Source of the DNA: Pandoraea pneumonica
GTDB lineage: Bacteria; Pseudomonadota; Gammaproteobacteria; Burkholderiales; Burkholderiaceae
Direction: 5' to 3'
Length of the DNA: 64,000 nucleotides
Assembly: GCF_902459645.1 (NCBI RefSeq)
Contig: NZ_CABPSK010000006.1
Location: 124,001 to 188,000, forward strand
Positions 1 to 64,000 of the stretch are shown here, piece by piece. A model generated the notes under the pieces. That model did no database searches. It saw only the letters and a program-made list of their open reading frames with translations, and had not been told where the DNA came from. Each line of letters opens with the position of its first letter. The first letter of the stretch is position 1. The position numbers and the translations under genes were made by a program.

Positions 1-464
1 TGTACAGCAAGCTGGCGTCGCTCGACGCGTCGCTTTTCTACGATAGCTCGGGCGCGGCGACCAATGCCTTCCAGAGCGGTGAGGCGATCATCGGCGCGCA
101 CTTCAACGTCGGGGCATGGGATTTGATCGACAAGGGTGTGCCGATTGGCTTCGTCGTGCCCAAAGAGGGTGTATGGGCGACGGATGCCCGCCTGCATCTC
201 GTGAAGGGCTCGCGCAACAAAGCGGCTGCCGAGAAGTTCATCAACACGGCGCTGACGCCCGAGGCCGCCTCGTGCTTGGCGAGCAAGTTGTATCTCGGCC
301 CTGCGGTGGCCGGTGTGAAGGTGTCGCCTGATGTCGCTCGCAAGCTGCCGTGGGGCGCGAACGGGTCGGTCGACGATCTGAAGTTGTTCGATTGGAGCAT
401 GATCAACGCGCGCCGCGCGGAGATCACGTCCGCCTGGAACCGTCAGGTCTCTGCAAAGCGGTGA
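1..464 (+). CDS. ABC transporter substrate-binding protein, C-terminal part (5' truncated by window)
   Basis: The frame is open from the window edge and ends in TGA at 462-464, giving about 153 residues of the C-terminal lobe of a periplasmic binding protein. Readable family features are a stretch around AAEKFINTALTPEA, typical of the C-terminal helices of PotD/PotF-like and iron/opine-type binding proteins, and a closing segment with a tryptophan-rich end (SAWNRQV). It lies 14 bp ahead of an ABC ATPase and two permeases, so it should be the extracytoplasmic receptor of that importer. The N-terminus and signal peptide are outside the window. The ligand cannot be told from sequence; a polyamine, an opine or an amino-acid derivative fits the operon. 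Confidence 0.8.
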   Translation, partial: YSKLASLDASLFYDSSGAATNAFQSGEAIIGAHFNVGAWDLIDKGVPIGFVVPKEGVWATDARLHLVKGSRNKAAAEKFINTALTPEAASCLASKLYLGPAVAGVKVSPDVARKLPWGANGSVDDLKLFDWSMINARRAEITSAWNRQVSAKR

Positions 465-478
465 GGAAGGGTAGTGTC

Positions 479-1549
479 ATGACAGCATTGCTTTCTCTGG
501 ACGCGGTCTCCAAGCGCTTTGGCGGCTATCAGGCGCTCGACTGCATCAGCCTCGACGTGCGACAAGGCGAGTTCATCGCGTTGCTCGGGCCGAGCGGCTG
601 CGGCAAGACGACGCTGCTGCGCGCCATCGCCGGTTTTCAAACGCCCGACAGCGGCCGCATTGCCATCGACGGCGAAGACGTGACCCAGTTGCCGCCGTAC
701 CGTCGCCCGCTCAACACGGTGTTCCAGCAGTACGCGCTATTCCCTCACATGCGCGTGTTGGAGAACGTGGCGTATGGTCCGCGCCGTCAGGGTGTCGGGC
801 GCGACGAGGCCGCCAAGCGCTCGCGAGACGCGCTGGCGATGGTCGGGCTCGAAAACTTCGGCGAGCGTTACCCGCGTGAGTTATCCGGTGGGCAACAGCA
901 GCGTGTCGCCTTGGCGCGTGCCATCGTGAATCGGCCGAAGCTGTTGCTGCTCGACGAGCCGCTCTCGGCGCTCGATATGAAGTTGCGCAAGCGTATGCAG
1001 TTGGAGCTCAAGCATTTGCAAGAGCGGCTCGGCATCGCGTTCGTCTTCGTGACGCACGATCAGGAAGAGGCGATGACGATGGCAGATCGCATCGTCGTCA
1101 TGAACGCGGGGCGCATCGAGCAGGTGGGCACGGGCATCGATATCTATCGCCGCCCGGCGACACGCTTCGTCACTGAATTCATCGGCGATGCCAACATGAT
1201 TGCGTTCGACGTGCGCGACGGCGCTCTGCATCTCGATATGGCGACGCCTGCGCAATGGCCCGCACCGGCTTCGGTGTCGAAGCGCGGTGTCGCGGTGCTG
1301 CGTCCTGAGCAGCTGCATGTGGTGGCAGAGGCTGCCAACGCCGCACCTGACGCTGCGGCCTGCCGCATGCACGGCGTGCTGGCTGACATCGTCGACATTG
1401 GCAGCCATGCGCTGCTGTATGCCGACGTGGGCGCGCAGCGCATCGTGGCGCGCACGACGAGCGGCATCGCCGCCACGCTGCGGGCTGGGGCGCCGGTGCA
1501 TCTCGGCTTCGATCCGGCGGATGTGCATCTGATCGGGGATGCCGCATGA
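479..1549 (+). CDS. ABC transporter ATPase (PotA-like)
   Basis: A 356-residue cytoplasmic ATPase. Walker A (GPSGCGKTT) is at about residues 37-45, the signature LSGGQQQR at about 135-142 and Walker B (LLLLDEP) at about 155-161. An H-loop lies in FVTHDQEEA, and a C-terminal TOBE-like regulatory domain of about 110 residues follows. This is the layout of spermidine/putrescine and iron-type import ATPases. The ATG at 479 is chosen because homology starts at TALLSLDAVSKRF and GAGGAAGGG precedes it; the longer frame opening at 350 runs inside the upstream gene. The stop overlaps the next start (ATGA at 1546-1549), indicating translational coupling to the permease genes. Confidence 0.93.
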   Translation: MTALLSLDAVSKRFGGYQALDCISLDVRQGEFIALLGPSGCGKTTLLRAIAGFQTPDSGRIAIDGEDVTQLPPYRRPLNTVFQQYALFPHMRVLENVAYGPRRQGVGRDEAAKRSRDALAMVGLENFGERYPRELSGGQQQRVALARAIVNRPKLLLLDEPLSALDMKLRKRMQLELKHLQERLGIAFVFVTHDQEEAMTMADRIVVMNAGRIEQVGTGIDIYRRPATRFVTEFIGDANMIAFDVRDGALHLDMATPAQWPAPASVSKRGVAVLRPEQLHVVAEAANAAPDAAACRMHGVLADIVDIGSHALLYADVGAQRIVARTTSGIAATLRAGAPVHLGFDPADVHLIGDAA

Positions 1550-2436
1550 ACCCGACCCTGTCGCTGCCCGCGCACCGCGAGCCAGCGCGTTCGCTGCGGC
1601 TGGCGCCCGTGTGGATGATCGGCTTGCCGTTGCTGTTCTTCGCGGCGTTCTTTCTCGCGCCGCTGGCAGTCGTCTTGGTGGCGAGCTTTACCGAGGCTCA
1701 CGGTGCAGGGTTTTCGGCGCTGACGTTCGCGAACTACGCCCGCGTGCTCGCGGATAGTTATCACTGGGAGGTCACGCTCGTCACCTTCCGTATTGCGTGT
1801 CTGACGACGGTATTCAGCGTGCTGCTGGGCTATCCGCTGGCGTGGTATCTCGTGCGCATCGTTCGCTGGCAGGCGTGGCGACGCGCGTGCGTGATTCTGC
1901 TGGTGGTGCCGATGCTCACGAGCAACATCGTGCGTTCGTTCGGCTGGATGGTGCTGCTCGGGCGCAACGGCCTCGTCAACGAAACGTTGTTGATGACGGG
2001 ACAGATCGAGCGTCCGATTCGTTTTCTCGGCACCGAGACGGGCATTCTCATCGGCATGGTCTACGTGCTGCTGCCGTTCGTCGTACTTGCCGTGGGGAAT
2101 TCGCTGGCCCGAGTGGACGTGTCGCTCGAACAGGCGTCGGCGGACCTCGGTGCGAAGCCGTTCGAAACGTTCTTTCACGTGACGCTGCCGTTGACCATGC
2201 CGGGCATCGTAGCCGGCGCGATCATGGTCTTTACGCTCGCCGTGTCGGCGTACGTGACCCCGGCGTTGCTCTCTGGTGGTCGCATTACTGTGCTGTCGAT
2301 GCTGATCTTCCAGCAGTACAGCACCACGTTCGATGTTCATTACGGCGGCGCGCTCAGCATTGTGCTGCTGGTGTTCACGCTGGTGATGGTGGTGTTGGCT
2401 GGCCGTGTGGGCACGGTGCGTGGAGGTGTCCGATGA
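1546..2436 (+). CDS. ABC transporter permease (PotB-like)
   Basis: A 296-residue inner-membrane permease with about six hydrophobic segments. The first is at residues 24-45. An EAA-type cytoplasmic loop, readable as LEQASADLGAKPFETFFHVTLPL, contacts the ATPase. The family is BPD_transp_1, subtype PotB. It overlaps the ATPase gene by 4 bp and the second permease gene by 4 bp (ATGA at 2433-2436), so all three are one coupled transcript. The two permeases probably form a heterodimer, as in PotBC. Confidence 0.92.
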   Translation: MNPTLSLPAHREPARSLRLAPVWMIGLPLLFFAAFFLAPLAVVLVASFTEAHGAGFSALTFANYARVLADSYHWEVTLVTFRIACLTTVFSVLLGYPLAWYLVRIVRWQAWRRACVILLVVPMLTSNIVRSFGWMVLLGRNGLVNETLLMTGQIERPIRFLGTETGILIGMVYVLLPFVVLAVGNSLARVDVSLEQASADLGAKPFETFFHVTLPLTMPGIVAGAIMVFTLAVSAYVTPALLSGGRITVLSMLIFQQYSTTFDVHYGGALSIVLLVFTLVMVVLAGRVGTVRGGVR

Positions 2437-3221
2437 TCGCGCGCATCTCCATCCGTGTCGTGGCGTGGGCCGTGCTCGCGTACTTGATGCTGCCGTTGGT
2501 CGTGATTCTGGGCAGTTCGCTCACGGCGACCGAATTTCTGGCGTTCCCGCCCCAGGGCATCACGTTGCGCTGGTATCAGCAGATGCTGCACGACCAGAGT
2601 TATCTGGCCGCTTTCTCGACGAGCACGATGCTGGCATTGGCTGCCACGGCCGCGTCGCTCTTGCTGACGGTGCCCGCGTCGCTCGTGCTGGCGCGTTACG
2701 AGTTTCGCGGCAAGGCGGCGCTCACCGCTGTGCTGATGGCGCCGCTCACGTTACCGCACATTGTGTTGGGTGCTGCGCTGTTGCAGTTCGGTGGGTACTT
2801 CGGGCTCACGCGTAGCTTCCTGTCGCTGCTGATTGGCCACACGATCATCGTTGCGCCGTTCGTGCTGCGCTCGGTGCTCTCGATGATGACGCCGGAGCAG
2901 CGGGCGCTGGAGGAAGCGTCTAGCGATCTGGGCGCGAATCCGTGGACGACGTTCTTCCTTGTGATTCTGCCGCGCATTCGGCCCGGCATTGTGACGGGAT
3001 CGATCTTCGCGTTCATCTCGTCTTGGATCAACGTCGAGTTGTCGATCTTCAACACGACGGCGGACCTCAACACTATTCCGGTCAAGTTGTTCAACTACGT
3101 GCAGTACACGATCGACCCGACGATCGCCGCGGTGTCCGGCGCGACGATTCTGGTAGCCGTTCTGGCGATCGTGATTCTGGATCTCACCATCGGTCTCGAC
3201 ATGTTGTCGGATCGGCGCTAA
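2433..3221 (+). CDS. ABC transporter permease (PotC-like)
   Basis: A 262-residue second permease. The ATG at 2433 overlaps the stop of the preceding permease; a longer in-frame extension to 1797 is only the other frame of that gene. It has six membrane segments and the EAA loop LEEASSDLGANPWTTFFLVILPRI at about residues 153-176. It completes a receptor/ATPase/two-permease importer of the spermidine/putrescine class. The gene is followed after 42 bp by a proline-racemase-family enzyme, which suggests the imported compound is a proline or hydroxyproline derivative such as a betaine. That substrate link is inference from gene order. Confidence 0.92.
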   Translation: MIARISIRVVAWAVLAYLMLPLVVILGSSLTATEFLAFPPQGITLRWYQQMLHDQSYLAAFSTSTMLALAATAASLLLTVPASLVLARYEFRGKAALTAVLMAPLTLPHIVLGAALLQFGGYFGLTRSFLSLLIGHTIIVAPFVLRSVLSMMTPEQRALEEASSDLGANPWTTFFLVILPRIRPGIVTGSIFAFISSWINVELSIFNTTADLNTIPVKLFNYVQYTIDPTIAAVSGATILVAVLAIVILDLTIGLDMLSDRR

Positions 3222-3263
3222 TTGCAACACCTCACTCTCAACTGATTCATTGGAGCCATCGCC

Positions 3264-4277
3264 ATGCGTAAGCAAGACGCGTTCGACGTTATCTACACCC
3301 ACACCGAAGGTGAACCGCTTTGCATCATCCACAGCGGCATTCCGTACCCGGCCGGTTCGACCATTCTGGAAAAGCGCGCCTTTCTCGAAGCGAATTACGA
3401 CTGGCTGCGCAAGGCGCTGATGCGTGAGCCGCGCGGTCACCGCGACATGTTCGGTGTGTTTCTCACGCCGCCGTCGAGTCAGGAATTCGATGCCGGTCTG
3501 ATCTACATCGACGGTACCGAGTACTCGCACATGTGCGGTCACGGCACGATTGCCGTGGCGATGGCGATGGTGGCGCATGGCTTCGTGCCGCGTGGCCCGA
3601 ACGGCATCACCCGCATTCGCTTCGAAACCACGGCAGGGCTGGTGGTGGCCGAAGTGGCGACGGAAGGCGACGAAGTGCTGTGGACGCGCTTCGAGAACGT
3701 GCCCGCTTATGTGGCGGCGCAAGACGTGCCGGTGCATCTGCCCGGGTACGGCGATCTGAAAGCCGACATCGTGTGGGGCGGCAACTACTTCGGCATTGTC
3801 GATCTGACGCCGTGCAACCTGCGGATTTCGCCGGAGAACGGCAGCGAGCTGTCGCGTCTGGGCTTGCTCGTGCGCGATCAGATCAACGCGAAGATGCGCA
3901 TTCAGCATCCGACGCAGGCGCACGTCAACAATCTGAACTACGTGACGTTCTGGCATTCGCCGACGATCGAAGGCGCGTTCTACAAAAACGTGCACGTGTT
4001 CAGCGCTGGGCAGTTGGACCGCTCGCCCGGCGGCACGGGCACTAGCGCGATGATGGCGATGTTCGAAGCGCGCGGGAAATTGAAGATGAACGAGCCGATT
4101 CTGACGGAAGGCTTGCTCGGCAGCGGTACGTTCGAGGGGTGTCTGCTTGGCGAAGTCGATCTGAACGGAACGCGTGCTGTGCGGCCGACGGTCAAGGGCA
4201 CGGCGAGCGTGCTGGGTACCGCGCGTTGGGTGATCGATCGCAACGATCCGGTCGGCGCAGGGTTCCTGGTGCGATAA
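3264..4277 (+). CDS. Proline racemase / hydroxyproline epimerase family protein lacking the second catalytic Cys
   Basis: A 337-residue two-lobed fold of the proline racemase family (proline racemase, 4-hydroxyproline 2-epimerase, trans-3-hydroxyproline dehydratase). The first acid/base motif is intact: MCGHGTI with Cys91. The second motif, normally DRSPCGTG, reads DRSPGGTG, so position 256 is Gly. Known members use Cys/Cys, Ser/Cys or Cys/Thr pairs, so a Cys/Gly pair argues against simple racemisation and may indicate a dehydratase, a different chemistry or loss of function. It follows an ABC importer and is probably co-transcribed with it. The ATG at 3264 is preceded by TTGGAGCC. Confidence 0.85.
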   Translation: MRKQDAFDVIYTHTEGEPLCIIHSGIPYPAGSTILEKRAFLEANYDWLRKALMREPRGHRDMFGVFLTPPSSQEFDAGLIYIDGTEYSHMCGHGTIAVAMAMVAHGFVPRGPNGITRIRFETTAGLVVAEVATEGDEVLWTRFENVPAYVAAQDVPVHLPGYGDLKADIVWGGNYFGIVDLTPCNLRISPENGSELSRLGLLVRDQINAKMRIQHPTQAHVNNLNYVTFWHSPTIEGAFYKNVHVFSAGQLDRSPGGTGTSAMMAMFEARGKLKMNEPILTEGLLGSGTFEGCLLGEVDLNGTRAVRPTVKGTASVLGTARWVIDRNDPVGAGFLVR

Positions 4278-4469
4278 AACCCCGCGGGGGGTAAGGGGGG
4301 CTATGAGAGAAAGTCATGTCTCGGCCCCTCTCGGTGACGTGATCGCGCGCCGCTTCGCTTAGGCGTTGCGGCGTGCGGTGCATGGCGGCGCGCCGCGACC
4401 GGTTGCGCAATAATGTGCGCATTCCGGCGCGCGGCATCGTGCGCGCATTCACGTCATCGAGGACATCAG

Positions 4470-5309
4470 ATGCGCAATCTCGACCAGCACACGATTACGC
4501 AAGAGGTGATCGGCCGCTTTGCCGACACCCCCGACCCGAGGCTCAAGGAGATCGTCACCAGCTTGGTTCGCCATCTGCACGACTTCGCGCGAGAAGTCGA
4601 ACTGACCGAGGACGAGTGGGCGAAAGGCATCGCCTACCTGACGGCGACCGGCCAGAAGTGCGACGACAAGCGGCAGGAGTTCATTCTGCTGAGCGACGTG
4701 CTGGGGCTGTCGATGCTCACTGTGGCGATGAACAACGCTAAGCCGCCGCAGTGTACTGAAGCGACAGTGTTCGGGCCGTTTTATGTCGAAGGTGCACCGC
4801 ATTACGAGAATGGCGACGACGTGGCGAATGGCGCTGCCGGTGAGCCTTGTGAGGTGAGCGGCGCGATCCGTGATCTGGACGGCCAGCCGATTGCGGGCGC
4901 GAAGATCGATGTCTGGCAGGCCGACTCCGAAGGCAAGTACGACGTACAGCGAGGCGAGCTCGATCATCCGGAAGGGCGAGGCGTGCTGCATGCCGACAGC
5001 GAGGGCCGATTCCACTTCCACAGCGTATTGGCCGAGGCGTATCCGATTCCGACGGATGGCCCAGTGGGAGAGTTGCTGGCGGCCACACGGCGACACCCGT
5101 GGCGGCCCGCGCATTTGCATTTCCGTATCGAAGCGCCGGGGTATGAGACGCTGGTGACGCACGTCTTTCGATCGGATGACGAGTGGCTCGATTCGGATGC
5201 TGTATTCGGTGTGAGGCAGTCGCTGATCGCGCCGTGGGTGCGGCGCGATGATGGCAGCTACTCGTTGACGTATGACTTCGTGCTCAATCCGGTCGGTGGG
5301 CGGGGCTAA
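4470..5309 (+). CDS. Intradiol ring-cleavage dioxygenase (hydroxyquinol/catechol 1,2-dioxygenase type)
   Basis: A 279-residue cytoplasmic non-haem Fe(III) enzyme that opens a catechol or hydroxyquinol ring between its two hydroxyls to give a muconate or maleylacetate-type product. The N-terminal dimerisation domain includes RQEFILLSDVLGLS, common in hydroxyquinol 1,2-dioxygenases. The four iron ligands are visible: Tyr157 (KYDVQ), Tyr191 (AYPIPTDGP), and His215 and His217 (RPAHLHF). The ATG at 4470 has GAGGAC upstream and begins the family N-terminus; an earlier in-frame start at 4413 has no support. The 192-bp gap to the upstream gene suggests its own promoter. No maleylacetate reductase or muconate cycloisomerase lies next to it. 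Confidence 0.9.
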   Translation: MRNLDQHTITQEVIGRFADTPDPRLKEIVTSLVRHLHDFAREVELTEDEWAKGIAYLTATGQKCDDKRQEFILLSDVLGLSMLTVAMNNAKPPQCTEATVFGPFYVEGAPHYENGDDVANGAAGEPCEVSGAIRDLDGQPIAGAKIDVWQADSEGKYDVQRGELDHPEGRGVLHADSEGRFHFHSVLAEAYPIPTDGPVGELLAATRRHPWRPAHLHFRIEAPGYETLVTHVFRSDDEWLDSDAVFGVRQSLIAPWVRRDDGSYSLTYDFVLNPVGGRG

Positions 5310-5314
5310 ACGTG

Positions 5315-5836
5315 ATGAATGCGAAGAACGAGCCGCTGACGATCCGCCGAGCGACCGCGGATGACGCACCCGCCGTCTTGAAAGTCTTCGATGAAGTGAT
5401 GGCGTGGTTTGTGGAGACTGGCAACGACGGCCAATGGGGCAGCGAGCCGTGGTCAACGTCGCCCCGGCGGATTCGACTGGTGACGGAAGCCTGTGGGTTA
5501 CCCGAAGCATGGGTTGCCGAGGACTCGTCCGGACATGTTTTCGCGGCAATCGTCTTGGGAGACGCGCAACCCTATGTGCCTCCCGCAACTGAACCGGAAA
5601 TCTATGTGAGGGTGCTCGTTGCCTCACGAGATGAACGCGCCCGTGGGATCGGTCGGCGCTTGATGGCCTTTGCCGACGAGCGCGCACGGGTTGCCGGTGT
5701 GCTGCGTTTGCGCGTTGACTGCTACGGCGGCGGGACGGGCGCCCTGGTACGGTTCTACGAGTCCTGCGGGTACGAACGAATTTGCACGTTCGACGTGGGC
5801 GGTTGGCCGGGCCAGTTGTTGGGGCGCAGTTTGTAA
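5315..5836 (+). CDS. GNAT family N-acetyltransferase
   Basis: A 173-residue acetyltransferase of the GNAT fold. The acetyl-CoA pyrophosphate-binding motif A reads DERARGIGRRLMAFADERA, about residues 107-125, following a central strand (PEIYVRVLVAS). The C-terminal part FYESCGYERICTFDVGGW is the usual substrate-facing end. It lies 5 bp after the dioxygenase gene, so it is probably on the same transcript. GTG at 5312 and ATG at 5315 are adjacent candidate starts and the ATG is preferred. The acceptor substrate is unknown; a role in detoxification or side-product repair near an aromatic dioxygenase is only a guess. Confidence 0.82.
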   Translation: MNAKNEPLTIRRATADDAPAVLKVFDEVMAWFVETGNDGQWGSEPWSTSPRRIRLVTEACGLPEAWVAEDSSGHVFAAIVLGDAQPYVPPATEPEIYVRVLVASRDERARGIGRRLMAFADERARVAGVLRLRVDCYGGGTGALVRFYESCGYERICTFDVGGWPGQLLGRSL

Positions 5837-5852
5837 TCCTCTGCGATTCGCC

Positions 5853-6749
5853 TCAAGCCTTCCGCGTCAACGCCTCCCGAAACAGCCCCGCGAATTTCGT
5901 CGCCGCCAGCGATAGCGGGTTATCGCGCAGCGTCACGATGCCGAGGGCAAGCGGTTGCAGTGGGATATTCACCGGGATGCGGATCAAAGGGTGCATTTGC
6001 GACTCGATTTTCAGCATGCCGTGCGGCACTGTCGTCAGGGCGTCTGTGGTGCCAATCAAGCTCGATGTCACGCCGTACGTGTTGGTCTTGATGATGCGGC
6101 GTGGCAGTGGAAGGCCTAGCCGCTCTAGTTGGTCGAGCAAGAACGTGTGCTGGCTACCGGGCGAGAGTTGCATGACCCAGTCGCAGTCCACCACGTCCTC
6201 CCAGCGTTTCGCCTTCGCAAGCGGATGGCCCTTCCTGCCGACGACAACGATTTCGAGCGTTCGCAACGGCTCGAATTCGAACTCTCTGCCGAGCGTTTCC
6301 TGAATCAACGCGGCAATCGCAAAGTCGACCGAACCTGCGCGCAGCGCGGGCACCACCGACGGCATCAAGCCTTCTTCCAGCGTCACATCCGCCAGCGGCA
6401 TGCTGCGTCGAAAGTCGCGTAGCACATCAGGCAGGACACCAAGGAACACCATCGGCGTCACAGCGACCGACACGCGGGCATGTTCACCCCCCATCAACTG
6501 ACGAATGTCCTGCCTCGCAAGGGCAAGCTGGTTCTGCGCCTGACGCGCACGAACCGTTAGCTCGCGACCGCAATCGGTCAGGGTGATACCCAGCGAACTC
6601 CTCACGACCAACGGGGCATCGAGATCCTCCTCCAGCTCTCGGATGGCCTTGGTGATCGCCGCCTGACTCATATGCAGACTGCGCGCCGCACCACGAATGC
6701 TGCCGGTCTCAACCAGCCGAAGCCACGCCCTGAGGTGATGATCCCGCAT
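5853..6749 (-). CDS. LysR-type transcriptional regulator
   Basis: A 298-residue LTTR. The N-terminal winged helix-turn-helix covers about residues 2-60 (GSIRGAARSLHMSQAAITKAIRELE). It is followed by a linker helix and the two-lobed effector-binding domain. The start at 6749 begins MRDHHLRAW and has AAGGAGACAAGG upstream; a longer frame to 6833 adds a non-conserved N-terminus. It is divergent from the amidase gene, with 156 bp between the starts, the usual geometry for an LTTR that controls its neighbour and itself. The effector is unknown but probably relates to the amide handled by the amidase/symporter unit. Confidence 0.9.
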   Translation of the reverse strand: MRDHHLRAWLRLVETGSIRGAARSLHMSQAAITKAIRELEEDLDAPLVVRSSLGITLTDCGRELTVRARQAQNQLALARQDIRQLMGGEHARVSVAVTPMVFLGVLPDVLRDFRRSMPLADVTLEEGLMPSVVPALRAGSVDFAIAALIQETLGREFEFEPLRTLEIVVVGRKGHPLAKAKRWEDVVDCDWVMQLSPGSQHTFLLDQLERLGLPLPRRIIKTNTYGVTSSLIGTTDALTTVPHGMLKIESQMHPLIRIPVNIPLQPLALGIVTLRDNPLSLAATKFAGLFREALTRKA

Positions 6750-6905
6750 GCCCTTGTCTCCTTGACGGGGTCTTCCGTTGGGTGACAACCAAGAGTGGTC
6801 ATCATCGGAAAAATGTTGTCTTTTCGTGTGCATCTTAGCGGATTAGTCTTGCTCGGAGCGTCCGTAGAACTCAATCGAAAACAAGACACAGCAGGAGACA
6901 AATCC

Positions 6906-8327
6906 ATGAGCAATGAACTGTGGCGTTGGAGTGCCGTTGAAACCGTCAACCAGATCGCAAAGCGGGAGGTGTCGTCGACGGAGGTCGTAGCCAGTTGCCT
7001 GGCTCGGCTCGATGCGGTCAACCCGAAGGTCAACGCGGTCGTCGACGTTCTGGCGGATGAGGCGATGCAAGCGGCGGCTGATGCCGACGCGGCACTGGCT
7101 CGCGGTGAGTCCCTCGGGCCGCTGCACGGCGTGCCCGTGACGGTGAAAGTGAACGTTGATATGGCAGGCCGTGCCACCACCAATGGCGTCGTCTCGTATC
7201 AAGACGTGGTGGCCCGCGAGGACAGCCCTGTCGTGGCAAACCTGCGCCGGGCCGGGGCAGTGATCATCGGCCGTACCAACACCCCGGCCTTTTCATTGCG
7301 CTGGTTCACCGACAACGATCTGCATGGCCGCACGCTGAACCCATGGAACGCCAGCTACACCCCGGGCGGCTCCAGCGGCGGGGCGGCGGCGGCCGTCGCC
7401 GCAGGCATCGGTGCCATCGCCCATGGCAACGATCAGGGCGGATCGATTCGCTATCCCGCCTATGCCTGCGGTGTCGCGGGCTTGCGTCCCACACAGGGCA
7501 GGGTCCCGGCGTTCAACCCGTCGCAATTGCGCGATCGCACGATGGGCGCACAACTCTCGTCGGTGCAAGGGCCGTTGGCGCGCACCGTGGGTGACCTGCG
7601 GGTGGCGTTGCAAGCGATGGCAGGGCCGGACAAGCGAGATCCGTGGCAAGCATCGCTCCCACAGGGCGCCACGCCCGATGCATTTCCAACCCGTGTTGCC
7701 ATGTGTACAAAAGTGCCGGGCATCGCGGCAGGCGCAGAAGTCGTCGCTGCCGTGGAGCAGGCCGCGCGCTATCTCGAGGATGCCGGCTGCGTGGTCGAGG
7801 AAGTCGCGCCGCCCAGTTTCCACGCGGCAACCGACCTCTGGCTGGCGCTGACGATGAACGAACTCGCCGCAGGCGTGGGAGACGCCATCGAACATTTCGG
7901 CGACGCCGCCGTGCGCGCCGCTATCGGCACGCAGCGTAGCCACACGAATGCGCTCGATCTCGTCGGCTACATGAACGCGCTTTCGATGCGAACCACCTTG
8001 CTGCGCGAATGGCAGCAATTCTTCGCGCGTTACCCGCTCTTGCTGATGCCGGTGTCTTGGCAGCGTCCGTTCCTGATCGATGCCGACCAGCAAGGGGTCG
8101 ATGCTGCTCGCGGCCTTCTGGATGCGCAAAGTCCGCTGCTGGCGACGGCGATTCTCGGTTTGCCGGGGTTGTCCGTGCCGACGGGGGTGGCTGGCGGTGT
8201 GCCGATGGGCGTTCAACTCGTGAGCGGGCGGTTCCAAGAGGCGCTCTGTCTCACAGCAGGCGAAGCCATCGAAGCGCGATGCGGTGTGCTGACACCGATC
8301 GATCCGTCCAACGCAGCCACTCGCTGA
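6906..8327 (+). CDS. Amidase signature family hydrolase
   Basis: A 473-residue amidase that hydrolyses a carboxamide. The Ser-cisSer-Lys triad is complete: Lys81 (VTVKVN), Ser156 in GGSSGG and nucleophile Ser180 in DQGGSIRYP. The spacings of 75 and 24 residues match the family. The ATG at 6906 has AGGAG 11 bp upstream and begins the family domain; the longer frame from 6795 reaches into the regulator promoter. No signal peptide is seen, so it is probably cytoplasmic. It is followed by a DUF3311 peptide and a sodium-solute symporter, so the unit likely imports an amide or a related acid and hydrolyses it. Confidence 0.92.
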   Translation: MSNELWRWSAVETVNQIAKREVSSTEVVASCLARLDAVNPKVNAVVDVLADEAMQAAADADAALARGESLGPLHGVPVTVKVNVDMAGRATTNGVVSYQDVVAREDSPVVANLRRAGAVIIGRTNTPAFSLRWFTDNDLHGRTLNPWNASYTPGGSSGGAAAAVAAGIGAIAHGNDQGGSIRYPAYACGVAGLRPTQGRVPAFNPSQLRDRTMGAQLSSVQGPLARTVGDLRVALQAMAGPDKRDPWQASLPQGATPDAFPTRVAMCTKVPGIAAGAEVVAAVEQAARYLEDAGCVVEEVAPPSFHAATDLWLALTMNELAAGVGDAIEHFGDAAVRAAIGTQRSHTNALDLVGYMNALSMRTTLLREWQQFFARYPLLLMPVSWQRPFLIDADQQGVDAARGLLDAQSPLLATAILGLPGLSVPTGVAGGVPMGVQLVSGRFQEALCLTAGEAIEARCGVLTPIDPSNAATR

Positions 8328-8339
8328 AAGGGGCTTGCC

Positions 8340-8549
8340 ATGCTCAAGCTTCTGATTGGACTGGGCGTTCCCTATGTCGGTGTGCTGGGCCTGTTGCCTT
8401 GGGTCGCGTCCGTCGACACCTTTGTGTTGGGCGTGCCGTTCATCTACGCGTGGATGTTTGCGTGGTTCTTCCTGACGTCGGTGTGCATGCTGATCTGCTG
8501 GCGATGCTTCGACCGTCCTGCCGCCGCACGCCGCGCGCAGGGTGCCTGA
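8340..8549 (+). CDS. Small membrane protein, DUF3311 type
   Basis: A 69-residue protein with two transmembrane segments (about residues 4-24 and 32-54) and a basic tail (RRAQGA). Small DUF3311 proteins of this form typically sit directly ahead of sodium-solute symporter genes and are thought to assist them, and that is the arrangement here. The ATG at 8340 is preceded by GAAAGGGG. It lies 12 bp after the amidase and 17 bp before the symporter. The identity rests on size, topology and position more than on conserved residues. Confidence 0.75.
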   Translation: MLKLLIGLGVPYVGVLGLLPWVASVDTFVLGVPFIYAWMFAWFFLTSVCMLICWRCFDRPAAARRAQGA

Positions 8550-8566
8550 CCTCCTGGAGCACGCAA

Positions 8567-9955
8567 ATGGCCACGATGGTTTTTCTTGGGTTTATCGTTC
8601 TGTCGCTGTACCTGGCGCTGAGCTCGCGCAAAGGCGGCGCGCCGCAAAGTACGCATGACTTCTTTGTGGCGTCGCGACAGTTCGGCGCATTTCTGGTGTT
8701 CTTTCTCGCGGCGGGCGAAATTTACAGCGTCGCGACGATGGTGGGGTTTGCTGGCGGCATCTACGCGAAAGGGCCGACTTACGGCATTTGGTTCATGGGC
8801 TACATCCTGCTCGCGTATCCGCTTGGCTACTTCCTGGCCCCGAAGATATGGGAGGCGGGCAAGCGCTTTAACGCGATCACGATGCCGGATCTGTTCAAAG
8901 GCTATTACCAGAGCCGGGGCGTGGAGTTGGTGGTTGCGCTGTCGTCGATCTTGTTCCTGCTGCCGATGGCGCAACTGCAATTCACCGGCTTGATCGCGGC
9001 GTTCAACGGGTTGGGGTGGCGCCTCCAGCCGTTGAATCTCGTGCTCATCGCGGCAGTGATGGCCTTCACCTATATCGCGATCTCTGGCGTGCGTTCGTCG
9101 GCCTATGTTGCCGTGCTCAAGGACGTGCTGATGGTGGTAGCCATCGTGGTGACAGGCCTGGCTGTCGCTGGGGAAGTCGGCGTCGCGAAGGTGTTTCATG
9201 TGGCGAGTGAGCATGTCAGCAACCAGATGACTGCCGAACAGCTTCGCTTCTCCATGAGCACGATCCTGTTCCAATCGCTCGGCTTCTACATGATGCCGAT
9301 CTCCGTGCAGTTCATATACACGGCAAAGAGTGCAGACACGATTCGCCGGACACAGGTCGCGATGCCGCTGTACATGCTCATGTACCCGTTCCTTGTGCTC
9401 GCGTCGTACTACGCGCTGACGCGAAGCGAGCCACTCGGTTCGGCGAACGAGGCCTTTTTCGTCGCGGCGATCCATCTGCTGCCGTCTTGGCTGCTTGGTG
9501 TGGTGACGGCGGCGGCTGCGTTGTCCGGCCTGCTGGTGCTCACCGGCATGTGCCTCGCGATCGGTTCCATCGTGACGCGCAATCTGCTGCCGAATCTTCC
9601 CGAGAACCGGCAAAAGGCGGGCTCCAAGGGCGTCATCATCGTGTACCTCGTGGTGTCGATTCTCATGACGCTGACCGCGCCGAACCTGATGCTGACGCTG
9701 ATCAACACCACGTACTACGGCGTGACCCAGTTCTTGCCGGGCATTCTCGTCATCCTCTTCTCGCTGCGTGTCAGGCCGGGGGCGGTGGTGATGGGCATCC
9801 TGACAGGGCAGATCATGGCCATCATCCTGTACGTTCTGAAGGTCGATCTGGGGGGGATCAATTTGGGCTTGCCGTGTCTGGTGGCCAACGTCGTTGTGAT
9901 GTGGGCGCTGAATCAACTGCGTACGCCGAATACGCTGGGGGCCGCGACGCGATAA
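8567..9955 (+). CDS. Sodium:solute symporter (SSS family)
   Basis: A 462-residue inner-membrane transporter with about 13 hydrophobic segments. The N-terminus (HDFFVASRQFGAFLVFFLAAGEIYSVATMVG) is typical of SSS/pantothenate-permease-like symporters, and the conserved YGIWFMGYILLAYPLGYFLAP stretch follows. The ATG at 8567 with TGGAGC upstream is taken as the start; in-frame sequence before it belongs to the amidase in another frame. It forms an operon with the amidase and DUF3311 genes. The substrate is likely a carboxylate or amide related to the amidase reaction. Confidence 0.9.
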   Translation: MATMVFLGFIVLSLYLALSSRKGGAPQSTHDFFVASRQFGAFLVFFLAAGEIYSVATMVGFAGGIYAKGPTYGIWFMGYILLAYPLGYFLAPKIWEAGKRFNAITMPDLFKGYYQSRGVELVVALSSILFLLPMAQLQFTGLIAAFNGLGWRLQPLNLVLIAAVMAFTYIAISGVRSSAYVAVLKDVLMVVAIVVTGLAVAGEVGVAKVFHVASEHVSNQMTAEQLRFSMSTILFQSLGFYMMPISVQFIYTAKSADTIRRTQVAMPLYMLMYPFLVLASYYALTRSEPLGSANEAFFVAAIHLLPSWLLGVVTAAAALSGLLVLTGMCLAIGSIVTRNLLPNLPENRQKAGSKGVIIVYLVVSILMTLTAPNLMLTLINTTYYGVTQFLPGILVILFSLRVRPGAVVMGILTGQIMAIILYVLKVDLGGINLGLPCLVANVVVMWALNQLRTPNTLGAATR

Positions 9956-10005
9956 CGACTTGATCCGGAAGGGGCGGTGCTACGGGATGGGTCGAGAGCG
10001 GAAAA

Positions 10006-10037
10006 GTATACGGATTTCGAGGATTGTATAATCCTCG
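10006..10037. promoter_or_regulatory. Putative operator of the GntR regulator (GTATAC site plus 8-bp inverted repeat)
   Basis: Upstream of the GntR gene are GTATAC at 10006-10011 and a perfect inverted repeat, CGAGGATT (10018-10025), spacer GTAT, AATCCTCG (10030-10037). Related GTATAC-centred sites recur before the dioxygenase gene at 10790-10841. FCD-type GntR proteins commonly bind short palindromes with such TA-rich centres, so this is a good candidate for autoregulation. Binding itself is inference. Confidence 0.5.
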
Positions 10038-10070
10038 TGCCATTCACCTTCGCCTTGACCCGCCCCCTCC

Positions 10071-10736
10071 GTGACCGCCAGCGACGATTCCTCCCTCTCC
10101 ACTGCCGAACGCGCTTACGAAGCGATCCGCCAACAGATTCTGTCGGGCGAATTGCAGGAAGGCGCGCCGATTCGTCAGGACGATATCGCGGCGCAAATGG
10201 GCGTCAGCAAGATCCCCGTGCGTGAGGCGCTCATGCGCCTGCAATCCGAGGGATGGGTCACGCTCAAGCGCAATGCGGGGGCGTTTGTTACGCCGCTCAC
10301 CGCGAGCGATTGCGTCGAAATGCTCGATCTGCGCATCGCACTCGAATGCCGCGCGTTAGAGATTGCCGTGCCGAACATGGCCCCCAGCGATCTCGCATTG
10401 GCCGAACAATTGCTCAAGCGCTACGAGAGGGCAGATTCGCCGCAATCGTGGAGCGATCTGAATCTCGCCTTCCATCAGGCCCTCTACGCGCCCGCCAATC
10501 GCCCGCGACTGGTCGCCACCGCGCAGGCCGCGCAAGAGCGCATGGGGCGCTTTCTTCGCACCCATCTCTCCGCCGTCAACGACCATCAACGGTCCTACGA
10601 CGAGCACTTCGCGATCCATCAGGCGTGTGCCGCAGGGGATACGAAAACCGCTGTTCGCCTGCTGCGCAAACATCTGGAACAGACGCAGCGCGAAGTGATG
10701 GCGTATTTCCGTTTGAGCGGTAAAACCACCGTCTGA
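10071..10736 (+). CDS. GntR family (FadR/FCD subfamily) transcriptional regulator
   Basis: A 221-residue regulator. The N-terminal winged HTH covers about residues 10-75, with QDDIAAQMGVSKIPVREALMRLQSEGWV as helices 2 and 3. An all-helical FCD effector domain follows (MLDLRIALECRALEIAV to the C-terminus). The start is GTG at 10071, directly before the family N-terminus; no ATG fits. It is co-directional with, and 379 bp ahead of, a dioxygenase/amino-acid ABC transporter operon. Shared palindromes lie in front of both units, so it probably represses that operon until an amino-acid-like or carboxylate effector binds. Confidence 0.9.
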   Translation: MTASDDSSLSTAERAYEAIRQQILSGELQEGAPIRQDDIAAQMGVSKIPVREALMRLQSEGWVTLKRNAGAFVTPLTASDCVEMLDLRIALECRALEIAVPNMAPSDLALAEQLLKRYERADSPQSWSDLNLAFHQALYAPANRPRLVATAQAAQERMGRFLRTHLSAVNDHQRSYDEHFAIHQACAAGDTKTAVRLLRKHLEQTQREVMAYFRLSGKTTV

Positions 10737-11115
10737 TCGCTGACGCGTCGCCCGCGGACATCACGCACTGAGAAACATTTTTCTCAAAATCGTATACGAA
10801 ATCAATAAATGATATACGAGCGACATTTTGTTCGCGTATAGTCGAGTCGACCGGGAGTCCACGTACCCGGGAGTTCGGGTCGTCCCTACGGGATTTCGGA
10901 CCCGCGATTCGCAGCGCCTGCCCCACGGTATAAGGCGTTACGAACGGTCATACCGTCGCGCAAACGGGCTTCGTGAGCCTGTTGTTTTGCGAGGCTAGGA
11001 CTTTCCCTGATTGGACGTCGCTCCCGATTGTCGGACTTCAAAAGATGGGTGTAGTGTCTTTACATGTATATACAAAGTAAGACGGACTACTCATCGTATC
11101 TATCAGGAGAATTTC
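10737..11115 (+). promoter_or_regulatory. Promoter/operator and structured 5' leader of the dioxygenase-ABC operon
   Basis: There is no gene in these 379 bp. The first part holds a perfect palindrome TCGTATACGA (10790-10799), a near copy TGATATACGA (10810-10819) and a GTATAG core (10836-10841), spaced by about two helical turns. A further palindrome, TGTATATACA, is at 11065-11074. Between them (about 10850-11010) is GC-rich sequence with several nested hairpins, such as ACGGT-CAT-ACCGT and ACGGGCT-TCGTG-AGCCTGT. That is unusual for a plain promoter and compatible with a structured leader RNA. CAGGAGA precedes the ATG at 11116. Confidence 0.5.
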
Positions 11116-12183
11116 ATGGCCGAGTCGCAGAGTCTGCAAGGCGCGTGTGTGTGGCAGGGTGCCGAGATGGTGAACCACGACCGCTGGGTCAAGACGTTCC
11201 CGGCCATCGTGCTCGAACAAATCGACGCCGCGCTGAAGGCAACCGAACAAATCGATTGGCGCGATATCAATCGTCATAACTTCCCGCTGCCAGACGCCGC
11301 CGCTTTCTTCGACGATGTGCGCGAAGAACTGGAAAACGGCTCGGGCATGGTCAAGATCCGTGGCCTCGACGTCAGCCGCTACAGCGCCGAACAACTGCGC
11401 CGCATGTGGTACGCGCTGGGCGCGCATCTCGGCACGCCGATGTTCCAGAACTATCGTGGCGAAGTCATGCGCGAGATCAAGGACGAAGGCATGGGCGTTG
11501 GCGCGAAGCTCTACGGCGCCACCGTCGATAGCTCGGGCAAACAATTCCTCTCGTCGGGCGCGCGCACCCTGTCGCCGGGACAACTGCGTTTTCACACCGA
11601 CCGCTGCGACGTAGTGGGTTTGCTGTGCGTGCGTCAGGCCTCCGAAGGCGGCGTGAGCAAGCTGGCTAGCAGCGCTACCGTCTACAACGAAATTCTCAAG
11701 CGCCGTCCGGACTTGCACGCCTTGCTGTGCCAACCCATCCCGCGCAGCCGCTTCGGTGAAGAGGCGGGCGGTGAGCATGTCGCTTACGACCTGCCGATCT
11801 TCGGGGTGCGCGACGGCAAACTCACGAGCCATTTCTCGCTCACTTACATCGAGAACGCACAGATGCTGCCGGGCGTGCGTAAGCTCTCGGAAGCCGAACA
11901 CGAAGCCATTCGCATGCTGATGGCTGTGGCTGAAGAGCAATGCTTCGAGATGCGATTTGCGCCGGGCGATATTCAACTGTTGAATAATCACGTCGTGTAT
12001 CACGGCCGCACGGCATTCAAAGACGATGTGCAAACCGGCCAAGACCGTATGCTGATGCGTCTGTGGCTGTCCATGCCGAACTCGCGCGCGTTGCCGGAAG
12101 ACCATGCGGTGCTCTGGGGCGACGTCGCCGCAGGCAAGCCCCATGGCGGTATCGCCCAGCCGGCCGCAGCACTGCCCGCCTGA
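11116..12183 (+). CDS. TauD/TfdA-family Fe(II)/2-oxoglutarate-dependent dioxygenase
   Basis: A 355-residue cytoplasmic oxygenase. The facial triad is visible as His160-x-Asp162 (RFHTDRCD) and distal His296 (VVYHGRTAF); Arg315 (RMLMRLWL) is placed to bind 2-oxoglutarate. Such enzymes hydroxylate or cleave small substrates with O2 and 2-oxoglutarate. The ATG at 11116 has CAGGAGA upstream, and the in-frame extension to 11011 lies in the leader. It is followed by a polar-amino-acid ABC importer (receptor, permease, ATPase), so the substrate is probably the imported amino acid or amine. The precise reaction is not inferable. Confidence 0.88.
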   Translation: MAESQSLQGACVWQGAEMVNHDRWVKTFPAIVLEQIDAALKATEQIDWRDINRHNFPLPDAAAFFDDVREELENGSGMVKIRGLDVSRYSAEQLRRMWYALGAHLGTPMFQNYRGEVMREIKDEGMGVGAKLYGATVDSSGKQFLSSGARTLSPGQLRFHTDRCDVVGLLCVRQASEGGVSKLASSATVYNEILKRRPDLHALLCQPIPRSRFGEEAGGEHVAYDLPIFGVRDGKLTSHFSLTYIENAQMLPGVRKLSEAEHEAIRMLMAVAEEQCFEMRFAPGDIQLLNNHVVYHGRTAFKDDVQTGQDRMLMRLWLSMPNSRALPEDHAVLWGDVAAGKPHGGIAQPAAALPA

Positions 12184-12234
12184 TTCTCGCTGATCCTAGT
12201 TAGACGCCACCTCAAGATGCAAGGAGACATCCCC

Positions 12235-13119
12235 ATGAAACTGAACGACCGGCAAGACACGAAACGCGCAACCCGCAAGGCGACGTCCGCGCGCGTGCTG
12301 CTCACCGCACTCATGCTGGGCGGCCTGTGCACCACCGCCGTCGCTGCACCGGACTTCGGCAAATGCGAAGTCACCGGCACGCGCGGTTCGGTGAAGCTGG
12401 AAACGGTCACGCCGGGCGCGTTGTCCGTGCGTCCCGTGCTGCCGGCACCGGGCTGGTGGAATGGCGATTCGCCCGACACCATCAAGGACGGCTTCGAATA
12501 CTGCATGGCCGCCAACATGGCCTATCGCGCCGGGCTCGATCGCGTGATCGTCGTCAACCGTTCGTTCGCACAGGTCGTCACCGGTCAGGCCAAGGGTTTC
12601 GATATCGCGTTGAGCGAAATCACGATTACGGACGAGCGTAAGAAGGTCGTGAACTTCACCGATCCGTACTTCAGCTCGGATCAAGGCGTGCTGGTCAAGA
12701 CGGGCACGAAGGTCGACAAGGACAGCATCAAGAAGATGCGCCTGGGCGTGAAGCAGGGCACCACGATCCTGCCGTACCTGACCGACAAGGTGAAGGTTGC
12801 CGAACACCCGAAGGTCTACACCGACGCTGCCGCGATGTACGCCGCACTGGCCGCCGGTCAAGTGGACGCCGTGCTGTACGACACGCCTAACGTGCTGTCC
12901 ATCGCGAAGAAGTCGGAAGGCCGCTTCGAAGTCGTGGGACGTTACGACACGAGCGAACAGTGGGGCGGTCTCGTGAACAAGGATTCGCCGAATCTCGCCG
13001 CGTTCAACAAGCTGATCGCCGAGATGAAGAAGGACGGCACGTTCGATCGTCTGGCCACGCAGTATCTGGTGCCTAGCCTCGGTGCCGACCCTGCGAAAGT
13101 GCCGGTACTGACGCCCTGA
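12235..13119 (+). CDS. Amino-acid ABC transporter substrate-binding protein
   Basis: A 294-residue periplasmic receptor of SBP family 3. A basic N-terminus and hydrophobic core end at AVAA-P, giving a Sec signal peptide of about 37 residues. Family landmarks are DSPDTIKDGFEYCMAANMAYR, the segment VNRSFAQVVTGQAKGFDIALSEITITDERKKVVNFTDPY and a hinge IKKMRLGVKQGTT. The ATG at 12235 is chosen over 12217 because AAGGAG lies between them at correct spacing. It follows the dioxygenase by 51 bp and precedes the permease by 13 bp. Confidence 0.9.
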   Translation: MKLNDRQDTKRATRKATSARVLLTALMLGGLCTTAVAAPDFGKCEVTGTRGSVKLETVTPGALSVRPVLPAPGWWNGDSPDTIKDGFEYCMAANMAYRAGLDRVIVVNRSFAQVVTGQAKGFDIALSEITITDERKKVVNFTDPYFSSDQGVLVKTGTKVDKDSIKKMRLGVKQGTTILPYLTDKVKVAEHPKVYTDAAAMYAALAAGQVDAVLYDTPNVLSIAKKSEGRFEVVGRYDTSEQWGGLVNKDSPNLAAFNKLIAEMKKDGTFDRLATQYLVPSLGADPAKVPVLTP

Positions 13120-13132
13120 GGTCATCTGAGCC

Positions 13133-14272
13133 ATGAGCGAACCCTCTCAAAAGGCGCCCGGCGCGCTGATCGGGGCGATAGGGCGTGAGCGGCGGCTGAA
13201 CATCGGCGGCATGCCGTCGTCGCCGTTCACGTTGTTTCTCGTCGCATTGATCGGCGCAGCGGTCGCCATCGCAAGCAGTGCCTACACGATCGGTGCATTG
13301 CGTGAAGGCCTGCTCGAGAGTCAGCTCGGCGGCTGGTGGGTGCCCGTGGGCACCGTATTGCTCGGTCTGGCCTCGTTGATCGTGCTGGTCCCCCTCTCGC
13401 GTGCCTATGCACGCTGGCGGGCGTTCAGCGAGGCCGCGACGCGCAATGACATCGTGGCAGCACGTGTCGCGCGCGCCGAGGCCGATGTGCAAAGCTGGAT
13501 CACGCTCGGCTACACGCTTGCGCAACTCATCGTCGTGCTCGCGTTGCAGTTCGTGCTGGCGAACCAGTTGGCGGTGGCGAAGACGTTCTTCTTCCTGCCG
13601 CTGATTATCAAGACGTTCCCGCTGGTGCTCGACGCGTTCTGGGTCAACGTGCAGATCTTCGTGATTGCCGAAGTCTTTGTGCTGATCTGGGGCTTGGTTG
13701 TGGCGCTGGCGATGTTTGCGCCGGGCAAGGCGGGCGCACCGCTGCGTTTTATCGCGACCGCCTACGTCGATATTTTCCGTGCGATGCCGGCGGTGCTGGT
13801 GATCTATCTGGTCGGCTTCGGTCTGCCGCTCACCGGCGTGCCGATTCTCAAGGATCTGTCGCTCACGACCTACGTGGTGATTGCGCTGACGCTCACCGTG
13901 GGTGCCTACGTCGCGGAAATCTATCGCGCGGGGATTCAAGGCGTGCATTGGAGTCAGGTCGCGGCAGCGCGCTCGCTGGGGCTGTCGTACACGCAGACGC
14001 TGCGCCACGTGGTGTTGCCGCAGGGCATCCGGCAGATTATTCCGCCGCTGCTCAACGCTTTCATCGCGTTGCAGAAAGACACGGCACTGGTCAATGTGGT
14101 GGGCGTGATCGATGCGTTTAATCAGTCGATGGTGATTGCGTCGAATCACTACAACCTGTCGGCGGCGACGACTGTGGCCGTGCTGTTCATCATCATCTCG
14201 ATTCCGCAGGTGCGCTTCGTGGAACGGATGGCACAACGTGACCGGGCCCGCATGCGTGCGGGCGGTGCCTGA
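13133..14272 (+). CDS. Amino-acid ABC transporter permease (HisM/GlnP type)
   Basis: A 379-residue inner-membrane permease, longer than the usual 220-240 because of an N-terminal extension of about 130 residues. The extension carries two membrane spans and a charged cytoplasmic stretch. The core has the polar amino-acid permease signature AEIYRAGIQGVHWSQVAAARSLGLSY with the EAA loop at about residues 262-287, and ends LQKDTALVNVVG. Longer permeases of this kind normally act as homodimers, consistent with the single permease gene here. Confidence 0.9.
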   Translation: MSEPSQKAPGALIGAIGRERRLNIGGMPSSPFTLFLVALIGAAVAIASSAYTIGALREGLLESQLGGWWVPVGTVLLGLASLIVLVPLSRAYARWRAFSEAATRNDIVAARVARAEADVQSWITLGYTLAQLIVVLALQFVLANQLAVAKTFFFLPLIIKTFPLVLDAFWVNVQIFVIAEVFVLIWGLVVALAMFAPGKAGAPLRFIATAYVDIFRAMPAVLVIYLVGFGLPLTGVPILKDLSLTTYVVIALTLTVGAYVAEIYRAGIQGVHWSQVAAARSLGLSYTQTLRHVVLPQGIRQIIPPLLNAFIALQKDTALVNVVGVIDAFNQSMVIASNHYNLSAATTVAVLFIIISIPQVRFVERMAQRDRARMRAGGA

Positions 14273-14285
14273 GGGAGCGAGCGAC

Positions 14286-15029
14286 ATGTCATTCATCGAG
14301 ATTCGCGACATCGCGAAGTCGTACGGCGACGTGCCCGTCATCAAAGGGCTGGCACTGACGGTCGAAGAGCATCAGGTGGTGTGTCTGATCGGCCCGTCCG
14401 GATCCGGCAAATCGACGCTCCTGCGGTGCATCAACGGGCTGGAGCCCATCGACGCGGGGGAAATCCTCGTGCACGGCGACCGGATCACGGGGCCAGGCGT
14501 CGACGTCAATTCGTTGCGCCGCGATATTGGCATCGTGTTTCAGGGCTACAACTTGTTCCCGCACATGACAGTGCTGGAGAACATCGTCCTCGCCCCGACG
14601 CGCGTGTTGAAGCAGCCTCGCCGCGAAGCCGAGGCCCGTGCGATGGCGTTGCTGGAGCGCTTCGGTCTGGCGCACAAGGCAAATGAGTATCCCGATCGCA
14701 TGTCGGGCGGACAGCAGCAGCGCGTGGCGATTGTGCGCGCGCTCGCGATGGACCCGATGGTGTTGCTGCTCGACGAAATCACGTCGGCACTCGACCCGGA
14801 ACTCGTGTCCGAAGTGCTAAACATCGTGCGCGATCTGGCACAAGAGGGCATGACCATGCTGCTCGCCACGCATGAGATGGGCTTCGCCCGCGAGGTGGCG
14901 TCGAAGGTCTGCTTCCTGTGCGACGGCGTGGTCTGCGAAGAAGGCCCGCCGGAGCAGATTTTCGGCGACCCGCAGCAAGAGCGCACGCGTGCGTTCCTGC
15001 GCAGCATTCGGCAGGCCAAACGGCTTTAA
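14286..15029 (+). CDS. Amino-acid ABC transporter ATPase (GlnQ-like)
   Basis: A 247-residue ATPase with Walker A GPSGSGKST (about residues 36-44), signature MSGGQQQRVAI, Walker B MVLLLDEITSALDPE and switch His in LLATHEMGFA. A compact ATPase of about 245 residues without a regulatory tail is typical of polar amino-acid importers. The ATG at 14286 has GAGGGAGCGA upstream. The longer frame from 14136 overlaps the permease and is rejected. It is the last gene of the operon and a strong terminator follows at 15074. Confidence 0.93.
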   Translation: MSFIEIRDIAKSYGDVPVIKGLALTVEEHQVVCLIGPSGSGKSTLLRCINGLEPIDAGEILVHGDRITGPGVDVNSLRRDIGIVFQGYNLFPHMTVLENIVLAPTRVLKQPRREAEARAMALLERFGLAHKANEYPDRMSGGQQQRVAIVRALAMDPMVLLLDEITSALDPELVSEVLNIVRDLAQEGMTMLLATHEMGFAREVASKVCFLCDGVVCEEGPPEQIFGDPQQERTRAFLRSIRQAKRL

Positions 15030-15048
15030 CTGAGCATCAAACCGCCGG

Positions 15049-15984
15049 TCATCTGACCGGCTCACCCAATTTGGGGGACCTTCGGGTCCCCGTTTTTTTT
15101 GTCCCCTCCTGCAACCCCCACAGCGCATCGAGTACGTACTGCGTGGCCTGTTCGATGTGGCCGGCGTGGTGCGCGATACCGAGCGCTCGCCAAAGCGCTG
15201 GCCGTAGCGGATGCATGGCAATCCGTTCGTCCAGCGGCGCGTTCTTCGCCTCGTGCGGAAGCAGCGCAGCGCCGTAGCCTGCCGCGACGAGGCTTTTGAT
15301 CGCATCGTTGTAGTTGATTTCGATGCGTGGCGTCGGGTGATGCCCAGCAGCGGCAAACCACTCTGTCGTCAGGCGTGACAACCGCGTCGTGCTGTCGTTC
15401 AAGATGAGCGGCTGCCCAGTGAGCCATTCTGGCGTGACGTACTTGGGGCGTGTCCAATGCGAGGGCAGGAACGCCATGACAGGATCTTGCCGCCAAGGCT
15501 TGATGACCACTCCCGCGACAGGCGCCTGCGGCAGCGCCACGAGCCCGAGATCCAGCGCGCCACGGCGCAGCCGGTCCAAAGTCTCCTGCGACGTCAGAAT
15601 CGCCACCTGAACATCGATGTCGGGATGGTGCAGGCGGACGGCTTCCAGCGCCTGCGGCAGCAGATGCGCAATCGCGCCGGTCGATGCGCCAATTCGCACC
15701 CGTCCCGCCAGCCCCTGCGCATGACGCTCGATATCTTCGAGCGTCTGCTCGGCGTCGGCGAGCAAACGCCGCGCTCGCTCGACCAAGACCTCGCCCACGG
15801 ACGTCGGCCGAATCTGCCCACGCTTGCGCGACAGCAATAGCGCACCGACGCGTTCTTCAAGGTCGGCAATGTGCAGGCTTACCGTCGGCGGCGAGAGATG
15901 CAACGCCTGCGCCGCGTCGGCAAAGGAGCCGGTGTCGGCCACGGCGACCAACGTCTTCAGGCGATCCAGACTGATTTCTCTCAC
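15049..15984 (-). CDS. LysR-type transcriptional regulator
   Basis: A 311-residue LTTR with N-terminal HTH (GSFADAAQALHLSPPTVSLHIADLEERVG, about residues 19-47) and a periplasmic-binding-protein-like effector domain. It is divergent from argC, and a LysR-type inverted repeat lies at 16011-16032 just before its start. Its last 18 or so codons run through the inverted repeat that terminates the convergent ABC operon, so its C-terminus (KKTGTRRSPKLGEPVR) is encoded by terminator DNA and may be a recent extension. Confidence 0.88.
   Translation of the reverse strand: MREISLDRLKTLVAVADTGSFADAAQALHLSPPTVSLHIADLEERVGALLLSRKRGQIRPTSVGEVLVERARRLLADAEQTLEDIERHAQGLAGRVRIGASTGAIAHLLPQALEAVRLHHPDIDVQVAILTSQETLDRLRRGALDLGLVALPQAPVAGVVIKPWRQDPVMAFLPSHWTRPKYVTPEWLTGQPLILNDSTTRLSRLTTEWFAAAGHHPTPRIEINYNDAIKSLVAAGYGAALLPHEAKNAPLDERIAMHPLRPALWRALGIAHHAGHIEQATQYVLDALWGLQEGTKKTGTRRSPKLGEPVR
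15074..15100 (+). terminator. Rho-independent terminator of the dioxygenase-ABC operon
   Basis: A perfect 7-bp GC stem GGGGACC / GGTCCCC with a UUCG loop is followed by G and eight T (15093-15100). It lies 45 bp after the ATPase stop and inside the 3' end of the convergent LysR gene. Only the + direction has a T-run. Confidence 0.92.
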
Positions 15985-16010
15985 GGCAGCCCCTCTGATT
16001 CAGAAAATTA

Positions 16011-16032
16011 GAATTTCAGATTCATGAAATTC
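16011..16032. promoter_or_regulatory. Putative LysR operator between lysR and argC
   Basis: A perfect 8-bp inverted repeat, GAATTTCA (16011-16018), spacer GATTCA, TGAAATTC (16025-16032), lies 27 bp before the LysR start and 77 bp before argC. It contains a T-N11-A LTTR box and sits in an AT-rich patch. It is probably the autoregulatory site and may also control argC; this is inferred from position and form. Confidence 0.6.
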
Positions 16033-16108
16033 AACTTTTCTTATTCTACGCATCGTCCGAAGATAAGTGACCAAATTGATCCACGACGAACGACAAGGGG
16101 TAATGCTG

Positions 16109-17035
16109 ATGTCTTCTCCGCTTATCTTTATCGACGGTGACCAAGGCACCACGGGATTGCAGATTCATGAGCAATTGCGGGGCCGCACCGACATTCAACT
16201 CATGACGCTGCCCGCGGCCGATCGCAAGAACCCGGCGCACCGTGCCGAAGCGATCAACGCGTGCGATATCGCCATCCTGTGCCTGCCGGACGCCGCAGCG
16301 CGCGAGGCCGTGGCATCCATCGTCAATCCGCGCGTGCGGGTCATCGATGCGAGTTCCGCGCACCGCACGCACGCCGATTGGACCTACGGCTTTCCTGAGA
16401 TGACGCAGGGGCAGGCGCAGCGCATTGCGCAGGCGAGCCGTGTCACCAACCCCGGCTGCTACCCGACCGGCGCCATCGGCCTGCTTCGACCCTTGATGGA
16501 AGCTGAACTGCTGCCGAAGGACTATCCGATCAGCGTGTATGCGGTGTCTGGCTATTCCGGGCGCGGGCGGGCCGGTGTCGAGGAGCACGAGGGGCCGAAT
16601 GCCGTTGCGAGTTCGCAATACCGCGTCTACGGTCTGGAACTGGCGCACAAGCACCCGCCGGAGATTGCCCAGCACGCCGGGCTCGGTTTCCGCCCGATGT
16701 TCGTGCCGTCGTACGGTTCGTACCGTCAGGGCATCGTGCTGACGATCGCCATCGAACAACGCCTCTTGAAGCCGGGCGTCGACGGTGCGGCGCTGCATCA
16801 ACGTTTGGCTGAGCACTACGCCGGTGAGCCCTATGTGCAGGTCATGCCCATGCAGGCACCGGGCTCCGTGACGCAACTCGACCCGGAGGCGATGAACGGC
16901 ACCAATGTCATGCAACTGAGCGTGTTTGCGAATCCGGCGAACGGGCAGATATTGCTGGCGGCCGTGCTCGACAATCTCGGCAAGGGCGCGTCGGGTGCTG
17001 CGATTCAGAATCTGGGGCTGATGCTGGCGCAGTGA
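16109..17035 (+). CDS. argC: N-acetyl-gamma-glutamyl-phosphate reductase (type 2, ArgC)
   Basis: A 308-residue NADPH-dependent reductase that converts N-acetylglutamyl phosphate to N-acetylglutamate semialdehyde, the third step of arginine synthesis. Visible are the N-terminal cofactor motif ([13 protein letters not shown]), the catalytic Cys motif [18 protein letters not shown] and the GLxFxPxxV-like region. At about 310 residues it is the short type 2 form. The ATG at 16109 is favoured because AAGGGG then lies 8 bp upstream; an ATG at 16103 is too close to that site. No other arg gene is nearby and a LysR gene is divergent. Confidence 0.9.
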
Positions 17036-17109
17036 TTGGCGCTGGCAGGTGAGCAGGGTAGCGCCGGTGTTGCCGTATGATGGCGCTTCCCACTCAACAG
17101 AAGACCTTC

Positions 17110-17568
17110 ATGCAAGTGCTTGTCGACGCAGACGCCTGTCCTGCGGCCATCAAAGAGATCCTGTTTCGCGCCGCGCGGCGTGAAGAAATGACGGTGACGC
17201 TCGTCGCCAATCAATTTCTGCGCACACCGCCTTCGCCGTTCATCAAGGCGATTCAGGTGCCCTCGGGCTTCGACGTGGCCGACGCACGCATCGTCGAAAT
17301 GGTCGAGCCGGGCGATCTGGTGATCACCGCCGATATCCCGCTCGCCGCTGCCGTGCTGGAAAAAGGCGGCAATGCGCTCGATCCGCGCGGTAGCTGGTTT
17401 TCAGACGCCAACATCAAAGAGCGGCTCTCCGTGCGCGACATGATGGACCAGTTGCGCAGCGCCGGTATCGAGACCGGTGGCCCGGCACCATTTAGCCCGC
17501 GCGATAGTAAGGCGTTTGCCGGGGAACTGGACCGGTTTCTGGCTCGCCGCAGAACGTCACCGAAATAG
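17110..17568 (+). CDS. yaiI: YaiI/YqxD family protein (UPF0178, PIN-like)
   Basis: A 152-residue protein of the UPF0178 family. The N-terminus [11 protein letters not shown] and the later [16 protein letters not shown] are the conserved acidic motifs of the family, whose fold resembles PIN-domain nucleases. The function has not been established. The start at 17110 gives the conserved N-terminus; the frame also opens at 17077 without conservation. It is followed after 65 bp by a LysR gene on the same strand. Confidence 0.88.
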
Positions 17569-17633
17569 AGACTGTCGACGACGCGCCGCCATCGATACAA
17601 TGCCTCTCCATCAGCGCAACGAGGTGGGCAGCG

Positions 17634-18545
17634 ATGGACAGTGTAGAAAACGTGCGAGCGTTCCTCGCCGTGGCCGAGATGGGCAGCTTCACGGCGGCGG
17701 CGCGCCGGCTCGACGTCTCGGCACCGGTGGTGACCAAGCGGGTCAGCGCGCTGGAGAAAGAACTCGATGTCCTGCTCTTTCAACGCACCACGCGCAGCCT
17801 CACGCTCACGGCCTCGGGGCGCGACATGCTCGGGAGTGCCCGCGACTTCCTCAGCGCCTATGAGCGTTTGTCAGAGCGCGCAGCAGTAGACGATCGGTCG
17901 CTCGGGGGCCGTTTGCGAGTCAAGGCCCCAGCATCGTTCACGAACCACTTTCTCGGCAAGCTGCTCAACGAGTTTTTCCTCTCGCACCCCAAGGCCAGCC
18001 TCGAACTGCAACTGGCAAACCGTGCCGTCGACCCGGTGCTCGAGAACTTCGACTTCGTGATTACCGGTTTGCCCGTCACCTACGACGGCGTCGAAGAATT
18101 CCCGCTGTGTCCGTTCAAGCGGCACGTCTACGCATCGCCCGGCTACCTGGCGCAACACGGCACCCCGGCGCACCCGTCGGATTTGCCCGGGCATCGCTGC
18201 CTGCTTTATTCGTATCAAAGCACCGTGCGCACGTGGACGTTTACCGACGCGCGCGCGGGCGATATTCAGGTGAGCGTCGACGGCGGCTTTGCGACCAACG
18301 ATATCGATGCCATGCACAACGCCTGCGTCGACGGGATGGGCGTGGCGATTCTGCCCCGCTATCGCGCCAACGACAGCGTGCAGGCTGGGCGTTTGGTGCA
18401 ACTGCTGCCTGGATACGGACTGCCCGACTATTGGATAAAGGTGTTGCGTCCGGCCCATCATCACAACCCCAAGCTGTTTCACGCATTGCTCGATTTTCTC
18501 GTCGCCGGACTCGCGAAACTCGAAGCGCAGGGCACGTATCTGTAG
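17634..18545 (+). CDS. LysR-type transcriptional regulator
   Basis: A 303-residue LTTR of the large DsdC/GcvA-like or CrgA-like group. The HTH (GSFTAAARRLDVSAPVVTKRVSALEKEL) covers about residues 16-43, and the effector domain contains GLPVTYDGVEEFPLCPFKRHVYASPGYL. The ATG at 17634 is preceded by GAGGTGGG. No divergent partner lies next to it. Its likely target, judged only by position, is the porin/MFS unit that follows after 255 bp. Confidence 0.88.
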   Translation: MDSVENVRAFLAVAEMGSFTAAARRLDVSAPVVTKRVSALEKELDVLLFQRTTRSLTLTASGRDMLGSARDFLSAYERLSERAAVDDRSLGGRLRVKAPASFTNHFLGKLLNEFFLSHPKASLELQLANRAVDPVLENFDFVITGLPVTYDGVEEFPLCPFKRHVYASPGYLAQHGTPAHPSDLPGHRCLLYSYQSTVRTWTFTDARAGDIQVSVDGGFATNDIDAMHNACVDGMGVAILPRYRANDSVQAGRLVQLLPGYGLPDYWIKVLRPAHHHNPKLFHALLDFLVAGLAKLEAQGTYL

Positions 18546-18800
18546 TTTTCGGTGCGACGGTTTCAACTGACGAACCGTCGTCGCCGCGCCTGACCGAAAT
18601 CTCACGATTATTTCCGAATCGCGTGTTCTGAACTTCCACTTCGCCCCTATATTGCGGGGCCGCGTTCGCCCATTATTCTCGCCAGCCGATGCGCGCTCGT
18701 CGCGACCCCGGCACACAAGAGACAGCTCGCAGCGTCAGCGTTTCGCATAGACGCGCCGGGCACGAACGAACAAAAAATAAGAGAGATACAGGAGACAACC

Positions 18801-19943
18801 GTGAAGCACTGGATCGCCTGCTTGCCGCTTGCGGCATGCTCGCTGGGCGCGTTCGCGCAAAGCAACGTGACAATCTACGGCGCGGTCGACGCCGCCATGA
18901 CCTACGTGAACAATAGCGGCGGCAAGTCGGCGTGGCAGGCAGCCAGCGGCGGGCGCGCGGGCGACAAGTTCGGCTTCAGCGGCGTGGAGGATCTTGGCGG
19001 CGGCTTGTCGGCAATCTTCACGCTCGAAGCGGGCTTCAACATCATGAACGGCGTCTCGCAACCGTCGAACACGTTGTTCGGTCGGCAGGCCTTTGTCGGC
19101 TTTTCCGATAAGCGGCTCGGCACGCTCACGATCGGCCATCAGTATTCGATGACCAACGACTACTTCGTGCCGCTGTCGACGTCGTTTATGTTCGCAGGCG
19201 GGTTGGGTGCGACGCTGGGCGACATCGACGGCTCGTGGAATTACAACAAGATCAATAACGTCATCAAGTACGAAAGCCAGACGTACAGCGGGCTGAAGTT
19301 CAGCACGATGTTTTCGTTCGGCAACGTCGCGGGCAACTTCGCACAAGACCGGACGTACGGTTTCGGCGCGTCGTATACGAACGGCGGCCTGCAAGTTGCC
19401 GGTGCGTACATGAACATGCGCACGCCGGGCACGTCGATCTACGGCGGCACGAGCGTGGCGCAGCCGGGCGCCGCCTATTCGAACCCGGTCACCAACCCGA
19501 TCTTCCAGAACTACGTCACGGCGACGAGCCAGCAAGTTGTCGGGGGCGGTGCGAAATACACCTGGGGCAACTCGCAGGTCTCGGCGATGTACGAGAACGT
19601 GCGCTTCCTCGATATCGTGCGCACGGCAGCCAATCCGCTGGCACCACCCAACGCGGTCTTCAACAACTATCAGATCAATTACGGCTACTCGTTCACGCCT
19701 CGTACGATGGCCGGTGTCGGCTATCAATACAGCTTTGCGCCGGGCGGACACTATCAGTCGGTCGAGGGCGGCGCCGCCTACAATTTCTCGAAGACGACGT
19801 ACCTCTACGGCATTCTCGTCTGGCAGCACGCAAGCGGGCACGATTCGACCGGCAATGTGGCGGTGGCCGATATTTTCGGTCTGACGGCCTCGACCACCCC
19901 CAACCAGTTGGCCGTGCGCGTCGGTTTGCGCAAGGTGTTCTGA
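18801..19943 (+). CDS. Gram-negative porin (Burkholderia OmpC-like)
   Basis: A 380-residue outer-membrane trimeric porin. A Sec signal peptide ends near LGAFA-QSNVTIYG (cleavage after about residue 19). The mature start QSNVTIYGAVDAAMTYVNN, the LFGRQAFVGFSDKRLGTLTIGHQY motif and the terminal phenylalanine (VGLRKVF) are typical of betaproteobacterial porins. The start is GTG at 18801 with AGGAGACAACC directly upstream. It is followed after 25 bp by an MFS transporter, so it probably provides the outer-membrane entry for that catabolic set. Confidence 0.93.
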   Translation: MKHWIACLPLAACSLGAFAQSNVTIYGAVDAAMTYVNNSGGKSAWQAASGGRAGDKFGFSGVEDLGGGLSAIFTLEAGFNIMNGVSQPSNTLFGRQAFVGFSDKRLGTLTIGHQYSMTNDYFVPLSTSFMFAGGLGATLGDIDGSWNYNKINNVIKYESQTYSGLKFSTMFSFGNVAGNFAQDRTYGFGASYTNGGLQVAGAYMNMRTPGTSIYGGTSVAQPGAAYSNPVTNPIFQNYVTATSQQVVGGGAKYTWGNSQVSAMYENVRFLDIVRTAANPLAPPNAVFNNYQINYGYSFTPRTMAGVGYQYSFAPGGHYQSVEGGAAYNFSKTTYLYGILVWQHASGHDSTGNVAVADIFGLTASTTPNQLAVRVGLRKVF

Positions 19944-19968
19944 CGTCATCGAAGGAGCCTGAACTCGC

Positions 19969-21339
19969 ATGGCAAACACCATCGCTTCACCTAACGCGTC
20001 GGCACCGCTGGATTTGCAGTCGTTTCTCTACCCACGCCCTATGTCGGGCCTTCAGTGGCGTGTCGTCGTGCTGTGTTTCCTGATTGTCGCCATCGATGGC
20101 ATCGATATTGGGCTGGCGGCGTACATCGCGCCAGCCGTGCGGCGCGAGTGGGGGCTGTCGGTCGCGGAACTCTCCCCGATTTTCGTCTCCGCGCTGCTCG
20201 GGATGATGGCTGGCTCGCTGCTGTTCGGGCCGCTGGCTGACCGCCGTGGACGGCGCTTCGTGTTGCTGGCATCGGTCGCCACGTTCGGTCTGGCGACGCT
20301 CGCCACGCTGTTCGCGACCAACGTCACCGAGTTGTCGATACTGCGATTCATCGCCGGGGCCGGTATCGGCGGCGCTTCGCCCGCGGCCGTCACGCTCACG
20401 GCCGAGTACGCGTCGGGCAAGCGCAAGCTATCGATCATCACACTGATGATGTGTGGCAATTCGATGGGCTCCGCCTTCGGTGGCGTGGTCGCCTCGCAGA
20501 TCATCGAACGCCACGGCTGGCACGCCATGGTGCTCGTGGGCGGCGTACTGCCACTGTTGTTGCTGCCGGTCTTGTGGGCGCTGCTGCCCGAGTCGATGCG
20601 CTTTCTCGCGTTGCGCCGCCCCGATGAACAGGACCGCTTGCGCGCCTTGGGCCGCAAGATCGCCCCGGATGTCGTCACGTCGCAGACGACGTTCGTCGCG
20701 CTGGAAACCAAACAAAGCCGCTCGCCGGTGCGCGAATTGCTGATCGCGCCGTACGCTCGCGGCACGGTGTTGCTGTGGGCGGCTTTCTTCATGGGTCTTT
20801 CCGTGCTGTATCTGATGGCTAGCTGGCTGCCGACCATCATTACAAATTCCGGTGGCTCGATGCGCAACGCAGCACTCATCACCGCGTTATGGTCGATTGG
20901 CGGCACGACGGGCGGTCTGTTGCTCGGGCGTGTGATGGATAGCGCGCGACCGGCATGGGTGCTGGGCGCGGCTTACACGGTCGCCTTCGTCACCGTGATC
21001 TGCATCGGCCGGACGTTCGGCAACGCGGCAGTGCTGGCACCGCTCGTCTACATCGCCGGTGTTTGCATCAGCGGCACGCAGGTCGGTCTCAATGGATTGG
21101 CGGCGACGTATTACCCCACCGCCAATCGGGCCACGGGGGTTGCATGGGCGACAGGCATCGGTCGCTTCGGCTCCATACTCGGTTCCAGCGTCGGCGGGAT
21201 CCTGCTCGGCTCGGGCATGGCCTATCCGGTGCTGTTCTTGATCGTGGGCGTCCCGGCACTGCTCGCCGCCTTGAGCATGTTTGCGATGCCCGCGACCCGG
21301 CGTGAAGCGGCATCGACGTTATCGCCTGCGACTCGTTGA
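19969..21339 (+). CDS. MFS transporter, aromatic acid:H+ symporter-like
   Basis: A 456-residue inner-membrane carrier with 12 membrane spans. The motif between spans 2 and 3 (GPLADRRGRRFVLL) and the N-terminal DGIDIGLAAYIAPA, where an Asp in span 1 precedes the helix, are typical of the AAHS group. It is preceded by AAGGAGCC and lies between a porin and a dehydrogenase set, so it likely imports an aromatic or sugar-like acid oxidised by the downstream enzymes. The substrate is unproven. Confidence 0.88.
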   Translation: MANTIASPNASAPLDLQSFLYPRPMSGLQWRVVVLCFLIVAIDGIDIGLAAYIAPAVRREWGLSVAELSPIFVSALLGMMAGSLLFGPLADRRGRRFVLLASVATFGLATLATLFATNVTELSILRFIAGAGIGGASPAAVTLTAEYASGKRKLSIITLMMCGNSMGSAFGGVVASQIIERHGWHAMVLVGGVLPLLLLPVLWALLPESMRFLALRRPDEQDRLRALGRKIAPDVVTSQTTFVALETKQSRSPVRELLIAPYARGTVLLWAAFFMGLSVLYLMASWLPTIITNSGGSMRNAALITALWSIGGTTGGLLLGRVMDSARPAWVLGAAYTVAFVTVICIGRTFGNAAVLAPLVYIAGVCISGTQVGLNGLAATYYPTANRATGVAWATGIGRFGSILGSSVGGILLGSGMAYPVLFLIVGVPALLAALSMFAMPATRREAASTLSPATR

Positions 21340-21372
21340 ACGCACTTTTCTCAATCACTGGATACACGACTC

Positions 21373-22053
21373 ATGGCATTTCCCGGTCCGGCGTTTCTCG
21401 CACTCTGGAATGACGTCACGCCGCAGCACGCGCAGGAGTACAACCGCTGGCACACGCGCGAGCATGTGCCGGAGCGCGTCGGTATCGACGGCTTCATCGA
21501 AGGCCGTCGCTATCGTCATGCCCAGCCGGGGCAGCGCGAATATTTCACCGCTTATGGCGCGGTGTCGCCCGAAGTGTTCCGCTCGCTGGCCTATCTGAAC
21601 GTGATCGATGAGCCGACCCCTTGGTCCGCCAATATGCGCTCGACGTTGACCCACGTGCTGCGCGCCCCGTGCCGGACGCTGGCATCGACCGGCGGCGGCA
21701 CAGGCGGGGCGCTCGCATGCGTGCGGATCCATGCGCCAGCCACCGCTGGGGCCGCAGCGGTGCCGTTGGTGCAGGCGTGCGCTGCACTCGAGGGGGCCGT
21801 CGCCGCGCATCTTGGTGAGGTGTTCGATGCGCAGCCGAATGCTTTTGCGCATTGGAAATCGCCGGATATGCCCACGCATGTGCTGCTTGTCGAGACGGAA
21901 GACCGCACGGCAGCCAGTGCATTGCGGGAGCGCGTGACGGCGCTCGTTGCCGATGCGTTGCCGGTCTCGATGCCACCCGAGGTCGACGTGTATTCGCTGA
22001 TCTTTGCGATCGGTCACGACGATGTCGACATTTCGTTGCGCCGTACCCAGTAA
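21373..22053 (+). CDS. Hypothetical protein, possible dimeric ferredoxin-like (EthD-like) fold
   Basis: A 226-residue soluble protein that I do not recognise as a named enzyme. The N-terminal half (residues 8-45, LWNDVTPQHAQEYNRWHTREHVPERVG with IDGFIEGRRY) resembles small alpha/beta dimeric-barrel proteins, in which a Trp-His-x3-His element faces the cavity. The second half looks like a diverged repeat. No signal peptide is seen. It is co-directional between an MFS transporter and a zinc dehydrogenase, which suggests a role in handling the same substrate. Confidence 0.6.
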   Translation: MAFPGPAFLALWNDVTPQHAQEYNRWHTREHVPERVGIDGFIEGRRYRHAQPGQREYFTAYGAVSPEVFRSLAYLNVIDEPTPWSANMRSTLTHVLRAPCRTLASTGGGTGGALACVRIHAPATAGAAAVPLVQACAALEGAVAAHLGEVFDAQPNAFAHWKSPDMPTHVLLVETEDRTAASALRERVTALVADALPVSMPPEVDVYSLIFAIGHDDVDISLRRTQ

Positions 22054-22099
22054 TCGCGCGTATCGACGCGACCCCACAAGATTGACGGAGTCTCCCCGG

Positions 22100-23128
22100 A
22101 TGAAAGCCCTTCAGAAAACCACTGCCGCCTTCGGCCTCGAATGGCGCGATGTCCCCGAACCCGAGCAGCCCGGCGAACACGATGTCATCGTCGACGTGAC
22201 CGCCGCCGGTATTTGCGGCAGCGACGTGCATATCTACGATTGGTCAGGCGGCTACGACTTCTTGCGCTCGGCGTTTCCGGTGACGCTCGGTCATGAGTTC
22301 GCGGGACGCGTCGCAACTGTAGGCACGCAGGTCAGCACCCTGACGCCGGGTGACGCTGTCGTCGTCATTCCCTCGGTCGAGTGCGGAGTGTGCGAGTTTT
22401 GCGTGTCCGGACGCGTCGACGAATGCCGCGACCGCCGCGGCATCGGCATGATGCGCGACGGTGCATTTGCGAACCGCGTGCGCGTGCCAGCGCGAAATTG
22501 CCTGACGTTGCCGCCCGGCATGGATGCAGGTGTAGCGTCGCTCGCCGAGCCGCTTTCGATCGGGATGTCCGCCGTGAAGACCGCAGAGGTGAAAGCGGGA
22601 GACCGCGTGCTGGTCATGGGGCCGGGTACCATCGGACAGGCCATTGCGGTGCTGGCGAAGGCGCGTGGCGCTCGCGTGGCTATCGTCGGACACAACGACG
22701 CCGAGCGTCTGGCGACGGCGCGCGCACTGGGCATCGCGGCCACGCTCGATCTGGAGGGGGCACCCGACGGTGCAATGCGCACGCTATTGGGCGATGACGA
22801 GTACGACATCGTGATTGAAGCGACTGGCGTTGGCGCAGCGGTGCAAGCCGGGCTCGACGTGCTGCGGCCGTCTGGGGTGTTTGTGGTCTGCGGCATTCAC
22901 GGCAAGCCGATCAGTTTCGACGGCGCAAAACTCGTGCGCCAGCGCCATCAAATTCGCGGCACCTATCGCGCTACGCGCGCGACGTGGCAAGAGGTGCGAG
23001 ATTTTCTCGTTGCCAACCATGCCGCGCTCGCACCGATGGTGACGCACCGGTTGCCGCTTTCGCAGGCGATCGAGGGGTTCGAGATGGCGCGCAAGAAAAT
23101 CGGGTCGAAGATCGTACTGGTGCCTTGA
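22100..23128 (+). CDS. Zinc-dependent alcohol/polyol dehydrogenase (MDR family)
   Basis: A 342-residue medium-chain dehydrogenase. The catalytic Zn ligand Cys in AGICGSD, the GHEFAG motif and the four-Cys structural zinc loop (ECGVCEFCVSGRVDEC) are present. The Rossmann motif reads VLVMGPGTIGQAIAV. It resembles threonine or sorbitol dehydrogenases and oxidises a secondary alcohol with NAD(P). The ATG at 22100 is preceded by GACGGAG; the extended frame from 22004 overlaps the upstream gene. Neighbours suggest a sugar-acid or polyol route that also uses the 6-phosphogluconate dehydrogenase homologue. Confidence 0.9.
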   Translation: MKALQKTTAAFGLEWRDVPEPEQPGEHDVIVDVTAAGICGSDVHIYDWSGGYDFLRSAFPVTLGHEFAGRVATVGTQVSTLTPGDAVVVIPSVECGVCEFCVSGRVDECRDRRGIGMMRDGAFANRVRVPARNCLTLPPGMDAGVASLAEPLSIGMSAVKTAEVKAGDRVLVMGPGTIGQAIAVLAKARGARVAIVGHNDAERLATARALGIAATLDLEGAPDGAMRTLLGDDEYDIVIEATGVGAAVQAGLDVLRPSGVFVVCGIHGKPISFDGAKLVRQRHQIRGTYRATRATWQEVRDFLVANHAALAPMVTHRLPLSQAIEGFEMARKKIGSKIVLVP

Positions 23129-23235
23129 GCCGTTAATGTTTTGACGCAACCCCGTGAGACCCGGCGTGTCCCAATGAGGCGTAAAGTTAGCAAATTCCTG
23201 ACTGAGCGCATCAACCATCGAAAGGAGGGCACGCT

Positions 23236-24297
23236 ATGCAAGTGGGCATGATTGGATTGGGCCGCATGGGCGCGGACATCGTGCGGCGTTTGACTCAGCA
23301 CGGGCATCAATGCGTGGTTCACGACGTGCGTCCAGCGGCGATCGCCGCGTTGGAAGCCGAAGGCGCCGTTGGCGCAGACTCGCTCGCGACGATGGTCTCG
23401 AAGTTGAGCGCGCCCCGAACCGTCTGGCTGATGGTGCCTGCCGCGACGGTCGAGGAAACGCTGGCGCAAATCACGCCCTTGCTCTCACCGGGCGACATCC
23501 TGATCGACGGCGGTAACTCGCATTTTCGCGACGGCATTCGGCGCGGTGCGGAACTCGGTCAAAAGCAGATCCACTTCGTCGATGTCGGTACAAGCGGCGG
23601 CATTGCCGGACTGAAGCGAGGCTATTGCCTCATGATCGGCGGCGAAAAGGATGTCGTGACCCATCTGACGCCGATCTTTCGCGCGCTCGCCCCCGGCGGT
23701 AACGACGGCCCAGAGGCAGTGAAGGCCGCCGGTCAACACGCTAGCGACGACCGCGCTGCGGCCGAATACGGCTACTTGCATTGCGGTCAGCACGGCGCGG
23801 GCCATTTCGTGAAGATGGTTCACAACGGCATCGAGTACGGCATGATGGCCGCCATTGCCGAAGGGCTGAACATCCTCAAGCAGGCAGACATCGGTAAGCA
23901 CGCGCAAGAGGTCGGTGCCGAGATCACGCCGCTGCGAAACCCCGAGTATTACCAATACGATTTTGCGTTGCCGGAGATTGCCGAAGTTTGGCGGCACGGC
24001 AGTGTGATCGATTCGTGGTTGCTCGACCGGATTGCCGGGGCATTGCGTGGCGACCCTGCGCTGAGCCAGTTCGCCGGGCACGTGTCGGATTCCGGCGAAG
24101 GGCGTTGGACGCTGGAGGCTGCTATCGACGAGGCCGTGCCAGCACCGGTGCTGAGTGCTGCGCTGTTTTCGCGCTTCAGCTCGCGAGGGCAGGACGGCTT
24201 CGCCAATCAGGTGCTGTCGGCCATGCGCCACGCGTTCGGCGGGCATCACGAAACCGTTGCCAAGGCATCGGTGCCGTCATCGAAAAGCGATAGCTGA
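23236..24297 (+). CDS. gnd: 6-phosphogluconate dehydrogenase (decarboxylating), short YqeC-type
   Basis: A 353-residue enzyme that oxidatively decarboxylates 6-phosphogluconate to ribulose 5-phosphate. The N-terminal Rossmann motif is MIGLGRMGADI. DGGNSHFRDGIRR and the active-site HFVKMVHNGIEYGMM are intact. At about 350 residues it is the short form often annotated as NAD-dependent, as against about 470 for the classical enzyme. AAAGGAGGG precedes the ATG at 23236. It closes the porin/MFS/dehydrogenase group. Confidence 0.9.
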   Translation: MQVGMIGLGRMGADIVRRLTQHGHQCVVHDVRPAAIAALEAEGAVGADSLATMVSKLSAPRTVWLMVPAATVEETLAQITPLLSPGDILIDGGNSHFRDGIRRGAELGQKQIHFVDVGTSGGIAGLKRGYCLMIGGEKDVVTHLTPIFRALAPGGNDGPEAVKAAGQHASDDRAAAEYGYLHCGQHGAGHFVKMVHNGIEYGMMAAIAEGLNILKQADIGKHAQEVGAEITPLRNPEYYQYDFALPEIAEVWRHGSVIDSWLLDRIAGALRGDPALSQFAGHVSDSGEGRWTLEAAIDEAVPAPVLSAALFSRFSSRGQDGFANQVLSAMRHAFGGHHETVAKASVPSSKSDS

Positions 24298-24333
24298 GGG
24301 CGCTTGTTGCCGCTTGGTGCCGCCAGTTGCCGC

Positions 24334-25251
24334 TCATTGGAGCAACGGCGGCAGTTCGGTTTTGAGAAAGTCGACCAGCGCGCGCACCGCAGGCATCATG
24401 CCGCGCCGTGTCGGAAACAGGATCGCGAGGCGTCCTTCCCGGGAGCGCCATTCGGGCAGGACGATGCGCAATCCACCCGACGCGATCTCGTTCGTGCACG
24501 CGTACAACGGCAGGCTGGCGATGCCCATGCCAGCTAGCGCGGCTTCCTTGAGCGTGGCGATGTTGTCGCTTTGCAGCCGAGGGTGCGCGATCGGTGTGGT
24601 GACGTCGCCGCGCGCACCGATCAGCCGCACCGCACTGACCGGCTCGTTGATCGGTGCGTAGACCATCAGGTCGCCGTGCGGCAGGGCGTCCGGGGTCGCT
24701 ATCGCAACGTTGCGCTTTAGATATTCGGGGCTGGCAACCAGTCCCCAGCGCACGGTGCACAAAGGTGCTTGCACCAGACTCGACGCCTCCACTTCGAAAC
24801 CCATTCCCCGCACCACCACGTCGACGTTTTCTTCGACCAGATCCACTTGCCGGTTGCTCGCCTGTATCGCCAGCCTCACCTTGGGGTGCTGCGCCATGAA
24901 GCGGGGCAGCACGTGCGCGAGCACGATGTCGGTGACAGCCACCGGCATGCTCACGCGCACCAGCCCTGACGGCTCGGCCGTGCGCTGTCGAACCGCATCT
25001 TCCCCAGCGCTGGCGGCGGCGATCATGGCGCGGCAATGCTCGTAGAGCTCCTGCCCTGCGTCGGTCAGGCTCAATCGCCGTGACGTGCGGTGCAGCAGCC
25101 GAACGCCAAGGTTCGCTTCTAAATCGGTAATTCGACGGGAGATGCGGGACTTGCTCACGCCCAGCCGCTCGCCGGCCGCCGTGAAGCCATGCTGCTCCAC
25201 CACTTGCGCGAACAAATATAGGTCGTTCAGATCGAGAGAGACGGGCGTCAT
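24334..25251 (-). CDS. LysR-type transcriptional regulator
   Basis: A 305-residue LTTR of the CrgA/DhcR-like type. The HTH (HGFTAAGERLGVSKSRISRRITDLEANLG) covers about residues 19-47, and the effector domain contains VVRGMGFEVEASSLVQAPLCTVRWGLVASPEYL. It is divergent from an exported isochorismatase-like hydrolase and pirin pair, with 197 bp between. The short palindrome at 25311-25322 lies in that gap. Regulation of the pair in response to redox or quinone stress is a reasonable inference. Confidence 0.9.
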   Translation of the reverse strand: MTPVSLDLNDLYLFAQVVEQHGFTAAGERLGVSKSRISRRITDLEANLGVRLLHRTSRRLSLTDAGQELYEHCRAMIAAASAGEDAVRQRTAEPSGLVRVSMPVAVTDIVLAHVLPRFMAQHPKVRLAIQASNRQVDLVEENVDVVVRGMGFEVEASSLVQAPLCTVRWGLVASPEYLKRNVAIATPDALPHGDLMVYAPINEPVSAVRLIGARGDVTTPIAHPRLQSDNIATLKEAALAGMGIASLPLYACTNEIASGGLRIVLPEWRSREGRLAILFPTRRGMMPAVRALVDFLKTELPPLLQ

Positions 25252-25310
25252 CGGGGTTTCGGTTGGGCGGCGTGGGTCATGTTCATCGTTCTATACATGC
25301 AACGATAGGT

Positions 25311-25322
25311 TGTCAAATGACA
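25311..25322. promoter_or_regulatory. Short palindrome in the LysR / isochorismatase intergenic region
   Basis: TGTCA-AA-TGACA is a perfect 5-bp inverted repeat in an AT-rich segment, 60 bp before the LysR start and 127 bp before the hydrolase start. It is a plausible LTTR operator for divergent control. The whole 25252-25448 gap has no gene. Confidence 0.45.
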
Positions 25323-25448
25323 TATTTATCTATTGTCGTTGCGTAAATATGATTCATTTCAACCGGCGCCGATGGGTACCGGTCTTTGACCCGGTGCCGA
25401 ATGTTCGATGCAGCGGGTCGCTTACCGACGCTAACGCTCCCGAAGATC

Positions 25449-26186
25449 ATGAAAACGAACCCTCTCCTGAATGCTTTTGCCCTCGCATTTGCTGTCGCGA
25501 CGACGGCTGCCGTCCCGGCCAAAACGGCCAGTGCTGCGGGTGCAGCGCCCGTGACGAATGCTGTCGCCCCCTCGGGCGCCCCGTACTCCCTGCTCTCGCG
25601 CGATAACACGGTGCTGGTGCTGGTCGATCACCAGATCGGCTTGTTCACCGGTGTTCGCGATATGGACGTGGGCCAACTCAAGCACAACGTCGTCGCGCTG
25701 GCGAAGGCGGCGAAAACGCTCGGTATTCCGGTCATCATGACTGCGACGGTGCCCGATGGCATGTGGGGCCCGACTATTCCCGAATTGGCTGCCGCATTGC
25801 CGGGCGTGCCCGTGATCAGCCGCACATCGATCAATGCGTGGGACGACCCCAATGTGCGGGCCGCCATCGAAAAGACCGGCCGCAAGCAAGTGCTGATCGC
25901 GGGGGTATCGCTCGAAGTCTGTGCCACGTTCCCGGCACTCTCGCTCAAGGCGGCTGGCTACGATCCGCGCGTTGTACTCGACGCGTCGGGCACGTTCACC
26001 GATGCCAAGCGTACGGTGGGTCTCCAGCGCCTTGCCGGTGCGGGCATTCCTGTCACCGACTACGCCACCGCTGGGGTGGAAATGCTGCACGGCAACGACG
26101 ATCCCAAAGCGGCACAGGTCTATGCCGATCTCGATATGCCATTCGCCAATCTGGTTTGGCAATACAAGAACGCCCTCAGCAAGTGA
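25449..26186 (+). CDS. Isochorismatase-family hydrolase with signal peptide (YcaC-like)
   Basis: A 245-residue cysteine hydrolase. The domain starts near residue 50. The acid Asp60 (VLVDHQIGLF) and nucleophile Cys158 (GVSLEVC) are visible, with TSINAWDDP typical of YcaC-like members. Unusually for the family, it begins with a classical exported N-terminus (hydrophobic core from about residue 8, ending near ASAAGAAP), so it should act in the periplasm. The ATG at 25449 follows CGAAGATC; a frame from 25386 is less likely. The pirin gene starts 6 bp later. Confidence 0.82.
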   Translation: MKTNPLLNAFALAFAVATTAAVPAKTASAAGAAPVTNAVAPSGAPYSLLSRDNTVLVLVDHQIGLFTGVRDMDVGQLKHNVVALAKAAKTLGIPVIMTATVPDGMWGPTIPELAAALPGVPVISRTSINAWDDPNVRAAIEKTGRKQVLIAGVSLEVCATFPALSLKAAGYDPRVVLDASGTFTDAKRTVGLQRLAGAGIPVTDYATAGVEMLHGNDDPKAAQVYADLDMPFANLVWQYKNALSK

Positions 26187-26192
26187 GCCAAC

Positions 26193-27089
26193 ATGAACCC
26201 ATTCGTACATTTGTCGAAGGTGGTCGCCGGTCATGACATGACGATTGGCGACGCCTTTCGGGCAAAGCACTTTGAAGAGCGGGCATTCAACGGCCTGATG
26301 GACCCGGTCGTCATGCTCGATCACTTTCACATGACCGGCCCCACCTTTGCGCCGCATCCGCACGCAGGTATCTCGGCGGTGACTTACATGTTCGAAGACG
26401 CCGTGGGGGCGCACGTCAACTACGACTCGCTCGGCAATCACGGGCCGATCCGGCCCGGGGCGCTGCACTGGTTTGCGGCGGGCCGTGGTGCGGTGCATAC
26501 CGAGCAGCCGGAAGGCGAGAATCAGCACGTTCATGCGTTGCAGATCTTCGTCAATCTGCCCGCAAGCAAGAAGTTCGACGCGCCGTATGCGGTGCATGCC
26601 GAGCCGCATGAAATTCCTGAAGTCCGGGCGCCGGGTGTTCGTGTGCGAGTGGCAGCGGGCAGCAGTAATGGCGTGACGGCACCCCACACCGCGCAGTTGC
26701 CGGAGCCGTTCACGTTGCTCGATGGGTTTCTCTGGCCGTCGTCGGTGTTCAGTCACGATTTGCCGCGCGGCTGGAGTGCGATGGTCTACGCCGTATCGGG
26801 CGGTCTGCGGGTCGGGATTGACGATGAGGCACGCGAATTGGCGGCGGGCGAAGCCATCGGTGTGATGTTTGATGGAAGCACCGCGCAGGAGGCGATTGCG
26901 CTTCATCTGTCCGCCGACGAGGACAGCCACTTTGTCGTGCTGTCGGGGCCTGCCCTAAAGGAGCCGATCGCGAAACACGGCCCCTTCGTGATGAACACGC
27001 CCGAGCAAATCGAGGGCCGCATCCGCGCGTATCAGCGCGGCGAACTTGGGCAACTCGTGATGCCGCCTGTGGGGCGTTTTGCGGGGTGA
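26193..27089 (+). CDS. Pirin family bicupin protein
   Basis: A 298-residue pirin-like protein with two cupin domains. The N-terminal metal-binding histidines are readable in FAPHPHAGISAVTYMFED and HVHALQIFVNLP. Pirins bind iron and some cleave quercetin-type flavonols. No signal peptide is seen. The spacing of 6 bp to the upstream hydrolase gene makes co-transcription almost certain. Pairing of YcaC-like hydrolases and pirins is often seen in LysR-controlled stress modules. Confidence 0.88.
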   Translation: MNPFVHLSKVVAGHDMTIGDAFRAKHFEERAFNGLMDPVVMLDHFHMTGPTFAPHPHAGISAVTYMFEDAVGAHVNYDSLGNHGPIRPGALHWFAAGRGAVHTEQPEGENQHVHALQIFVNLPASKKFDAPYAVHAEPHEIPEVRAPGVRVRVAAGSSNGVTAPHTAQLPEPFTLLDGFLWPSSVFSHDLPRGWSAMVYAVSGGLRVGIDDEARELAAGEAIGVMFDGSTAQEAIALHLSADEDSHFVVLSGPALKEPIAKHGPFVMNTPEQIEGRIRAYQRGELGQLVMPPVGRFAG

Positions 27090-27214
27090 ATCGGACACCG
27101 GTGTCGTGCAGGCCCGACACCGGTTCGTTGCGAACGCGACTAACTCGATGCCAGGCCATCGACTTCGGCTATGCTGGCGGACATATGTGAAACACACACC
27201 TCCGTCCCGTAGCC

Positions 27215-28396
27215 ATGTCCATTTCGGCCGTATTCATCAGCATCGCGATCCTGTCGTGCGTCATGAGCGTCGCCATTCTTGGCTCGCTGTTTCGGACGGG
27301 TGTACCGGGCATACGGCTTTGGGGCATCGCCAGCGCCATGCTGGCCATCACGGCGGGACTGCTGCTCTTCGGGCCGACTAACGGGATTGTGGTCGTGGCG
27401 AGTAGCTTGCTCGTCGTGGCCTCGATGCTCGGCTTGCGCGGCTTTCGGCAGTTTCTTCATACCCGCACGTCGCTCCCATGGGAACACGCGGCGGTCGTCG
27501 CCATTCTCGTGTTGCTGGTCTATTGGACGTTCGTGTCGCCGCACGTGGACGCGCGCAGCGCCATGGTCTCCGGGTTCATTGCTTACATTCGCTTTCAGAT
27601 CGGCTGGATGGTGCTGAAGTACCGGCCAGCCGGTCGGCCCAAATACGCCTACTACTTCGTATCGATCGCTGCCTTGTTGGGCGCGGTCGTGCATGCGGTG
27701 CGCTGCCTTGCCTACGGACTGGGCTTTGCACACGAGGAAGTCTTCCTGCAAGCCACGCCGCTTAACGTCATGTTCCTGGGCATGGCGACATTGACGTTGC
27801 CTTGCCTGTCCGTCGGCATGGTGATGCTCGCGCATGACCGGCTTGCCGACCGGATGGAGCGGCTGGCTACCTTCGACGACCTGACCGGTGTGCTGGCGCG
27901 TCGCGCATTCATTGCCCGCGCCGAGGCGGTGCTCGAATCCACGGTGGCTGCGGGGTCGACGTTGTCGATCGCGATTCTCGACATCGACAACTTCAAGACC
28001 ACCAACGATCGATATGGGCACGCCGCAGGCGATAAGACGCTGGCGCACGTCGCCTCCGTGATTTCGCGCGAAGTCCGGCAAGGGGACCTGGTCGGGCGTA
28101 TCGGCGGGGAAGAGTTTGCGATATTGCTGCCCGCGACCACGCGTGAAGACGCGGGCCGCATGGTCAACCGGCTGCGCGCTATCGTGGCGTCCAGCGGCAC
28201 CGGTGTGCAGGGGCGCGATGTCGTGTCGACGCTGAGCGCCGGGGTCGATGAGTTCGGCGAAGGCGATACGCTCGCATCGGTGATGGCTCGGGCGGATGCC
28301 GCGCTCTATGCCGCCAAGGCCAACGGCAGAAACTGCGTTGTCGTCGCGCCTTCCGTGGCCTACCGGTCGCTCGCCTTTATGCAGGCTTCAACTTGA
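27215..28396 (+). CDS. Membrane-anchored diguanylate cyclase (GGDEF)
   Basis: A 393-residue protein with about six N-terminal membrane spans (residues 1-205) followed by a GGDEF domain. The catalytic motif is GGEEF at residues 297-301, and an inhibitory RxxD site (RQGD) sits five residues before it, so both cyclase activity and product inhibition by c-di-GMP are expected. No EAL or HD-GYP domain follows. The start at 27215 is an ATG without a strong ribosome site. The signal sensed by the membrane part is unknown. Confidence 0.92.
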   Translation: MSISAVFISIAILSCVMSVAILGSLFRTGVPGIRLWGIASAMLAITAGLLLFGPTNGIVVVASSLLVVASMLGLRGFRQFLHTRTSLPWEHAAVVAILVLLVYWTFVSPHVDARSAMVSGFIAYIRFQIGWMVLKYRPAGRPKYAYYFVSIAALLGAVVHAVRCLAYGLGFAHEEVFLQATPLNVMFLGMATLTLPCLSVGMVMLAHDRLADRMERLATFDDLTGVLARRAFIARAEAVLESTVAAGSTLSIAILDIDNFKTTNDRYGHAAGDKTLAHVASVISREVRQGDLVGRIGGEEFAILLPATTREDAGRMVNRLRAIVASSGTGVQGRDVVSTLSAGVDEFGEGDTLASVMARADAALYAAKANGRNCVVVAPSVAYRSLAFMQAST

Positions 28397-28419
28397 TGCC
28401 GTGATGACGAGCGCGGCGC

Positions 28420-29160
28420 TCACACCGCCGCGTAGCGTCGGCTGACCCGCATGAGCAGCGCGTTGCCTGCGAGCGCAAACAGCATGAGAAACAGCGCCAC
28501 AGCCATGATCGTGTCGATATTGCCGAGATTCATCGCGTTCGAGAGCTGATGTCCCAGCCCCTTTTGCGAGGCGAACATCTCGCCGATCAGCACCCCCAAC
28601 AGCGACAGCGAAAACCCCAGCCGTACGCCCGATAGCACTTCCGGCAGCACCGCAGGCAGCACCACGCGCAACGCGATTTGCGCGCGCGACAAATGCATGG
28701 CGTGGGCGGCCCGAAAGTACACGGGCTTGATCTGTCGGATGCCGTTCATGGTGAAGATCAGGATCGGGATCAGGCCGTGCATGACGCCGAAAGCCACCTT
28801 GGCGGCGAGCCCCAGCCCGAAGATCAGCAGCACCAAGGGGTAGAGCGTCACCTTCGGTAGTGAGTAAAGATTGACGAGAATCGGCTCGGCCACATTGGCC
28901 GCCAGCCGGTTCGATCCCAGCACCAGCCCCAGCGCAATACCGCCTGCGACCGCGATCACCAGCGAGTCAATCAACGCAAGGCCGGTTTCTGCCGCGTCAT
29001 CCCAAAACGCAGCGGTGCCCATCATCTGGCCAAGGCTGCGTGCCGTTGCAATGGGGGAACTCAGCGCGGCCCCGTTGAACCAGTGCAGCACTTGCCACAG
29101 GGCGACCAACACGAGCAGAACCGCAAGCGTGCCGAGATGATTGGGTTTCTTCGTATCCAT
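28420..29160 (-). CDS. ABC transporter permease (SsuC/TauC-like)
   Basis: A 246-residue inner-membrane permease with six spans and the EAA-type loop YFRAAHAMHLSRAQIALRVVLPAVLPEV at about residues 148-175. It is the last gene of a minus-strand four-gene importer (receptor, ATPase, two permeases). The family serves nitrate, sulfonate, taurine and pyrimidine precursors. Two different permease genes suggest a heterodimer. Its end lies 24 bp from the convergent diguanylate cyclase. Confidence 0.9.
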   Translation of the reverse strand: MDTKKPNHLGTLAVLLVLVALWQVLHWFNGAALSSPIATARSLGQMMGTAAFWDDAAETGLALIDSLVIAVAGGIALGLVLGSNRLAANVAEPILVNLYSLPKVTLYPLVLLIFGLGLAAKVAFGVMHGLIPILIFTMNGIRQIKPVYFRAAHAMHLSRAQIALRVVLPAVLPEVLSGVRLGFSLSLLGVLIGEMFASQKGLGHQLSNAMNLGNIDTIMAVALFLMLFALAGNALLMRVSRRYAAV

Positions 29161-29175
29161 GCGAGCGGCACCCGA

Positions 29176-29928
29176 TCAACGGCGGCTGCGCGTCTGAAAC
29201 CGCGCATCGATGTGGTTGAGCACACCGCCCACGAGGGTCACCGCCACGAGCACGGTGAGCATCAAGGCGTACATGTCGGCATTCTCGAAGTTGTTATACG
29301 CATAGCTGATCGCGTACCCGATACCCGACCCCGAGAGAATGAACTCGGACGCAATAACACCGATGAACGCGTGCGAAACCGCGAGCCGTACGCCGGTGAA
29401 CATATGCGGCAGGGCGGCGGGCAACTGCACGTACCACACCGACTGCCAGCGTGTGAGCCGCATGACACGAACGGTTTTCGAGAACGAGCGGGGAATGCGG
29501 TCGAGTCCGGTCATGGTCGCCGTCATCATCGACACCACGGCCAGCAAGGTGGCGATCACGATGATCGGCAGCACACTGACGCCGAACAACACGATGAAAA
29601 CCGGATAGAACACGAAGGTTGGCACCGCGTAGTAGCTGGCGATTAGCGGCTCCAGCGCGCGGCGCACGCCCGGCATGGCGTGAAGGGCGAGCCCAGCGAC
29701 GAAACCGAGAACAACGGCGGCGCTTGATGCGGCAGCAATGCAGGCAAAGCTGGTAACGATGTCGTGCGTGAAGCGGCCTTCGCGCAGGATGTCGATGGCG
29801 TGCAGGGCCATTGCGCTCGGGGCTATCATCACCGACGCCGCAATCGTGCCCGAACGGCACAACCCTTCAACAAGCAGGACGAGCGCTGCGACAACAGCAA
29901 GACGGATAAGGCGTTCGGTGCGAATCAT
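29176..29928 (-). CDS. ABC transporter permease (SsuC/TauC-like)
   Basis: A 250-residue permease homologous to the next gene, with an EAA-like loop (SFSKTVRVMRLTRWQSVWYVQLPAALPHM). Gaps are 15 bp to the downstream permease and 23 bp from the ATPase. The first membrane span overlaps the N-terminus and could be mistaken for a signal peptide (VVAALVLLVEGLC). Its role is as one half of the membrane channel for the binding protein at 30866-31855. Confidence 0.9.
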   Translation of the reverse strand: MIRTERLIRLAVVAALVLLVEGLCRSGTIAASVMIAPSAMALHAIDILREGRFTHDIVTSFACIAAASSAAVVLGFVAGLALHAMPGVRRALEPLIASYYAVPTFVFYPVFIVLFGVSVLPIIVIATLLAVVSMMTATMTGLDRIPRSFSKTVRVMRLTRWQSVWYVQLPAALPHMFTGVRLAVSHAFIGVIASEFILSGSGIGYAISYAYNNFENADMYALMLTVLVAVTLVGGVLNHIDARFQTRSRR

Positions 29929-29951
29929 GGCAATGTCTTCATACCGCCCGC

Positions 29952-30869
29952 TTAGCGGCCGCGAAACCCCGGGCCGGGCGTGCCGCCGTTCCCGTCGGGT
30001 CGCTCACCGGCCTGCATCGCCTTGAGCGACTCGACGCGCAGCGTTTCCCATAGGCGTGACGTGATTTCGCCGAAGCGCGGCGTGGCGACGACGCGGCTAT
30101 CGCGATTGCGCTCCCAGCCGGTTTCGATGATGTCGATGAAGCGTCCCGGGCGCGACGACATCACACCGACACGATCCGACAGCACGGCCGCTTCGTCGAG
30201 CGCGTGCGTAATCAACAGCACGGTGGCCGAGGTCTCTCGCCACAGTCGCAGCAACTCGTCGCCCATGAGCATGCGCGTCTGTTGATCGAGTGCGCCGAAC
30301 GGCTCGTCGAGCAGAATCAGGCGCGGCTCGATCACGAGCGTTCGGGCGATGCACATGCGTTGACGCATGCCGCCCGAGAGTTGTGCCGGGTGAGCATTGG
30401 CAAAGTCGCGCAGTCCCATGAAGCCGAGGGCATAGCCGACGCGACGGGCGATCTCCGCACCGTCGACGCCTGCCATGCGCAGGCCAAAGCCGATGTTTTC
30501 GCGCACCGTCAGCCACGGGAACGACGCATCTTCCTGAAAGACCACGCCGACGCCATCGGGCACACCGACGACGGGCTGGCCTTCGAAATGCACGGTGCCG
30601 GAGGTCGGCTTCGTCAGCCCGGCAATGACGTCGAGCAACGTCGATTTGCCGCAGCCGGACGGCCCGACGACCGAGAAAAATTCGCCACGGCGCAACGTCA
30701 GGTCGACAGGGCCGAGCGCTTGCATCGGCGTCTTTTTGCCCGACTTCTCATTGGGGGTTTCGAACGCCTTCGTCACACCGGCGACGACGGCGTGTGGCTC
30801 GCGGCTGGCGAGTGGCGTCTCGGCGCCTTCCACCAGATGCAAATGCGGGCCGGGGTACTGCGAGGTCAT
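29952..30869 (-). CDS. ABC transporter ATPase (SsuB/TauB-like)
   Basis: A 305-residue ATPase with Walker A GPSGCGKST at about residues 69-77, signature LSGGMRQRMCIAR and Walker B LILLDEPFGALD. An N-terminal stretch of about 30 residues before the ABC domain and a Gly-rich tail (DGNGGTPGPGFRGR) are non-conserved. The start at 30869 overlaps the receptor stop by 4 bp (ATGA on the minus strand), which fixes it; the longer frame to 31016 lies inside the receptor gene. Confidence 0.92.
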   Translation of the reverse strand: MTSQYPGPHLHLVEGAETPLASREPHAVVAGVTKAFETPNEKSGKKTPMQALGPVDLTLRRGEFFSVVGPSGCGKSTLLDVIAGLTKPTSGTVHFEGQPVVGVPDGVGVVFQEDASFPWLTVRENIGFGLRMAGVDGAEIARRVGYALGFMGLRDFANAHPAQLSGGMRQRMCIARTLVIEPRLILLDEPFGALDQQTRMLMGDELLRLWRETSATVLLITHALDEAAVLSDRVGVMSSRPGRFIDIIETGWERNRDSRVVATPRFGEITSRLWETLRVESLKAMQAGERPDGNGGTPGPGFRGR

Positions 30870-31855
30870 AGCTGACCCTTCGCCCGCACGTCGGCAGGCA
30901 GGAAGCGCGAATCGATGAGCTTCGCCCAATCGACATCGTCTTTGATCTCGCCGATGAGTTTTAGCCCACTGGCCACGCGATCCAGTTCCGCTCGGTCGAA
31001 TTGGCCCTGACTCCACATATGCGAGCGGACCATGTTGTCGACGGCCTCTTTGGCGACGTCCGGCGTGAGTTTGAATTGCGTCGCAAGCAGCTTCGCCGCA
31101 CCGGCAGGGTCGGCATAGGTGGCATCGACCCCGGCGCGGCGCCCGGCGATGATCGCGCGCAAGGTATCAGGGTGCGATTGCGCGAAGGCGCGTGTCGTGA
31201 TGCCGACCGATGTCGTCATGGGCTTGAGCACGTCACCGGCACGATAGAGCGTGCGGTATTGCGATTTGCGCAGAATCGAGAGCGGCTCGATGGCCACTGC
31301 GCCCACGACTGCGCCCTGTTCGAGCATGGTCATGCCATTGACGTAGCCGCCCGAGGCGACGCGGGTGACCTTCGAGGCGTCGATGCCTTTCTCGCGCAGC
31401 ACCATGAGAAACAGCATCTCGGACACGCTCTTGGGCGAGGTAATCGCCACTTTCTTACCGACGAGATCGTCGAGCGTGTGGATGGGGCTGCTCGGCATCG
31501 TGACCATCGACGCTTCGGCAACGCTGCGCGTGCCCACGTTCACGATGACGATGTCCAGACCCTGCCGCGCGGCGGCGAGTGCGGCGGAGACCGCCACTTC
31601 GCCGTAGGGTGTCTTGCTCGCGAGGATGTTGCGCACCGTGGTGCCCCCGCCGCCCGAGCTGATGATGCCGGTGATATCGATACCGGCCTTTTTGAACAGC
31701 CCTTGCTCCATGGCCACCGCATAGGGCAGCCCGTACAGGCTGCTGCCCCATTGGGTGACGGAAATCTCTTCGGCGTGGGCAGCACGCGAAGTCGGCAGAA
31801 GGAGGGCGCCCGCTAGTGCGAACAGGTGAGCGAGTTGGAACAACCTTTTCATCAT
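30866..31855 (-). CDS. ABC transporter substrate-binding protein (NMT1/THI5-like)
   Basis: A 329-residue periplasmic receptor. The signal peptide ends near RAAHA-EE (about residue 29). The mature domain has the SsuA-like LYGLPYAVAMEQGLFKKAGIDI and a Gly-rich ligand loop (ISSGGGGTTVRN). It is the first gene of the minus-strand importer, which has no metabolic enzyme in the operon. The divergent enolase-superfamily gene at 32147 may act on a related acid. The ligand is unknown. Confidence 0.88.
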   Translation of the reverse strand: MMKRLFQLAHLFALAGALLLPTSRAAHAEEISVTQWGSSLYGLPYAVAMEQGLFKKAGIDITGIISSGGGGTTVRNILASKTPYGEVAVSAALAAARQGLDIVIVNVGTRSVAEASMVTMPSSPIHTLDDLVGKKVAITSPKSVSEMLFLMVLREKGIDASKVTRVASGGYVNGMTMLEQGAVVGAVAIEPLSILRKSQYRTLYRAGDVLKPMTTSVGITTRAFAQSHPDTLRAIIAGRRAGVDATYADPAGAAKLLATQFKLTPDVAKEAVDNMVRSHMWSQGQFDRAELDRVASGLKLIGEIKDDVDWAKLIDSRFLPADVRAKGQL

Positions 31856-32146
31856 CTACTCCGGGTCAAACCAGCCGGCGCATCGCCGTGCGCCGGGAAA
31901 AAGTCAAAGTTCAAACGCAGAAAGCGCTCAATCATACCTTCACGCCCGCTTTCCCGGACGTCGTTCGCAAAGCGCAAGAGCGCAATATGCCGCATCGAGC
32001 GCGTGGCGTTGATCTGCATGTTCCCGTGTTCGTGGTTAGTATTGACGGCGAGTTGCGGCGGGCAAACCCGTTGCCCGGCTCGGCCCGCTCATGTACTTCG
32101 ATCGAAAACCCTCGACTGGCCCCCTGATTCCTTCACGAGGTTGTCC
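31856..32146. promoter_or_regulatory. Divergent intergenic region, receptor / enolase-superfamily gene
   Basis: These 291 bp lie between divergently oriented genes and should hold both promoters. I see no convincing palindrome, riboswitch or small gene. Confidence 0.4.
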
Positions 32147-33310
32147 ATGCGTATCACCGCGATTCGCGAGTGCACCATCCCGGTTTCCCGCTACAGCGAT
32201 CCGGCCATCGCGTCGGGCGGCCTGACGACGAGTCTGGTCGCGGTCACGACCGATGTCGTGCGCAACGGCAAGCCGGTGGTCGGCTACGGGTATGCGTCCA
32301 TCGGGCGTTTTGGACAGGGCGGGTTGATTCGCGAGCGCTTTGCGCCACGCTTGCTGATTGCGACGGATCGCGATCTGGCCGACGACAGCGGCACGAATCT
32401 GGACCCGTTGCGGGCATGGAACGTAATGATGGCAGGGGAAAAGCCGGGCGGCCACGGGGAACGCTGCGTCGCCGTAGGCACGCTTGATATGGCGCTGTGG
32501 GACGCAGCAGCCAAGATCGCTGGCCTGCCGCTGTACCGCTTTCTCGCGGAAAAGCTGGGCCGCGAGGTCCCCGATGCGCCGCGCGTTGCCGTCTACGCCG
32601 GTGGCGGTTATCGATATCCGAATGACGATTTGACACGCTTGTCCGACGAGATACGGCGCTGTGTCGACCTTGGCTTCACACACGCGAAGATCAAGATCGC
32701 GAGCGACCCGCTGGATCAGGATCTGCGGCGCATCGATGCGGCGGCTCGGCAACTGACGAGCGCGGGCCATCTGGCGGTCGATGCCATGAACCGGTTCGAT
32801 CTCGAGAGCGGACTCACGGCCGCCCGGGCGCTTGCCGGGTATCGACTTCACTGGTTCGAGGACATCTGCGATCCGCTCGACTTTGCCACGCAGGCTGAGA
32901 TTGCGTCGGCTTATGGCGGCGCGATTGCTGCGGGCGAGGCGTTGTTCTCCTACGCCGAAGCGGCATTGCTCGCGCGCCACGGTGGCTTGAGTCCATCGCG
33001 CGACGTGCTCGTCTTCGATCCGGTGCATTGCTACGGCGTGTCGGGGTATCTGCGCATCGTCGAGACCATGACGGCCGCCGGTTGGGCGCGCGGCGCGTTC
33101 TGGCCGCATGGTGGTCATCTCTTCTCGCTGCACCTTTGCGCCGCACTTGGGCTGGGCGGTGCGGAAGTCACGCCGTTCGCCTTCGCGCCGTTCGCAGGGC
33201 TGGCCGACGGCTTGCAAGTCGTGCAAGGCCAGACGGGCGTGCCACAGGGGCCCGGCATCGGGTTCGAAGCGAACCCCGCGATCTGGCGTGCGTTTCAGGC
33301 GCTGCATTAA
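32147..33310 (+). CDS. Mandelate racemase/muconate lactonizing enzyme family protein (enolase superfamily)
   Basis: A 387-residue enzyme with an N-terminal capping domain and a C-terminal barrel. The K-x-K base motif is in FTHAKIKIAS. Metal ligands appear in AVDAMNRFD (Asp), WFEDICDPL (Glu) and AAGEALFS (Glu), and a His-rich segment FWPHGGHLF provides the opposite acid/base. This pattern fits a sugar-acid dehydratase more than a racemase, but the substrate cannot be assigned. The ATG at 32147 begins the domain; the in-frame extension to 31826 overlaps the divergent receptor gene and is rejected. Confidence 0.87.
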   Translation: MRITAIRECTIPVSRYSDPAIASGGLTTSLVAVTTDVVRNGKPVVGYGYASIGRFGQGGLIRERFAPRLLIATDRDLADDSGTNLDPLRAWNVMMAGEKPGGHGERCVAVGTLDMALWDAAAKIAGLPLYRFLAEKLGREVPDAPRVAVYAGGGYRYPNDDLTRLSDEIRRCVDLGFTHAKIKIASDPLDQDLRRIDAAARQLTSAGHLAVDAMNRFDLESGLTAARALAGYRLHWFEDICDPLDFATQAEIASAYGGAIAAGEALFSYAEAALLARHGGLSPSRDVLVFDPVHCYGVSGYLRIVETMTAAGWARGAFWPHGGHLFSLHLCAALGLGGAEVTPFAFAPFAGLADGLQVVQGQTGVPQGPGIGFEANPAIWRAFQALH

Positions 33311-33323
33311 GGTGAACGGCGCA

Positions 33324-34100
33324 TCAATGCCATAGCGCCGGCCCGTAGGTTTTCACGAAGAACACTAGCGTCACGCAGTAGGTGAGCAGCAGCGTGCCTG
33401 CGCGAATGACGTGCGACGGCGCGCGTCGGCCTGCATGGGCGCCGAGATACCCGCCCACGGTGGCCGCGATCAGCATGACGAGCGTCTCGCGCCATTGCAC
33501 GGCGTTCGCACCGACGAAGATCAAGACCGCGCTGGCATTGGCGACCGTCACGAGCAGCGTGCGCAGCGCGTTCAAGCGTTTGATATCGCGCCCATCGAGC
33601 AGCCCCCAGACGGCGACCATCATGATGCCCACGGCACCGCCGAAGTAACCGCCATAGATGCCCAGCAGAAATTGGATTGCCAGCACCGCATGCGCATGGA
33701 TATGCCACCGCCCGCGCAACGCCTCGCCAAGCCGTCGTCCGAATGTCAGGGCGAGACTCGCCAACAGCAGCAGCCACGGCAGCGCGAACGAGAACGCTTG
33801 CGATGACGTGTGCAGCAATAGGCCTGCGCCAGCGAAGCCGCCGATTAGTGTGGCAATGAGCAGCGCGCGCATCGACACCTCCCCGATCGGGCTGATGTCG
33901 TGGCGATACACCCAAGCGCTGGCCACGCCGCTGGGAAACAGCGCCACGGTGCTCGACGCGTTGGCTTGCACTGGCGGCACGCCAACCGCAATCAGTGCAG
34001 GCAAGCTCACGAAGGAGCCGCCGCCCGCGAGCGCGTTCATCGCACCCGCTAGCAGGCCCGCGCCGGAAATCAGAAGAAGAGATTGCATGGAGGTTTCCAT
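33324..34100 (-). CDS. TauE/SafE-family sulfite/organosulfur exporter-like membrane protein
   Basis: A 258-residue protein with about eight membrane spans in two similar halves. The first half contains AGAMNALAGGGSFVSLPALIAVGVPP, the TauE signature; the second has GIYGGYFGGAVGIMMVA. Members export sulfite, sulfoacetate or other small anions. Start codons at 34100 and 34088 are both possible; neither has a clear ribosome site. It is divergent from an HxlR regulator with only 47 bp between, so regulation by that protein is likely. Confidence 0.85.
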   Translation of the reverse strand: METSMQSLLLISGAGLLAGAMNALAGGGSFVSLPALIAVGVPPVQANASSTVALFPSGVASAWVYRHDISPIGEVSMRALLIATLIGGFAGAGLLLHTSSQAFSFALPWLLLLASLALTFGRRLGEALRGRWHIHAHAVLAIQFLLGIYGGYFGGAVGIMMVAVWGLLDGRDIKRLNALRTLLVTVANASAVLIFVGANAVQWRETLVMLIAATVGGYLGAHAGRRAPSHVIRAGTLLLTYCVTLVFFVKTYGPALWH

Positions 34101-34111
34101 GACTCGAACGA

Positions 34112-34147
34112 TTGACAGCTTAGGGACGACGCTTTACTTTGTAAAGC
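34112..34147 (+). promoter_or_regulatory. Promoter with overlapping 7-bp inverted repeat before the HxlR gene
   Basis: TTGACA (34112-34117) and, 17 bp later, TACTTT (34135-34140) look like -35 and -10 boxes. A perfect inverted repeat GCTTTAC-TTT-GTAAAGC (34131-34147) covers the -10 and ends at the ATG at 34148. A repressor bound there would block the promoter. If these boxes are real the transcript is nearly leaderless. Confidence 0.6.
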
Positions 34148-34507
34148 ATGACGACGCCAAAAATTGGACAATCCGTGCGCGGATCGAAGTCGGGCCGGCC
34201 CATTATGGTCGTGCTGGACTTGCTGGGACGGCGCACCGCGTTGCGAATCCTCTGGGAGCTGCGCGGTGCGCCGATGACGTTTCGGGCGCTGCAAGAGGCG
34301 TGCGAGACGAACGCGCGCCTGCTCAATACCCGGCTAACGGAATTGAAGGCCTCCGGGCTGGTCGAGCATGCCGAAGGCGGGTATCGCATGACCGACGAAG
34401 GTCGGCGGCTACATGCAGCGCTACAGCCGCTGCTGGGCTGGGCTACGCAGTGGGCCGCACGCGAGCCTGAGCGATTCGATGCGGCGGATCACGGGAAATC
34501 GGACTGA
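34148..34507 (+). CDS. HxlR-family transcriptional regulator
   Basis: A 119-residue single-domain winged HTH protein. DLLGRRTALRILWELRGAPMTFRALQEACETNARLLNTRLTELKASGLVEH covers the HxlR core, with a short tail for dimerisation. There is no cysteine in the redox-sensing position used by some members. The ATG at 34148 is the first in frame; M20 at 34205 is an alternative if the transcript starts near the first ATG. It is divergent from a TauE-type exporter, which it probably represses from the palindrome at 34131-34147. Confidence 0.85.
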   Translation: MTTPKIGQSVRGSKSGRPIMVVLDLLGRRTALRILWELRGAPMTFRALQEACETNARLLNTRLTELKASGLVEHAEGGYRMTDEGRRLHAALQPLLGWATQWAAREPERFDAADHGKSD

Positions 34508-34578
34508 CGCGACACCCTCCACGCGCACTCGCACACACTGCCATCAACACACATCACGATCATCACGCGACTCAACGT

Positions 34579-35250
34579 ATGCAGACACAAGCTATCCGGG
34601 CGGTAATTTTTGATTTTGATCTGACACTGGCTGACTCCTCGGAGGCCATCATCGAATGCACGCAGCATGCGCTCGCGCGCCTCGAATGCCCGCCGGTGAC
34701 ACCTGAGCAGATTCACGGTGTGATCGGGCTTTCGTTGCCGATCATGTATCGCACGCTAAGCGGGGACACAGATGCGGCGCGTGCCGACGCCTTTGTGCAT
34801 CACTTCGTCGCGCGCGCGGACGAGATCATGGTGAAGTCGACGCGAATCTATCCCGAAGTGCCGGGCTTGCTCACGGCGTTGCGCGATCAGGGACTGGCAC
34901 TGGCGATTGTGTCGACCAAGTTTCGCCACCGCATCGATGCGATTCTCACGCTGGCGGGGTTGCGCTCGCATGTCGACATCATCGTTGGCGGCGACGACGT
35001 TAAGCGGCATAAACCCGATCCCGAAGGGATCACCCATGCGTTGGGCCGCCTAGGAGTTGCCGCAGCGCAGGCGATCTACGTCGGCGACCACGCCGTCGAT
35101 GCTCAGGCGGCAGAGCAGGCGGGCACTGGCTTTATCGGCACGGTCAGCGGCACCACGTCGTTCGACGGATGGGCGGCGGTGGGTAAGGCCGCCGTTAAAC
35201 ATCACGTTGGAGAAGTCGTCGAACTCGTGAAGGCGATGCAGGCTCGTTAG
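34579..35250 (+). CDS. HAD-superfamily hydrolase (phosphoglycolate phosphatase-like)
   Basis: A 223-residue cytoplasmic phosphatase. Motif I is FDFDLTLADS (nucleophile and acid Asp), motif II is the Ser in AIVSTKF, motif III is the Lys in KRHKPDPE, and motif IV is YVGDHAVDAQAA. An alpha-helical cap lies between motifs I and II, as in Gph-like and pyrophosphatase-like members. The substrate is unknown. It stands alone between an HxlR gene and a minus-strand aldolase. Confidence 0.88.
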   Translation: MQTQAIRAVIFDFDLTLADSSEAIIECTQHALARLECPPVTPEQIHGVIGLSLPIMYRTLSGDTDAARADAFVHHFVARADEIMVKSTRIYPEVPGLLTALRDQGLALAIVSTKFRHRIDAILTLAGLRSHVDIIVGGDDVKRHKPDPEGITHALGRLGVAAAQAIYVGDHAVDAQAAEQAGTGFIGTVSGTTSFDGWAAVGKAAVKHHVGEVVELVKAMQAR

Positions 35251-35329
35251 GAGCTCACGTCGTCTTCCGTGGGTTGGGCGAGGCTGCTCAACACGGGCGC
35301 GGGCGCGCTCACGTGAGCCGCCGATTGCG

Positions 35330-36094
35330 TCAGTCTTTCCGAAGCGCTGCTACCTGACGCTTCCACAGCGTCCAGGGGCGCTCGATCACCCCGAGGTTGG
35401 TGGCGGTCGAGCGCTTGCCTTCCTCTTCGTCCAGATAGGTCACATCGCCGCCCAGCGTGACGGCTTTGTACTGCATATCGGCGTTCAACTCGGTGTAGAT
35501 GGCGCGATAGACCGACGCGGGCAGCGACGGGCCGGTGGCGACGAAACCGTGGCCGCGCATGAGGGCCACGTCCGAATCGCCCAGCGTGTCGGCAAGCGCT
35601 TTGCCCTGATCGCTGTTGCGCACGAGCATGTCGGTGCAGCCGAAGCAATGGCGAATGTCGAACACCGGCGAGCCGCTGCCGAGAAAGCCCGCCATGTGAT
35701 ACACCGGGCGCAGACGCACGCTCGACGCCGCAAACGGAATGACCGACGGTGCATGGCTGTGCACGATGGACATCACATCGGGACGCGCGCGGTAGATCTC
35801 GCTGTGAATCCACGTTTCCAGATAGCGCTTGCGCGTGTCGCCATCCACCGGCTGACAGTCGAAATCGAGCGTGAGGATGTCATCCGGCGTGACCAGCTCC
35901 GGCGCCATCGACTGAGCGATTAGGAAGTGTTGCGAGTTGCGCGGATCGCGCACGCTCACGTGACCGAAGCCGTCGAGCACTTCGTGATGCGCGAGGATGT
36001 GATTGGCGGCGGCAAGGTCTTCGAGCAATTGCGAAATGCATTGCGCGTCGTGCTCGGTGATAGCAGGGGTGTAGGGCGTGGTGGCTTGCGTCAT
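35330..36094 (-). CDS. Class II aldolase/adducin family protein
   Basis: A 254-residue zinc-dependent aldolase or decarboxylase fold. The zinc ligands are readable as the paired His in SIVHSHAPSV and His in MRGHGFVATG; FGHVSVRD is the phosphate-binding region of fuculose aldolases. Adducin-type members also include hydroxyaromatic decarboxylases and dehydratases. The start at 36094 is used, since upstream frame sequence overlaps the next gene. It is the last of three minus-strand genes with a decarboxylase-like protein and an MFS carrier. Confidence 0.87.
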   Translation of the reverse strand: MTQATTPYTPAITEHDAQCISQLLEDLAAANHILAHHEVLDGFGHVSVRDPRNSQHFLIAQSMAPELVTPDDILTLDFDCQPVDGDTRKRYLETWIHSEIYRARPDVMSIVHSHAPSVIPFAASSVRLRPVYHMAGFLGSGSPVFDIRHCFGCTDMLVRNSDQGKALADTLGDSDVALMRGHGFVATGPSLPASVYRAIYTELNADMQYKAVTLGGDVTYLDEEEGKRSTATNLGVIERPWTLWKRQVAALRKD

Positions 36095-36150
36095 GATGAT
36101 GAAGGCAAATAAATCCAGCGGAAAACGTAAGTGAGAGCAGGCATGCCGCT

Positions 36151-37140
36151 TCAAACCCGCACGGCGGCGAGCATCTCGGGGGGAAACAGATCGTCGGCCT
36201 GCATGGGGCGATGGCAGACGCCCTGCTCGAAGGCGAAACGCAGGAAGGCGTCGAGCGTGGTGCGATTGGCGGCAATGCCGTATGGCCACGGATCGGCACC
36301 GAATAGGTCCCGCGCCGTAGTGGCGTGCTGACTCATCCACGGCAGCGGAAAGTGCGAACAAGTGATGTCGTCGAGGCGCGCCAAACTGGCGTCTTTCGCC
36401 TGCGTGAAGGCTTTCACCAGATTGCCCGCGATCCATCGGTTAGCGGCGAACACATCGCGGCGCATCACGATCAGATGCATGATCGGGAAGATGCCGGTCT
36501 TGTCGAAATAGGCGCGCTCTTGCGCCGGAAAATCCGCGAACAAACGTACGACTTCACTTTCCCGGCCCGGGGGCGGCGCAGGCGGTCTTGCGCTGAGAAT
36601 GGCGTCGATTTCACCGTCGAGCAGCAGGGCTGTGAGCGAACGCTCGGGCGACGGCCGGTAGCGCACACCGGCCGGTAACTGAACGTCGACCTTTTCACGG
36701 CGACCTGCCTGATTCACACCACCTTGTATCCATTCGATGTCTTCGAGCGCAACACCTTGGTCGTGCGCAAGCCAGCCGCGCGAGTACACGGCAGCGGTTT
36801 GTGCCCACTCGGGCACGCCGACGCGCTTGCCGCGCAAATCGGCAGGCGAGCTCACACTGCCGTCGCGGCGCACGTATAGCGACGAGAGGCGGAATACGCG
36901 TGACGGGAAGACGGGCAGGCCGATCAAACGGTCGTCGCCTTGCGAGCGCAATGCGCTGTACTTCGCCAGCGACATCTCCGAGAGATCCCACTCCTGGAAG
37001 TGGGTGGTGCGATAGAAAATCTCTTCGACCGGCAACACCGAAGGCACAAGCTCGATGCCTTCGGCGGCAATGCGACCGGTGAGCAGGTCTCGCACGTGGT
37101 CGTAATCGTTGACGGCCAGCGAGAGGGTGAGTTTGGACAT
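36151..37140 (-). CDS. 4,5-dihydroxyphthalate decarboxylase-like protein (SBP-fold)
   Basis: A 329-residue protein without a signal peptide. The whole length resembles Pht5-type 4,5-dihydroxyphthalate decarboxylases, which share a fold with periplasmic binding proteins: LTLSLAVNDYDHVRDLLTGR, PVEEIFYRTTHFQEWDLSEMS and LRGKRVGVPEWAQTAAVYSRGWL. In phthalate catabolism such enzymes remove one carboxyl to give protocatechuate. GAGAG precedes the ATG at 37140; a longer frame to 37728 is an overlap with the MFS gene. No phthalate dioxygenase is adjacent, so the true substrate may differ. Confidence 0.82.
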   Translation of the reverse strand: MSKLTLSLAVNDYDHVRDLLTGRIAAEGIELVPSVLPVEEIFYRTTHFQEWDLSEMSLAKYSALRSQGDDRLIGLPVFPSRVFRLSSLYVRRDGSVSSPADLRGKRVGVPEWAQTAAVYSRGWLAHDQGVALEDIEWIQGGVNQAGRREKVDVQLPAGVRYRPSPERSLTALLLDGEIDAILSARPPAPPPGRESEVVRLFADFPAQERAYFDKTGIFPIMHLIVMRRDVFAANRWIAGNLVKAFTQAKDASLARLDDITCSHFPLPWMSQHATTARDLFGADPWPYGIAANRTTLDAFLRFAFEQGVCHRPMQADDLFPPEMLAAVRV

Positions 37141-37163
37141 GATGCTCTCGTGTGTGCGCCGTT

Positions 37164-38528
37164 TCAGTGACCGTAGGCCGGGGCCTTCGGCAGGTTTTCC
37201 GGTCGTGCGACCAGAAACACGAGGCAGGCCGCCGTGACCAGCGCGGCGCCCAGCACAAAGAACATCGCCCCTGCGCCGCCGGTCGCCTGTTGGAGAACAC
37301 CGGCGATGGCCGGGCCGCACATCGCGCCGACGCGAGCGATGCCCAGATACAAGCCAACTGCGGTGCTGCGGATCTCCGTCGGATAGCTCACGGCGACGAG
37401 GTTGTTGAGCACGGTTTGCGTGCCGATCACGAACATGCCCGCGACCACGATGCCCAAGAACGTCACCTTGCCGCCGGTGGCGATGGCGAGCACAGCGATG
37501 GCGGCGGCCCCGGCGAGCCATGCGAGCGACATCGCAAGACGGCGGTTGCCGATGCGGTCGGCGACCACGCCGCAGATCAGGCTGCCGAAAGCCGAAGCGA
37601 ACACCAGCAGCGAGCCGTAAGCAAAACTCGTCGAGAGGTTTTCGCCGCGCTTGAGCATGATGGTCGGCAACCAGCCCGAGAGGCCATACGACGAGAACAG
37701 CGACAACGCACCCATCGCCCAGAAGCACAACGTCTGCCGACGAAACGCGCCGGAAAAGAGCGCCGTCACCGAACCGGCTTTGACGCCAGCATCGGGCGAC
37801 GTGAAGGTCGCGTTAGCAAACTCTGTCGCGCGGGCAGGCCACAGACGCGTGAGTTGGGCACGCACGGCCTCCTGATTGCCACGGCTGGCGAGAAACGACA
37901 CCGACTCCGGCAAGATGAATTGCAAAGCCAGCGCGAGCACTACCGACAGCGCCCCCACGAAGTACATGCTTTGCCAGCCGTACTGCGGAATCAGCCAAGC
38001 GGCGATGAAGCCCGATGCTGTGGCCCCGCCGATCCAGCCGCACGTGAAGAACACGATGGTGAAGACGTTGGCGCTGCGCTTGGGGGCGATCTCGTTGATA
38101 TAGGTCACCGCCACAGGCATGAGTAAGCCGAGTGAGATACCCATCAAGAAGCGCAACGCGATGAAGGTGGTCAGATCGTGCGCGAAGAGCGCAATCGCCA
38201 GACTAAACAGTCCCGAGAGCCAGATGCCAGTGAGCAACACGCGGCGGCGTCCAATGCGATCGCTGAACAGCCCCGAGACGGCGGAGCCCGCCGCGAACCC
38301 GGCCAGCCCGCACGACAGCAGCACGCCGATCTGGCTTGGCGACATATGCCACAGCGATGCCACGTCGTGAACGATGTAGGCGGCGTTGTAGAGGTCGTAA
38401 CCGTCGAACAGCAGGATGAGCGCCAGCAAAATTGCCAGCTTGAAGTGATAAGCCCCGAGCGGGGCCGCTTGCAGAGTGTCGCGAACGTCGATGCGCTGCG
38501 CGTACCCCGATGAAGTGTCCTGGGCCAT
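37164..38528 (-). CDS. MFS transporter, aromatic acid:H+ symporter (AAHS) type
   Basis: A 454-residue 12-span carrier. LILLFDGYDLYNAAYIVHDVA in span 1 carries the Asp pair diagnostic of benzoate, 4-hydroxybenzoate and phthalate-type carriers. The loop 2-3 motif is SGLFSDRIGRRRVLL. GGAGACAAGGC precedes the ATG at 38528. It is the first gene of a minus-strand operon with a dihydroxyphthalate-decarboxylase-like protein and a class II aldolase, so an aromatic carboxylate is the likely cargo. Confidence 0.9.
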   Translation of the reverse strand: MAQDTSSGYAQRIDVRDTLQAAPLGAYHFKLAILLALILLFDGYDLYNAAYIVHDVASLWHMSPSQIGVLLSCGLAGFAAGSAVSGLFSDRIGRRRVLLTGIWLSGLFSLAIALFAHDLTTFIALRFLMGISLGLLMPVAVTYINEIAPKRSANVFTIVFFTCGWIGGATASGFIAAWLIPQYGWQSMYFVGALSVVLALALQFILPESVSFLASRGNQEAVRAQLTRLWPARATEFANATFTSPDAGVKAGSVTALFSGAFRRQTLCFWAMGALSLFSSYGLSGWLPTIMLKRGENLSTSFAYGSLLVFASAFGSLICGVVADRIGNRRLAMSLAWLAGAAAIAVLAIATGGKVTFLGIVVAGMFVIGTQTVLNNLVAVSYPTEIRSTAVGLYLGIARVGAMCGPAIAGVLQQATGGAGAMFFVLGAALVTAACLVFLVARPENLPKAPAYGH

Positions 38529-38632
38529 GCCTTGTCTCCGATGCTCGGCCCGCTGGGCACCGGACGACGTCCGGCCCCGCAGTGCCTTTGTTGTGTGTTC
38601 GGAGTTGACTTTACTGGCCGATTTTGTGTTTA

Positions 38633-38661
38633 TCAATATTGATTTTTAAAGTCAATATCAA
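38633..38661. promoter_or_regulatory. AT-rich operator/promoter between the MFS operon and the citrate-synthase-like gene
   Basis: An island of A and T in GC-rich DNA contains the palindrome TCAATATTGA (38633-38642) and a perfect 7-bp inverted repeat ATATTGA (38636-38642) / TCAATAT (38652-38658) with a 9-bp spacer. On the minus strand TTGACT and TAAACA stand 17 bp apart as possible -35 and -10 boxes for the MFS gene. It probably binds a regulator shared by the divergent units. Confidence 0.55.
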
Positions 38662-38755
38662 TGTGGCATCATGTGACGAATCTTTGACGGACGCATGACG
38701 GGAAGCCTTGTCCAGTAAGGAGTTTCGAGAGGCGAGGGTTTCCACGGAGAACAGA

Positions 38756-40069
38756 ATGACGCAGCAAAACGACCTGATGACACGCGAAGAAGTGCTGGCG
38801 CTGCTCGAGATCAAACCGGCCACGTTGTATGCCTATGTGAGCCGGGGTCTGATCCGGGCGCGTCCGCACGAAGACGGCCGTAAGAGCCTCTATCTGCGAC
38901 GCGATGTCGAGCGGTTGGGGACGCGCAAGCGCGGGCGCGCACCGACCGGCTCGGTGGCCGAATCGACGCTGCGCTTCGGCGACCCGGTGCTGCACACGGC
39001 CATCACGCAGATCACCCCGCACGGGCCGCGATATCGCAATCGGATGGCGACGGATTTGGCGAGCGCTGGAGCGTCGTTCGAATCCGTGGTGCATTTGCTG
39101 ATGACGGGTATTTGGCAGGACAGCATTGCGGTTTGGCCGCAGGTCGACACCCCGCCGGACGTGCTGCGTTTTCTCTCGACGTATGACAGCGAGGTGGCCA
39201 GCAGCGACATCGGTAATTTGCTCGGCATGGTGCCGTTTGCACTGGCCATGCATGGGCGCGGGCCACGTGAGATTGCGGACGGCAGTGCTGTGCAAGCGGC
39301 GCGCTTGATGCTGCATTGCATGGCCGGATGCGTGGGGTTTCTCGGGCCGAAGCGTGAATACGTGGCGCGTGCCGACGAGGAGACGGTCGCTGCGCAGATT
39401 CTTCGGGCAGCGGGCGGCGAGGTGACGCCGGAGAATGTGCGGGCGGTCAACGCCGCGTTGGTGCTGACCGCCGATAACGAACTGGCCCCGGCGACGTTTG
39501 CGGCGCGGGTGGCGGCGTCGACGAATGCTGACTTGTTCAGTTGCGTGGCCGCAGCCATCGGCTCGCATATCGGCTTTTCGACGGGCACCAGCACACAGAA
39601 GATCGAGACGCTGTTGCTATGCGAGCCGCTCGACGCGCTGGATTCGCGTAAAGACCGTGTGCGCGAGTACGGGGCGAGCCTCTTCGCCTTCAACCATCCG
39701 CTCTATCCGGGCGGCGATGCGCGGGCAGACCTGATGCTGCAACTGGCCGCGCAGGCGCGTGAAGTGAAGGGCACCGACGCCAAGCGCGCTGAAGACACAC
39801 GCCTGACGCTCGACTTTCTCGCGCGCATGCGTGACGAGCTAAGCGCGCATCCGGGGCTGGCGATGGGTATCGTGGTGCTGGCGCGGGCGCTTGGGTTGCC
39901 CGATGGCACCGCGACGGCGATTTGGATCGTGGGCCGCTCGGCGGGCTGGGTGGCGCATGTGATGGAGCAACGCACGCAGGCGTTCATGCTGCGCCCGCGT
40001 GCGAAATATGGGTTCGGTAGTCCGGTCGAGACGGCGGTGGCGCCGGCCCCGGCCCCTTCACGGAAGTGA
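38756..40069 (+). CDS. Citrate-synthase-like protein with N-terminal helix-turn-helix, catalytic Asp replaced
   Basis: A 437-residue protein. Residues 8-60 form a MerR-like or excisionase-like HTH (TREEVLALLEIKPATLYAYVSRGLI), and the rest is a citrate synthase fold. The two catalytic histidines align (His271 in GSHIGF, His314 in FNHPLYPGGDARA). The usual HPNxD motif reads HPGLAMG, so the general-base Asp is Ala369. The Gly-Arg substrate region near the end (VGRSAGWVAHVMEQR) is conserved. The ATG at 38756 has CGGAGAA upstream. It may be a ligand-sensing regulator or an altered synthase; it is divergent from an aromatic-acid operon. Confidence 0.8.
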   Translation: MTQQNDLMTREEVLALLEIKPATLYAYVSRGLIRARPHEDGRKSLYLRRDVERLGTRKRGRAPTGSVAESTLRFGDPVLHTAITQITPHGPRYRNRMATDLASAGASFESVVHLLMTGIWQDSIAVWPQVDTPPDVLRFLSTYDSEVASSDIGNLLGMVPFALAMHGRGPREIADGSAVQAARLMLHCMAGCVGFLGPKREYVARADEETVAAQILRAAGGEVTPENVRAVNAALVLTADNELAPATFAARVAASTNADLFSCVAAAIGSHIGFSTGTSTQKIETLLLCEPLDALDSRKDRVREYGASLFAFNHPLYPGGDARADLMLQLAAQAREVKGTDAKRAEDTRLTLDFLARMRDELSAHPGLAMGIVVLARALGLPDGTATAIWIVGRSAGWVAHVMEQRTQAFMLRPRAKYGFGSPVETAVAPAPAPSRK

Positions 40070-40085
40070 GGTGATTGGCTGCTGT

Positions 40086-40721
40086 TTAATGCAGCGGCTC
40101 TGCGGGCGCTTCGTTCTCGAAGGTTTTGAAGCGCCAGCCGAACCACACCGCCAGCATGCGAATGACGAAGCCCGCGACGCAGCCGATGGCCGTCGCAATG
40201 CCGTTTTCCACGCCGAAATGCAGCATGCCGACGTAGAGCGCTCCGGCGATACACGCCACGCTCGCATACATTTCGCGACGCAATACGAGCGGCACTTGTC
40301 CGCAGAGCAGGTCGCGCAGCATCCCACCGCCAATACCCGTGAGTACCCCCGCGAGTACGACGATCACCGGGCTGGTGCTCACCGTCATGCCGACATCGCA
40401 GCCGAGAATCGTGAAGGCGGCAAGCCCGATGGCGTCCACGGTGATGAAGGTCATGCGCAGCCGGTGAATATGGCGCGCGACGATGGACGCGAGCGTGGCC
40501 GCGCCGAGCGTGAGCAGCAGGTATTCGGGATGCGCGATCCACACGAGCGGATGGCGGCCGAACAGTACATCGCGAATCGTGCCGCCGCCCAGCGCGGTGA
40601 CCATGCCGACGAAGGCGAGCCCGAAGCGGTCCATGCCGCGCTGCATCCCCATGATCGCGCCCGACATGGCTTCGGTCACGATGGCGATCAGATAAAGGGC
40701 GTAGAAGATTTCGGTTTTCAT
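40086..40721 (-). CDS. TRIC-type cation channel family membrane protein (UPF0126, YicG-like)
   Basis: A 211-residue inner-membrane protein with about seven spans and an internal duplication. Each half carries the family motif: ALGGGTIRDVLFG and GIGGGMLRDLLCG. Prokaryotic TRIC homologues are potassium-permeable trimers; the native role here is unknown. The start at 40721 is used because it begins the first span (MKTEIFYALYLIAIVTEAMSG); the longer frame is non-conserved. It is divergent from the macAB operon, with 238 bp between the starts. Confidence 0.87.
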   Translation of the reverse strand: MKTEIFYALYLIAIVTEAMSGAIMGMQRGMDRFGLAFVGMVTALGGGTIRDVLFGRHPLVWIAHPEYLLLTLGAATLASIVARHIHRLRMTFITVDAIGLAAFTILGCDVGMTVSTSPVIVVLAGVLTGIGGGMLRDLLCGQVPLVLRREMYASVACIAGALYVGMLHFGVENGIATAIGCVAGFVIRMLAVWFGWRFKTFENEAPAEPLH

Positions 40722-40959
40722 GAATGACCCCAGAAGTGCGGGGGGAATATACCATCCACCGCGCGCTGAACTGTCCCGCACACTGCCTGAGCCGTCCGAT
40801 CGGGCCAACTGTGATTTGTACAAGTTTTCAGCGTCACGCGCCGATGAGACACTGCTTTCAACGAAATCTTCTACCGCTCTCGGCGATGCGAACGCCTTTC
40901 CCACACGTCAAAGCCCTTAAACTCTCTACTTTTCGTGCTCCGAACGGTGCCTTTGCTCC

Positions 40960-42162
40960 ATGATCCAGTTCATTCGACGTCGGCCGTATCTCGTCACCAG
41001 CCTTGTAGTGCTCGCCGTTCTCGTCATCCTCGGGCTTCGTAGTGCGCTCTCGCCAAAGCCGCCGCAGTACCTGACCGCCAAAGTTGAGCGTAGCGATCTG
41101 GAAAACGCCGTGCTCGCCACGGGTACGTTGGTTGCGTTCACGCAGGTGGATGTCGGCGCGCAGGTATCGGGGCAGTTGAAGTCGCTCAAGGTAAAGCTGG
41201 GCGACAAGGTGACCAAGGGGCAGTGGCTCGCTGAAATCGATCCGGTAATCTCGCAGAACACGCTGCGTCAGGCCGAAGCCAATGAGCAGGATTTGCAGGC
41301 CCAACGTCGCGCCACGCAGGCGCAACTGGCCAAGGCCGATCTGACCTTCCGCCGCCAAAAGCAAATGCTGCCCGACGACGCGACGTCGCGTCAGGAGTTC
41401 GAAGCCGCGCAGGCCGATCTCGATGCACAACGTGCGAACTTGGCGGCGCTCGAAGCGAAGATTCGCTCCGCCGCGATTCAGATCGAGTCGGCCCGCGCCA
41501 ACCTCGGCTACACCCGCATCGTCGCCCCGATGGACGGGCAAGTGGTCGCCATCGTCACGCAAGAAGGCCAGACCGTGATCGCGCAGCAGCAAGCGCCGGT
41601 GATTCTGAAGCTGGCCGATCTGGATACGATGACCGTCAAGGCGCAGGTCTCGGAAGCCGACGTGATTCGCGTCGCGCCCGGCCAGACGACGTATTTCACG
41701 ATTCTGGGCGAGCCCGACAAGCGTTACTACGGCAAGCTGCGCGCCATCGAACCCGCGCCGCAGAACTTCCTCGATACGCAAGGCTCACTCGGCGGGCTGG
41801 GCGGCTCGCGCAGCAATACGGCGGTGTTTTACAACGCGCTGTTCGAAGTGCCGAACCCCGATCACAAGCTGCGCATCTCGATGACAGCGCAGGTCAACGT
41901 GCTGCTGAGTACCGCCAAACAGGCGCTGAGCATTCCCGTGGCCGCGCTGGGCAAGAAGCAGGCAGACGGCCGCTACGACGTGCGCGTCGTGGGTGCCGAC
42001 GGCAAGGTCGTGACGCGGCAGGTGCGCATCGGGCTGAACAATAACGTGAAGGTGGAAGTGACCGAAGGGCTGGCGGCGGATGAGCAAGTCGTCATTGGCG
42101 AAGCCGGGGACGTGAAAGAGGCTCGCGTCGATGCGTCCGGTGATTCGGTCCGCGTAGGGTAA
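40960..42162 (+). CDS. macA: Periplasmic adaptor subunit of tripartite efflux pump (MacA)
   Basis: A 400-residue membrane-fusion protein. One N-terminal membrane anchor (about residues 11-27) is followed by split biotinyl-lipoyl halves (VDVGAQVSGQLKSLKVKLGDKVTKGQWLAEID and IVAPMDGQVVAIVTQEGQTV), a long coiled-coil hairpin between them (about 95-165) and a beta-barrel and membrane-proximal domain. It links MacB to an outer-membrane channel. It is followed 5 bp later by macB and then by a TolC-like lipoprotein gene, so the whole pump is encoded here. Confidence 0.93.
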   Translation: MIQFIRRRPYLVTSLVVLAVLVILGLRSALSPKPPQYLTAKVERSDLENAVLATGTLVAFTQVDVGAQVSGQLKSLKVKLGDKVTKGQWLAEIDPVISQNTLRQAEANEQDLQAQRRATQAQLAKADLTFRRQKQMLPDDATSRQEFEAAQADLDAQRANLAALEAKIRSAAIQIESARANLGYTRIVAPMDGQVVAIVTQEGQTVIAQQQAPVILKLADLDTMTVKAQVSEADVIRVAPGQTTYFTILGEPDKRYYGKLRAIEPAPQNFLDTQGSLGGLGGSRSNTAVFYNALFEVPNPDHKLRISMTAQVNVLLSTAKQALSIPVAALGKKQADGRYDVRVVGADGKVVTRQVRIGLNNNVKVEVTEGLAADEQVVIGEAGDVKEARVDASGDSVRVG

Positions 42163-42167
42163 TCGCA

Positions 42168-44204
42168 ATGCATCAAACCATGTCCCCTCCGTCAACGGCC
42201 AGCTCGGCCACGCCAGACTCGGCGGCGCATCCCATGCTGGAGTTGACCGGTATTACGCGTCGGTTTCCGGCAGGCGAGCGCGACGTCGTCGTGCTGCACA
42301 ACGTGAATCTCACCATCGAAGCGGGGGAGATCGTTGCGGTCATGGGCGCGTCGGGTTCGGGCAAGTCGACGCTGATGAATATTCTCGGCTGTCTCGATCA
42401 CCCGAGCGAAGGCAGCTACCGAGTGGCCGGGCGTGAGACGCGCGACCTCGACGCCGATGCACTCGCCCAACTGCGCCGCGAACACTTCGGGTTCATCTTC
42501 CAGCGCTACCACCTGCTGCCGCATCTGGACGCCGCAGGCAACGTGGAAATGCCAGCGGTCTACACGGGCGCACCGCACGCCGCGCGCCGGGCACGGGCTG
42601 CGCAGTTGCTCTCGCGGCTGGGACTGGCGGATCGCACAGAACACCGGCCCAGCCAGTTGTCGGGCGGTCAGCAACAGCGCGTGAGTATCGCGCGCGCGCT
42701 GATGAACGGCGGCGAGGTGATTCTGGCCGACGAGCCGACCGGCGCACTCGATACGCGCAGCGGCAAGGAAGTCATTCGCATTCTGCGCGAGCTCAATGCG
42801 CTCGGGCACACGGTGATCATCGTCACGCACGATGAGCATGTGGCGGCCCACGCGCGCCGCATCATCGAGATTCGCGACGGTGAAGTCGTGGCAGACCGGC
42901 AGAACACGCCGGTGGTTGATGATGGCGGGACGGCTACCGAAGCGCCCAGCAAGAAAGACGCCCTTGCCAACACCTCACCGATGCCGGAGCGTCGCTGGAC
43001 GGGCGGCGTGGGCCGCTTCGCCGAAGCGTTCCGCATGGCGTGGATTGCACTGGTTTCGCACCGTTTGCGCACGTTCCTGACGATGCTCGGCATCATCATC
43101 GGTATCACGTCGGTGGTGTCGATCGTCGCGATCGGCGAAGGGGCGAAGCGCTACATGCTGGCCGAGATCGGCAGCATCGGCACGAACACCATCAACATCT
43201 ATCCGGGCAAAGACTGGGGCGATAGCCGCGCAGGCACGATCCAGACGCTGGTGCCTGAAGACGTGAATGCGCTGGCCGAGCAGAACTATGTCGACAGCGT
43301 CACGCCCGAGACCGCTCGTAACTTGCTGCTGCGCTACCGCAACATCGACGCCAACGCGACGGTGACTGGCGTGGGCGAGCACTTCTTTCAAGTGCGCGGT
43401 ATGAAGATCAAACAGGGCATCGCCTTCGGCCCTGACGAGGTACGCCGCCAGGCGCAGGTCGCCGTGATCGACGAAAACACGCGCCGCAAGCTCTTCGCTG
43501 CCAACCCGAATCCGCTGGGCGAAGTGATCTTCGTCGACAACCTGCCGTGCGTGGTGATCGGCGTGACGGAAGAGAAGAAGAGCGCGTTCGGCGACATGAA
43601 GAGCCTGAATATCTGGGTGCCGTACACCACGGCCAGCGGACGCCTGTTCGGGCAGCGCAACGTCGACAGCATCACCGTGCGGGTGCGCGACGGCCAGCCG
43701 AGCAAGATCGCTGAGAAGAGCCTCGAGACGCTGATGATGCAGCGCCATGGCCGTAAGGACTTCTTCACCTACAACATGGATAGCGTGGTGAAGACGGTCG
43801 AGAAGACCAGCCAGTCGCTCACGCTGCTGCTCTCGCTGATTGCCGTGATTTCGCTAGTGGTGGGCGGTATTGGCGTGATGAACATCATGATCGTGTCGGT
43901 GACCGAGCGCACGCGGGAGATTGGCATTCGCATGGCGGTCGGGGCACGGCAGAGCGACATCATGCAGCAGTTTCTGGTCGAGGCCGTGATGGTGTGTCTG
44001 ATGGGCGGTGCGATCGGGATTGCGCTGTCGTTCGGCGCGAGCTTCGTCTTCTCGCTGTTCGTCGCCAAATGGAAGATGGTGTTTTCGATGGGATCGATCG
44101 TGACGGCATTCCTGTGCTCGACGTTGATCGGTGTGGTCTTCGGTTTCATGCCAGCGCGTAACGCCGCGCGGCTCGATCCGGTTGAAGCGCTCGCGCGCGA
44201 TTGA
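42168..44204 (+). CDS. macB: Macrolide/peptide export ABC protein MacB
   Basis: A 678-residue fusion of an N-terminal ABC ATPase (about residues 24-260: Walker A GASGSGKST, signature LSGGQQQRVSIAR, Walker B ADEPTGALD) and a C-terminal FtsX-type membrane part with four spans around a large periplasmic domain (about 310-560). MacB works as a mechanotransmitter that pumps macrolides, lipopeptides or siderophores from the periplasm through TolC. The linker at about 245-275 is rich in Thr, Ala and Pro. The stop overlaps a possible TTG start of the next gene; the preferred ATG is 12 bp downstream. Confidence 0.94.
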   Translation: MHQTMSPPSTASSATPDSAAHPMLELTGITRRFPAGERDVVVLHNVNLTIEAGEIVAVMGASGSGKSTLMNILGCLDHPSEGSYRVAGRETRDLDADALAQLRREHFGFIFQRYHLLPHLDAAGNVEMPAVYTGAPHAARRARAAQLLSRLGLADRTEHRPSQLSGGQQQRVSIARALMNGGEVILADEPTGALDTRSGKEVIRILRELNALGHTVIIVTHDEHVAAHARRIIEIRDGEVVADRQNTPVVDDGGTATEAPSKKDALANTSPMPERRWTGGVGRFAEAFRMAWIALVSHRLRTFLTMLGIIIGITSVVSIVAIGEGAKRYMLAEIGSIGTNTINIYPGKDWGDSRAGTIQTLVPEDVNALAEQNYVDSVTPETARNLLLRYRNIDANATVTGVGEHFFQVRGMKIKQGIAFGPDEVRRQAQVAVIDENTRRKLFAANPNPLGEVIFVDNLPCVVIGVTEEKKSAFGDMKSLNIWVPYTTASGRLFGQRNVDSITVRVRDGQPSKIAEKSLETLMMQRHGRKDFFTYNMDSVVKTVEKTSQSLTLLLSLIAVISLVVGGIGVMNIMIVSVTERTREIGIRMAVGARQSDIMQQFLVEAVMVCLMGGAIGIALSFGASFVFSLFVAKWKMVFSMGSIVTAFLCSTLIGVVFGFMPARNAARLDPVEALARD

Positions 44205-44215
44205 GGTTGCAACAG

Positions 44216-45691
44216 ATGATCCGTATTCCCGCTATTTCCGCCATGCCAAGCGTTTCCCGTACGGTGCTCGCGCTCGCGAGTGCGGCCATCGTGCTCGCCG
44301 GTTGTGCGGGCGTGCGCCACGACCCGCTGCCAGCGGTGGCGGTCCCTGCGCAGTGGACCGGGGCGGCGGTGCCCGGCGCAGCAACGGCTGCACCGACGGC
44401 TACGCCCACGGCCACACCTGCTGCATCCGCCGCACAGGCCATCGCGCCTGACTTCTGGCGGGCGTTTGGTGACCCGGTGCTCGACCGCCTGATTGCCGAG
44501 GCGCTTGCCGCGAACAACGATCTCGCGGCCGCGGGCATCCGCGTGTACCGCGCACAGTTGCAGGCGGGCCTGGCCGACACGAATCTCACGCCTAGCGTGA
44601 GCGTCGGGGCCAACGGTCAGATCAGCCGCACGCTCGACACGCATCGGATGGCGCAAGGCAACCAGTTGCAAGCACAGGTGAGCTACGAGCTCGATCTCTG
44701 GGGCAAGCTGGCCGCACAGCGCGATGCGGCACGCTGGGAGGCCGATGCGACCGAAGCGGACCGCGAGACGGCTCGTCTTTCCCTGATTGGCACGACGGCG
44801 GCGCTCTATTGGCAGATCGGCTATCTGAATCAGCAGATTGCTTACGGCGAGGCCAATATCGCCTATGCGGAGCGCACGCTGGCGCTGGTGCGCACGCGAT
44901 ACGCCGCAGGCGCCGTGTCGGGCCTTGACGTCGCGCAGACCGAGCAGAACCTGTCCGTGCAACGCGCAGCGATTACCCAGCTTTTGCAGCAGCGCACCGA
45001 GAACCGTAACGCGCTCGCCATCTTGTTCGACCGTCCGCCGCAGCAATCGGCTGCCGAGCCGTCGGCGCTGCCCGCCCAGCCGTTGCCGGAAGTGCCCGCC
45101 GGGTTGCCCGCTGATTTGCTGGCGCGCCGCCCGGATTTGCGGGCGGCGGAGTGGCGACTGCGCGAGTCGCTGGCCAATGTCGACGCGACGCGCACGAGCT
45201 TCTATCCGACGTTCACCCTCACTGGGCAAGCCGGTACGACGAGTACGAGCTTGTCGCGCGTGTTGACGAACCCGATCGGCACACTGGGCGCGGGACTGAC
45301 GCTGCCGTTCATCCAGTGGAACACCATGCAATTGAACATCAAGGTTTCGCAGACCCAATTCGACGAAGCCGTGGTGTTGTTCCGCAAAACGCTTTACACG
45401 GCGCTGGGCGAAGTCGAGAACGCGCTGTCGGCACGTGAGCAACTGGCGCGTGAAGGCGAGCAGCGGACGCTGTCGCTGGTGCAGGCACAGCGTGCCGAGA
45501 CGCTGGCGCGCTCACGCTTTCTGGCCGGTGCGACGGGAGTGCAGCTTTGGCTGGATCAGCAGCAGCGCGTGCGCGACGCGCAAAGCGCCGATGCACTGGT
45601 ACGCCTGAACCGGTTGAACAACCGCATGGCGTTGTACAAATCGCTGGGCGGCGGGGGCAATGCCAGCGACGTGAGTTCGCCCGCTGGCTGA
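44216..45691 (+). CDS. Outer-membrane efflux lipoprotein (NodT/TolC family)
   Basis: A 491-residue outer-membrane factor. A lipoprotein signal peptide ends in VLAGC, acylated Cys near residue 30, followed by an Ala/Thr/Pro-rich linker of about 40 residues. Two OEP repeats follow, including FWRAFGDPVLDRLIAEALAANND and RRPDLRAAEWRLRESLANVDATRTSFYPTFTL, typical NodT sequences. The ATG at 44216 has GAGG about 9 bp upstream; TTG at 44201 is an alternative. It completes the MacAB pump. Confidence 0.93.
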   Translation: MIRIPAISAMPSVSRTVLALASAAIVLAGCAGVRHDPLPAVAVPAQWTGAAVPGAATAAPTATPTATPAASAAQAIAPDFWRAFGDPVLDRLIAEALAANNDLAAAGIRVYRAQLQAGLADTNLTPSVSVGANGQISRTLDTHRMAQGNQLQAQVSYELDLWGKLAAQRDAARWEADATEADRETARLSLIGTTAALYWQIGYLNQQIAYGEANIAYAERTLALVRTRYAAGAVSGLDVAQTEQNLSVQRAAITQLLQQRTENRNALAILFDRPPQQSAAEPSALPAQPLPEVPAGLPADLLARRPDLRAAEWRLRESLANVDATRTSFYPTFTLTGQAGTTSTSLSRVLTNPIGTLGAGLTLPFIQWNTMQLNIKVSQTQFDEAVVLFRKTLYTALGEVENALSAREQLAREGEQRTLSLVQAQRAETLARSRFLAGATGVQLWLDQQQRVRDAQSADALVRLNRLNNRMALYKSLGGGGNASDVSSPAG

Positions 45692-45722
45692 TGCCCCGTT
45701 AGCCGTTAGCAACGCGTAATGG

Positions 45723-47315
45723 TTACGCGTCGGCCTCGGTGGTGGCTTGCACTGCCGGGGCCTTCGGCAGCGTGATCGTGAACGTCGTGCCTACGCCGAC
45801 CTGACTGGTCACTTCGATGGTGCCCTGATGGAATTCGATGGCGGCGTGAACGACGGCCAATCCCACCCCGGAGCCATCTTCCAGCACGGCATTGCTGCGT
45901 GAGCGGAACGACATCTGGAAGATTTCCTTGAGTTCGTCTTCCGGAATGCCCGTGCCGTTGTCGCGCAGCGTCACACGCAAGGCATCGCCCGCGTCAGCCA
46001 CGCCGATATCGATAGCGGGCGGCAGCATCGTGTACTTCGTCGCGTTGCTCACGATGTTGATAAACGCATGGAACAGCACGTTGCTGTCGCCGATCATGCG
46101 GCTGTCGAGGTCCGCTGTCGGCGTCACGGTGATGGTCGCGTTGGGGAACATGTCGGAACCCACATCGCGCACATCTTCGAGTAACGCCACGAGCGACAGC
46201 TCCGAGCGTTTGCCGAATTTCGGATCGTCGAGCGAGGCGCTTTGCGCCGCTTCCAGCCAGTTCTGAATCACGTTATTGAGCTTCGCCACGGCTTCGCGAA
46301 TCTTCGTGTAGCGCGGGCGGGAATCGGCTTCCTCGTTGCGTGGGCTCAGCAGGCGCTGCGCGTGACCATCGATCACGTTGAGCAGCGTGCGGAATTCATG
46401 CGACGCCATCGAGCGGAACGTCTTCTGGAAGTTGTTGAGTCGCTCTTCGTTGGCCAGCGCGCGCTGGAGAATCGTGTTCTTGGCGGTCGCGAGCTTCTGA
46501 TTGCGCACGAGCGACGCCGTGCTTTCCTGATACTTGGCGATCGTGCGAGACAGCGTGCCGACTTCGTCGCCGCGTGTGAGCCACGGCAGGCGTGTCTTGT
46601 TCTTGCCCGAAATGGCGTTCCCGGCCAGATGGATCAGGCGCGTGAACGGCCGCAGCATCGCCGCATCCACATACAGCAGGCAGCCCAGCGTGACGAGAAT
46701 CATCGCGGCGATCAGCGCGTCGATTTGCAGCAGCCGGTGGTGGGCCGCCCGGTCCTTCGTCTCCACGTTCTTGATCAGGCCCTCGGTGCTGCGGAAGACC
46801 AGCGCGCCGAAGGTGCTGTTCGCCAGCGTGTACTTGGCGTTCGAATCGCCGCGGTAGAGTTTGACGGCATCGCCGAGTTTGCCGTTCTGGGCCAGTTGAA
46901 AGACCTGATTCGAGATTCGGCGGTACTGCGCCCATTGCGTTTGGAATTTCGAGAAGGCAAGGCGGTACTCGTCGTGCACGAGCAGTTTCTGGTAACGCTC
47001 GGAGGCGTTCTTGATCTTGTCGTCGAACTCGTCGGCGGCGCTGCGAATGGCTGCAAGCGCTTTGGGCGACATCGGGGCGAGCGCTTCGGACTCGACCGTG
47101 CGGAAGTCGGAGATGTAGTCGTTGAGCTCTTCGAGCACGCTCAGGTTTTCGATCTGTGCGCGCTCGGCGGCCAGCGCCGTGCGTTGCGACGTGTCGACTT
47201 CGCGGTGTACGACGACGCCCACGGCGACCATGACGACGAGACAGATGGCGAGCAGCCCATACATTCGCCCTCGAACGGGGAGCTTCGTGCTCGGTGATTT
47301 GGACGCTTTAGACAT
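45723..47315 (-). CDS. Membrane sensor histidine kinase
   Basis: A 530-residue kinase. Two membrane spans (about residues 17-35 and 200-220) flank a helical periplasmic sensor domain of about 165 residues. A HAMP region and coiled coil follow, then the phosphoacceptor His306 in MASHEFRTLL. The ATPase domain has N-box NIVSNATKY, G1 DNGTGIPEDEL and G2 GSGVGLAVV. The start at 47315 is chosen as the first ATG; a TTG at 47360 would add 15 residues. The response regulator gene lies 57 bp upstream on the same strand, so they form a two-component system. Confidence 0.92.
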   Translation of the reverse strand: MSKASKSPSTKLPVRGRMYGLLAICLVVMVAVGVVVHREVDTSQRTALAAERAQIENLSVLEELNDYISDFRTVESEALAPMSPKALAAIRSAADEFDDKIKNASERYQKLLVHDEYRLAFSKFQTQWAQYRRISNQVFQLAQNGKLGDAVKLYRGDSNAKYTLANSTFGALVFRSTEGLIKNVETKDRAAHHRLLQIDALIAAMILVTLGCLLYVDAAMLRPFTRLIHLAGNAISGKNKTRLPWLTRGDEVGTLSRTIAKYQESTASLVRNQKLATAKNTILQRALANEERLNNFQKTFRSMASHEFRTLLNVIDGHAQRLLSPRNEEADSRPRYTKIREAVAKLNNVIQNWLEAAQSASLDDPKFGKRSELSLVALLEDVRDVGSDMFPNATITVTPTADLDSRMIGDSNVLFHAFINIVSNATKYTMLPPAIDIGVADAGDALRVTLRDNGTGIPEDELKEIFQMSFRSRSNAVLEDGSGVGLAVVHAAIEFHQGTIEVTSQVGVGTTFTITLPKAPAVQATTEADA

Positions 47316-47372
47316 GCAGGGAATCCGGTCGGGCTGGGCTAAGGCGGGAGCAGTGGGCAATCACGGCGGGCA

Positions 47373-47975
47373 TCACAACTGAATGATATTGAGCAACGCG
47401 GCGCGCACGACGGCTTCGGTGCGGGTGGCGACGTTGAGCTTCTCGCGGGCGTTGTCGATGTGAAAGTCGACCGTGCGTTTGCTCAGATCGAGAATGATGG
47501 CGATTTCGGCGGACGTTTTGCCGCGTGCCGACCATTGCAGGATTTCCACTTCGCGTTTGGTGATGCCGAAGGGCAGCGATCCGCCATCTTCCGGTTCGTC
47601 GTGGTGGGTGTATTTCCGAATGACGGTGTCGAGCACGTCGAAATCGACCGGCTTGAGCATGTATTCGTCGGCACCGGTGCTGTGGCCGCGCATGATCGAG
47701 GCCTTGTCGGCGTTGCCTGTCAGGAAGATGAACGGGATCTTGCGTTCGCCCTGAATGATGCTGCGCGCGCTTTCGAGAAACTCGAAACCGGTCATGCCCG
47801 GCACGTTGACGTCGCACACGATGATGTCCGGCATGAATGACGCCAGTGTGGCGAGTGCTGCCGTGAAGTCGTGCGCGACTTTCACGACATAACCGCGATC
47901 GGTCAGGTCTTCGCGAAGCAGGTCCGCCGAATCGATATCGTCTTCGATGCAGAACACTTTGGTGGGAGAAGTCAT
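47373..47975 (-). CDS. Response regulator, NarL/FixJ family
   Basis: A 200-residue protein with a receiver domain (acidic pocket Glu11-Asp12-Asp13, phosphoacceptor Asp55 in VCDVNVPG, Thr86, Lys108) and a LuxR-type HTH (TKREVEILQWSARGKTSAEIAIILDLSKRTVDFHIDNAREKL, about residues 140-180). It is the first gene of a minus-strand pair with the histidine kinase and should be phosphorylated by it. Targets are unknown; the nearby MacAB pump is one candidate. A minus-strand terminator at 48055-48085 insulates it from upstream transcription. Confidence 0.92.
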   Translation of the reverse strand: MTSPTKVFCIEDDIDSADLLREDLTDRGYVVKVAHDFTAALATLASFMPDIIVCDVNVPGMTGFEFLESARSIIQGERKIPFIFLTGNADKASIMRGHSTGADEYMLKPVDFDVLDTVIRKYTHHDEPEDGGSLPFGITKREVEILQWSARGKTSAEIAIILDLSKRTVDFHIDNAREKLNVATRTEAVVRAALLNIIQL

Positions 47976-48054
47976 CCCGCTGGCCCTAGTTTTTCGTGTA
48001 ATGCCGAAATCGTACTAGGAAACGCCGGATGACGAAATTCTTGTGTCTTCCACC

Positions 48055-48085
48055 AAAGGAAAAAGGACCGCGGGAAGTGGTCCTT
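48055..48085 (-). terminator. Rho-independent terminator for minus-strand transcription
   Basis: Read on the minus strand: AAGGACC (48085-48079), a 9-nt loop, GGTCCTT (48069-48063), then a T-rich tail. There is no T-run in the + direction. It overlaps the stop of the minus-strand frame at 48084-48272 and lies upstream of the response regulator. Confidence 0.7.
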
Positions 48086-48272
48086 AGGTGGCGATTGTGG
48101 TCCAGTTCGCGAGTTCCGCCTGCTCGTCCAAGTTCGCTTCAGCAAGTAACTCTCCCTTGAGCGCCGTTTGTATTACGTCAAAATTGCCGGAATTTCTCGG
48201 CCAATTCCCAATGGCGAAGCGAGAGAAATTGTGACGTTTTCTGATTAAATACGTCCCCAAGCCCCCCAACAC
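48084..48272 (-). CDS. Possible small protein or gene remnant, 62 codons
   Basis: A minus-strand frame starting at GTG 48272 encodes 62 residues with no Met inside. A weak GAG lies 6 bp before the GTG, and the frame stays open back to a TAG near 48323 without an ATG. Composition is protein-like (mixed hydrophobic, basic then acidic), and the frame ends exactly at a minus-strand terminator, which supports past or present transcription. It may be the C-terminal remnant of a gene cut by the arrival of the neighbouring operon, or a peptide gene. No family is recognised. Confidence 0.3.
   Translation of the reverse strand: MLGGLGTYLIRKRHNFSRFAIGNWPRNSGNFDVIQTALKGELLAEANLDEQAELANWTTIAT
48191..48230. 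repeat. Inverted repeat upstream of the ATP-grasp operon
   Basis: AATTTCTC (48191-48198) and GAGAAATT (48223-48230) form a perfect 8-bp inverted repeat with a 24-bp spacer, 83 bp before the ATP-grasp start. It may be an operator for the operon; it also lies within the minus-strand small frame. The rest of 47976-48312 has no other recognisable element. Confidence 0.4.
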
Positions 48273-48312
48273 CAGATGCTCAAAAACTCGTTCAAAGTCG
48301 AGGGGGACAGCT

Positions 48313-49293
48313 ATGCAAGATAACTACCAAACCGGCCAGACCGGCCCGAACAATGCTAAGGGACGCTTGGCGATCGTTACCGGGGGTGTCGGCCCGGAAC
48401 GTAGTGGCGCCTTGCTGTCGGGCCGCCATGTGGCCGAAGCGTGCAATTCACTTGGGATTGCAACTTCGGTCTACGACTCAGCTGAGCTCGATTTCAGTAA
48501 GCTTGTCAACTGCCGCGGTGCGTTTCTGACAACCCACGGATGGTACGGCGAAGACGGTAAGTTGCAGGGGGTGCTCGACTTACTTCGGGTTCCATATTCC
48601 GGATCCGGTGTTGCAGCCAGTGCCGCGGCTTACTTCAAGCCATTCGCAAACGCGATCGCAGTAACAGCGGGATTGCGGGTGCCGAAATCACATCTAGTCG
48701 ACATGAGATTCGGCGAATCTTTCGATGCCTCTTATCTGTACGCAAACCTCGGGCCACAGATATTTGTCAAACCCGCTTCCAACGGTTGCAGCCTAGGCGC
48801 CCAGATACTCGATAGTTCTGCCGCTACACGAGACTGGCTGAGCGAGGCGGCCACGACGGAATGCCCGATTTACGTTGCGGCGAAATACATCAACGGCCGG
48901 GACGTTAGCGCGGGCGTCATCGAAATTGACGGCGTTCCGACCATTCTGCCGCTTCTAGAGACTCGACACCTTCACCAGTTCTACAGTCACCAAGTCAAGC
49001 GCGACTCATCTTTACGTGAACACATTTGCCCTGCCAACATTAGTCCACGGGCCGAGCAGCAACTGAGGACAGATGCACTTCTCATATACAAGGCCCTCGG
49101 GTGTAGGGGCTTTGCTCGTATTGATTTCATCGTATCCGGCGACATCGTTTGGTTTCTCGAGGTGAATTCCCTTCCCGGATTTTCACGGAATGGCAATTTA
49201 GCGCAGATGGGCTACGCACATGGGTGGACGTATTCGGAAATGATTGCTCGGCTCATTTCCACGATGGACCCGTCTTCTTGCTATCGACCATAA
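48313..49293 (+). CDS. ATP-grasp ligase, D-alanine-D-alanine ligase-like
   Basis: A 326-residue enzyme with the Ddl architecture. The N-terminal GGVGPERSGALLSGRHV corresponds to the Ddl GGxSxEREVSLxSG motif, and HGWYGEDGKLQGVLDLLRVPYSGSG is the substrate-binding region. The adenine-side MDKxxxK reads YFKPFAN, keeping only the first Lys. VKPASNGCSLG is the phosphate loop and FLEVNSLPGFS binds Mg. It should join two amino-acid-like substrates by an acyl-phosphate. GAGGGGGACAG precedes the ATG at 48313. It is first in an AT-richer operon with an exporter, a C39-like protein and a PLP enzyme, so it is more likely biosynthetic than a cell-wall housekeeping ligase. Confidence 0.85.
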   Translation: MQDNYQTGQTGPNNAKGRLAIVTGGVGPERSGALLSGRHVAEACNSLGIATSVYDSAELDFSKLVNCRGAFLTTHGWYGEDGKLQGVLDLLRVPYSGSGVAASAAAYFKPFANAIAVTAGLRVPKSHLVDMRFGESFDASYLYANLGPQIFVKPASNGCSLGAQILDSSAATRDWLSEAATTECPIYVAAKYINGRDVSAGVIEIDGVPTILPLLETRHLHQFYSHQVKRDSSLREHICPANISPRAEQQLRTDALLIYKALGCRGFARIDFIVSGDIVWFLEVNSLPGFSRNGNLAQMGYAHGWTYSEMIARLISTMDPSSCYRP

Positions 49294-50502
49294 ATGGGAA
49301 AGCTTCAGCGAATCATTTCTACCGCGGCGATCTGTCAGTTGGGAGAGGGTATTCATCGAACCAGCGTCCCGATCATCGCCGCCACAATCGAGGTGGAAAG
49401 TTCGGGGGTGGGACTTGCCGTAGCTGCGTCCCGACTTCCTTGGCTGCTCGTGTCTCTGATGGCGGGTGTTGCAATCGACCGACTGACGGCAATTACCGTT
49501 CTCAGGGCAGGCGTAACCATACGCCTGATAGGCCTAACGATGCTTCTGTGGGTTCTAACGTACGGAGCAATTGATCTTCCTCTTTTCACGTGCGTTTGCT
49601 TTCTGATCGCATCCGGTGAAGTCGTAACGGAGATATCCATTCAAGCATCCATACCGCTGGCATCACACGCAAAATATCTCCCGAATGCCAATGCTCGAAT
49701 GTATGGGATACAAATTGTTTTTTCTCAACTTCTCGGGCCAATTGCTGCCGGATTGTTGCTGGCAACGGGTATGAGCACGATGGTTCGCAGCACCGTGTCG
49801 CTTCAGTTGTTAGCAATCTTCGGAGCATTTGTTCTTTGCAACTTACTTGTCCGTCACACACCACGGGCTAGGAAGATTAATTTTCACTCTGAGGAAGGGG
49901 TAAGACTGCAGGATGTGATTAGGTTCCTATGCAAAACACGGAGCATCCTGGGAATTCAGATACTTGCTTCGTTGATGATGCTGATATACGGGATTTGGAG
50001 TGCGGTTTTTGTGTTGTATGCGACAGATGCAAATCATGGGCTTGGGCTGACAACGTTCCAGTACGGATTATTAATGTCGGCGATCGCAGTTGGAGGCTTG
50101 GCGGGAAGCATCACGGCATCACGGATCACCAAAGTCGTGAGTGAGTTCTCGCTCGTGTGCTTTGCTTGCATCGCCTTGGTGTGTCTCACAGCAGTGTGTG
50201 TGCTATCGAGGTCAACGACATTGGTATGTATTTCGCTGGTCGCCTACGGATCGTCGCTGGCTACGTGGAACGTTGCCGTGGTAACTCACAGACAAAGAAT
50301 GTCGCCAGCGTTCATGCTTGGTCGAATGACCGGGATTTACCGGACCTGCTCGTGGGGAATGATGCCCTTGGGTGCATTGATTGGAGCCTGGGTCACCTCG
50401 GTGCAAGGAACTATCGCGGCCTTTGTGCTCGCGTCGATTCTCGGACTCATGCAGCTTCCCGTCATTCCACTCTTGTCCGATATGCGTCGGCGCCGTGAAT
50501 GA
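49294..50502 (+). CDS. MFS transporter, MFS_3 (EntS-like) exporter
   Basis: A 402-residue 12-span carrier. The segment MLGRMTGIYRTCSWGMMPLGALIGAW near the end is the MFS_3 hallmark shared with enterobactin, bacilysin-type and drug exporters. Its ATG directly abuts the ligase stop (TAAATG) with no ribosome site of its own, so it is translated by coupling. Codon use is relaxed like its neighbours. The likely role is export of, and self-protection from, the product made by the ligase operon. Confidence 0.87.
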   Translation: MGKLQRIISTAAICQLGEGIHRTSVPIIAATIEVESSGVGLAVAASRLPWLLVSLMAGVAIDRLTAITVLRAGVTIRLIGLTMLLWVLTYGAIDLPLFTCVCFLIASGEVVTEISIQASIPLASHAKYLPNANARMYGIQIVFSQLLGPIAAGLLLATGMSTMVRSTVSLQLLAIFGAFVLCNLLVRHTPRARKINFHSEEGVRLQDVIRFLCKTRSILGIQILASLMMLIYGIWSAVFVLYATDANHGLGLTTFQYGLLMSAIAVGGLAGSITASRITKVVSEFSLVCFACIALVCLTAVCVLSRSTTLVCISLVAYGSSLATWNVAVVTHRQRMSPAFMLGRMTGIYRTCSWGMMPLGALIGAWVTSVQGTIAAFVLASILGLMQLPVIPLLSDMRRRRE

Positions 50503-51131
50503 ACAATACGTATCGTCACGCCAACGTTCCCTATCGATCTCAATGGGCATCGCCCGAGCTAAACGAGCGCATCGTGAATGGCTCGATAGATCCTTGCGAT
50601 GATCCCATGTGGACCCTCTCCGGATTCTCCTCAGCTACCGAATACCGTTTTTGGGCTAGACGAATCTGTGGCATTGCATGCCTCGAATCGATTCTCGATT
50701 TTCTGTCAATTCCTCACGGGACACGCTATGAAATGGTGCGTGAAGCGCTTTCGTTCGGCGCATATATCAGGCATGACGACAACTCGGTAACCGGTCTCAT
50801 CTACAGACCGTTTTGCGACTGGGTTCGCGCGCGCTATCAACTTGATGTCGACGTATATGAACACACGCCGCTCTCCAACGTTGCGAAGGCCATTTCACCA
50901 TCGTGTATGGCATTTGCATCGGTGAGTTCGGAGATCAGAAATCCAACGACACCGAACGCTCGTAAGGGGGGGCATCTCATTCTCATACACGGGACGGACC
51001 CAGAGAACATTCTGTTTCATAACCCATCTGGCGTGCCTCCTTATCAGGCAAACGTCAGTCTGCGTATCAAGGAAGCCGAGCGATTTTTCGCACGGCGGGG
51101 AATGTTCGTATCGATCCCCTCAGGAAGTTGA
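50499..51131 (+). CDS. C39-like papain-fold protein
   Basis: A 210-residue soluble protein. ARRICGIACLESIL matches the C39/C39_2 active-site motif with Cys57 as nucleophile. GGHLILIHGTDPENILFHNPSG supplies His159 and, in the usual Asp position, Asn175. The papain-type Cys-His-Asn triad is therefore complete. No signal peptide or ABC/GG-leader architecture is present, so it is not a bacteriocin exporter domain; it may hydrolyse, transfer or condense a peptide bond. The start overlaps the MFS stop by 4 bp (ATGA), and the PLP gene follows after 50 bp. Confidence 0.75.
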   Translation: MNNTYRHANVPYRSQWASPELNERIVNGSIDPCDDPMWTLSGFSSATEYRFWARRICGIACLESILDFLSIPHGTRYEMVREALSFGAYIRHDDNSVTGLIYRPFCDWVRARYQLDVDVYEHTPLSNVAKAISPSCMAFASVSSEIRNPTTPNARKGGHLILIHGTDPENILFHNPSGVPPYQANVSLRIKEAERFFARRGMFVSIPSGS

Positions 51132-51181
51132 ACCGAGTTGCGAAGCGCCCCCCGAACTACCAAAAATTGTGAGGTGGAAAA

Positions 51182-52240
51182 ATGAAGGACAACGCAAGTC
51201 GCACATGCGGTCTGCAAACTAGTTTGGAATCTCCAAGCGTTGTCGAGCATACGAGATATCGCATCAATTCTGCATACGAGACGATACAACCGTATATCGT
51301 GAGGACGCCATTGCTCTCGTCGCGGCGGCTAAACGATCAATTGCGATGTAGTCTTTTTGTCAAGGCGGAGTGTTTGCAGCACACCGGATCTTTCAAATTT
51401 CGAGGCGCGTTGAACAAGATTCTTTCAGTCACGAGGCGTGCGTTCTCACCGCACCTACTCACCTGGTCGTCTGGAAATCACGGAGCAGCGGTGGCTGAAG
51501 TCGCAAGGCTATTGGGAATTCCGGCAACCATTGTCGCGCCGCCGTGGATCCCGGAAGCCAAGAAAAATAACATTCGTTGTAGGGGGGCCAAACTTCACGT
51601 AGCAGGTTCGGTCATCGACATTGCAAGCTTTGGTACCGAAATGGCCGCCGATTTAGGGGCCACCGTAATTCCAGCGTATGACGATCCGTTTGTGATCGAA
51701 GGTCAGGCAAGCGTAACGTTGGAGGTTTTGAAGCAGTTCGAGGCCCAGTGCGGCCGTGCCGTTCCAGACGTCATCGTTCTTCCCTGTGGGGGCGGAAGCT
51801 TAGCGGCGGGGGCCGCTTTGGCTGTGGAAGACGAGCCGAATATTCGGCTGATTGCCGCTGAGCCCTCTAGCGCAGCTGACACGAAAATATCACTCGCCGC
51901 GGGTAGGCCATGTAAAGATCCCAATGCGGGGCCAACGATATGCGACGCGTTGAGAAATCCTCTCCCGGGGGCAGAAACGTTCGAAATCATGAAACGCTCG
52001 GTTCGCGATGTTCACGTGTTGGACGACAAGGCCGTTCTAGATTCAATGCGGGTGTTGTTTGAGCATTTCAGACTCGTGTCTGAGCCTGCCGGCGCGATAG
52101 CACTGGCCGCAGTGCTATCAAATTTTGAATCACTTGAGGGGCAGAACGTAGTCGTTGTGGTATCTGGCGGGAACGTATCGCGCACGACATTTTACGACGC
52201 CATTAGGGGGTGTCCGTTTGACGCCGCGCTTATGATTTAG
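51182..52240 (+). CDS. PLP-dependent serine/threonine dehydratase or racemase family protein (fold type II)
   Basis: A 352-residue enzyme of the threonine dehydratase/serine racemase family. The PLP Lys is Lys72 in GSFKFRGA, SSGNHGAAVAEVA holds the substrate carboxylate, the phosphate loop is LPCGGGSLAAG and VVSGGN lies near the pyridine nitrogen. There is no ACT regulatory domain, unlike biosynthetic IlvA. GAGGTGG precedes the ATG at 51182. In this operon it could supply a 2-oxo acid, a dehydroamino acid, a D-amino acid or a beta-substituted alanine for the ligase. Confidence 0.85.
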   Translation: MKDNASRTCGLQTSLESPSVVEHTRYRINSAYETIQPYIVRTPLLSSRRLNDQLRCSLFVKAECLQHTGSFKFRGALNKILSVTRRAFSPHLLTWSSGNHGAAVAEVARLLGIPATIVAPPWIPEAKKNNIRCRGAKLHVAGSVIDIASFGTEMAADLGATVIPAYDDPFVIEGQASVTLEVLKQFEAQCGRAVPDVIVLPCGGGSLAAGAALAVEDEPNIRLIAAEPSSAADTKISLAAGRPCKDPNAGPTICDALRNPLPGAETFEIMKRSVRDVHVLDDKAVLDSMRVLFEHFRLVSEPAGAIALAAVLSNFESLEGQNVVVVVSGGNVSRTTFYDAIRGCPFDAALMI

Positions 52241-52260
52241 GGCTCCCCAGAAGATCCAGA

Positions 52261-52297
52261 TGCCGCTTCGACGCAAATCGAAGCGGCATTTTTCTTT
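52261..52297 (+). terminator. Rho-independent terminator of the ATP-grasp/MFS/C39/PLP operon
   Basis: A perfect 11-bp stem TGCCGCTTCGA (52261-52271) / TCGAAGCGGCA (52278-52288) with loop CGCAAA, followed by TTTTTCTTT. It starts 21 bp after the PLP gene and marks the end of the operon and of the AT-richer segment. Confidence 0.92.
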
Positions 52298-52318
52298 AGG
52301 GAACGCGAGCAGAGCGAA

Positions 52319-52390
52319 TCAGTTAAAGATCGGCAGGCTGGCGATGAAGGGGACGACGTCGCGGCCGATGTAGTAAGCGATAGCTGCCAT
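52319..52390 (-). CDS. Micro-ORF, 23-residue hydrophobic peptide
   Basis: On the minus strand, ATG at 52390 to TGA at 52319-52321 encodes 23 residues beginning MAAIAYYIGRDVV and ending ASLPIFN, mostly hydrophobic with one Arg-Asp pair. AGGAG lies 7 bp upstream of the ATG. The 15-nt start region AGGAG-NN-ACACC-ATG is identical, apart from the NN, to that of the next micro-ORF. It lies within the 52241-52871 gap, convergent with the upstream operon. No family is recognised; it could be a membrane-active or regulatory small protein. Confidence 0.55.
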   Translation of the reverse strand: MAAIAYYIGRDVVPFIASLPIFN

Positions 52391-52455
52391 GGTGTTTCTC
52401 CTGAGTTAGTGGTGTGGCGATTTGAAGTTAATGCGTCTGTTTCAGCGGGTTCGGT

Positions 52456-52542
52456 TCAGTAGCCGAAGAAGTGGCCGACGGTCATCACATAGTTGGCGGC
52501 GGGTTCGGCGTAGGTGTCGAAGAGGTAGGCGAACGGGATCAT
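52456..52542 (-). CDS. Micro-ORF, 28-residue aromatic-rich peptide
   Basis: On the minus strand, ATG at 52542 to TGA at 52456-52458 encodes 28 residues starting MIPFAYLFDTYAEPAANY and ending TVGHFFGY, with four Tyr and four Phe. A strong ribosome site (AAAAAAGGAG, 7 bp spacing) precedes it. It is upstream of, and co-directional with, the 23-residue micro-ORF, 65 bp away, so both may share one transcript. The pairing of strong initiation signals argues against chance frames. The function is unknown. Confidence 0.58.
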   Translation of the reverse strand: MIPFAYLFDTYAEPAANYVMTVGHFFGY

Positions 52543-52665
52543 GGTGTGGCTCCTTTTTTCAGCGATTCAAGTTGCGGTTCAGGGTTCGATTCAGCTTCGG
52601 TGTTTCGCGGCTGGTGTGTTGCGTTGGCCGTTGAATGAAGTATCGTCATCGACCCGCTGCGCCGA

Positions 52666-52797
52666 AACTGTGATTAATACAACTCGCTGAAAAGCAGTGA
52701 CTTGGGACGTGCCGCTGATTAGCGGAATGCCTTATTTGACGGGGCTTTGCGACGATTGGAAAAGAGGCGGCACCGCCGACTCGTATAAATCACAGTG
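52666..52797. promoter_or_regulatory. Inverted pair of similar elements between micro-ORFs and the lipoprotein gene
   Basis: The 15-nt element GTATAAATCACAGTG (52783-52797) recurs as GTATTAATCACAGTT on the minus strand (52680-52666), matching at 13 of 15 positions. Each faces away from the other, one towards the micro-ORFs and one towards the lipoprotein gene, and each contains a TATNAA-like -10 box. They may be two copies of one promoter or regulator site. The remaining 52543-52871 shows no gene. Confidence 0.45.
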
Positions 52798-52871
52798 CCT
52801 GTTGTGCGTGCCACCGCAATGGGCCGCACGAATGAACAGGGAAGGGGCCTCGATATAATCGGCGCGACTTA

Positions 52872-53573
52872 ATGGCGCTTTTTTCGATCGTTATGCCAAT
52901 GTTCTCAACTGCCCCTTTGTTACGCGCCACGCTGGCCGCCGTGGCACTTTGCCTCGGTGTGGCCGCCTGCACCACGCGTCCGTTCCAGCCACCACCCGCG
53001 CCATATACGCTATGGACGCAGCCGGGCGTGAGCGAGTTGGGCGTGCGACGCGCGATGGTGGATTGCGGGTTTCCTGACCCGGCCAACATCAGCCCACGCG
53101 AGATGTCCACTAACGACGTCGCGCAAGCGCAGTTGTGCATGCTCGAAATCGGCTTCCACTATCAAGGGCGCCGCATCCTCTGCACCGACTCGCCCGAGTT
53201 GCCCGCCTGCGCTAACGTGCCGCGCGGCAAAACCTTTGGCACCGATCCCGATTTCGATCCCGCCGCTGACAGTAATCAAACCAAGTTGCCGCCGCCCTAT
53301 ACGTTCTGGCGTCGCGCAGATACCGATGTTGAAGGCGTCAAGCAAGCCATGCGCGCCTGTGGTTTCACGACCGTCACGCAGCCCGCCGTTAATTTGATGA
53401 AAGCGAACGACGTGGCGGCCGCCGAGCTATGCATGATCGACCACCAGTTCACCTACTCGTGGCCAGCTAACGCACTGATGTGCAAGACATCGCCTTCGCT
53501 GCCAGCGTGTCGCGGCCGAACCATCGACGCCCGGGCCTGCTGCGCAGCGCCCAAAGCCGCCGGGCAACGCTGA
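52872..53573 (+). CDS. Hypothetical lipoprotein with two tandem Cys-rich repeats
   Basis: A 233-residue exported protein. The signal peptide ends in the lipobox GVAAC (Cys33). Two similar blocks follow, about residues 41-115 and 139-215, each of the form PPPYTxW, a helix with CGF, NDVAxAxLCM, then a Cys and a closing LPAC. The cysteines fall at 65, 89, 104, 113 and at 163, 187, 204, 213, so spacing is kept apart from one two-residue insertion. Each repeat probably forms a disulfide-linked unit. The start may be ATG 52872, 52893 or 52899. The function is unknown. Confidence 0.75.
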   Translation: MALFSIVMPMFSTAPLLRATLAAVALCLGVAACTTRPFQPPPAPYTLWTQPGVSELGVRRAMVDCGFPDPANISPREMSTNDVAQAQLCMLEIGFHYQGRRILCTDSPELPACANVPRGKTFGTDPDFDPAADSNQTKLPPPYTFWRRADTDVEGVKQAMRACGFTTVTQPAVNLMKANDVAAAELCMIDHQFTYSWPANALMCKTSPSLPACRGRTIDARACCAAPKAAGQR

Positions 53574-53657
53574 CCCCGCCTATGTATGTAGCATTTCGCG
53601 TACGTCGGCAGGCTGCCGATCGCCGCAACAGGTTCCTCCCTGCGTCATTATGTCGCG

Positions 53658-53713
53658 ATGTATGGATTATGCGTGTGAGTAGCATTCGAAACGCAAATTG
53701 TGTATCCATACAT
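53658..53713 (+). promoter_or_regulatory. Long inverted repeat in the cyoA leader
   Basis: ATGTATGGAT (53658-53667) and ATCCATACAT (53704-53713) form a perfect 10-bp inverted repeat, with imperfect inner pairing between TATGCGT and ACGCAAAT. The right arm ends at the ribosome site AGAGG, 11 bp before the cyoA ATG. It could be an operator or an RNA hairpin that controls translation of the oxidase operon. The gap from 53574 has no other element that I recognise. Confidence 0.55.
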
Positions 53714-53724
53714 AGAGGTTCGAA

Positions 53725-54807
53725 ATGCCCATGCATAACGTCTGGCCCGCCTCGCGCGAGCGGGCAGACAGAATAAGCGGCACGCGCTGGCAATCGTGGT
53801 GCGCCCGGGCCGGTGCGCTCTTCGCGATGCTGCCCATGAGCGGTTGCACGCTCGAATTGCTCGACCCGAAGGGCAGCGTCGGCGAACAGGAGAAGCATCT
53901 GATCCTGATCGCACTCGGCGTCATGCTGCTCGTGGTGGTGCCGGTGATCGTGCTCACACTCGTGTTCTTCTGGCGCTATCGCGAGTCGAACACCGCCGCC
54001 ACCTATTCGCCGAAATGGTCGCACTCGACCAAGATCGAAGTCGTCGTCTGGACGATTCCCGTCATCATCGTGATCGCACTCGCTGTGATGATCTGGGAGA
54101 CCACGCACAAGCTGGACCCGTATCGTCCCATCGAGCCGGTGGCGTCAGACAAGCCGCCTGTGCGCGTGGAAGTCGTCGCGCTCAACTGGAAGTGGCTCTT
54201 CATCTACCCGGACTATCACGTCGCCACCGTCAACCGGCTGGTGCTGCCCGTCGACACGCCGGTCGAGTTCAAGCTCACCGCCGAGTCGCTGATGAATGCC
54301 TTCTTCATCCCGCAACTGGGCAGCATGGTCTACGCCATGTCGGGCATGCAGACCAAGCTGCACCTGATCGCCAACGAGACCGGCACGTACGCCGGGATGT
54401 CGTCGGCCTATAGCGGCCCGGGCTTCTCGGATATGCACTTCAAGGCCCACGTGACCTCGCGCGCCGATTTCGATAAGTGGGTGCACGAGGCGCAGGGCGT
54501 GCCGGATACGCTCGACGCGGCCACGTACGTGAAGCTGGAGCAGCCGGGCACCGGTGCGCCGGTACCGGTCTACGCCAATGTGATGCCGGGGCTGTTCGAC
54601 GCCATCGTCGGCAAGTACATGGGGCCGATGGACGGCGATATGGCGTCGACCGGCGCGCGCAGTGCCCTCGACGACATCATCGCGGCGGCCAACTGCCGCG
54701 CAGACACGCAACTGGCCGGTGTGCGCACGGCGCCCATCGCCTCGAATGCCCCAAATGCCTCGAATGCGCCGAATTCGCTGAATTCGACGATTTCGATCAC
54801 GGAGTAA
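53725..54807 (+). CDS. cyoA: Cytochrome bo quinol oxidase subunit II (CyoA)
   Basis: A 360-residue lipoprotein subunit. The signal ends at PMSGC (Cys about 41). Two membrane spans follow (about 59-82 and 104-122), then a cupredoxin domain containing LNWKWLFIYPDYHVATVNRLVLP, the quinol-oxidase form without CuA ligands. The C-terminus is longer than in E. coli and ends in Ala-Pro-Asn-Ser repeats encoded by a 9-bp tandem repeat. It is the first gene of cyoABCD and passes electrons from ubiquinol to subunit I. Confidence 0.95.
   Translation: MPMHNVWPASRERADRISGTRWQSWCARAGALFAMLPMSGCTLELLDPKGSVGEQEKHLILIALGVMLLVVVPVIVLTLVFFWRYRESNTAATYSPKWSHSTKIEVVVWTIPVIIVIALAVMIWETTHKLDPYRPIEPVASDKPPVRVEVVALNWKWLFIYPDYHVATVNRLVLPVDTPVEFKLTAESLMNAFFIPQLGSMVYAMSGMQTKLHLIANETGTYAGMSSAYSGPGFSDMHFKAHVTSRADFDKWVHEAQGVPDTLDAATYVKLEQPGTGAPVPVYANVMPGLFDAIVGKYMGPMDGDMASTGARSALDDIIAAANCRADTQLAGVRTAPIASNAPNASNAPNSLNSTISITE
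54742..54795 (+). repeat. Six degenerate copies of a 9-bp tandem repeat at the 3' end of cyoA
   Basis: The units are TCGAATGCC, CCAAATGCC, TCGAATGCG, CCGAATTCG, CTGAATTCG and ACGATTTCG, in frame, coding Ser-Asn-Ala-Pro-Asn-Ala-like residues. Array length may vary between strains without frameshift. Confidence 0.75.
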
Positions 54808-54810
54808 GTC

Positions 54811-56817
54811 ATGCTCGGAAAACTCGATCTCGACGCCATCCCGCTGCATGAGCCCATCATCATGGGCACGCTCGTGGTGGTGTTGCTGGGCGGCGCCGCG
54901 CTGCTCGGCGCTATTACGTATTACCGCAAGTGGCAGTACCTCTGGACGGAATGGATCACGTCCGTCGACCACAAGCGCATCGGTGTGATGTACATCGTGC
55001 TCGCACTCGTCATGCTGCTGCGCGGCTTTGCCGACGCCATCATGATGCGTGCGCAACAGGCCGTGGCGGCCGGTGGCGAAGCGGGCTATCTGCCGCCGCA
55101 TCACTACGACCAGATTTTTACCGCGCACGGCGTGATCATGATCTTCTTCGTGGCGACGCCTCTGGTGCTGGGCCTGATGAACGTGATCGTGCCGCTGCAA
55201 ATCGGTGCGCGCGACGTGGCGTTCCCGTTCGTGAACTCGCTCTCGTTCTGGCTGGCGGCCATGGGCGCGGTGCTGGTCATGATGTCGATGTTCGTTGGCG
55301 ACTTCGCCGCAACGGGCTGGGTGGCCTACCCGCCGCTCTCGGAGCTGGGGTATAGCCCAACCGTTGGGGTGGATTACTACATCTGGTCGCTACAGATATC
55401 CGGGCTTGGCACCACGCTGACCGGCATCAACTTCATCGTGACGATTCTGCGCATGCGTGCCCCCGGCATGAACCTGATGAAGATGCCGGTGTTCACGTGG
55501 ACGGCGCTCATCACCAACATCCTGATCGTGGCCGTGTTCCCGGTGCTGACGGCCACGCTCGCGCTGCTCACCGCCGACCGCTATCTGGGCATGCACTTCT
55601 TCACGAACGAGCTGGGCGGCAACGCCATGATGTACGTGAACCTGATCTGGATTTGGGGCCACCCCGAGGTCTATATCCTGATTCTGCCCGCGTTCGGTGC
55701 GTTCTCGGAGATCATCGCCACGTTCTCGCGCAAGCCGTTGTTCGGCTACAAGTCGATGGTGTACGCGACGTCGTCGATCGGCATTCTGTCGTTCTTCGTA
55801 TGGCTGCACCACTTCTTCACGATGGGCTCGGGCGCGAACGTCAATGCCTTCTTCGGCATCATGACGACGATCATCTCGATTCCCACCGGCGTGAAGCTGT
55901 TCAACTGGCTCTTCACGATGTATCAGGGCCGCATTCGCTACCACTCGTCTACGCTCTGGACGATCGGGTTCATGGTGACGTTTGCCATCGGCGGCATGAC
56001 CGGCGTGCTGTTGGCCGTGCCGGGCGCGGACTTTGTGCTGCACAACTCGCTGTTCTTGGTCGCCCACTTCCACAACGTGATCATCGGTGGCGTGGTGTTC
56101 GGATGCTTGGCAGGGATTACGTTCTGGTTCCCGAAGGTCTTCGGCTTCACGCTCAACGAGCGCTGGGGCAAGATTTCGTTCTTCTGCTGGCTGGTGGGTT
56201 TCTATCTGGCCTTCATGCCGCTGTACGTGCTCGGCTTCAAGGGCATGACGCGCCGCATGAACCACTACGTGCAAGCCGATTGGCAGCCGTATCTGATCGT
56301 GGCCGCCGTGGGCGCCGCCGTGATCGGGCTGGGCATTCTGGCGTTCATCGTGCAATTGGTGGTGAGCGTGCGCGACCGGCATGCCAACCGCGACCTCACG
56401 GGCGACCCGTGGGATGCGCGCAGTCTGGAGTGGGCCACGTCGTCTCCCGCACCGTTCTACAACTTCGCACACGTGCCGCATATCGACTCGCTCGAACAGC
56501 ACTGGGACGACAAGGTGCGCGGCCTCGCATGGCGTGAGCCGAAGCACTATGAAGAGATTCATATGCCGCGTAATACCGGCACGGGCTTCGTGGTGTCGGT
56601 GTTCAGCATGGTGATGTGCTTCGCCCTCATCTGGCATATCTGGTGGCTGGCAGGCGCAAGTCTTGTCGCGACCATTGCCACGTTCCTGTGGCGCACCTAC
56701 GACCGCGATGTCGATTACTACGTGCCTGCGGCTGAAGTCGAGCGCATCGAGCGGGCACGTTACGCCGATCTGCGCGCCGCGCAGCCGCAGTCTCACTCCA
56801 TTCCAAAGGCAGCCTGA
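54811..56817 (+). CDS. cyoB: Cytochrome bo quinol oxidase subunit I (CyoB)
   Basis: A 668-residue haem-copper oxidase subunit with about 15 spans that reduces O2 to water and pumps protons. All metal ligands stand at the numbers known for E. coli CyoB: His106 and His421 for the low-spin haem, His284 with Tyr288 (HPEVY), His333-His334 for CuB and His419 for haem o3 (AHFHN). It starts 3 bp after cyoA, and its stop overlaps the cyoC start (TGATG at 56815-56819). Confidence 0.97.
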
Positions 56818-57449
56818 TGTCTGGCGCAACCCTCAACCCTACGCAAGGGCACGCCGGTGCCCGCCTCCACGACACCGCACACGGGCATCACGATGCGGGC
56901 GCGAACACCACGCTCGGCTTCTGGATCTACCTGATGAGCGACTGCCTCATCTTCTGTGTGCTGTTCGCCACATTTGGCGTGCTGGCGCAGAACACGGCAG
57001 GTGGCCCCATCGGGCGCGAATTGTTCGAGCTGCCGTTCGTGCTCGGCGAGACCATGCTGCTGTTGCTCTCGAGCTTCACGTTCGGGCTGGCATCGCTCTC
57101 GATTCGCCCGGGCAACGAAGCCAATGTGAAACGGTGGCTTTGGCTCACCTTCGCGCTTGGCGCGGCGTTCGTCGCGATGGAAGTGTACGAATTCTCGGCA
57201 CTCATTCATGAAGGGGCCGGGCCGGGACGCAGTGCGTTCCTGTCGGCCTTCTTCACGCTCGTGGGCACGCACGGGCTGCACGTGACGTGCGGCTTGCTGT
57301 GGCTGGTGGTGATGATTGATCAGATTCGCCGCTTCGGCTTCGACGACGTGGTGCGCCGCCGCCTGCAATGCCTGAGCCTGTTCTGGCACTTTCTGGATCT
57401 GGTCTGGATCTGCGTTTTCACCTTCGTTTATCTGCGGGAGTTCGTATGA
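56817..57449 (+). CDS. cyoC: Cytochrome bo quinol oxidase subunit III (CyoC)
   Basis: A 210-residue subunit with five spans: [23 protein letters not shown] begins the conserved core, and [22 protein letters not shown] is the typical subunit III middle. The N-terminal 30 residues are His-rich and hydrophilic. It overlaps cyoB by 1 bp and cyoD by 4 bp. Its role is stability of the oxygen-reaction centre. Confidence 0.95.
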
Positions 57450-57817
57450 CGAGCGCACACGCACAAACGCACGCCGCAGGGGCCTCGCATGGCGGCCTGC
57501 GCGATTATGTGATCGGCTTCTTCTTGTCGCTGGTGCTGACCTTCGCCTCGTTCGGTGCGGTCATGCTCGGCGTGGTGCCGCGCGGCATGGGTCTGGCCAC
57601 CATCGTGGTGCTCTGCGTTGCGCAGTTGATCGTGCAACTGGTGTATTTCCTGCACATCGGCGCGAAGCGCGACCAGCGGCAGAATTCGGCCATTTTCCTG
57701 TGTACTGCCGGGCTGATCGCGATCATCGTGGCCGGTTCGCTGTGGGTGATGCATAACGCCAACACCAACATGATGCCCACGCACATGTCGATCGAACGGG
57801 CCAAGCTGCGCGACTGA
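57446..57817 (+). CDS. cyoD: Cytochrome bo quinol oxidase subunit IV (CyoD)
   Basis: A 123-residue protein with three spans (about residues 22-43, 50-70 and 82-101) and the motif [20 protein letters not shown] typical of CyoD. The ATG at 57446 overlaps the cyoC stop. It helps assemble subunit I with CuB. No haem O synthase gene (cyoE) follows; the next gene is a LysR regulator 2 bp later. Confidence 0.94.
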
Positions 57818-57819
57818 TC

Positions 57820-58770
57820 ATGGACCGCCTCAAATGCATGGAGGTGTTCGTTCAGGTGGTGCGCGCTGGCAGTCTTAGCGCCGGTGCGGCCGCCTGTGCG
57901 ATGTCGCCGGTGACGGCGGCGCGTCATGTGCAGGCATTGGAGTCTCGGCTCGGGCAAGCGCTGCTGCACCGCAGTGGGCGGCGGCAGGTACCCACGGCGT
58001 TGGGGGCGCGCTATTTTGCCGAGTGCGCCGAAGTGCTGGCACGCGTAGAGAACGCCGACGCGCTGGGTGACGCCGGGGCGAGTGGCGCGTCTGCTGCTGC
58101 CTCGGCCATGCATGCGGCGCGCCGCCCGCTCGGGCAGCTTCGCGTGAGTGCACCGACGACGGTGGGCGCGCATCTGCTCATGCCACTGCTCGCGGAGTAT
58201 TTGCGCACGCATCCGGATGTCGCGCTCGATCTTGATCTCAAGGACCGCGCTGTCGATCTCGAGGAAGAGGGGATTCACGCGGCGTTTCAGGCCGGTGGTC
58301 TGCCGGAGCCGGGCCTTGTCGCGCATACGTTGCGGGGCGTGACGCGCGTGGCGTGCGCATCGCCCGCGTATTTGGCTCGTCGCGGTGTGCCGCGTCAGCC
58401 TGGCGATCTTGCCGGGCACGATTGCCTTGGATTTCGCTACGACGATGCCCACGGACGGTGGCAACTTGCCGACGGGCCTCGCGGCGCAACGCAGGCGCAC
58501 ACGACGCAACACGACGTTCGTCTGATTGCCGACAACCCATTCGCACAGTTGCAGGCGGCGGTGTGCGGCATGGGGATCGCTTTGCTGCCCGAGTATTTGC
58601 TCGCCCCCGAAGTGGCGGCGGGGCGTCTCGTCCGTGTGCTGGAAGCCGACGCCACGGTGAGCGAACCCATGCATCTGGTGCATCTGGCGGGGCGTTACGT
58701 GTCGGCCAAGCTGGAAGACTTCGTCGGCTATATGGTCGCGCGGCTGGGGCCGGAGGCGTGCCCAGCCTAG
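57820..58770 (+). CDS. LysR-type transcriptional regulator
   Basis: A 316-residue LTTR with HTH GSLSAGAAACAMSPVTAARHVQALESRLG at about residues 17-45. An Ala/Ser-rich insertion of about 20 residues (DAGASGASAAASAMHAARR) in the linker is unusual. It begins 2 bp after cyoD on the same strand, so it is probably the last gene of the oxidase transcript and may feed back on it; that would be an uncommon setting for an LTTR. Confidence 0.88.
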   Translation: MDRLKCMEVFVQVVRAGSLSAGAAACAMSPVTAARHVQALESRLGQALLHRSGRRQVPTALGARYFAECAEVLARVENADALGDAGASGASAAASAMHAARRPLGQLRVSAPTTVGAHLLMPLLAEYLRTHPDVALDLDLKDRAVDLEEEGIHAAFQAGGLPEPGLVAHTLRGVTRVACASPAYLARRGVPRQPGDLAGHDCLGFRYDDAHGRWQLADGPRGATQAHTTQHDVRLIADNPFAQLQAAVCGMGIALLPEYLLAPEVAAGRLVRVLEADATVSEPMHLVHLAGRYVSAKLEDFVGYMVARLGPEACPA

Positions 58771-58915
58771 GCTCGCGCGGGGCGTCGGTCAGCACCCGGA
58801 CCGGCGTCGCGCCCGCGCGTCGCGACTTCGGCTAAGATGCCGATATCTCAATCGCGGCCGATGCGATATCTCCCAGAGCGTGGCACCTCAAGCACGCCTT
58901 CCTGACGATCCGGTA

Positions 58916-59581
58916 ATGACTCGACAACGCAAGTCGTGGCGTCGAGCATGCGCTTGCATGCTCGCGGGCGCGGCGCTGTTCGCACAGGCATCAACGGTGT
59001 GGGCGCAGCCGCCGCAATACAAGAGCGAAGCCGAACTCATGGGCGCCGCTATCGCTTCGCCCGAAGGGGTGGGGCAGGTGCTCGGGCAACTGGTGCAGAA
59101 GTGCGGTTTGTACGGCGAAGCGACGCGCTCGCACGGCAACGCGGCGTTGCGCGCCTGGGAATCGCGGCACCGCGACTATCTGCTCGAAGGCCGCCGCGTG
59201 CGCGCCGAATTACAGGCGAGCTACACCGACCCGCAGGCGCGCGCGAGTTTCGATGAATTGCTGCGCACGCAATTGCCGATGCTCGTGGAACGGCAATTCA
59301 CCGTCTACGCGCGAAGCATCGACGATCAACCGACCGAAAGCGGCAAAGCCGGTCTGTGCGATAGCTATTTCAACGCCGTCGATGACCGGCAATTCGACTT
59401 GACGGTGAACGACCCCGCGCTCGCCGCGTTCTTCGATAAGCGTATTGCTGCGCGTAATGCTGGCACCAGCGGCAACAACGGTGGCTCTGGCGGTACTAAC
59501 GCCGATCAGGCAGCGGCGACGACGGATGTCGCCTCGGCGGCATCGGCACCTTCGGCGGGCGACTCGCCGGTGAGCAAATAG
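58916..59581 (+). CDS. Hypothetical exported protein
   Basis: A 221-residue protein with a basic N-terminus and a Sec signal ending near STVWA-Q (about residue 31). The mature part is helical with two cysteines (QKCGLYG and AGLCDSYF) that could pair. The last 40 residues are Gly/Asn/Ala/Ser-rich (GTSGNNGGSGGTNADQ) and of low complexity. The ATG at 58916 is preferred over GTG 58880 because it gives a normal signal peptide. No family is recognised. The 3' end overlaps the convergent nitronate monooxygenase gene by 76 bp. Confidence 0.75.
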   Translation: MTRQRKSWRRACACMLAGAALFAQASTVWAQPPQYKSEAELMGAAIASPEGVGQVLGQLVQKCGLYGEATRSHGNAALRAWESRHRDYLLEGRRVRAELQASYTDPQARASFDELLRTQLPMLVERQFTVYARSIDDQPTESGKAGLCDSYFNAVDDRQFDLTVNDPALAAFFDKRIAARNAGTSGNNGGSGGTNADQAAATTDVASAASAPSAGDSPVSK

Positions 59582-60693
59582 CGCATCAAATCGGCCACGG
59601 GCCGGATACGCTCGCCAAACGGCAACGGATCGCGTCCCCGGAAGAACAACCCGCGCGCCACGTCGCCGCGTACGGCCTGCGCCAGCTTCAGATCGATGCA
59701 AAACTGGCCGATTCGCGCGACACCATCGCGCAGGCCACACGCCTGAAGGCAGTCGAAGCCTTCCAGGCACTGACGCACCTTGGCTTTCGCTTGCAATGCG
59801 GTTTCGCGTGAGAGATAGCGCTTGAGCCACGGCGTGAGCACGGCGCGCGCAGGCAAGCCCGCGACGCTCGTGAATTCCGCGATGTCTTCCGGGCGCGCCG
59901 TCGCGAGCACTTCCTTGAATGCCGGATGCGCGTCGGATTCTTCAGTGACGGCGAAGGCGGTGCCCAGTTGAACACCCGCCGCTCCTTGGGCCAGCCAGTG
60001 CTTCACTTGTTCGTGGGTATGGATGCCGCCCGCGACGATCAGCGGCACGCGCGCCCATTCGATACCCAGCGACGTGTAGATGTCGCGGCACTCCGTCAGC
60101 ACGCGTTCGAACGAGAAGCGGGCGTCGCCCAGGTCTTCAATACGCGATGCGCCCAGATGACCGCCCGCGTGCGCCGGATGCTCGATGACGATGGCATCGG
60201 GCAAACGGCCTTTCTTGAGCCATTTGCGCAGCACGAGACTCACGCCGCGAGAGTCCGACAGAATCGGGATCAGGGCCACGTTCGGGTACGCGGCAGTGAG
60301 TTCAGGCAAGTCGAGCGGCAAGCCCGCGCCCATGACGATGGCATCGGCTCCGCTCTCGCAGGCTTGACGCACCAGCGACGCATGGGCGCTCACGGCCTTC
60401 ATCACGTTCACGGCGACGAGCCCATGGCCATCGGCCAACTGCTTAGCCGCGCGGACTTCACGATCGAGGGCGATCAGGTTGACCGCTTCGATCGCAGACT
60501 TGTCGCGCGTGCCTTCCACTTGCGCGAGCAAATCGGGATGGTGGTGCCGTAGATCGATGCTCGCAATCGTCCCCATACCGTTGTTGCGCGCGACCGTGCC
60601 CGCCAGCCGGTGTGCGGAGATACCGATTCCCATGCCGCCTTGTACCACCGGCACCAGCCGGCGACCGGCCAGCGTTAGCCATTGCTCGTTCAT
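59506..60693 (-). CDS. Nitronate monooxygenase family flavoprotein
   Basis: A 395-residue TIM-barrel flavoenzyme of the 2-nitropropane dioxygenase family. The N-terminal VVQGGMGIGISAHRLAGTVA binds FMN, AGGHLGASR is the conserved His-containing loop, and PLIVAGGIHTHEQVKHWLAQGAAGVQLGTAF is the phosphate-binding end of the barrel. A C-terminal Cys-rich extension (CLQACGLRDGVARIGQFCIDLKLAQA) marks the longer subgroup. Substrates of this subgroup are often unknown. The start at 60693 begins MNEQWLTLAGRRL; the frame to 60795 is non-conserved. Confidence 0.88.
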   Translation of the reverse strand: MNEQWLTLAGRRLVPVVQGGMGIGISAHRLAGTVARNNGMGTIASIDLRHHHPDLLAQVEGTRDKSAIEAVNLIALDREVRAAKQLADGHGLVAVNVMKAVSAHASLVRQACESGADAIVMGAGLPLDLPELTAAYPNVALIPILSDSRGVSLVLRKWLKKGRLPDAIVIEHPAHAGGHLGASRIEDLGDARFSFERVLTECRDIYTSLGIEWARVPLIVAGGIHTHEQVKHWLAQGAAGVQLGTAFAVTEESDAHPAFKEVLATARPEDIAEFTSVAGLPARAVLTPWLKRYLSRETALQAKAKVRQCLEGFDCLQACGLRDGVARIGQFCIDLKLAQAVRGDVARGLFFRGRDPLPFGERIRPVADLMRYLLTGESPAEGADAAEATSVVAAA

Positions 60694-60858
60694 GTCAGTT
60701 CCATTCGTCGGAGAGCGCCCGGCAACGCACAGCAGTGCTGCGACAGGCGGGCATGCGCGTGACGGCGACCGATGGGCCGGCGTCGGTGGTCGCATGCGTG
60801 AGGGCAGTCTGTCATGCCCCCGGCGAACGGCTTTTGCGATGGGTCAAGCGTGTGGGGA

Positions 60859-61941
60859 TCAGGCGGCGGTGTCGGTGCGGCATGACGTCGCAGCGGGTTT
60901 GGCCGGTGCGGGTTTCGACACAGTGCCCAGCGCGATGCCGCCGACGATGAGCGCAAGCGCGAGCCAGACATCGAGCCCGAGCGATTCGCGCAGGAGGAGC
61001 GCGGACGCGAGCGTGCCGACCACGGGCACGCCGAGCAGGCCAAGCGACGTGACGCCCGCGGGCAACTGGCGCGTCACGACGCCAGCGAGCCAGTAAGCGA
61101 TGCCGCCGCCGACGATGCCGCCGTAGGTCATCAGGCCAGCAAACCCCGCCAATCCGGCGATGCGTGGTGCGCCATCGAAAATGGCCGCCAGCGTGCACAA
61201 GATCACGCTGGCGAGCAGCAACTGCCACGGGCTCAGTTCGAATGGCCCGTTGACCCAGCGATGCGCCCGCATGTGCACGATGGCGATGGCCCAGACGAAG
61301 GCGGAGGCGAGCACGAGTGCGTTGCCGAACACGGCGTTGCGGTCATGCCAGTTGAACGCCAGTGGGTTGAACATCACCGCGATGCCGAGCAGGCCGAAGG
61401 CGATACCGACTAAACGGCGTGGGGTGAGGGCTTCACCCAGCCAGAGACGGGCGGCGGGCATGACCCAGAGCGGTGTGGTGTAGGCGAGTACGGCCGAGCG
61501 CCCGGCGCTCACGTATTGGAGGCTGATGGCGACCAGCAGCGAGAAGACGGTCATGTGCAGCAGACCGACGCTCAAGATCACGGGCAGGTCGCCGCGTTTG
61601 GGCAAGACCAGCCGTCGTGTGGCCGCGCAGATGATGAAGAGCGTGATCATGCCGACCGTCGAGCGAAACGCGGTGCTCCACCACGGTGAGACATGAGCGA
61701 GCAGCGCTTTGCTGACCGGCCAGTTCACGCCCCACATGACGATCACGATGGCGAAGATCAGACCCGCGCGAGAGCGGGCAGGGGCGTCGTGTGTGCCGTG
61801 GGTACCTTGGATGCCTTGGGCGTTGCGCCGTGGCGATGCAAGTCGTTGTAAGGCGGCAGGCAGATTCACGGCGCGCGGCTCCGGGGCTCCAGATCGTGAG
61901 AGGGCGGCGCGCCGTGCCTCGGGCACGACGCGCGCTGACAT
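60859..61941 (-). CDS. EamA/DMT-family transporter
   Basis: A 360-residue membrane protein with ten spans in two EamA repeats, the second starting near ELSPWQLLLASVILCTL. The first 55 residues are hydrophilic and non-conserved (PRRNAQGIQGTHGTHDAP), so the true start may be internal, but no better initiation site is evident. EamA proteins usually export amino acids or metabolites. It is upstream of and co-directional with the nitronate monooxygenase gene. Confidence 0.86.
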   Translation of the reverse strand: MSARVVPEARRAALSRSGAPEPRAVNLPAALQRLASPRRNAQGIQGTHGTHDAPARSRAGLIFAIVIVMWGVNWPVSKALLAHVSPWWSTAFRSTVGMITLFIICAATRRLVLPKRGDLPVILSVGLLHMTVFSLLVAISLQYVSAGRSAVLAYTTPLWVMPAARLWLGEALTPRRLVGIAFGLLGIAVMFNPLAFNWHDRNAVFGNALVLASAFVWAIAIVHMRAHRWVNGPFELSPWQLLLASVILCTLAAIFDGAPRIAGLAGFAGLMTYGGIVGGGIAYWLAGVVTRQLPAGVTSLGLLGVPVVGTLASALLLRESLGLDVWLALALIVGGIALGTVSKPAPAKPAATSCRTDTAA

Positions 61942-62074
61942 CACGTTAGGGCAAGCGTGGCCGCAAGAGAAGCGCCAGCGACGCGTGTATCGATGGTGCC
62001 ACTGGCTTCAAGGGGCCGGTTCCGCTGGGGTGGGGTGGGGGCTGGGTCGGATTTAGGGCCGGTTGTGAGCCGGG

Positions 62075-62941
62075 TTAGGCCGGAGCCAGCGCCTTCGGTG
62101 GCCGCCCGCTGAGCTTCATGCACAAGCCACGCATGAATACGCGTACGCCATCGCTTTTGCCCAACTGCGGACGGTGATGGAAGACGTCATAGTTGGCGGC
62201 CTCGATCATCTCGAGAATGCGCAAGCCGCCATGCACCACGCAGCACAATTCCAGTCCGAAACGTCCGGGCACGCGGTTCGCCAGCGGTGCGCCGCGCAGC
62301 ATCATCTGACGCGCGAAGTCGACCTCGTAGCGCATCAGCGCGCGCCAACGGTCGTCGAAGTGCTTCGCGCCGATGTCCGCGTCGCTCACGCCAAAGCGCG
62401 CCATGTCGTCTTGCGGCAGATACACGCGAGCCTTGCGCCAGTCGACTTCCACGTCCTGCCAGAAGTTGATGATTTGCAGGGCGGAGCAGATATCGTCGGA
62501 GCAGGCGATATTCTCGGGCGTGTCGAGCTTGAACAGGGCCAGCATGATGCGCCCGACCGGATCGGCCGAGCGGCGCGAGTAGTCGCGCAAGTCTGCGAAC
62601 GTGGCGTAGCGTTTGACCTCGATATCCTGATCGAAGGCCGAGAGCAGATCGGAGAACGGCTGCACCGAGAGCTTGTGTTCGGCAATCACCTGCGCGAGCG
62701 CGGCGAACAGCGGCTTGTCGGGGGACGTGGGCACGCCTGCGGCAATCTTGTCGAGCTCGGCCTGATAGGCGGCCAGCCCGGCGTGGCGCTCGGCGTTCGT
62801 CGCGTCGCCCTCGTCGGCAATGTCGTCGGCCGTACGGGCAAAGTTGTAGATCACGCCCACCGGCGCGCGCATCTCGCGCGGCAGCAGGACGCTCGCGACC
62901 GGGAAGTTCTCGTAATGCTCGATCTTGGCGTCGGAAGTCAT
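62075..62941 (-). CDS. hpnC: Squalene synthase-like enzyme HpnC (hydroxysqualene synthase)
   Basis: A 288-residue trans-isoprenyl diphosphate synthase homologue. The first Asp-rich motif is ARTADDIADEGD and the second lies in NFWQDVEVDWRKARVYLP. In hopanoid-making bacteria, HpnC converts presqualene diphosphate to hydroxysqualene, between HpnD and HpnE. The start at 62941 gives MTSDAKIEHYENFPV, the usual N-terminus; the longer frame to 62968 is not conserved. It is divergent from hpnD, whereas in many genomes hpnC, hpnD and hpnE are collinear. Confidence 0.92.
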   Translation of the reverse strand: MTSDAKIEHYENFPVASVLLPREMRAPVGVIYNFARTADDIADEGDATNAERHAGLAAYQAELDKIAAGVPTSPDKPLFAALAQVIAEHKLSVQPFSDLLSAFDQDIEVKRYATFADLRDYSRRSADPVGRIMLALFKLDTPENIACSDDICSALQIINFWQDVEVDWRKARVYLPQDDMARFGVSDADIGAKHFDDRWRALMRYEVDFARQMMLRGAPLANRVPGRFGLELCCVVHGGLRILEMIEAANYDVFHHRPQLGKSDGVRVFMRGLCMKLSGRPPKALAPA

Positions 62942-63281
62942 CGGGCTGGTGAGGCAAAAATAGGGCAAATCGGGAGAGGCACGCCTGCGGCATAAATCTC
63001 TCGCGATTATTGCGAAAACCGGGATAACGACGGCGGCGGGCCAGCGACCGTTCGACGGTGGCGGCGCGCGTAGCGGCGATTGTCAAAAAAACGTCGGGAA
63101 ATCAAGGCTGCGGGCCGTTTTGCACCCGTCTGGCCTCCCCGTAACGCCCCGAGATTCTATGCTATCGTTCCGAATCCTGGCGGGAAAGTCACGCCAATCC
63201 CCGGTATACTTCCCCCCTTGCAAGAATCCCCTGAGTGTTTTCTGTGGTGTCACCCTGTTCCCCTGCACGACGAGGAGCCTC
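62942..63281. promoter_or_regulatory. Divergent hpnC-hpnD promoter region
   Basis: These 340 bp carry no gene that I can support. Candidate -10 boxes for hpnD are TATGCT (63158-63163) and TATACT (63205-63210), without convincing -35 boxes. No clear palindrome is seen. GAGGAG precedes the hpnD GTG. Confidence 0.4.
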
Positions 63282-64000
63282 GTGAGCGTCGCCGAACCGA
63301 TCGAAATTTCGCCTGAGCAAAGCAGCGCACGTGTAGCGTCCGGCAGCAGCTTTTATGCCGCCATGCGCATTTTGCCGCCCGCCCAGCGCGAAGGCATGTT
63401 CGAGATTTATGCCTTTTGCCGCGCCGTGGACGACATTGCCGACGACGGCGAAGACACGTCTGCGAGCCGTATGGCGCGCCTGGCGGTCTGGCGCCGCGAT
63501 CTGGCCGATCTTTATGAAGGTCGTCCGTCGCCGTCGCTCGCCAACTTGGCTCGTGTGGTCAAGCAATTCGGCCTGAAGCACGACGACTTCCTCGCTGTCA
63601 TCGACGGCATGGAAATGGACGCCTGCGGTCCCATCGTCGCCCCCGATCTCCCCACGCTCGATCTCTATTGCGATCGCGTGGCGAGCGCCGTCGGCCGCTT
63701 GTCGGTCAAAGTGTTCGGCATGCCGGAGCAGGAGGGTATCGATCTGTCGTACCACCTCGGGCGCGCGCTGCAACTGACCAATATCTTGCGCGATATCGAC
63801 GAAGACGCCGCCATCGGGCGCGTCTATCTGCCGCGCGAGACGCTGGCCGACGCCGGTATCGTGAACGCGACGCCCGCGATGATGGCCAATGCGCAGCTCG
63901 ACCGTGCCTGTGCGCCGCTCGTGGCGCAGGCGCATGAGCATTATGCGAAAGCGCGCGCCATCATGGCGCGTCATCCTCGCCGTGTGGTGATTGCGCCTGC
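63282..64000 (+). CDS. hpnD: Presqualene diphosphate synthase HpnD (3' truncated by window)
   Basis: The first 239 codons of a squalene/phytoene synthase family protein. It begins at GTG 63282 with GAGGAGCCTC upstream. The first Asp motif is FCRAVDDIADDGED, and the second is LQLTNILRDIDEDAAIGRVYLPRE. HpnD condenses two farnesyl diphosphates to presqualene diphosphate, the first step of the HpnDCE squalene route for hopanoids. The rest of the gene, and possibly hpnE, lie beyond the window. Confidence 0.92.
   Translation, partial: MSVAEPIEISPEQSSARVASGSSFYAAMRILPPAQREGMFEIYAFCRAVDDIADDGEDTSASRMARLAVWRRDLADLYEGRPSPSLANLARVVKQFGLKHDDFLAVIDGMEMDACGPIVAPDLPTLDLYCDRVASAVGRLSVKVFGMPEQEGIDLSYHLGRALQLTNILRDIDEDAAIGRVYLPRETLADAGIVNATPAMMANAQLDRACAPLVAQAHEHYAKARAIMARHPRRVVIAP

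Follow-up and report, generated by a model that had tools for sequence, protein, structure and literature searches.

What do a ligase, a transporter and two further enzymes accomplish together when they are encoded by one compact, AT-rich operon? The question was raised by a stretch of Pandoraea pneumonica DNA of 64 000 nucleotides (here called the window; positions refer to it), in which an original prediction had seen a pathway for a small modified peptide antibiotic. We followed up this prediction by computational analysis of the operon, its relatives and their genomic neighbourhoods.

Structure and acquisition of the operon

All four genes lie on the plus strand. They encode a Ddl-like ATP-grasp ligase (48313-49293; 326 aa; Pfam PF07478, 110 bits), a predicted MFS exporter of the MFS_3 family (49294-50502; 402 aa; PF05977, 63.5 bits), a C39-like papain-fold cysteine enzyme (50499-51131; 210 aa) and a PLP fold-II enzyme of the serine-racemase/dehydratase family (51182-52240; 352 aa; PF00291, 230 bits). 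The ORF coordinates confirmed the four reading frames and the tight junctions originally described: the MFS gene starts directly 3' of the ligase stop codon (TAAATG), the MFS and C39 genes overlap by ATGA, and 50 bp separate the C39 and PLP genes. A leader on the same strand (48084-48312) extends up to the ligase start and, according to the alignment, is kept in two relatives that carry the C39 gene only (L039 and L040). No sigma-70-like promoter was found upstream of the operon. The perfect terminator that had been noted behind it is real: at 52258-52291 (plus strand), a stem of 12 perfectly matched pairs (the scan counted 14) is followed by a T-rich tail. A simple scan found four terminator-like sites (mean in shuffles: 5.2); this one had the longest stem and, by alignment, is also conserved in two C39-only relatives.

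Comparison with the closely related Pandoraea genome G204 revealed an empty site, at which ~160 bp replace positions 48084-52318 of the window (plus strand; blastn against L256, and alignment). The inserted unit of ~4.2 kb has a GC content of 0.532 (window: 0.623). GC and GC3 of the four genes are 0.52-0.55 and 0.55-0.59, compared with 0.58-0.67 and 0.73-0.87 for the seven surrounding genes, so that the AT-richer composition and the transfer deduced from it were borne out. The four-gene set was present in four of the 32 Pandoraea genomes searched. In the other three (G140, G147 and G109) the same genes occur in identical order with 36-62% identity, and the four diverged operons occupy three different chromosomal places. 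This recurrence supports the idea of one co-transferred operon, and we conclude that the four genes are a single acquired unit in Pandoraea.

The ligase and the PLP enzyme

The housekeeping Ddl of the organism (181.7 bits) is a different protein from the window ligase; it is encoded on another contig (C3), in the order murC-ddl-ftsQ-ftsA. In the alignment, C159, R230 and G294-N295 of the window ligase differ from Ddl; their equivalents in Escherichia coli DdlB are presumably the P-loop Ser, the omega-loop Tyr and the acceptor Ser-Leu. The acceptor G-N pair occurs in 19 of 31 aligned rows, and the tree unites the ligases in one group of 19 rows with moderate support (91/92) and a shared pocket signature. 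With the general Ddl subfamily model (cut-off 243), the window ligase scored 198.1 and a Streptomyces ligase of locus L083 246.3, that is, below and above the cut-off, respectively. Scores with van-type NCBIfam models were 77-128 bits against cut-offs of at least 495 (best 25 of 35 families). As judged from these residues, the acceptor pocket is distinct from those of both Ddl and VanA.

Among proteins of solved structure, the PLP enzyme scored best with a serine racemase (5cvc, 190.6 bits). The alignment places K72, S97, E227/A231/D233 and S328 in positions that we take to be the catalytic Lys, the Ser of SSGNH, the metal site and the C-terminal Ser. The enzyme thus carries the residue set of serine racemases, which some dehydratases share, and a plain dehydratase would also fit. 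The best NCBIfam model was PRK07048 (threo-3-hydroxyaspartate ammonia-lyase), at 222.6 bits and under its cut-off of 452. The PLP gene is replaced by one for an Asp/Glu racemase on two proteobacterial contigs (L160 and L161), where the racemase gene stands ahead of ligase and C39 genes, with an MFS or EamA exporter gene behind them. The L161 racemase is frameshifted (30.3 bits; cut-off 31), and that of L160 is half present at the contig edge. With the PLP enzyme included, the ligase-C39 pair has racemase-type partners of two kinds. An amino-acid enzyme that makes an unusual building block had been proposed. The first part of this proposal stands; given the serine racemase relative and the two Asp/Glu racemase substitutions, supply of a D-amino acid appears more likely than that of an unusual side chain.

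The C39-like enzyme

The C39-like enzyme matched Pfam PF13529 (Peptidase_C39_2) with 32.2 bits, above the cut-off of 24. Of its relatives, those in L161, L083 and L089 scored below 24, and those in L172 and L278 gave no match. Q15, C57, H159 and N175 are invariant, the catalytic residues C57, H159 and N175 in each of three alignments of 12, 27 and 10 rows. The predicted model has a pLDDT of 95.6. A PDB sequence search with the C39 profile gave no match (E <= 1). By Foldseek and VIA-align, the model was equally similar to double-glycine C39 domains, the C39-like protein 3erv, a pseudomurein endoisopeptidase, staphopains and the phytochelatin synthase Alr0975, a comparison that singled out no substrate. 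Since long branches meet in the C39 tree, its deep forks carry no inference here. The C39 double-glycine peptidases belong to ABC exporters; in contrast, the window enzyme, at 210 aa, stands alone and has an MFS gene as its neighbour, with no fused or adjacent ABC transporter, and we recognized no precursor peptide within the operon.

Two Pandoraea genomes (G216 and G168) carry the C39 gene only. These alleles have a dN/dS of about 0.12, indicating purifying selection, and their retention points to a role in immunity or turnover.

Gene partnerships and comparison with known systems

The ligase, amino-acid enzyme, C39 and exporter logic that was originally proposed recurs in the other Pandoraea operons and beyond; in seven of the nine proteobacterial ligase-C39 loci read, an exporter gene of the MFS or DMT/EamA superfamily is a direct neighbour. 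A trio of ligase, PLP and C39 genes recurs in actinomycetes, often beside murF. Whether the homologues are linked or scattered has two answers. Most C39 relatives read stand alone, in neighbourhoods with no evident D-amino-acid link, and 34 of the 37 C39 loci read in Burkholderiaceae are without such a ligase, MFS or PLP gene. In Streptomycetaceae, however, linkage is strong: a same-strand C39 gene lies within about 1.1 kb of 14 of the group's 20 ligases. A murF-like gene was called near 12 of these 14, but near only one of the six ligases without C39, and in L340-L343 ligase, C39 and murF stand in a row. In L172 and L278-L281, which have vanHAX- or vanO-type operons, a C39 relative overlaps vanX at its end; the window lacks vanH and vanX. 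Judged by position, this relative is probably the reported orf2 of vanO operons. Among 25 C39 places in the taxonomic family of Nonomuraea, the overlap with vanX was found in the four best matches, and no vanX was within reach at the other 21.

The bacilysin pair consists of an ATP-grasp ligase and an MFS exporter, and had been named as an example of such logic. The pairing is alike, but the window ligase is of the Ddl type (PF07478), and inspection of the neighbours read revealed no further bacilysin-type genes. As relatives adjoin murF and vanX, the D-Ala-D-X chemistry of vanHAX, vanC and pdx operons is the closer logic. Operons of the vanC type (vanC, vanXY, vanT) likewise combine a ligase, a peptidase and a racemase; their peptidase and racemase presumably belong to other protein families, and the window ligase scores well under the cut-offs of the VanC models. 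The claim that the gene set matches no system was too strong. According to the accessible part of PMC8698665, the pdx operon of Micromonosporales contains PALP, Ddl-like and VanX genes, with a proposed role in wall remodelling. By gene content, it shares with the window a PALP Ser/Thr-dehydratase-like gene and a Ddl-like gene accompanied by a peptidase, a PALP-Ddl pair that the actinomycete trios also have in one operon. It differs in having VanX (M15) and VanRS where the window has C39 and an MFS exporter and no VanRS. No relative of VanX-like M15 dipeptidases or VanY was detected in the window (E <= 1e-4). At 30 PLP loci of the class examined for the pdx operon, no ligase, vanX or C39 match occurred within 1.5 kb. 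The proposed pdx wall remodelling and, in part, C39 genes in van loci are already in print, as far as the accessible text goes. In the accessible text of the literature searched, which did not cover preprints and most subscription journals, the only relevant matches for C39 together with Ddl, a racemase, MurF, a van gene or Pandoraea were van-gene surveys, and no Gram-negative exporter version of the operon was found.

Possible function of the operon

The operon probably uses, by analogy, the kinds of parts by which other bacteria rebuild the peptide ends of their cell wall. Gene order, protein families, gene linkage, the pattern of loss, the predicted fold and the conserved catalytic residues were observed; from them we infer the substrates, which way the transporter works and what C39 catalyses, as follows. 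The PLP enzyme would racemize an amino acid, most likely yielding D-Ser or a D-Ser-like product, which the ligase would couple to D-Ala or some other D-amino acid. Export of the dipeptide from the Gram-negative cell may be the task of the MFS protein. The cytosolic C39 enzyme may cleave peptides of this kind, serving immunity or turnover. Its gene has the position that vanX has in pdx and vanHAX operons, but an attack on the cell's own D-Ala-D-Ala is improbable, because many genomes keep the C39 gene alone. Such a D-amino-acid dipeptide module, consisting of a racemase, an altered Ddl-like ligase and C39, plus an exporter in Gram-negatives, is our tentative reading, to which we assign somewhat less than an even chance. 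Several findings count against it. Queries for murF, Mur ligases, vanX, VanY and M55 found no relatives in the window or near the Pandoraea operons elsewhere (E <= 1e-4), so that the cell-wall link there is by analogy. Further points are the many solitary C39 loci, the 21 Nonomuraea-family places with no vanX within reach, the fit of the PLP enzyme to a dehydratase, the Streptomyces ligase above the general Ddl cut-off and the incomplete or frameshifted racemase genes of L160 and L161.

Alternatively, the products may serve the wall of the cell itself, as in vanC- or pdx-type remodelling. D-Ser from the PLP enzyme would be joined into D-Ala-D-Ser or similar, which the housekeeping MurF would insert into peptidoglycan precursors; C39 would remove normal D-Ala-D-Ala in the manner of VanX, and the MFS protein would export an antibiotic or by-product. 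The ligase-C39-murF rows, the murF-like genes near 12 of the 14 linked ligases and the position of C39 beside vanX argue for this, as does the same role proposed for the pdx operon (PMC8698665, accessible part); in Ktedonobacteria, C39 was gained where vanX was lost (PMC9689679, accessible part). Nevertheless, we consider it rather unlikely. C39 occurs without a partner ligase in G216, G168 and most loci read, where a D-Ala-D-Ala dipeptidase on its own would be expected to damage the cell. Moreover, no murF relative was detected near the Pandoraea operons (E <= 1e-4). Finally, glycopeptides hardly enter Gram-negative cells.

Self-protection without biosynthesis seems improbable. In this view, the pump, the hydrolase, the PLP enzyme and an additional Ddl-like enzyme would together make the cell tolerant of D-cycloserine or another D-amino-acid antimetabolite. 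The D-cycloserine cluster has a spare Ddl and an MFS pump as its resistance pair and provides a precedent, and the retention of C39 alone would fit; the changed acceptor pocket and the repeated pairing with racemase-type partners, however, suggest that the ligase is no spare copy but makes a new product. It is very unlikely that the genes share no pathway, an ordinary amino-acid dehydratase, a general peptidase and a Ddl paralogue being carried along together on mobile DNA. The many solitary C39 loci and family names that fit degradation favour this view, but gene order is kept in four diverged operons at three chromosomal places, genes overlap, and ligase and C39 genes are adjacent in 14 of 20 cases in another phylum.

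The dipeptide module would also have a wider, more doubtful extension. C39 may represent a widespread, unrecognized cytosolic family dedicated to D-amino-acid di- or depsipeptides. In actinomycetes it would stand in for VanX or act alongside it; in Gram-negatives it would confer immunity to an exported D-dipeptide antimetabolite that hits competitors at the Ddl/MurF step. Orphan C39 genes would then be immunity left behind or acquired.

Repeated, partly non-homologous gene partnerships link C39, a little-known type of cysteine enzyme that probably includes the vanO orf2, to D-Ala-D-X chemistry. An exported product would represent a new small-molecule route against cell-wall synthesis, and one that stays inside a further bacterial way of changing peptidoglycan peptide ends. 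The operon offers three soluble enzymes and one transporter as directly assayable parts.

Sequences adjoining the operon

A phage origin was considered and rejected, as no C39 match occurred in 50,697 phage records (E <= 1e-5). Small peptides encoded at 52320-52545 were considered as targets of C39 processing; their ORFs persist in the operon-free G204, and peptide processing was therefore rejected as the purpose of the operon. A histidine kinase/response regulator pair (HK/RR) also adjoins the operon, with a weak vanS match (1.7e-6) and a LuxR-type regulator; it is present in 24 of the 32 Pandoraea genomes, mostly without the operon.

Structure and acquisition of the operon

Re-inspection of the window sequence confirmed all four ORFs, the junctions and the terminator of the original prediction. 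On the plus strand lie a Ddl-like ATP-grasp ligase gene (48313-49293; Pfam Dala_Dala_lig_C, 110 bits), an MFS exporter gene (49294-50502; MFS_3, 63.5 bits), a gene for a stand-alone papain-fold C39-like cysteine enzyme (C39; 50499-51131; Peptidase_C39_2, 32.2 bits at a cut-off of 24) and one for a PLP enzyme of the serine-racemase/dehydratase family (51182-52240; PALP, 230 bits). Their G+C content is 0.52-0.55 with a GC3 of 0.55-0.59; GC3 in seven surrounding genes is 0.73-0.87.

The ligase was found at E≤1e-40 in 4 of the 32 Pandoraea genomes searched, including that of P. pneumonica (5.85 Mb). The other three (G140, G147 and G109) carry the four genes in the same order, with identities to the window of 61-62% (ligase), 36-45% (MFS), 55-57% (C39) and 56-60% (PLP enzyme) and a G+C content of 0.45-0.49. 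G140 and G109 have a common operon neighbourhood and G147 has a third; neither is the window's site. In the alignment with a further Pandoraea genome, G204, the response regulator gene is followed after only a short spacer by the 233-aa gene that lies downstream of the operon in the window, so that ~160 bp correspond to window positions ~48084-52318 and the operon is missing. Acquisition of the Pandoraea operons looks old or repeated, less like a single recent event. Among 299 Burkholderiaceae genomes, the ligase occurred at an identity of at least 61% in these 4 Pandoraea genomes only, the next best matches having 29-32%.

At the window's own site, Pandoraea genomes G216 and G168 share the window's leader as far as the ligase ATG; C39 and the same terminator follow, and no match to the ligase, MFS or PLP genes was found there. 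Both C39 proteins are 76-77% identical to that of the window (dS about 0.7, dN 0.13); between the two, dS was 0.136 and dN 0.017. The simplest reading is that the three other genes were lost and C39 was retained by selection; the other genes may instead have been inserted on either side of a C39 that was already present, a less simple course of events. Retention of C39 without its partners favours a role in immunity or turnover rather than as a D-Ala-D-Ala dipeptidase.

Features of the ligase and the PLP enzyme

In a tree of 31 ligases, 19 rows formed one group (support 91/92, not among the best-supported forks), comprising the ligases of Pandoraea, of the proteobacterial MAG locus L160, of the actinomycete ligase-PLP-C39 sets (trios) and of loci L234 and L293. 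Housekeeping Ddl, VanA-type and Agrobacterium/Rhizobium ligases fell outside this group, and the ligase of L161 (Herbaspirillum MAG) attached to it on a long, unsure branch. In all 19, what we take to be the P-loop Ser is replaced by G or C, the residue after the omega-loop Lys is not the presumed Tyr, and the presumed acceptor-site Ser-Leu is G-N, which occurs in 0/12 other rows. Metal- and ATP-site residues are retained in the alignment. Judged from these residues, the enzyme is predicted to be functional but to use a different acceptor. A Streptomyces ligase (L083) passed a general Ddl subfamily model with 246.3 bits (cut-off 243), which counts against a sharp divide; the window ligase failed with 198.1.

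The best solved relative of the PLP enzyme was serine racemase 5cvc (190.6 bits; threonine deaminase, 162.5). The four Pandoraea proteins retain the Schiff-base Lys, the SSGNH Ser, the metal-site E/A/D and the C-terminal Ser. A dehydratase is possible: the best NCBIfam model was hydroxyaspartate ammonia-lyase, scoring below its cut-off.

Partners of C39

L160 carries an Asp/Glu racemase gene (second half only, at the contig edge) with ligase (46%), C39 (45%) and MFS genes. L161 combines an Asp/Glu racemase, ligase, C39 and an EamA exporter; its racemase gene (L161:6867-7690) is split over two frames (30.3 bits, cut-off 31), either by genuine decay or by an assembly error. A Rhizobium rhizogenes plasmid (L175) has C39, a Ddl-type ligase and an annotated DMT transporter, and two Agrobacterium plasmids (L088, L177) have C39 and a Ddl-type ligase without an adjoining exporter. 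Exporters of two superfamilies were present at 7/9 proteobacterial loci read, and we therefore favour an exported product in Pandoraea.

Streptomyces and Nonomuraea plasmids carry the trio, most of those read with a murF, second Mur ligase or M55 D-aminopeptidase gene. The trio copy on the Streptomyces NBC_01527 plasmid (L170:10167-12537) has a broken ligase gene. On the NBC_01591 plasmid (L172), C39 comes after vanH, a vanO-type ligase gene and vanX, in that order, and a murF-like gene and a VanRS-like pair lie close by. The van-type C39 query matched 23/250 genomes of the Nonomuraea family at E≤1e-10. The four best matches (73-76% to the L172 C39) all overlap the vanX end; at the remaining 21 of 25 places no vanX was in reach, and five of these had a trio-kind ligase. 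The overlap of a C39-family gene with the vanX end in vanHAX operons was seen in L172, L278-L281 and L347.

Querying 297 Streptomycetaceae genomes with a Streptomyces ligase (E≤1e-42) gave 20 places in 19 genomes. By comparison of coordinates with the C39 search, 14 lay no more than about 1.1 kb from a same-strand C39 gene (G330, G340, G451, G513, G422, G491, G503, G507, G344, G439, G545, G325, G334 and G587) and six did not (two in G438; G305, G318, G341 and G335). When all 20 loci were read, a murF-like gene was near 12/14 ligases with C39 versus 1/6 without (two of the 12 are 120-122 aa pieces, and the contig of L251 is too short to judge); as the rows are mutually related, these linkage counts carry no significance test. 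A PLP gene was near 9/20. The order in L340-L343 is ligase, C39, murF, the last two overlapping in L340.

D-amino-acid dipeptide chemistry would be the best common denominator of these partnerships, with substrates that we infer throughout, because there are two kinds of racemase candidate, an altered-pocket ligase group, and a further partner that is murF, vanX or an exporter. Two other ligase types are tied to C39 separately. In actinomycetes, murF favours a cell wall role. In the window and around the other Pandoraea operons, no relatives of the murF, Mur-ligase, vanX, VanY or M55 queries were found at E≤1e-4.

Literature searches brought up no publication on the ligase-PLP-C39-exporter set. 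PMC8698665 describes a 'pdx operon' in Micromonosporales that combines genes for a PALP dehydratase, a Ddl-like and a VanX-like protein with VanRS, and likens it, as a hypothesis, to D-Ala-D-Ser remodelling. According to the same paper, every Actinomadura vanHAX operon has orf2 of the vanO operon, stated to be of unknown function, behind vanX; as the vanX-C39 loci share this position, orf2 probably belongs to the C39 family. PMC9689679 reports that peptidase genes, named there as M15B and C39, were gained by Ktedonobacteria in which vanX had been lost.

C39 outside the operon and adjacent small ORFs

C39 also exists outside the operon, which counts against an enzyme of the operon only. In Burkholderiaceae, 52/299 genomes had a match at E≤0.001; 40 loci were fetched, and 3 of the 37 with a match above 100 bits had ligase, MFS and PLP genes. 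Solo C39 genes were mostly from Paraburkholderia (names from the best 80 of 249). At many Paraburkholderia loci (L044-L069), DAO-type oxidoreductase and OCD/mu-crystallin genes adjoin solo C39; a proline-racemase-like gene occurs at L049, and L054 and L055 have the same gene cluster. In Streptomycetaceae, 102/297 genomes matched at E≤1e-10. Among 40 loci read, most of them picked from the best matches, ligase and PLP genes accompanied C39 at 5 and a ligase without PLP at 1; 10 represented one conserved chromosomal neighbourhood with no evident link, and at 8 C39 lay directly 3' of an aminotransferase gene (class I/II in L222-L227, L252 and L253).

Beside the operon, the minus strand at 52320-52545 holds two very short ORFs, each preceded by a good Shine-Dalgarno sequence, which encode MAAIAYYIGRDVVPFIASLPIFN and MIPFAYLFDTYAEPAANYVMTVGHFFGY and sit between an HK/LuxR pair and the cyo genes. 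Near-identical copies occur in the relatives' loci L039 and L256 (from G204), and diverged copies with a common VGHxFGY/F tail in L258 and L266; the products may act as small membrane peptides or as signals.
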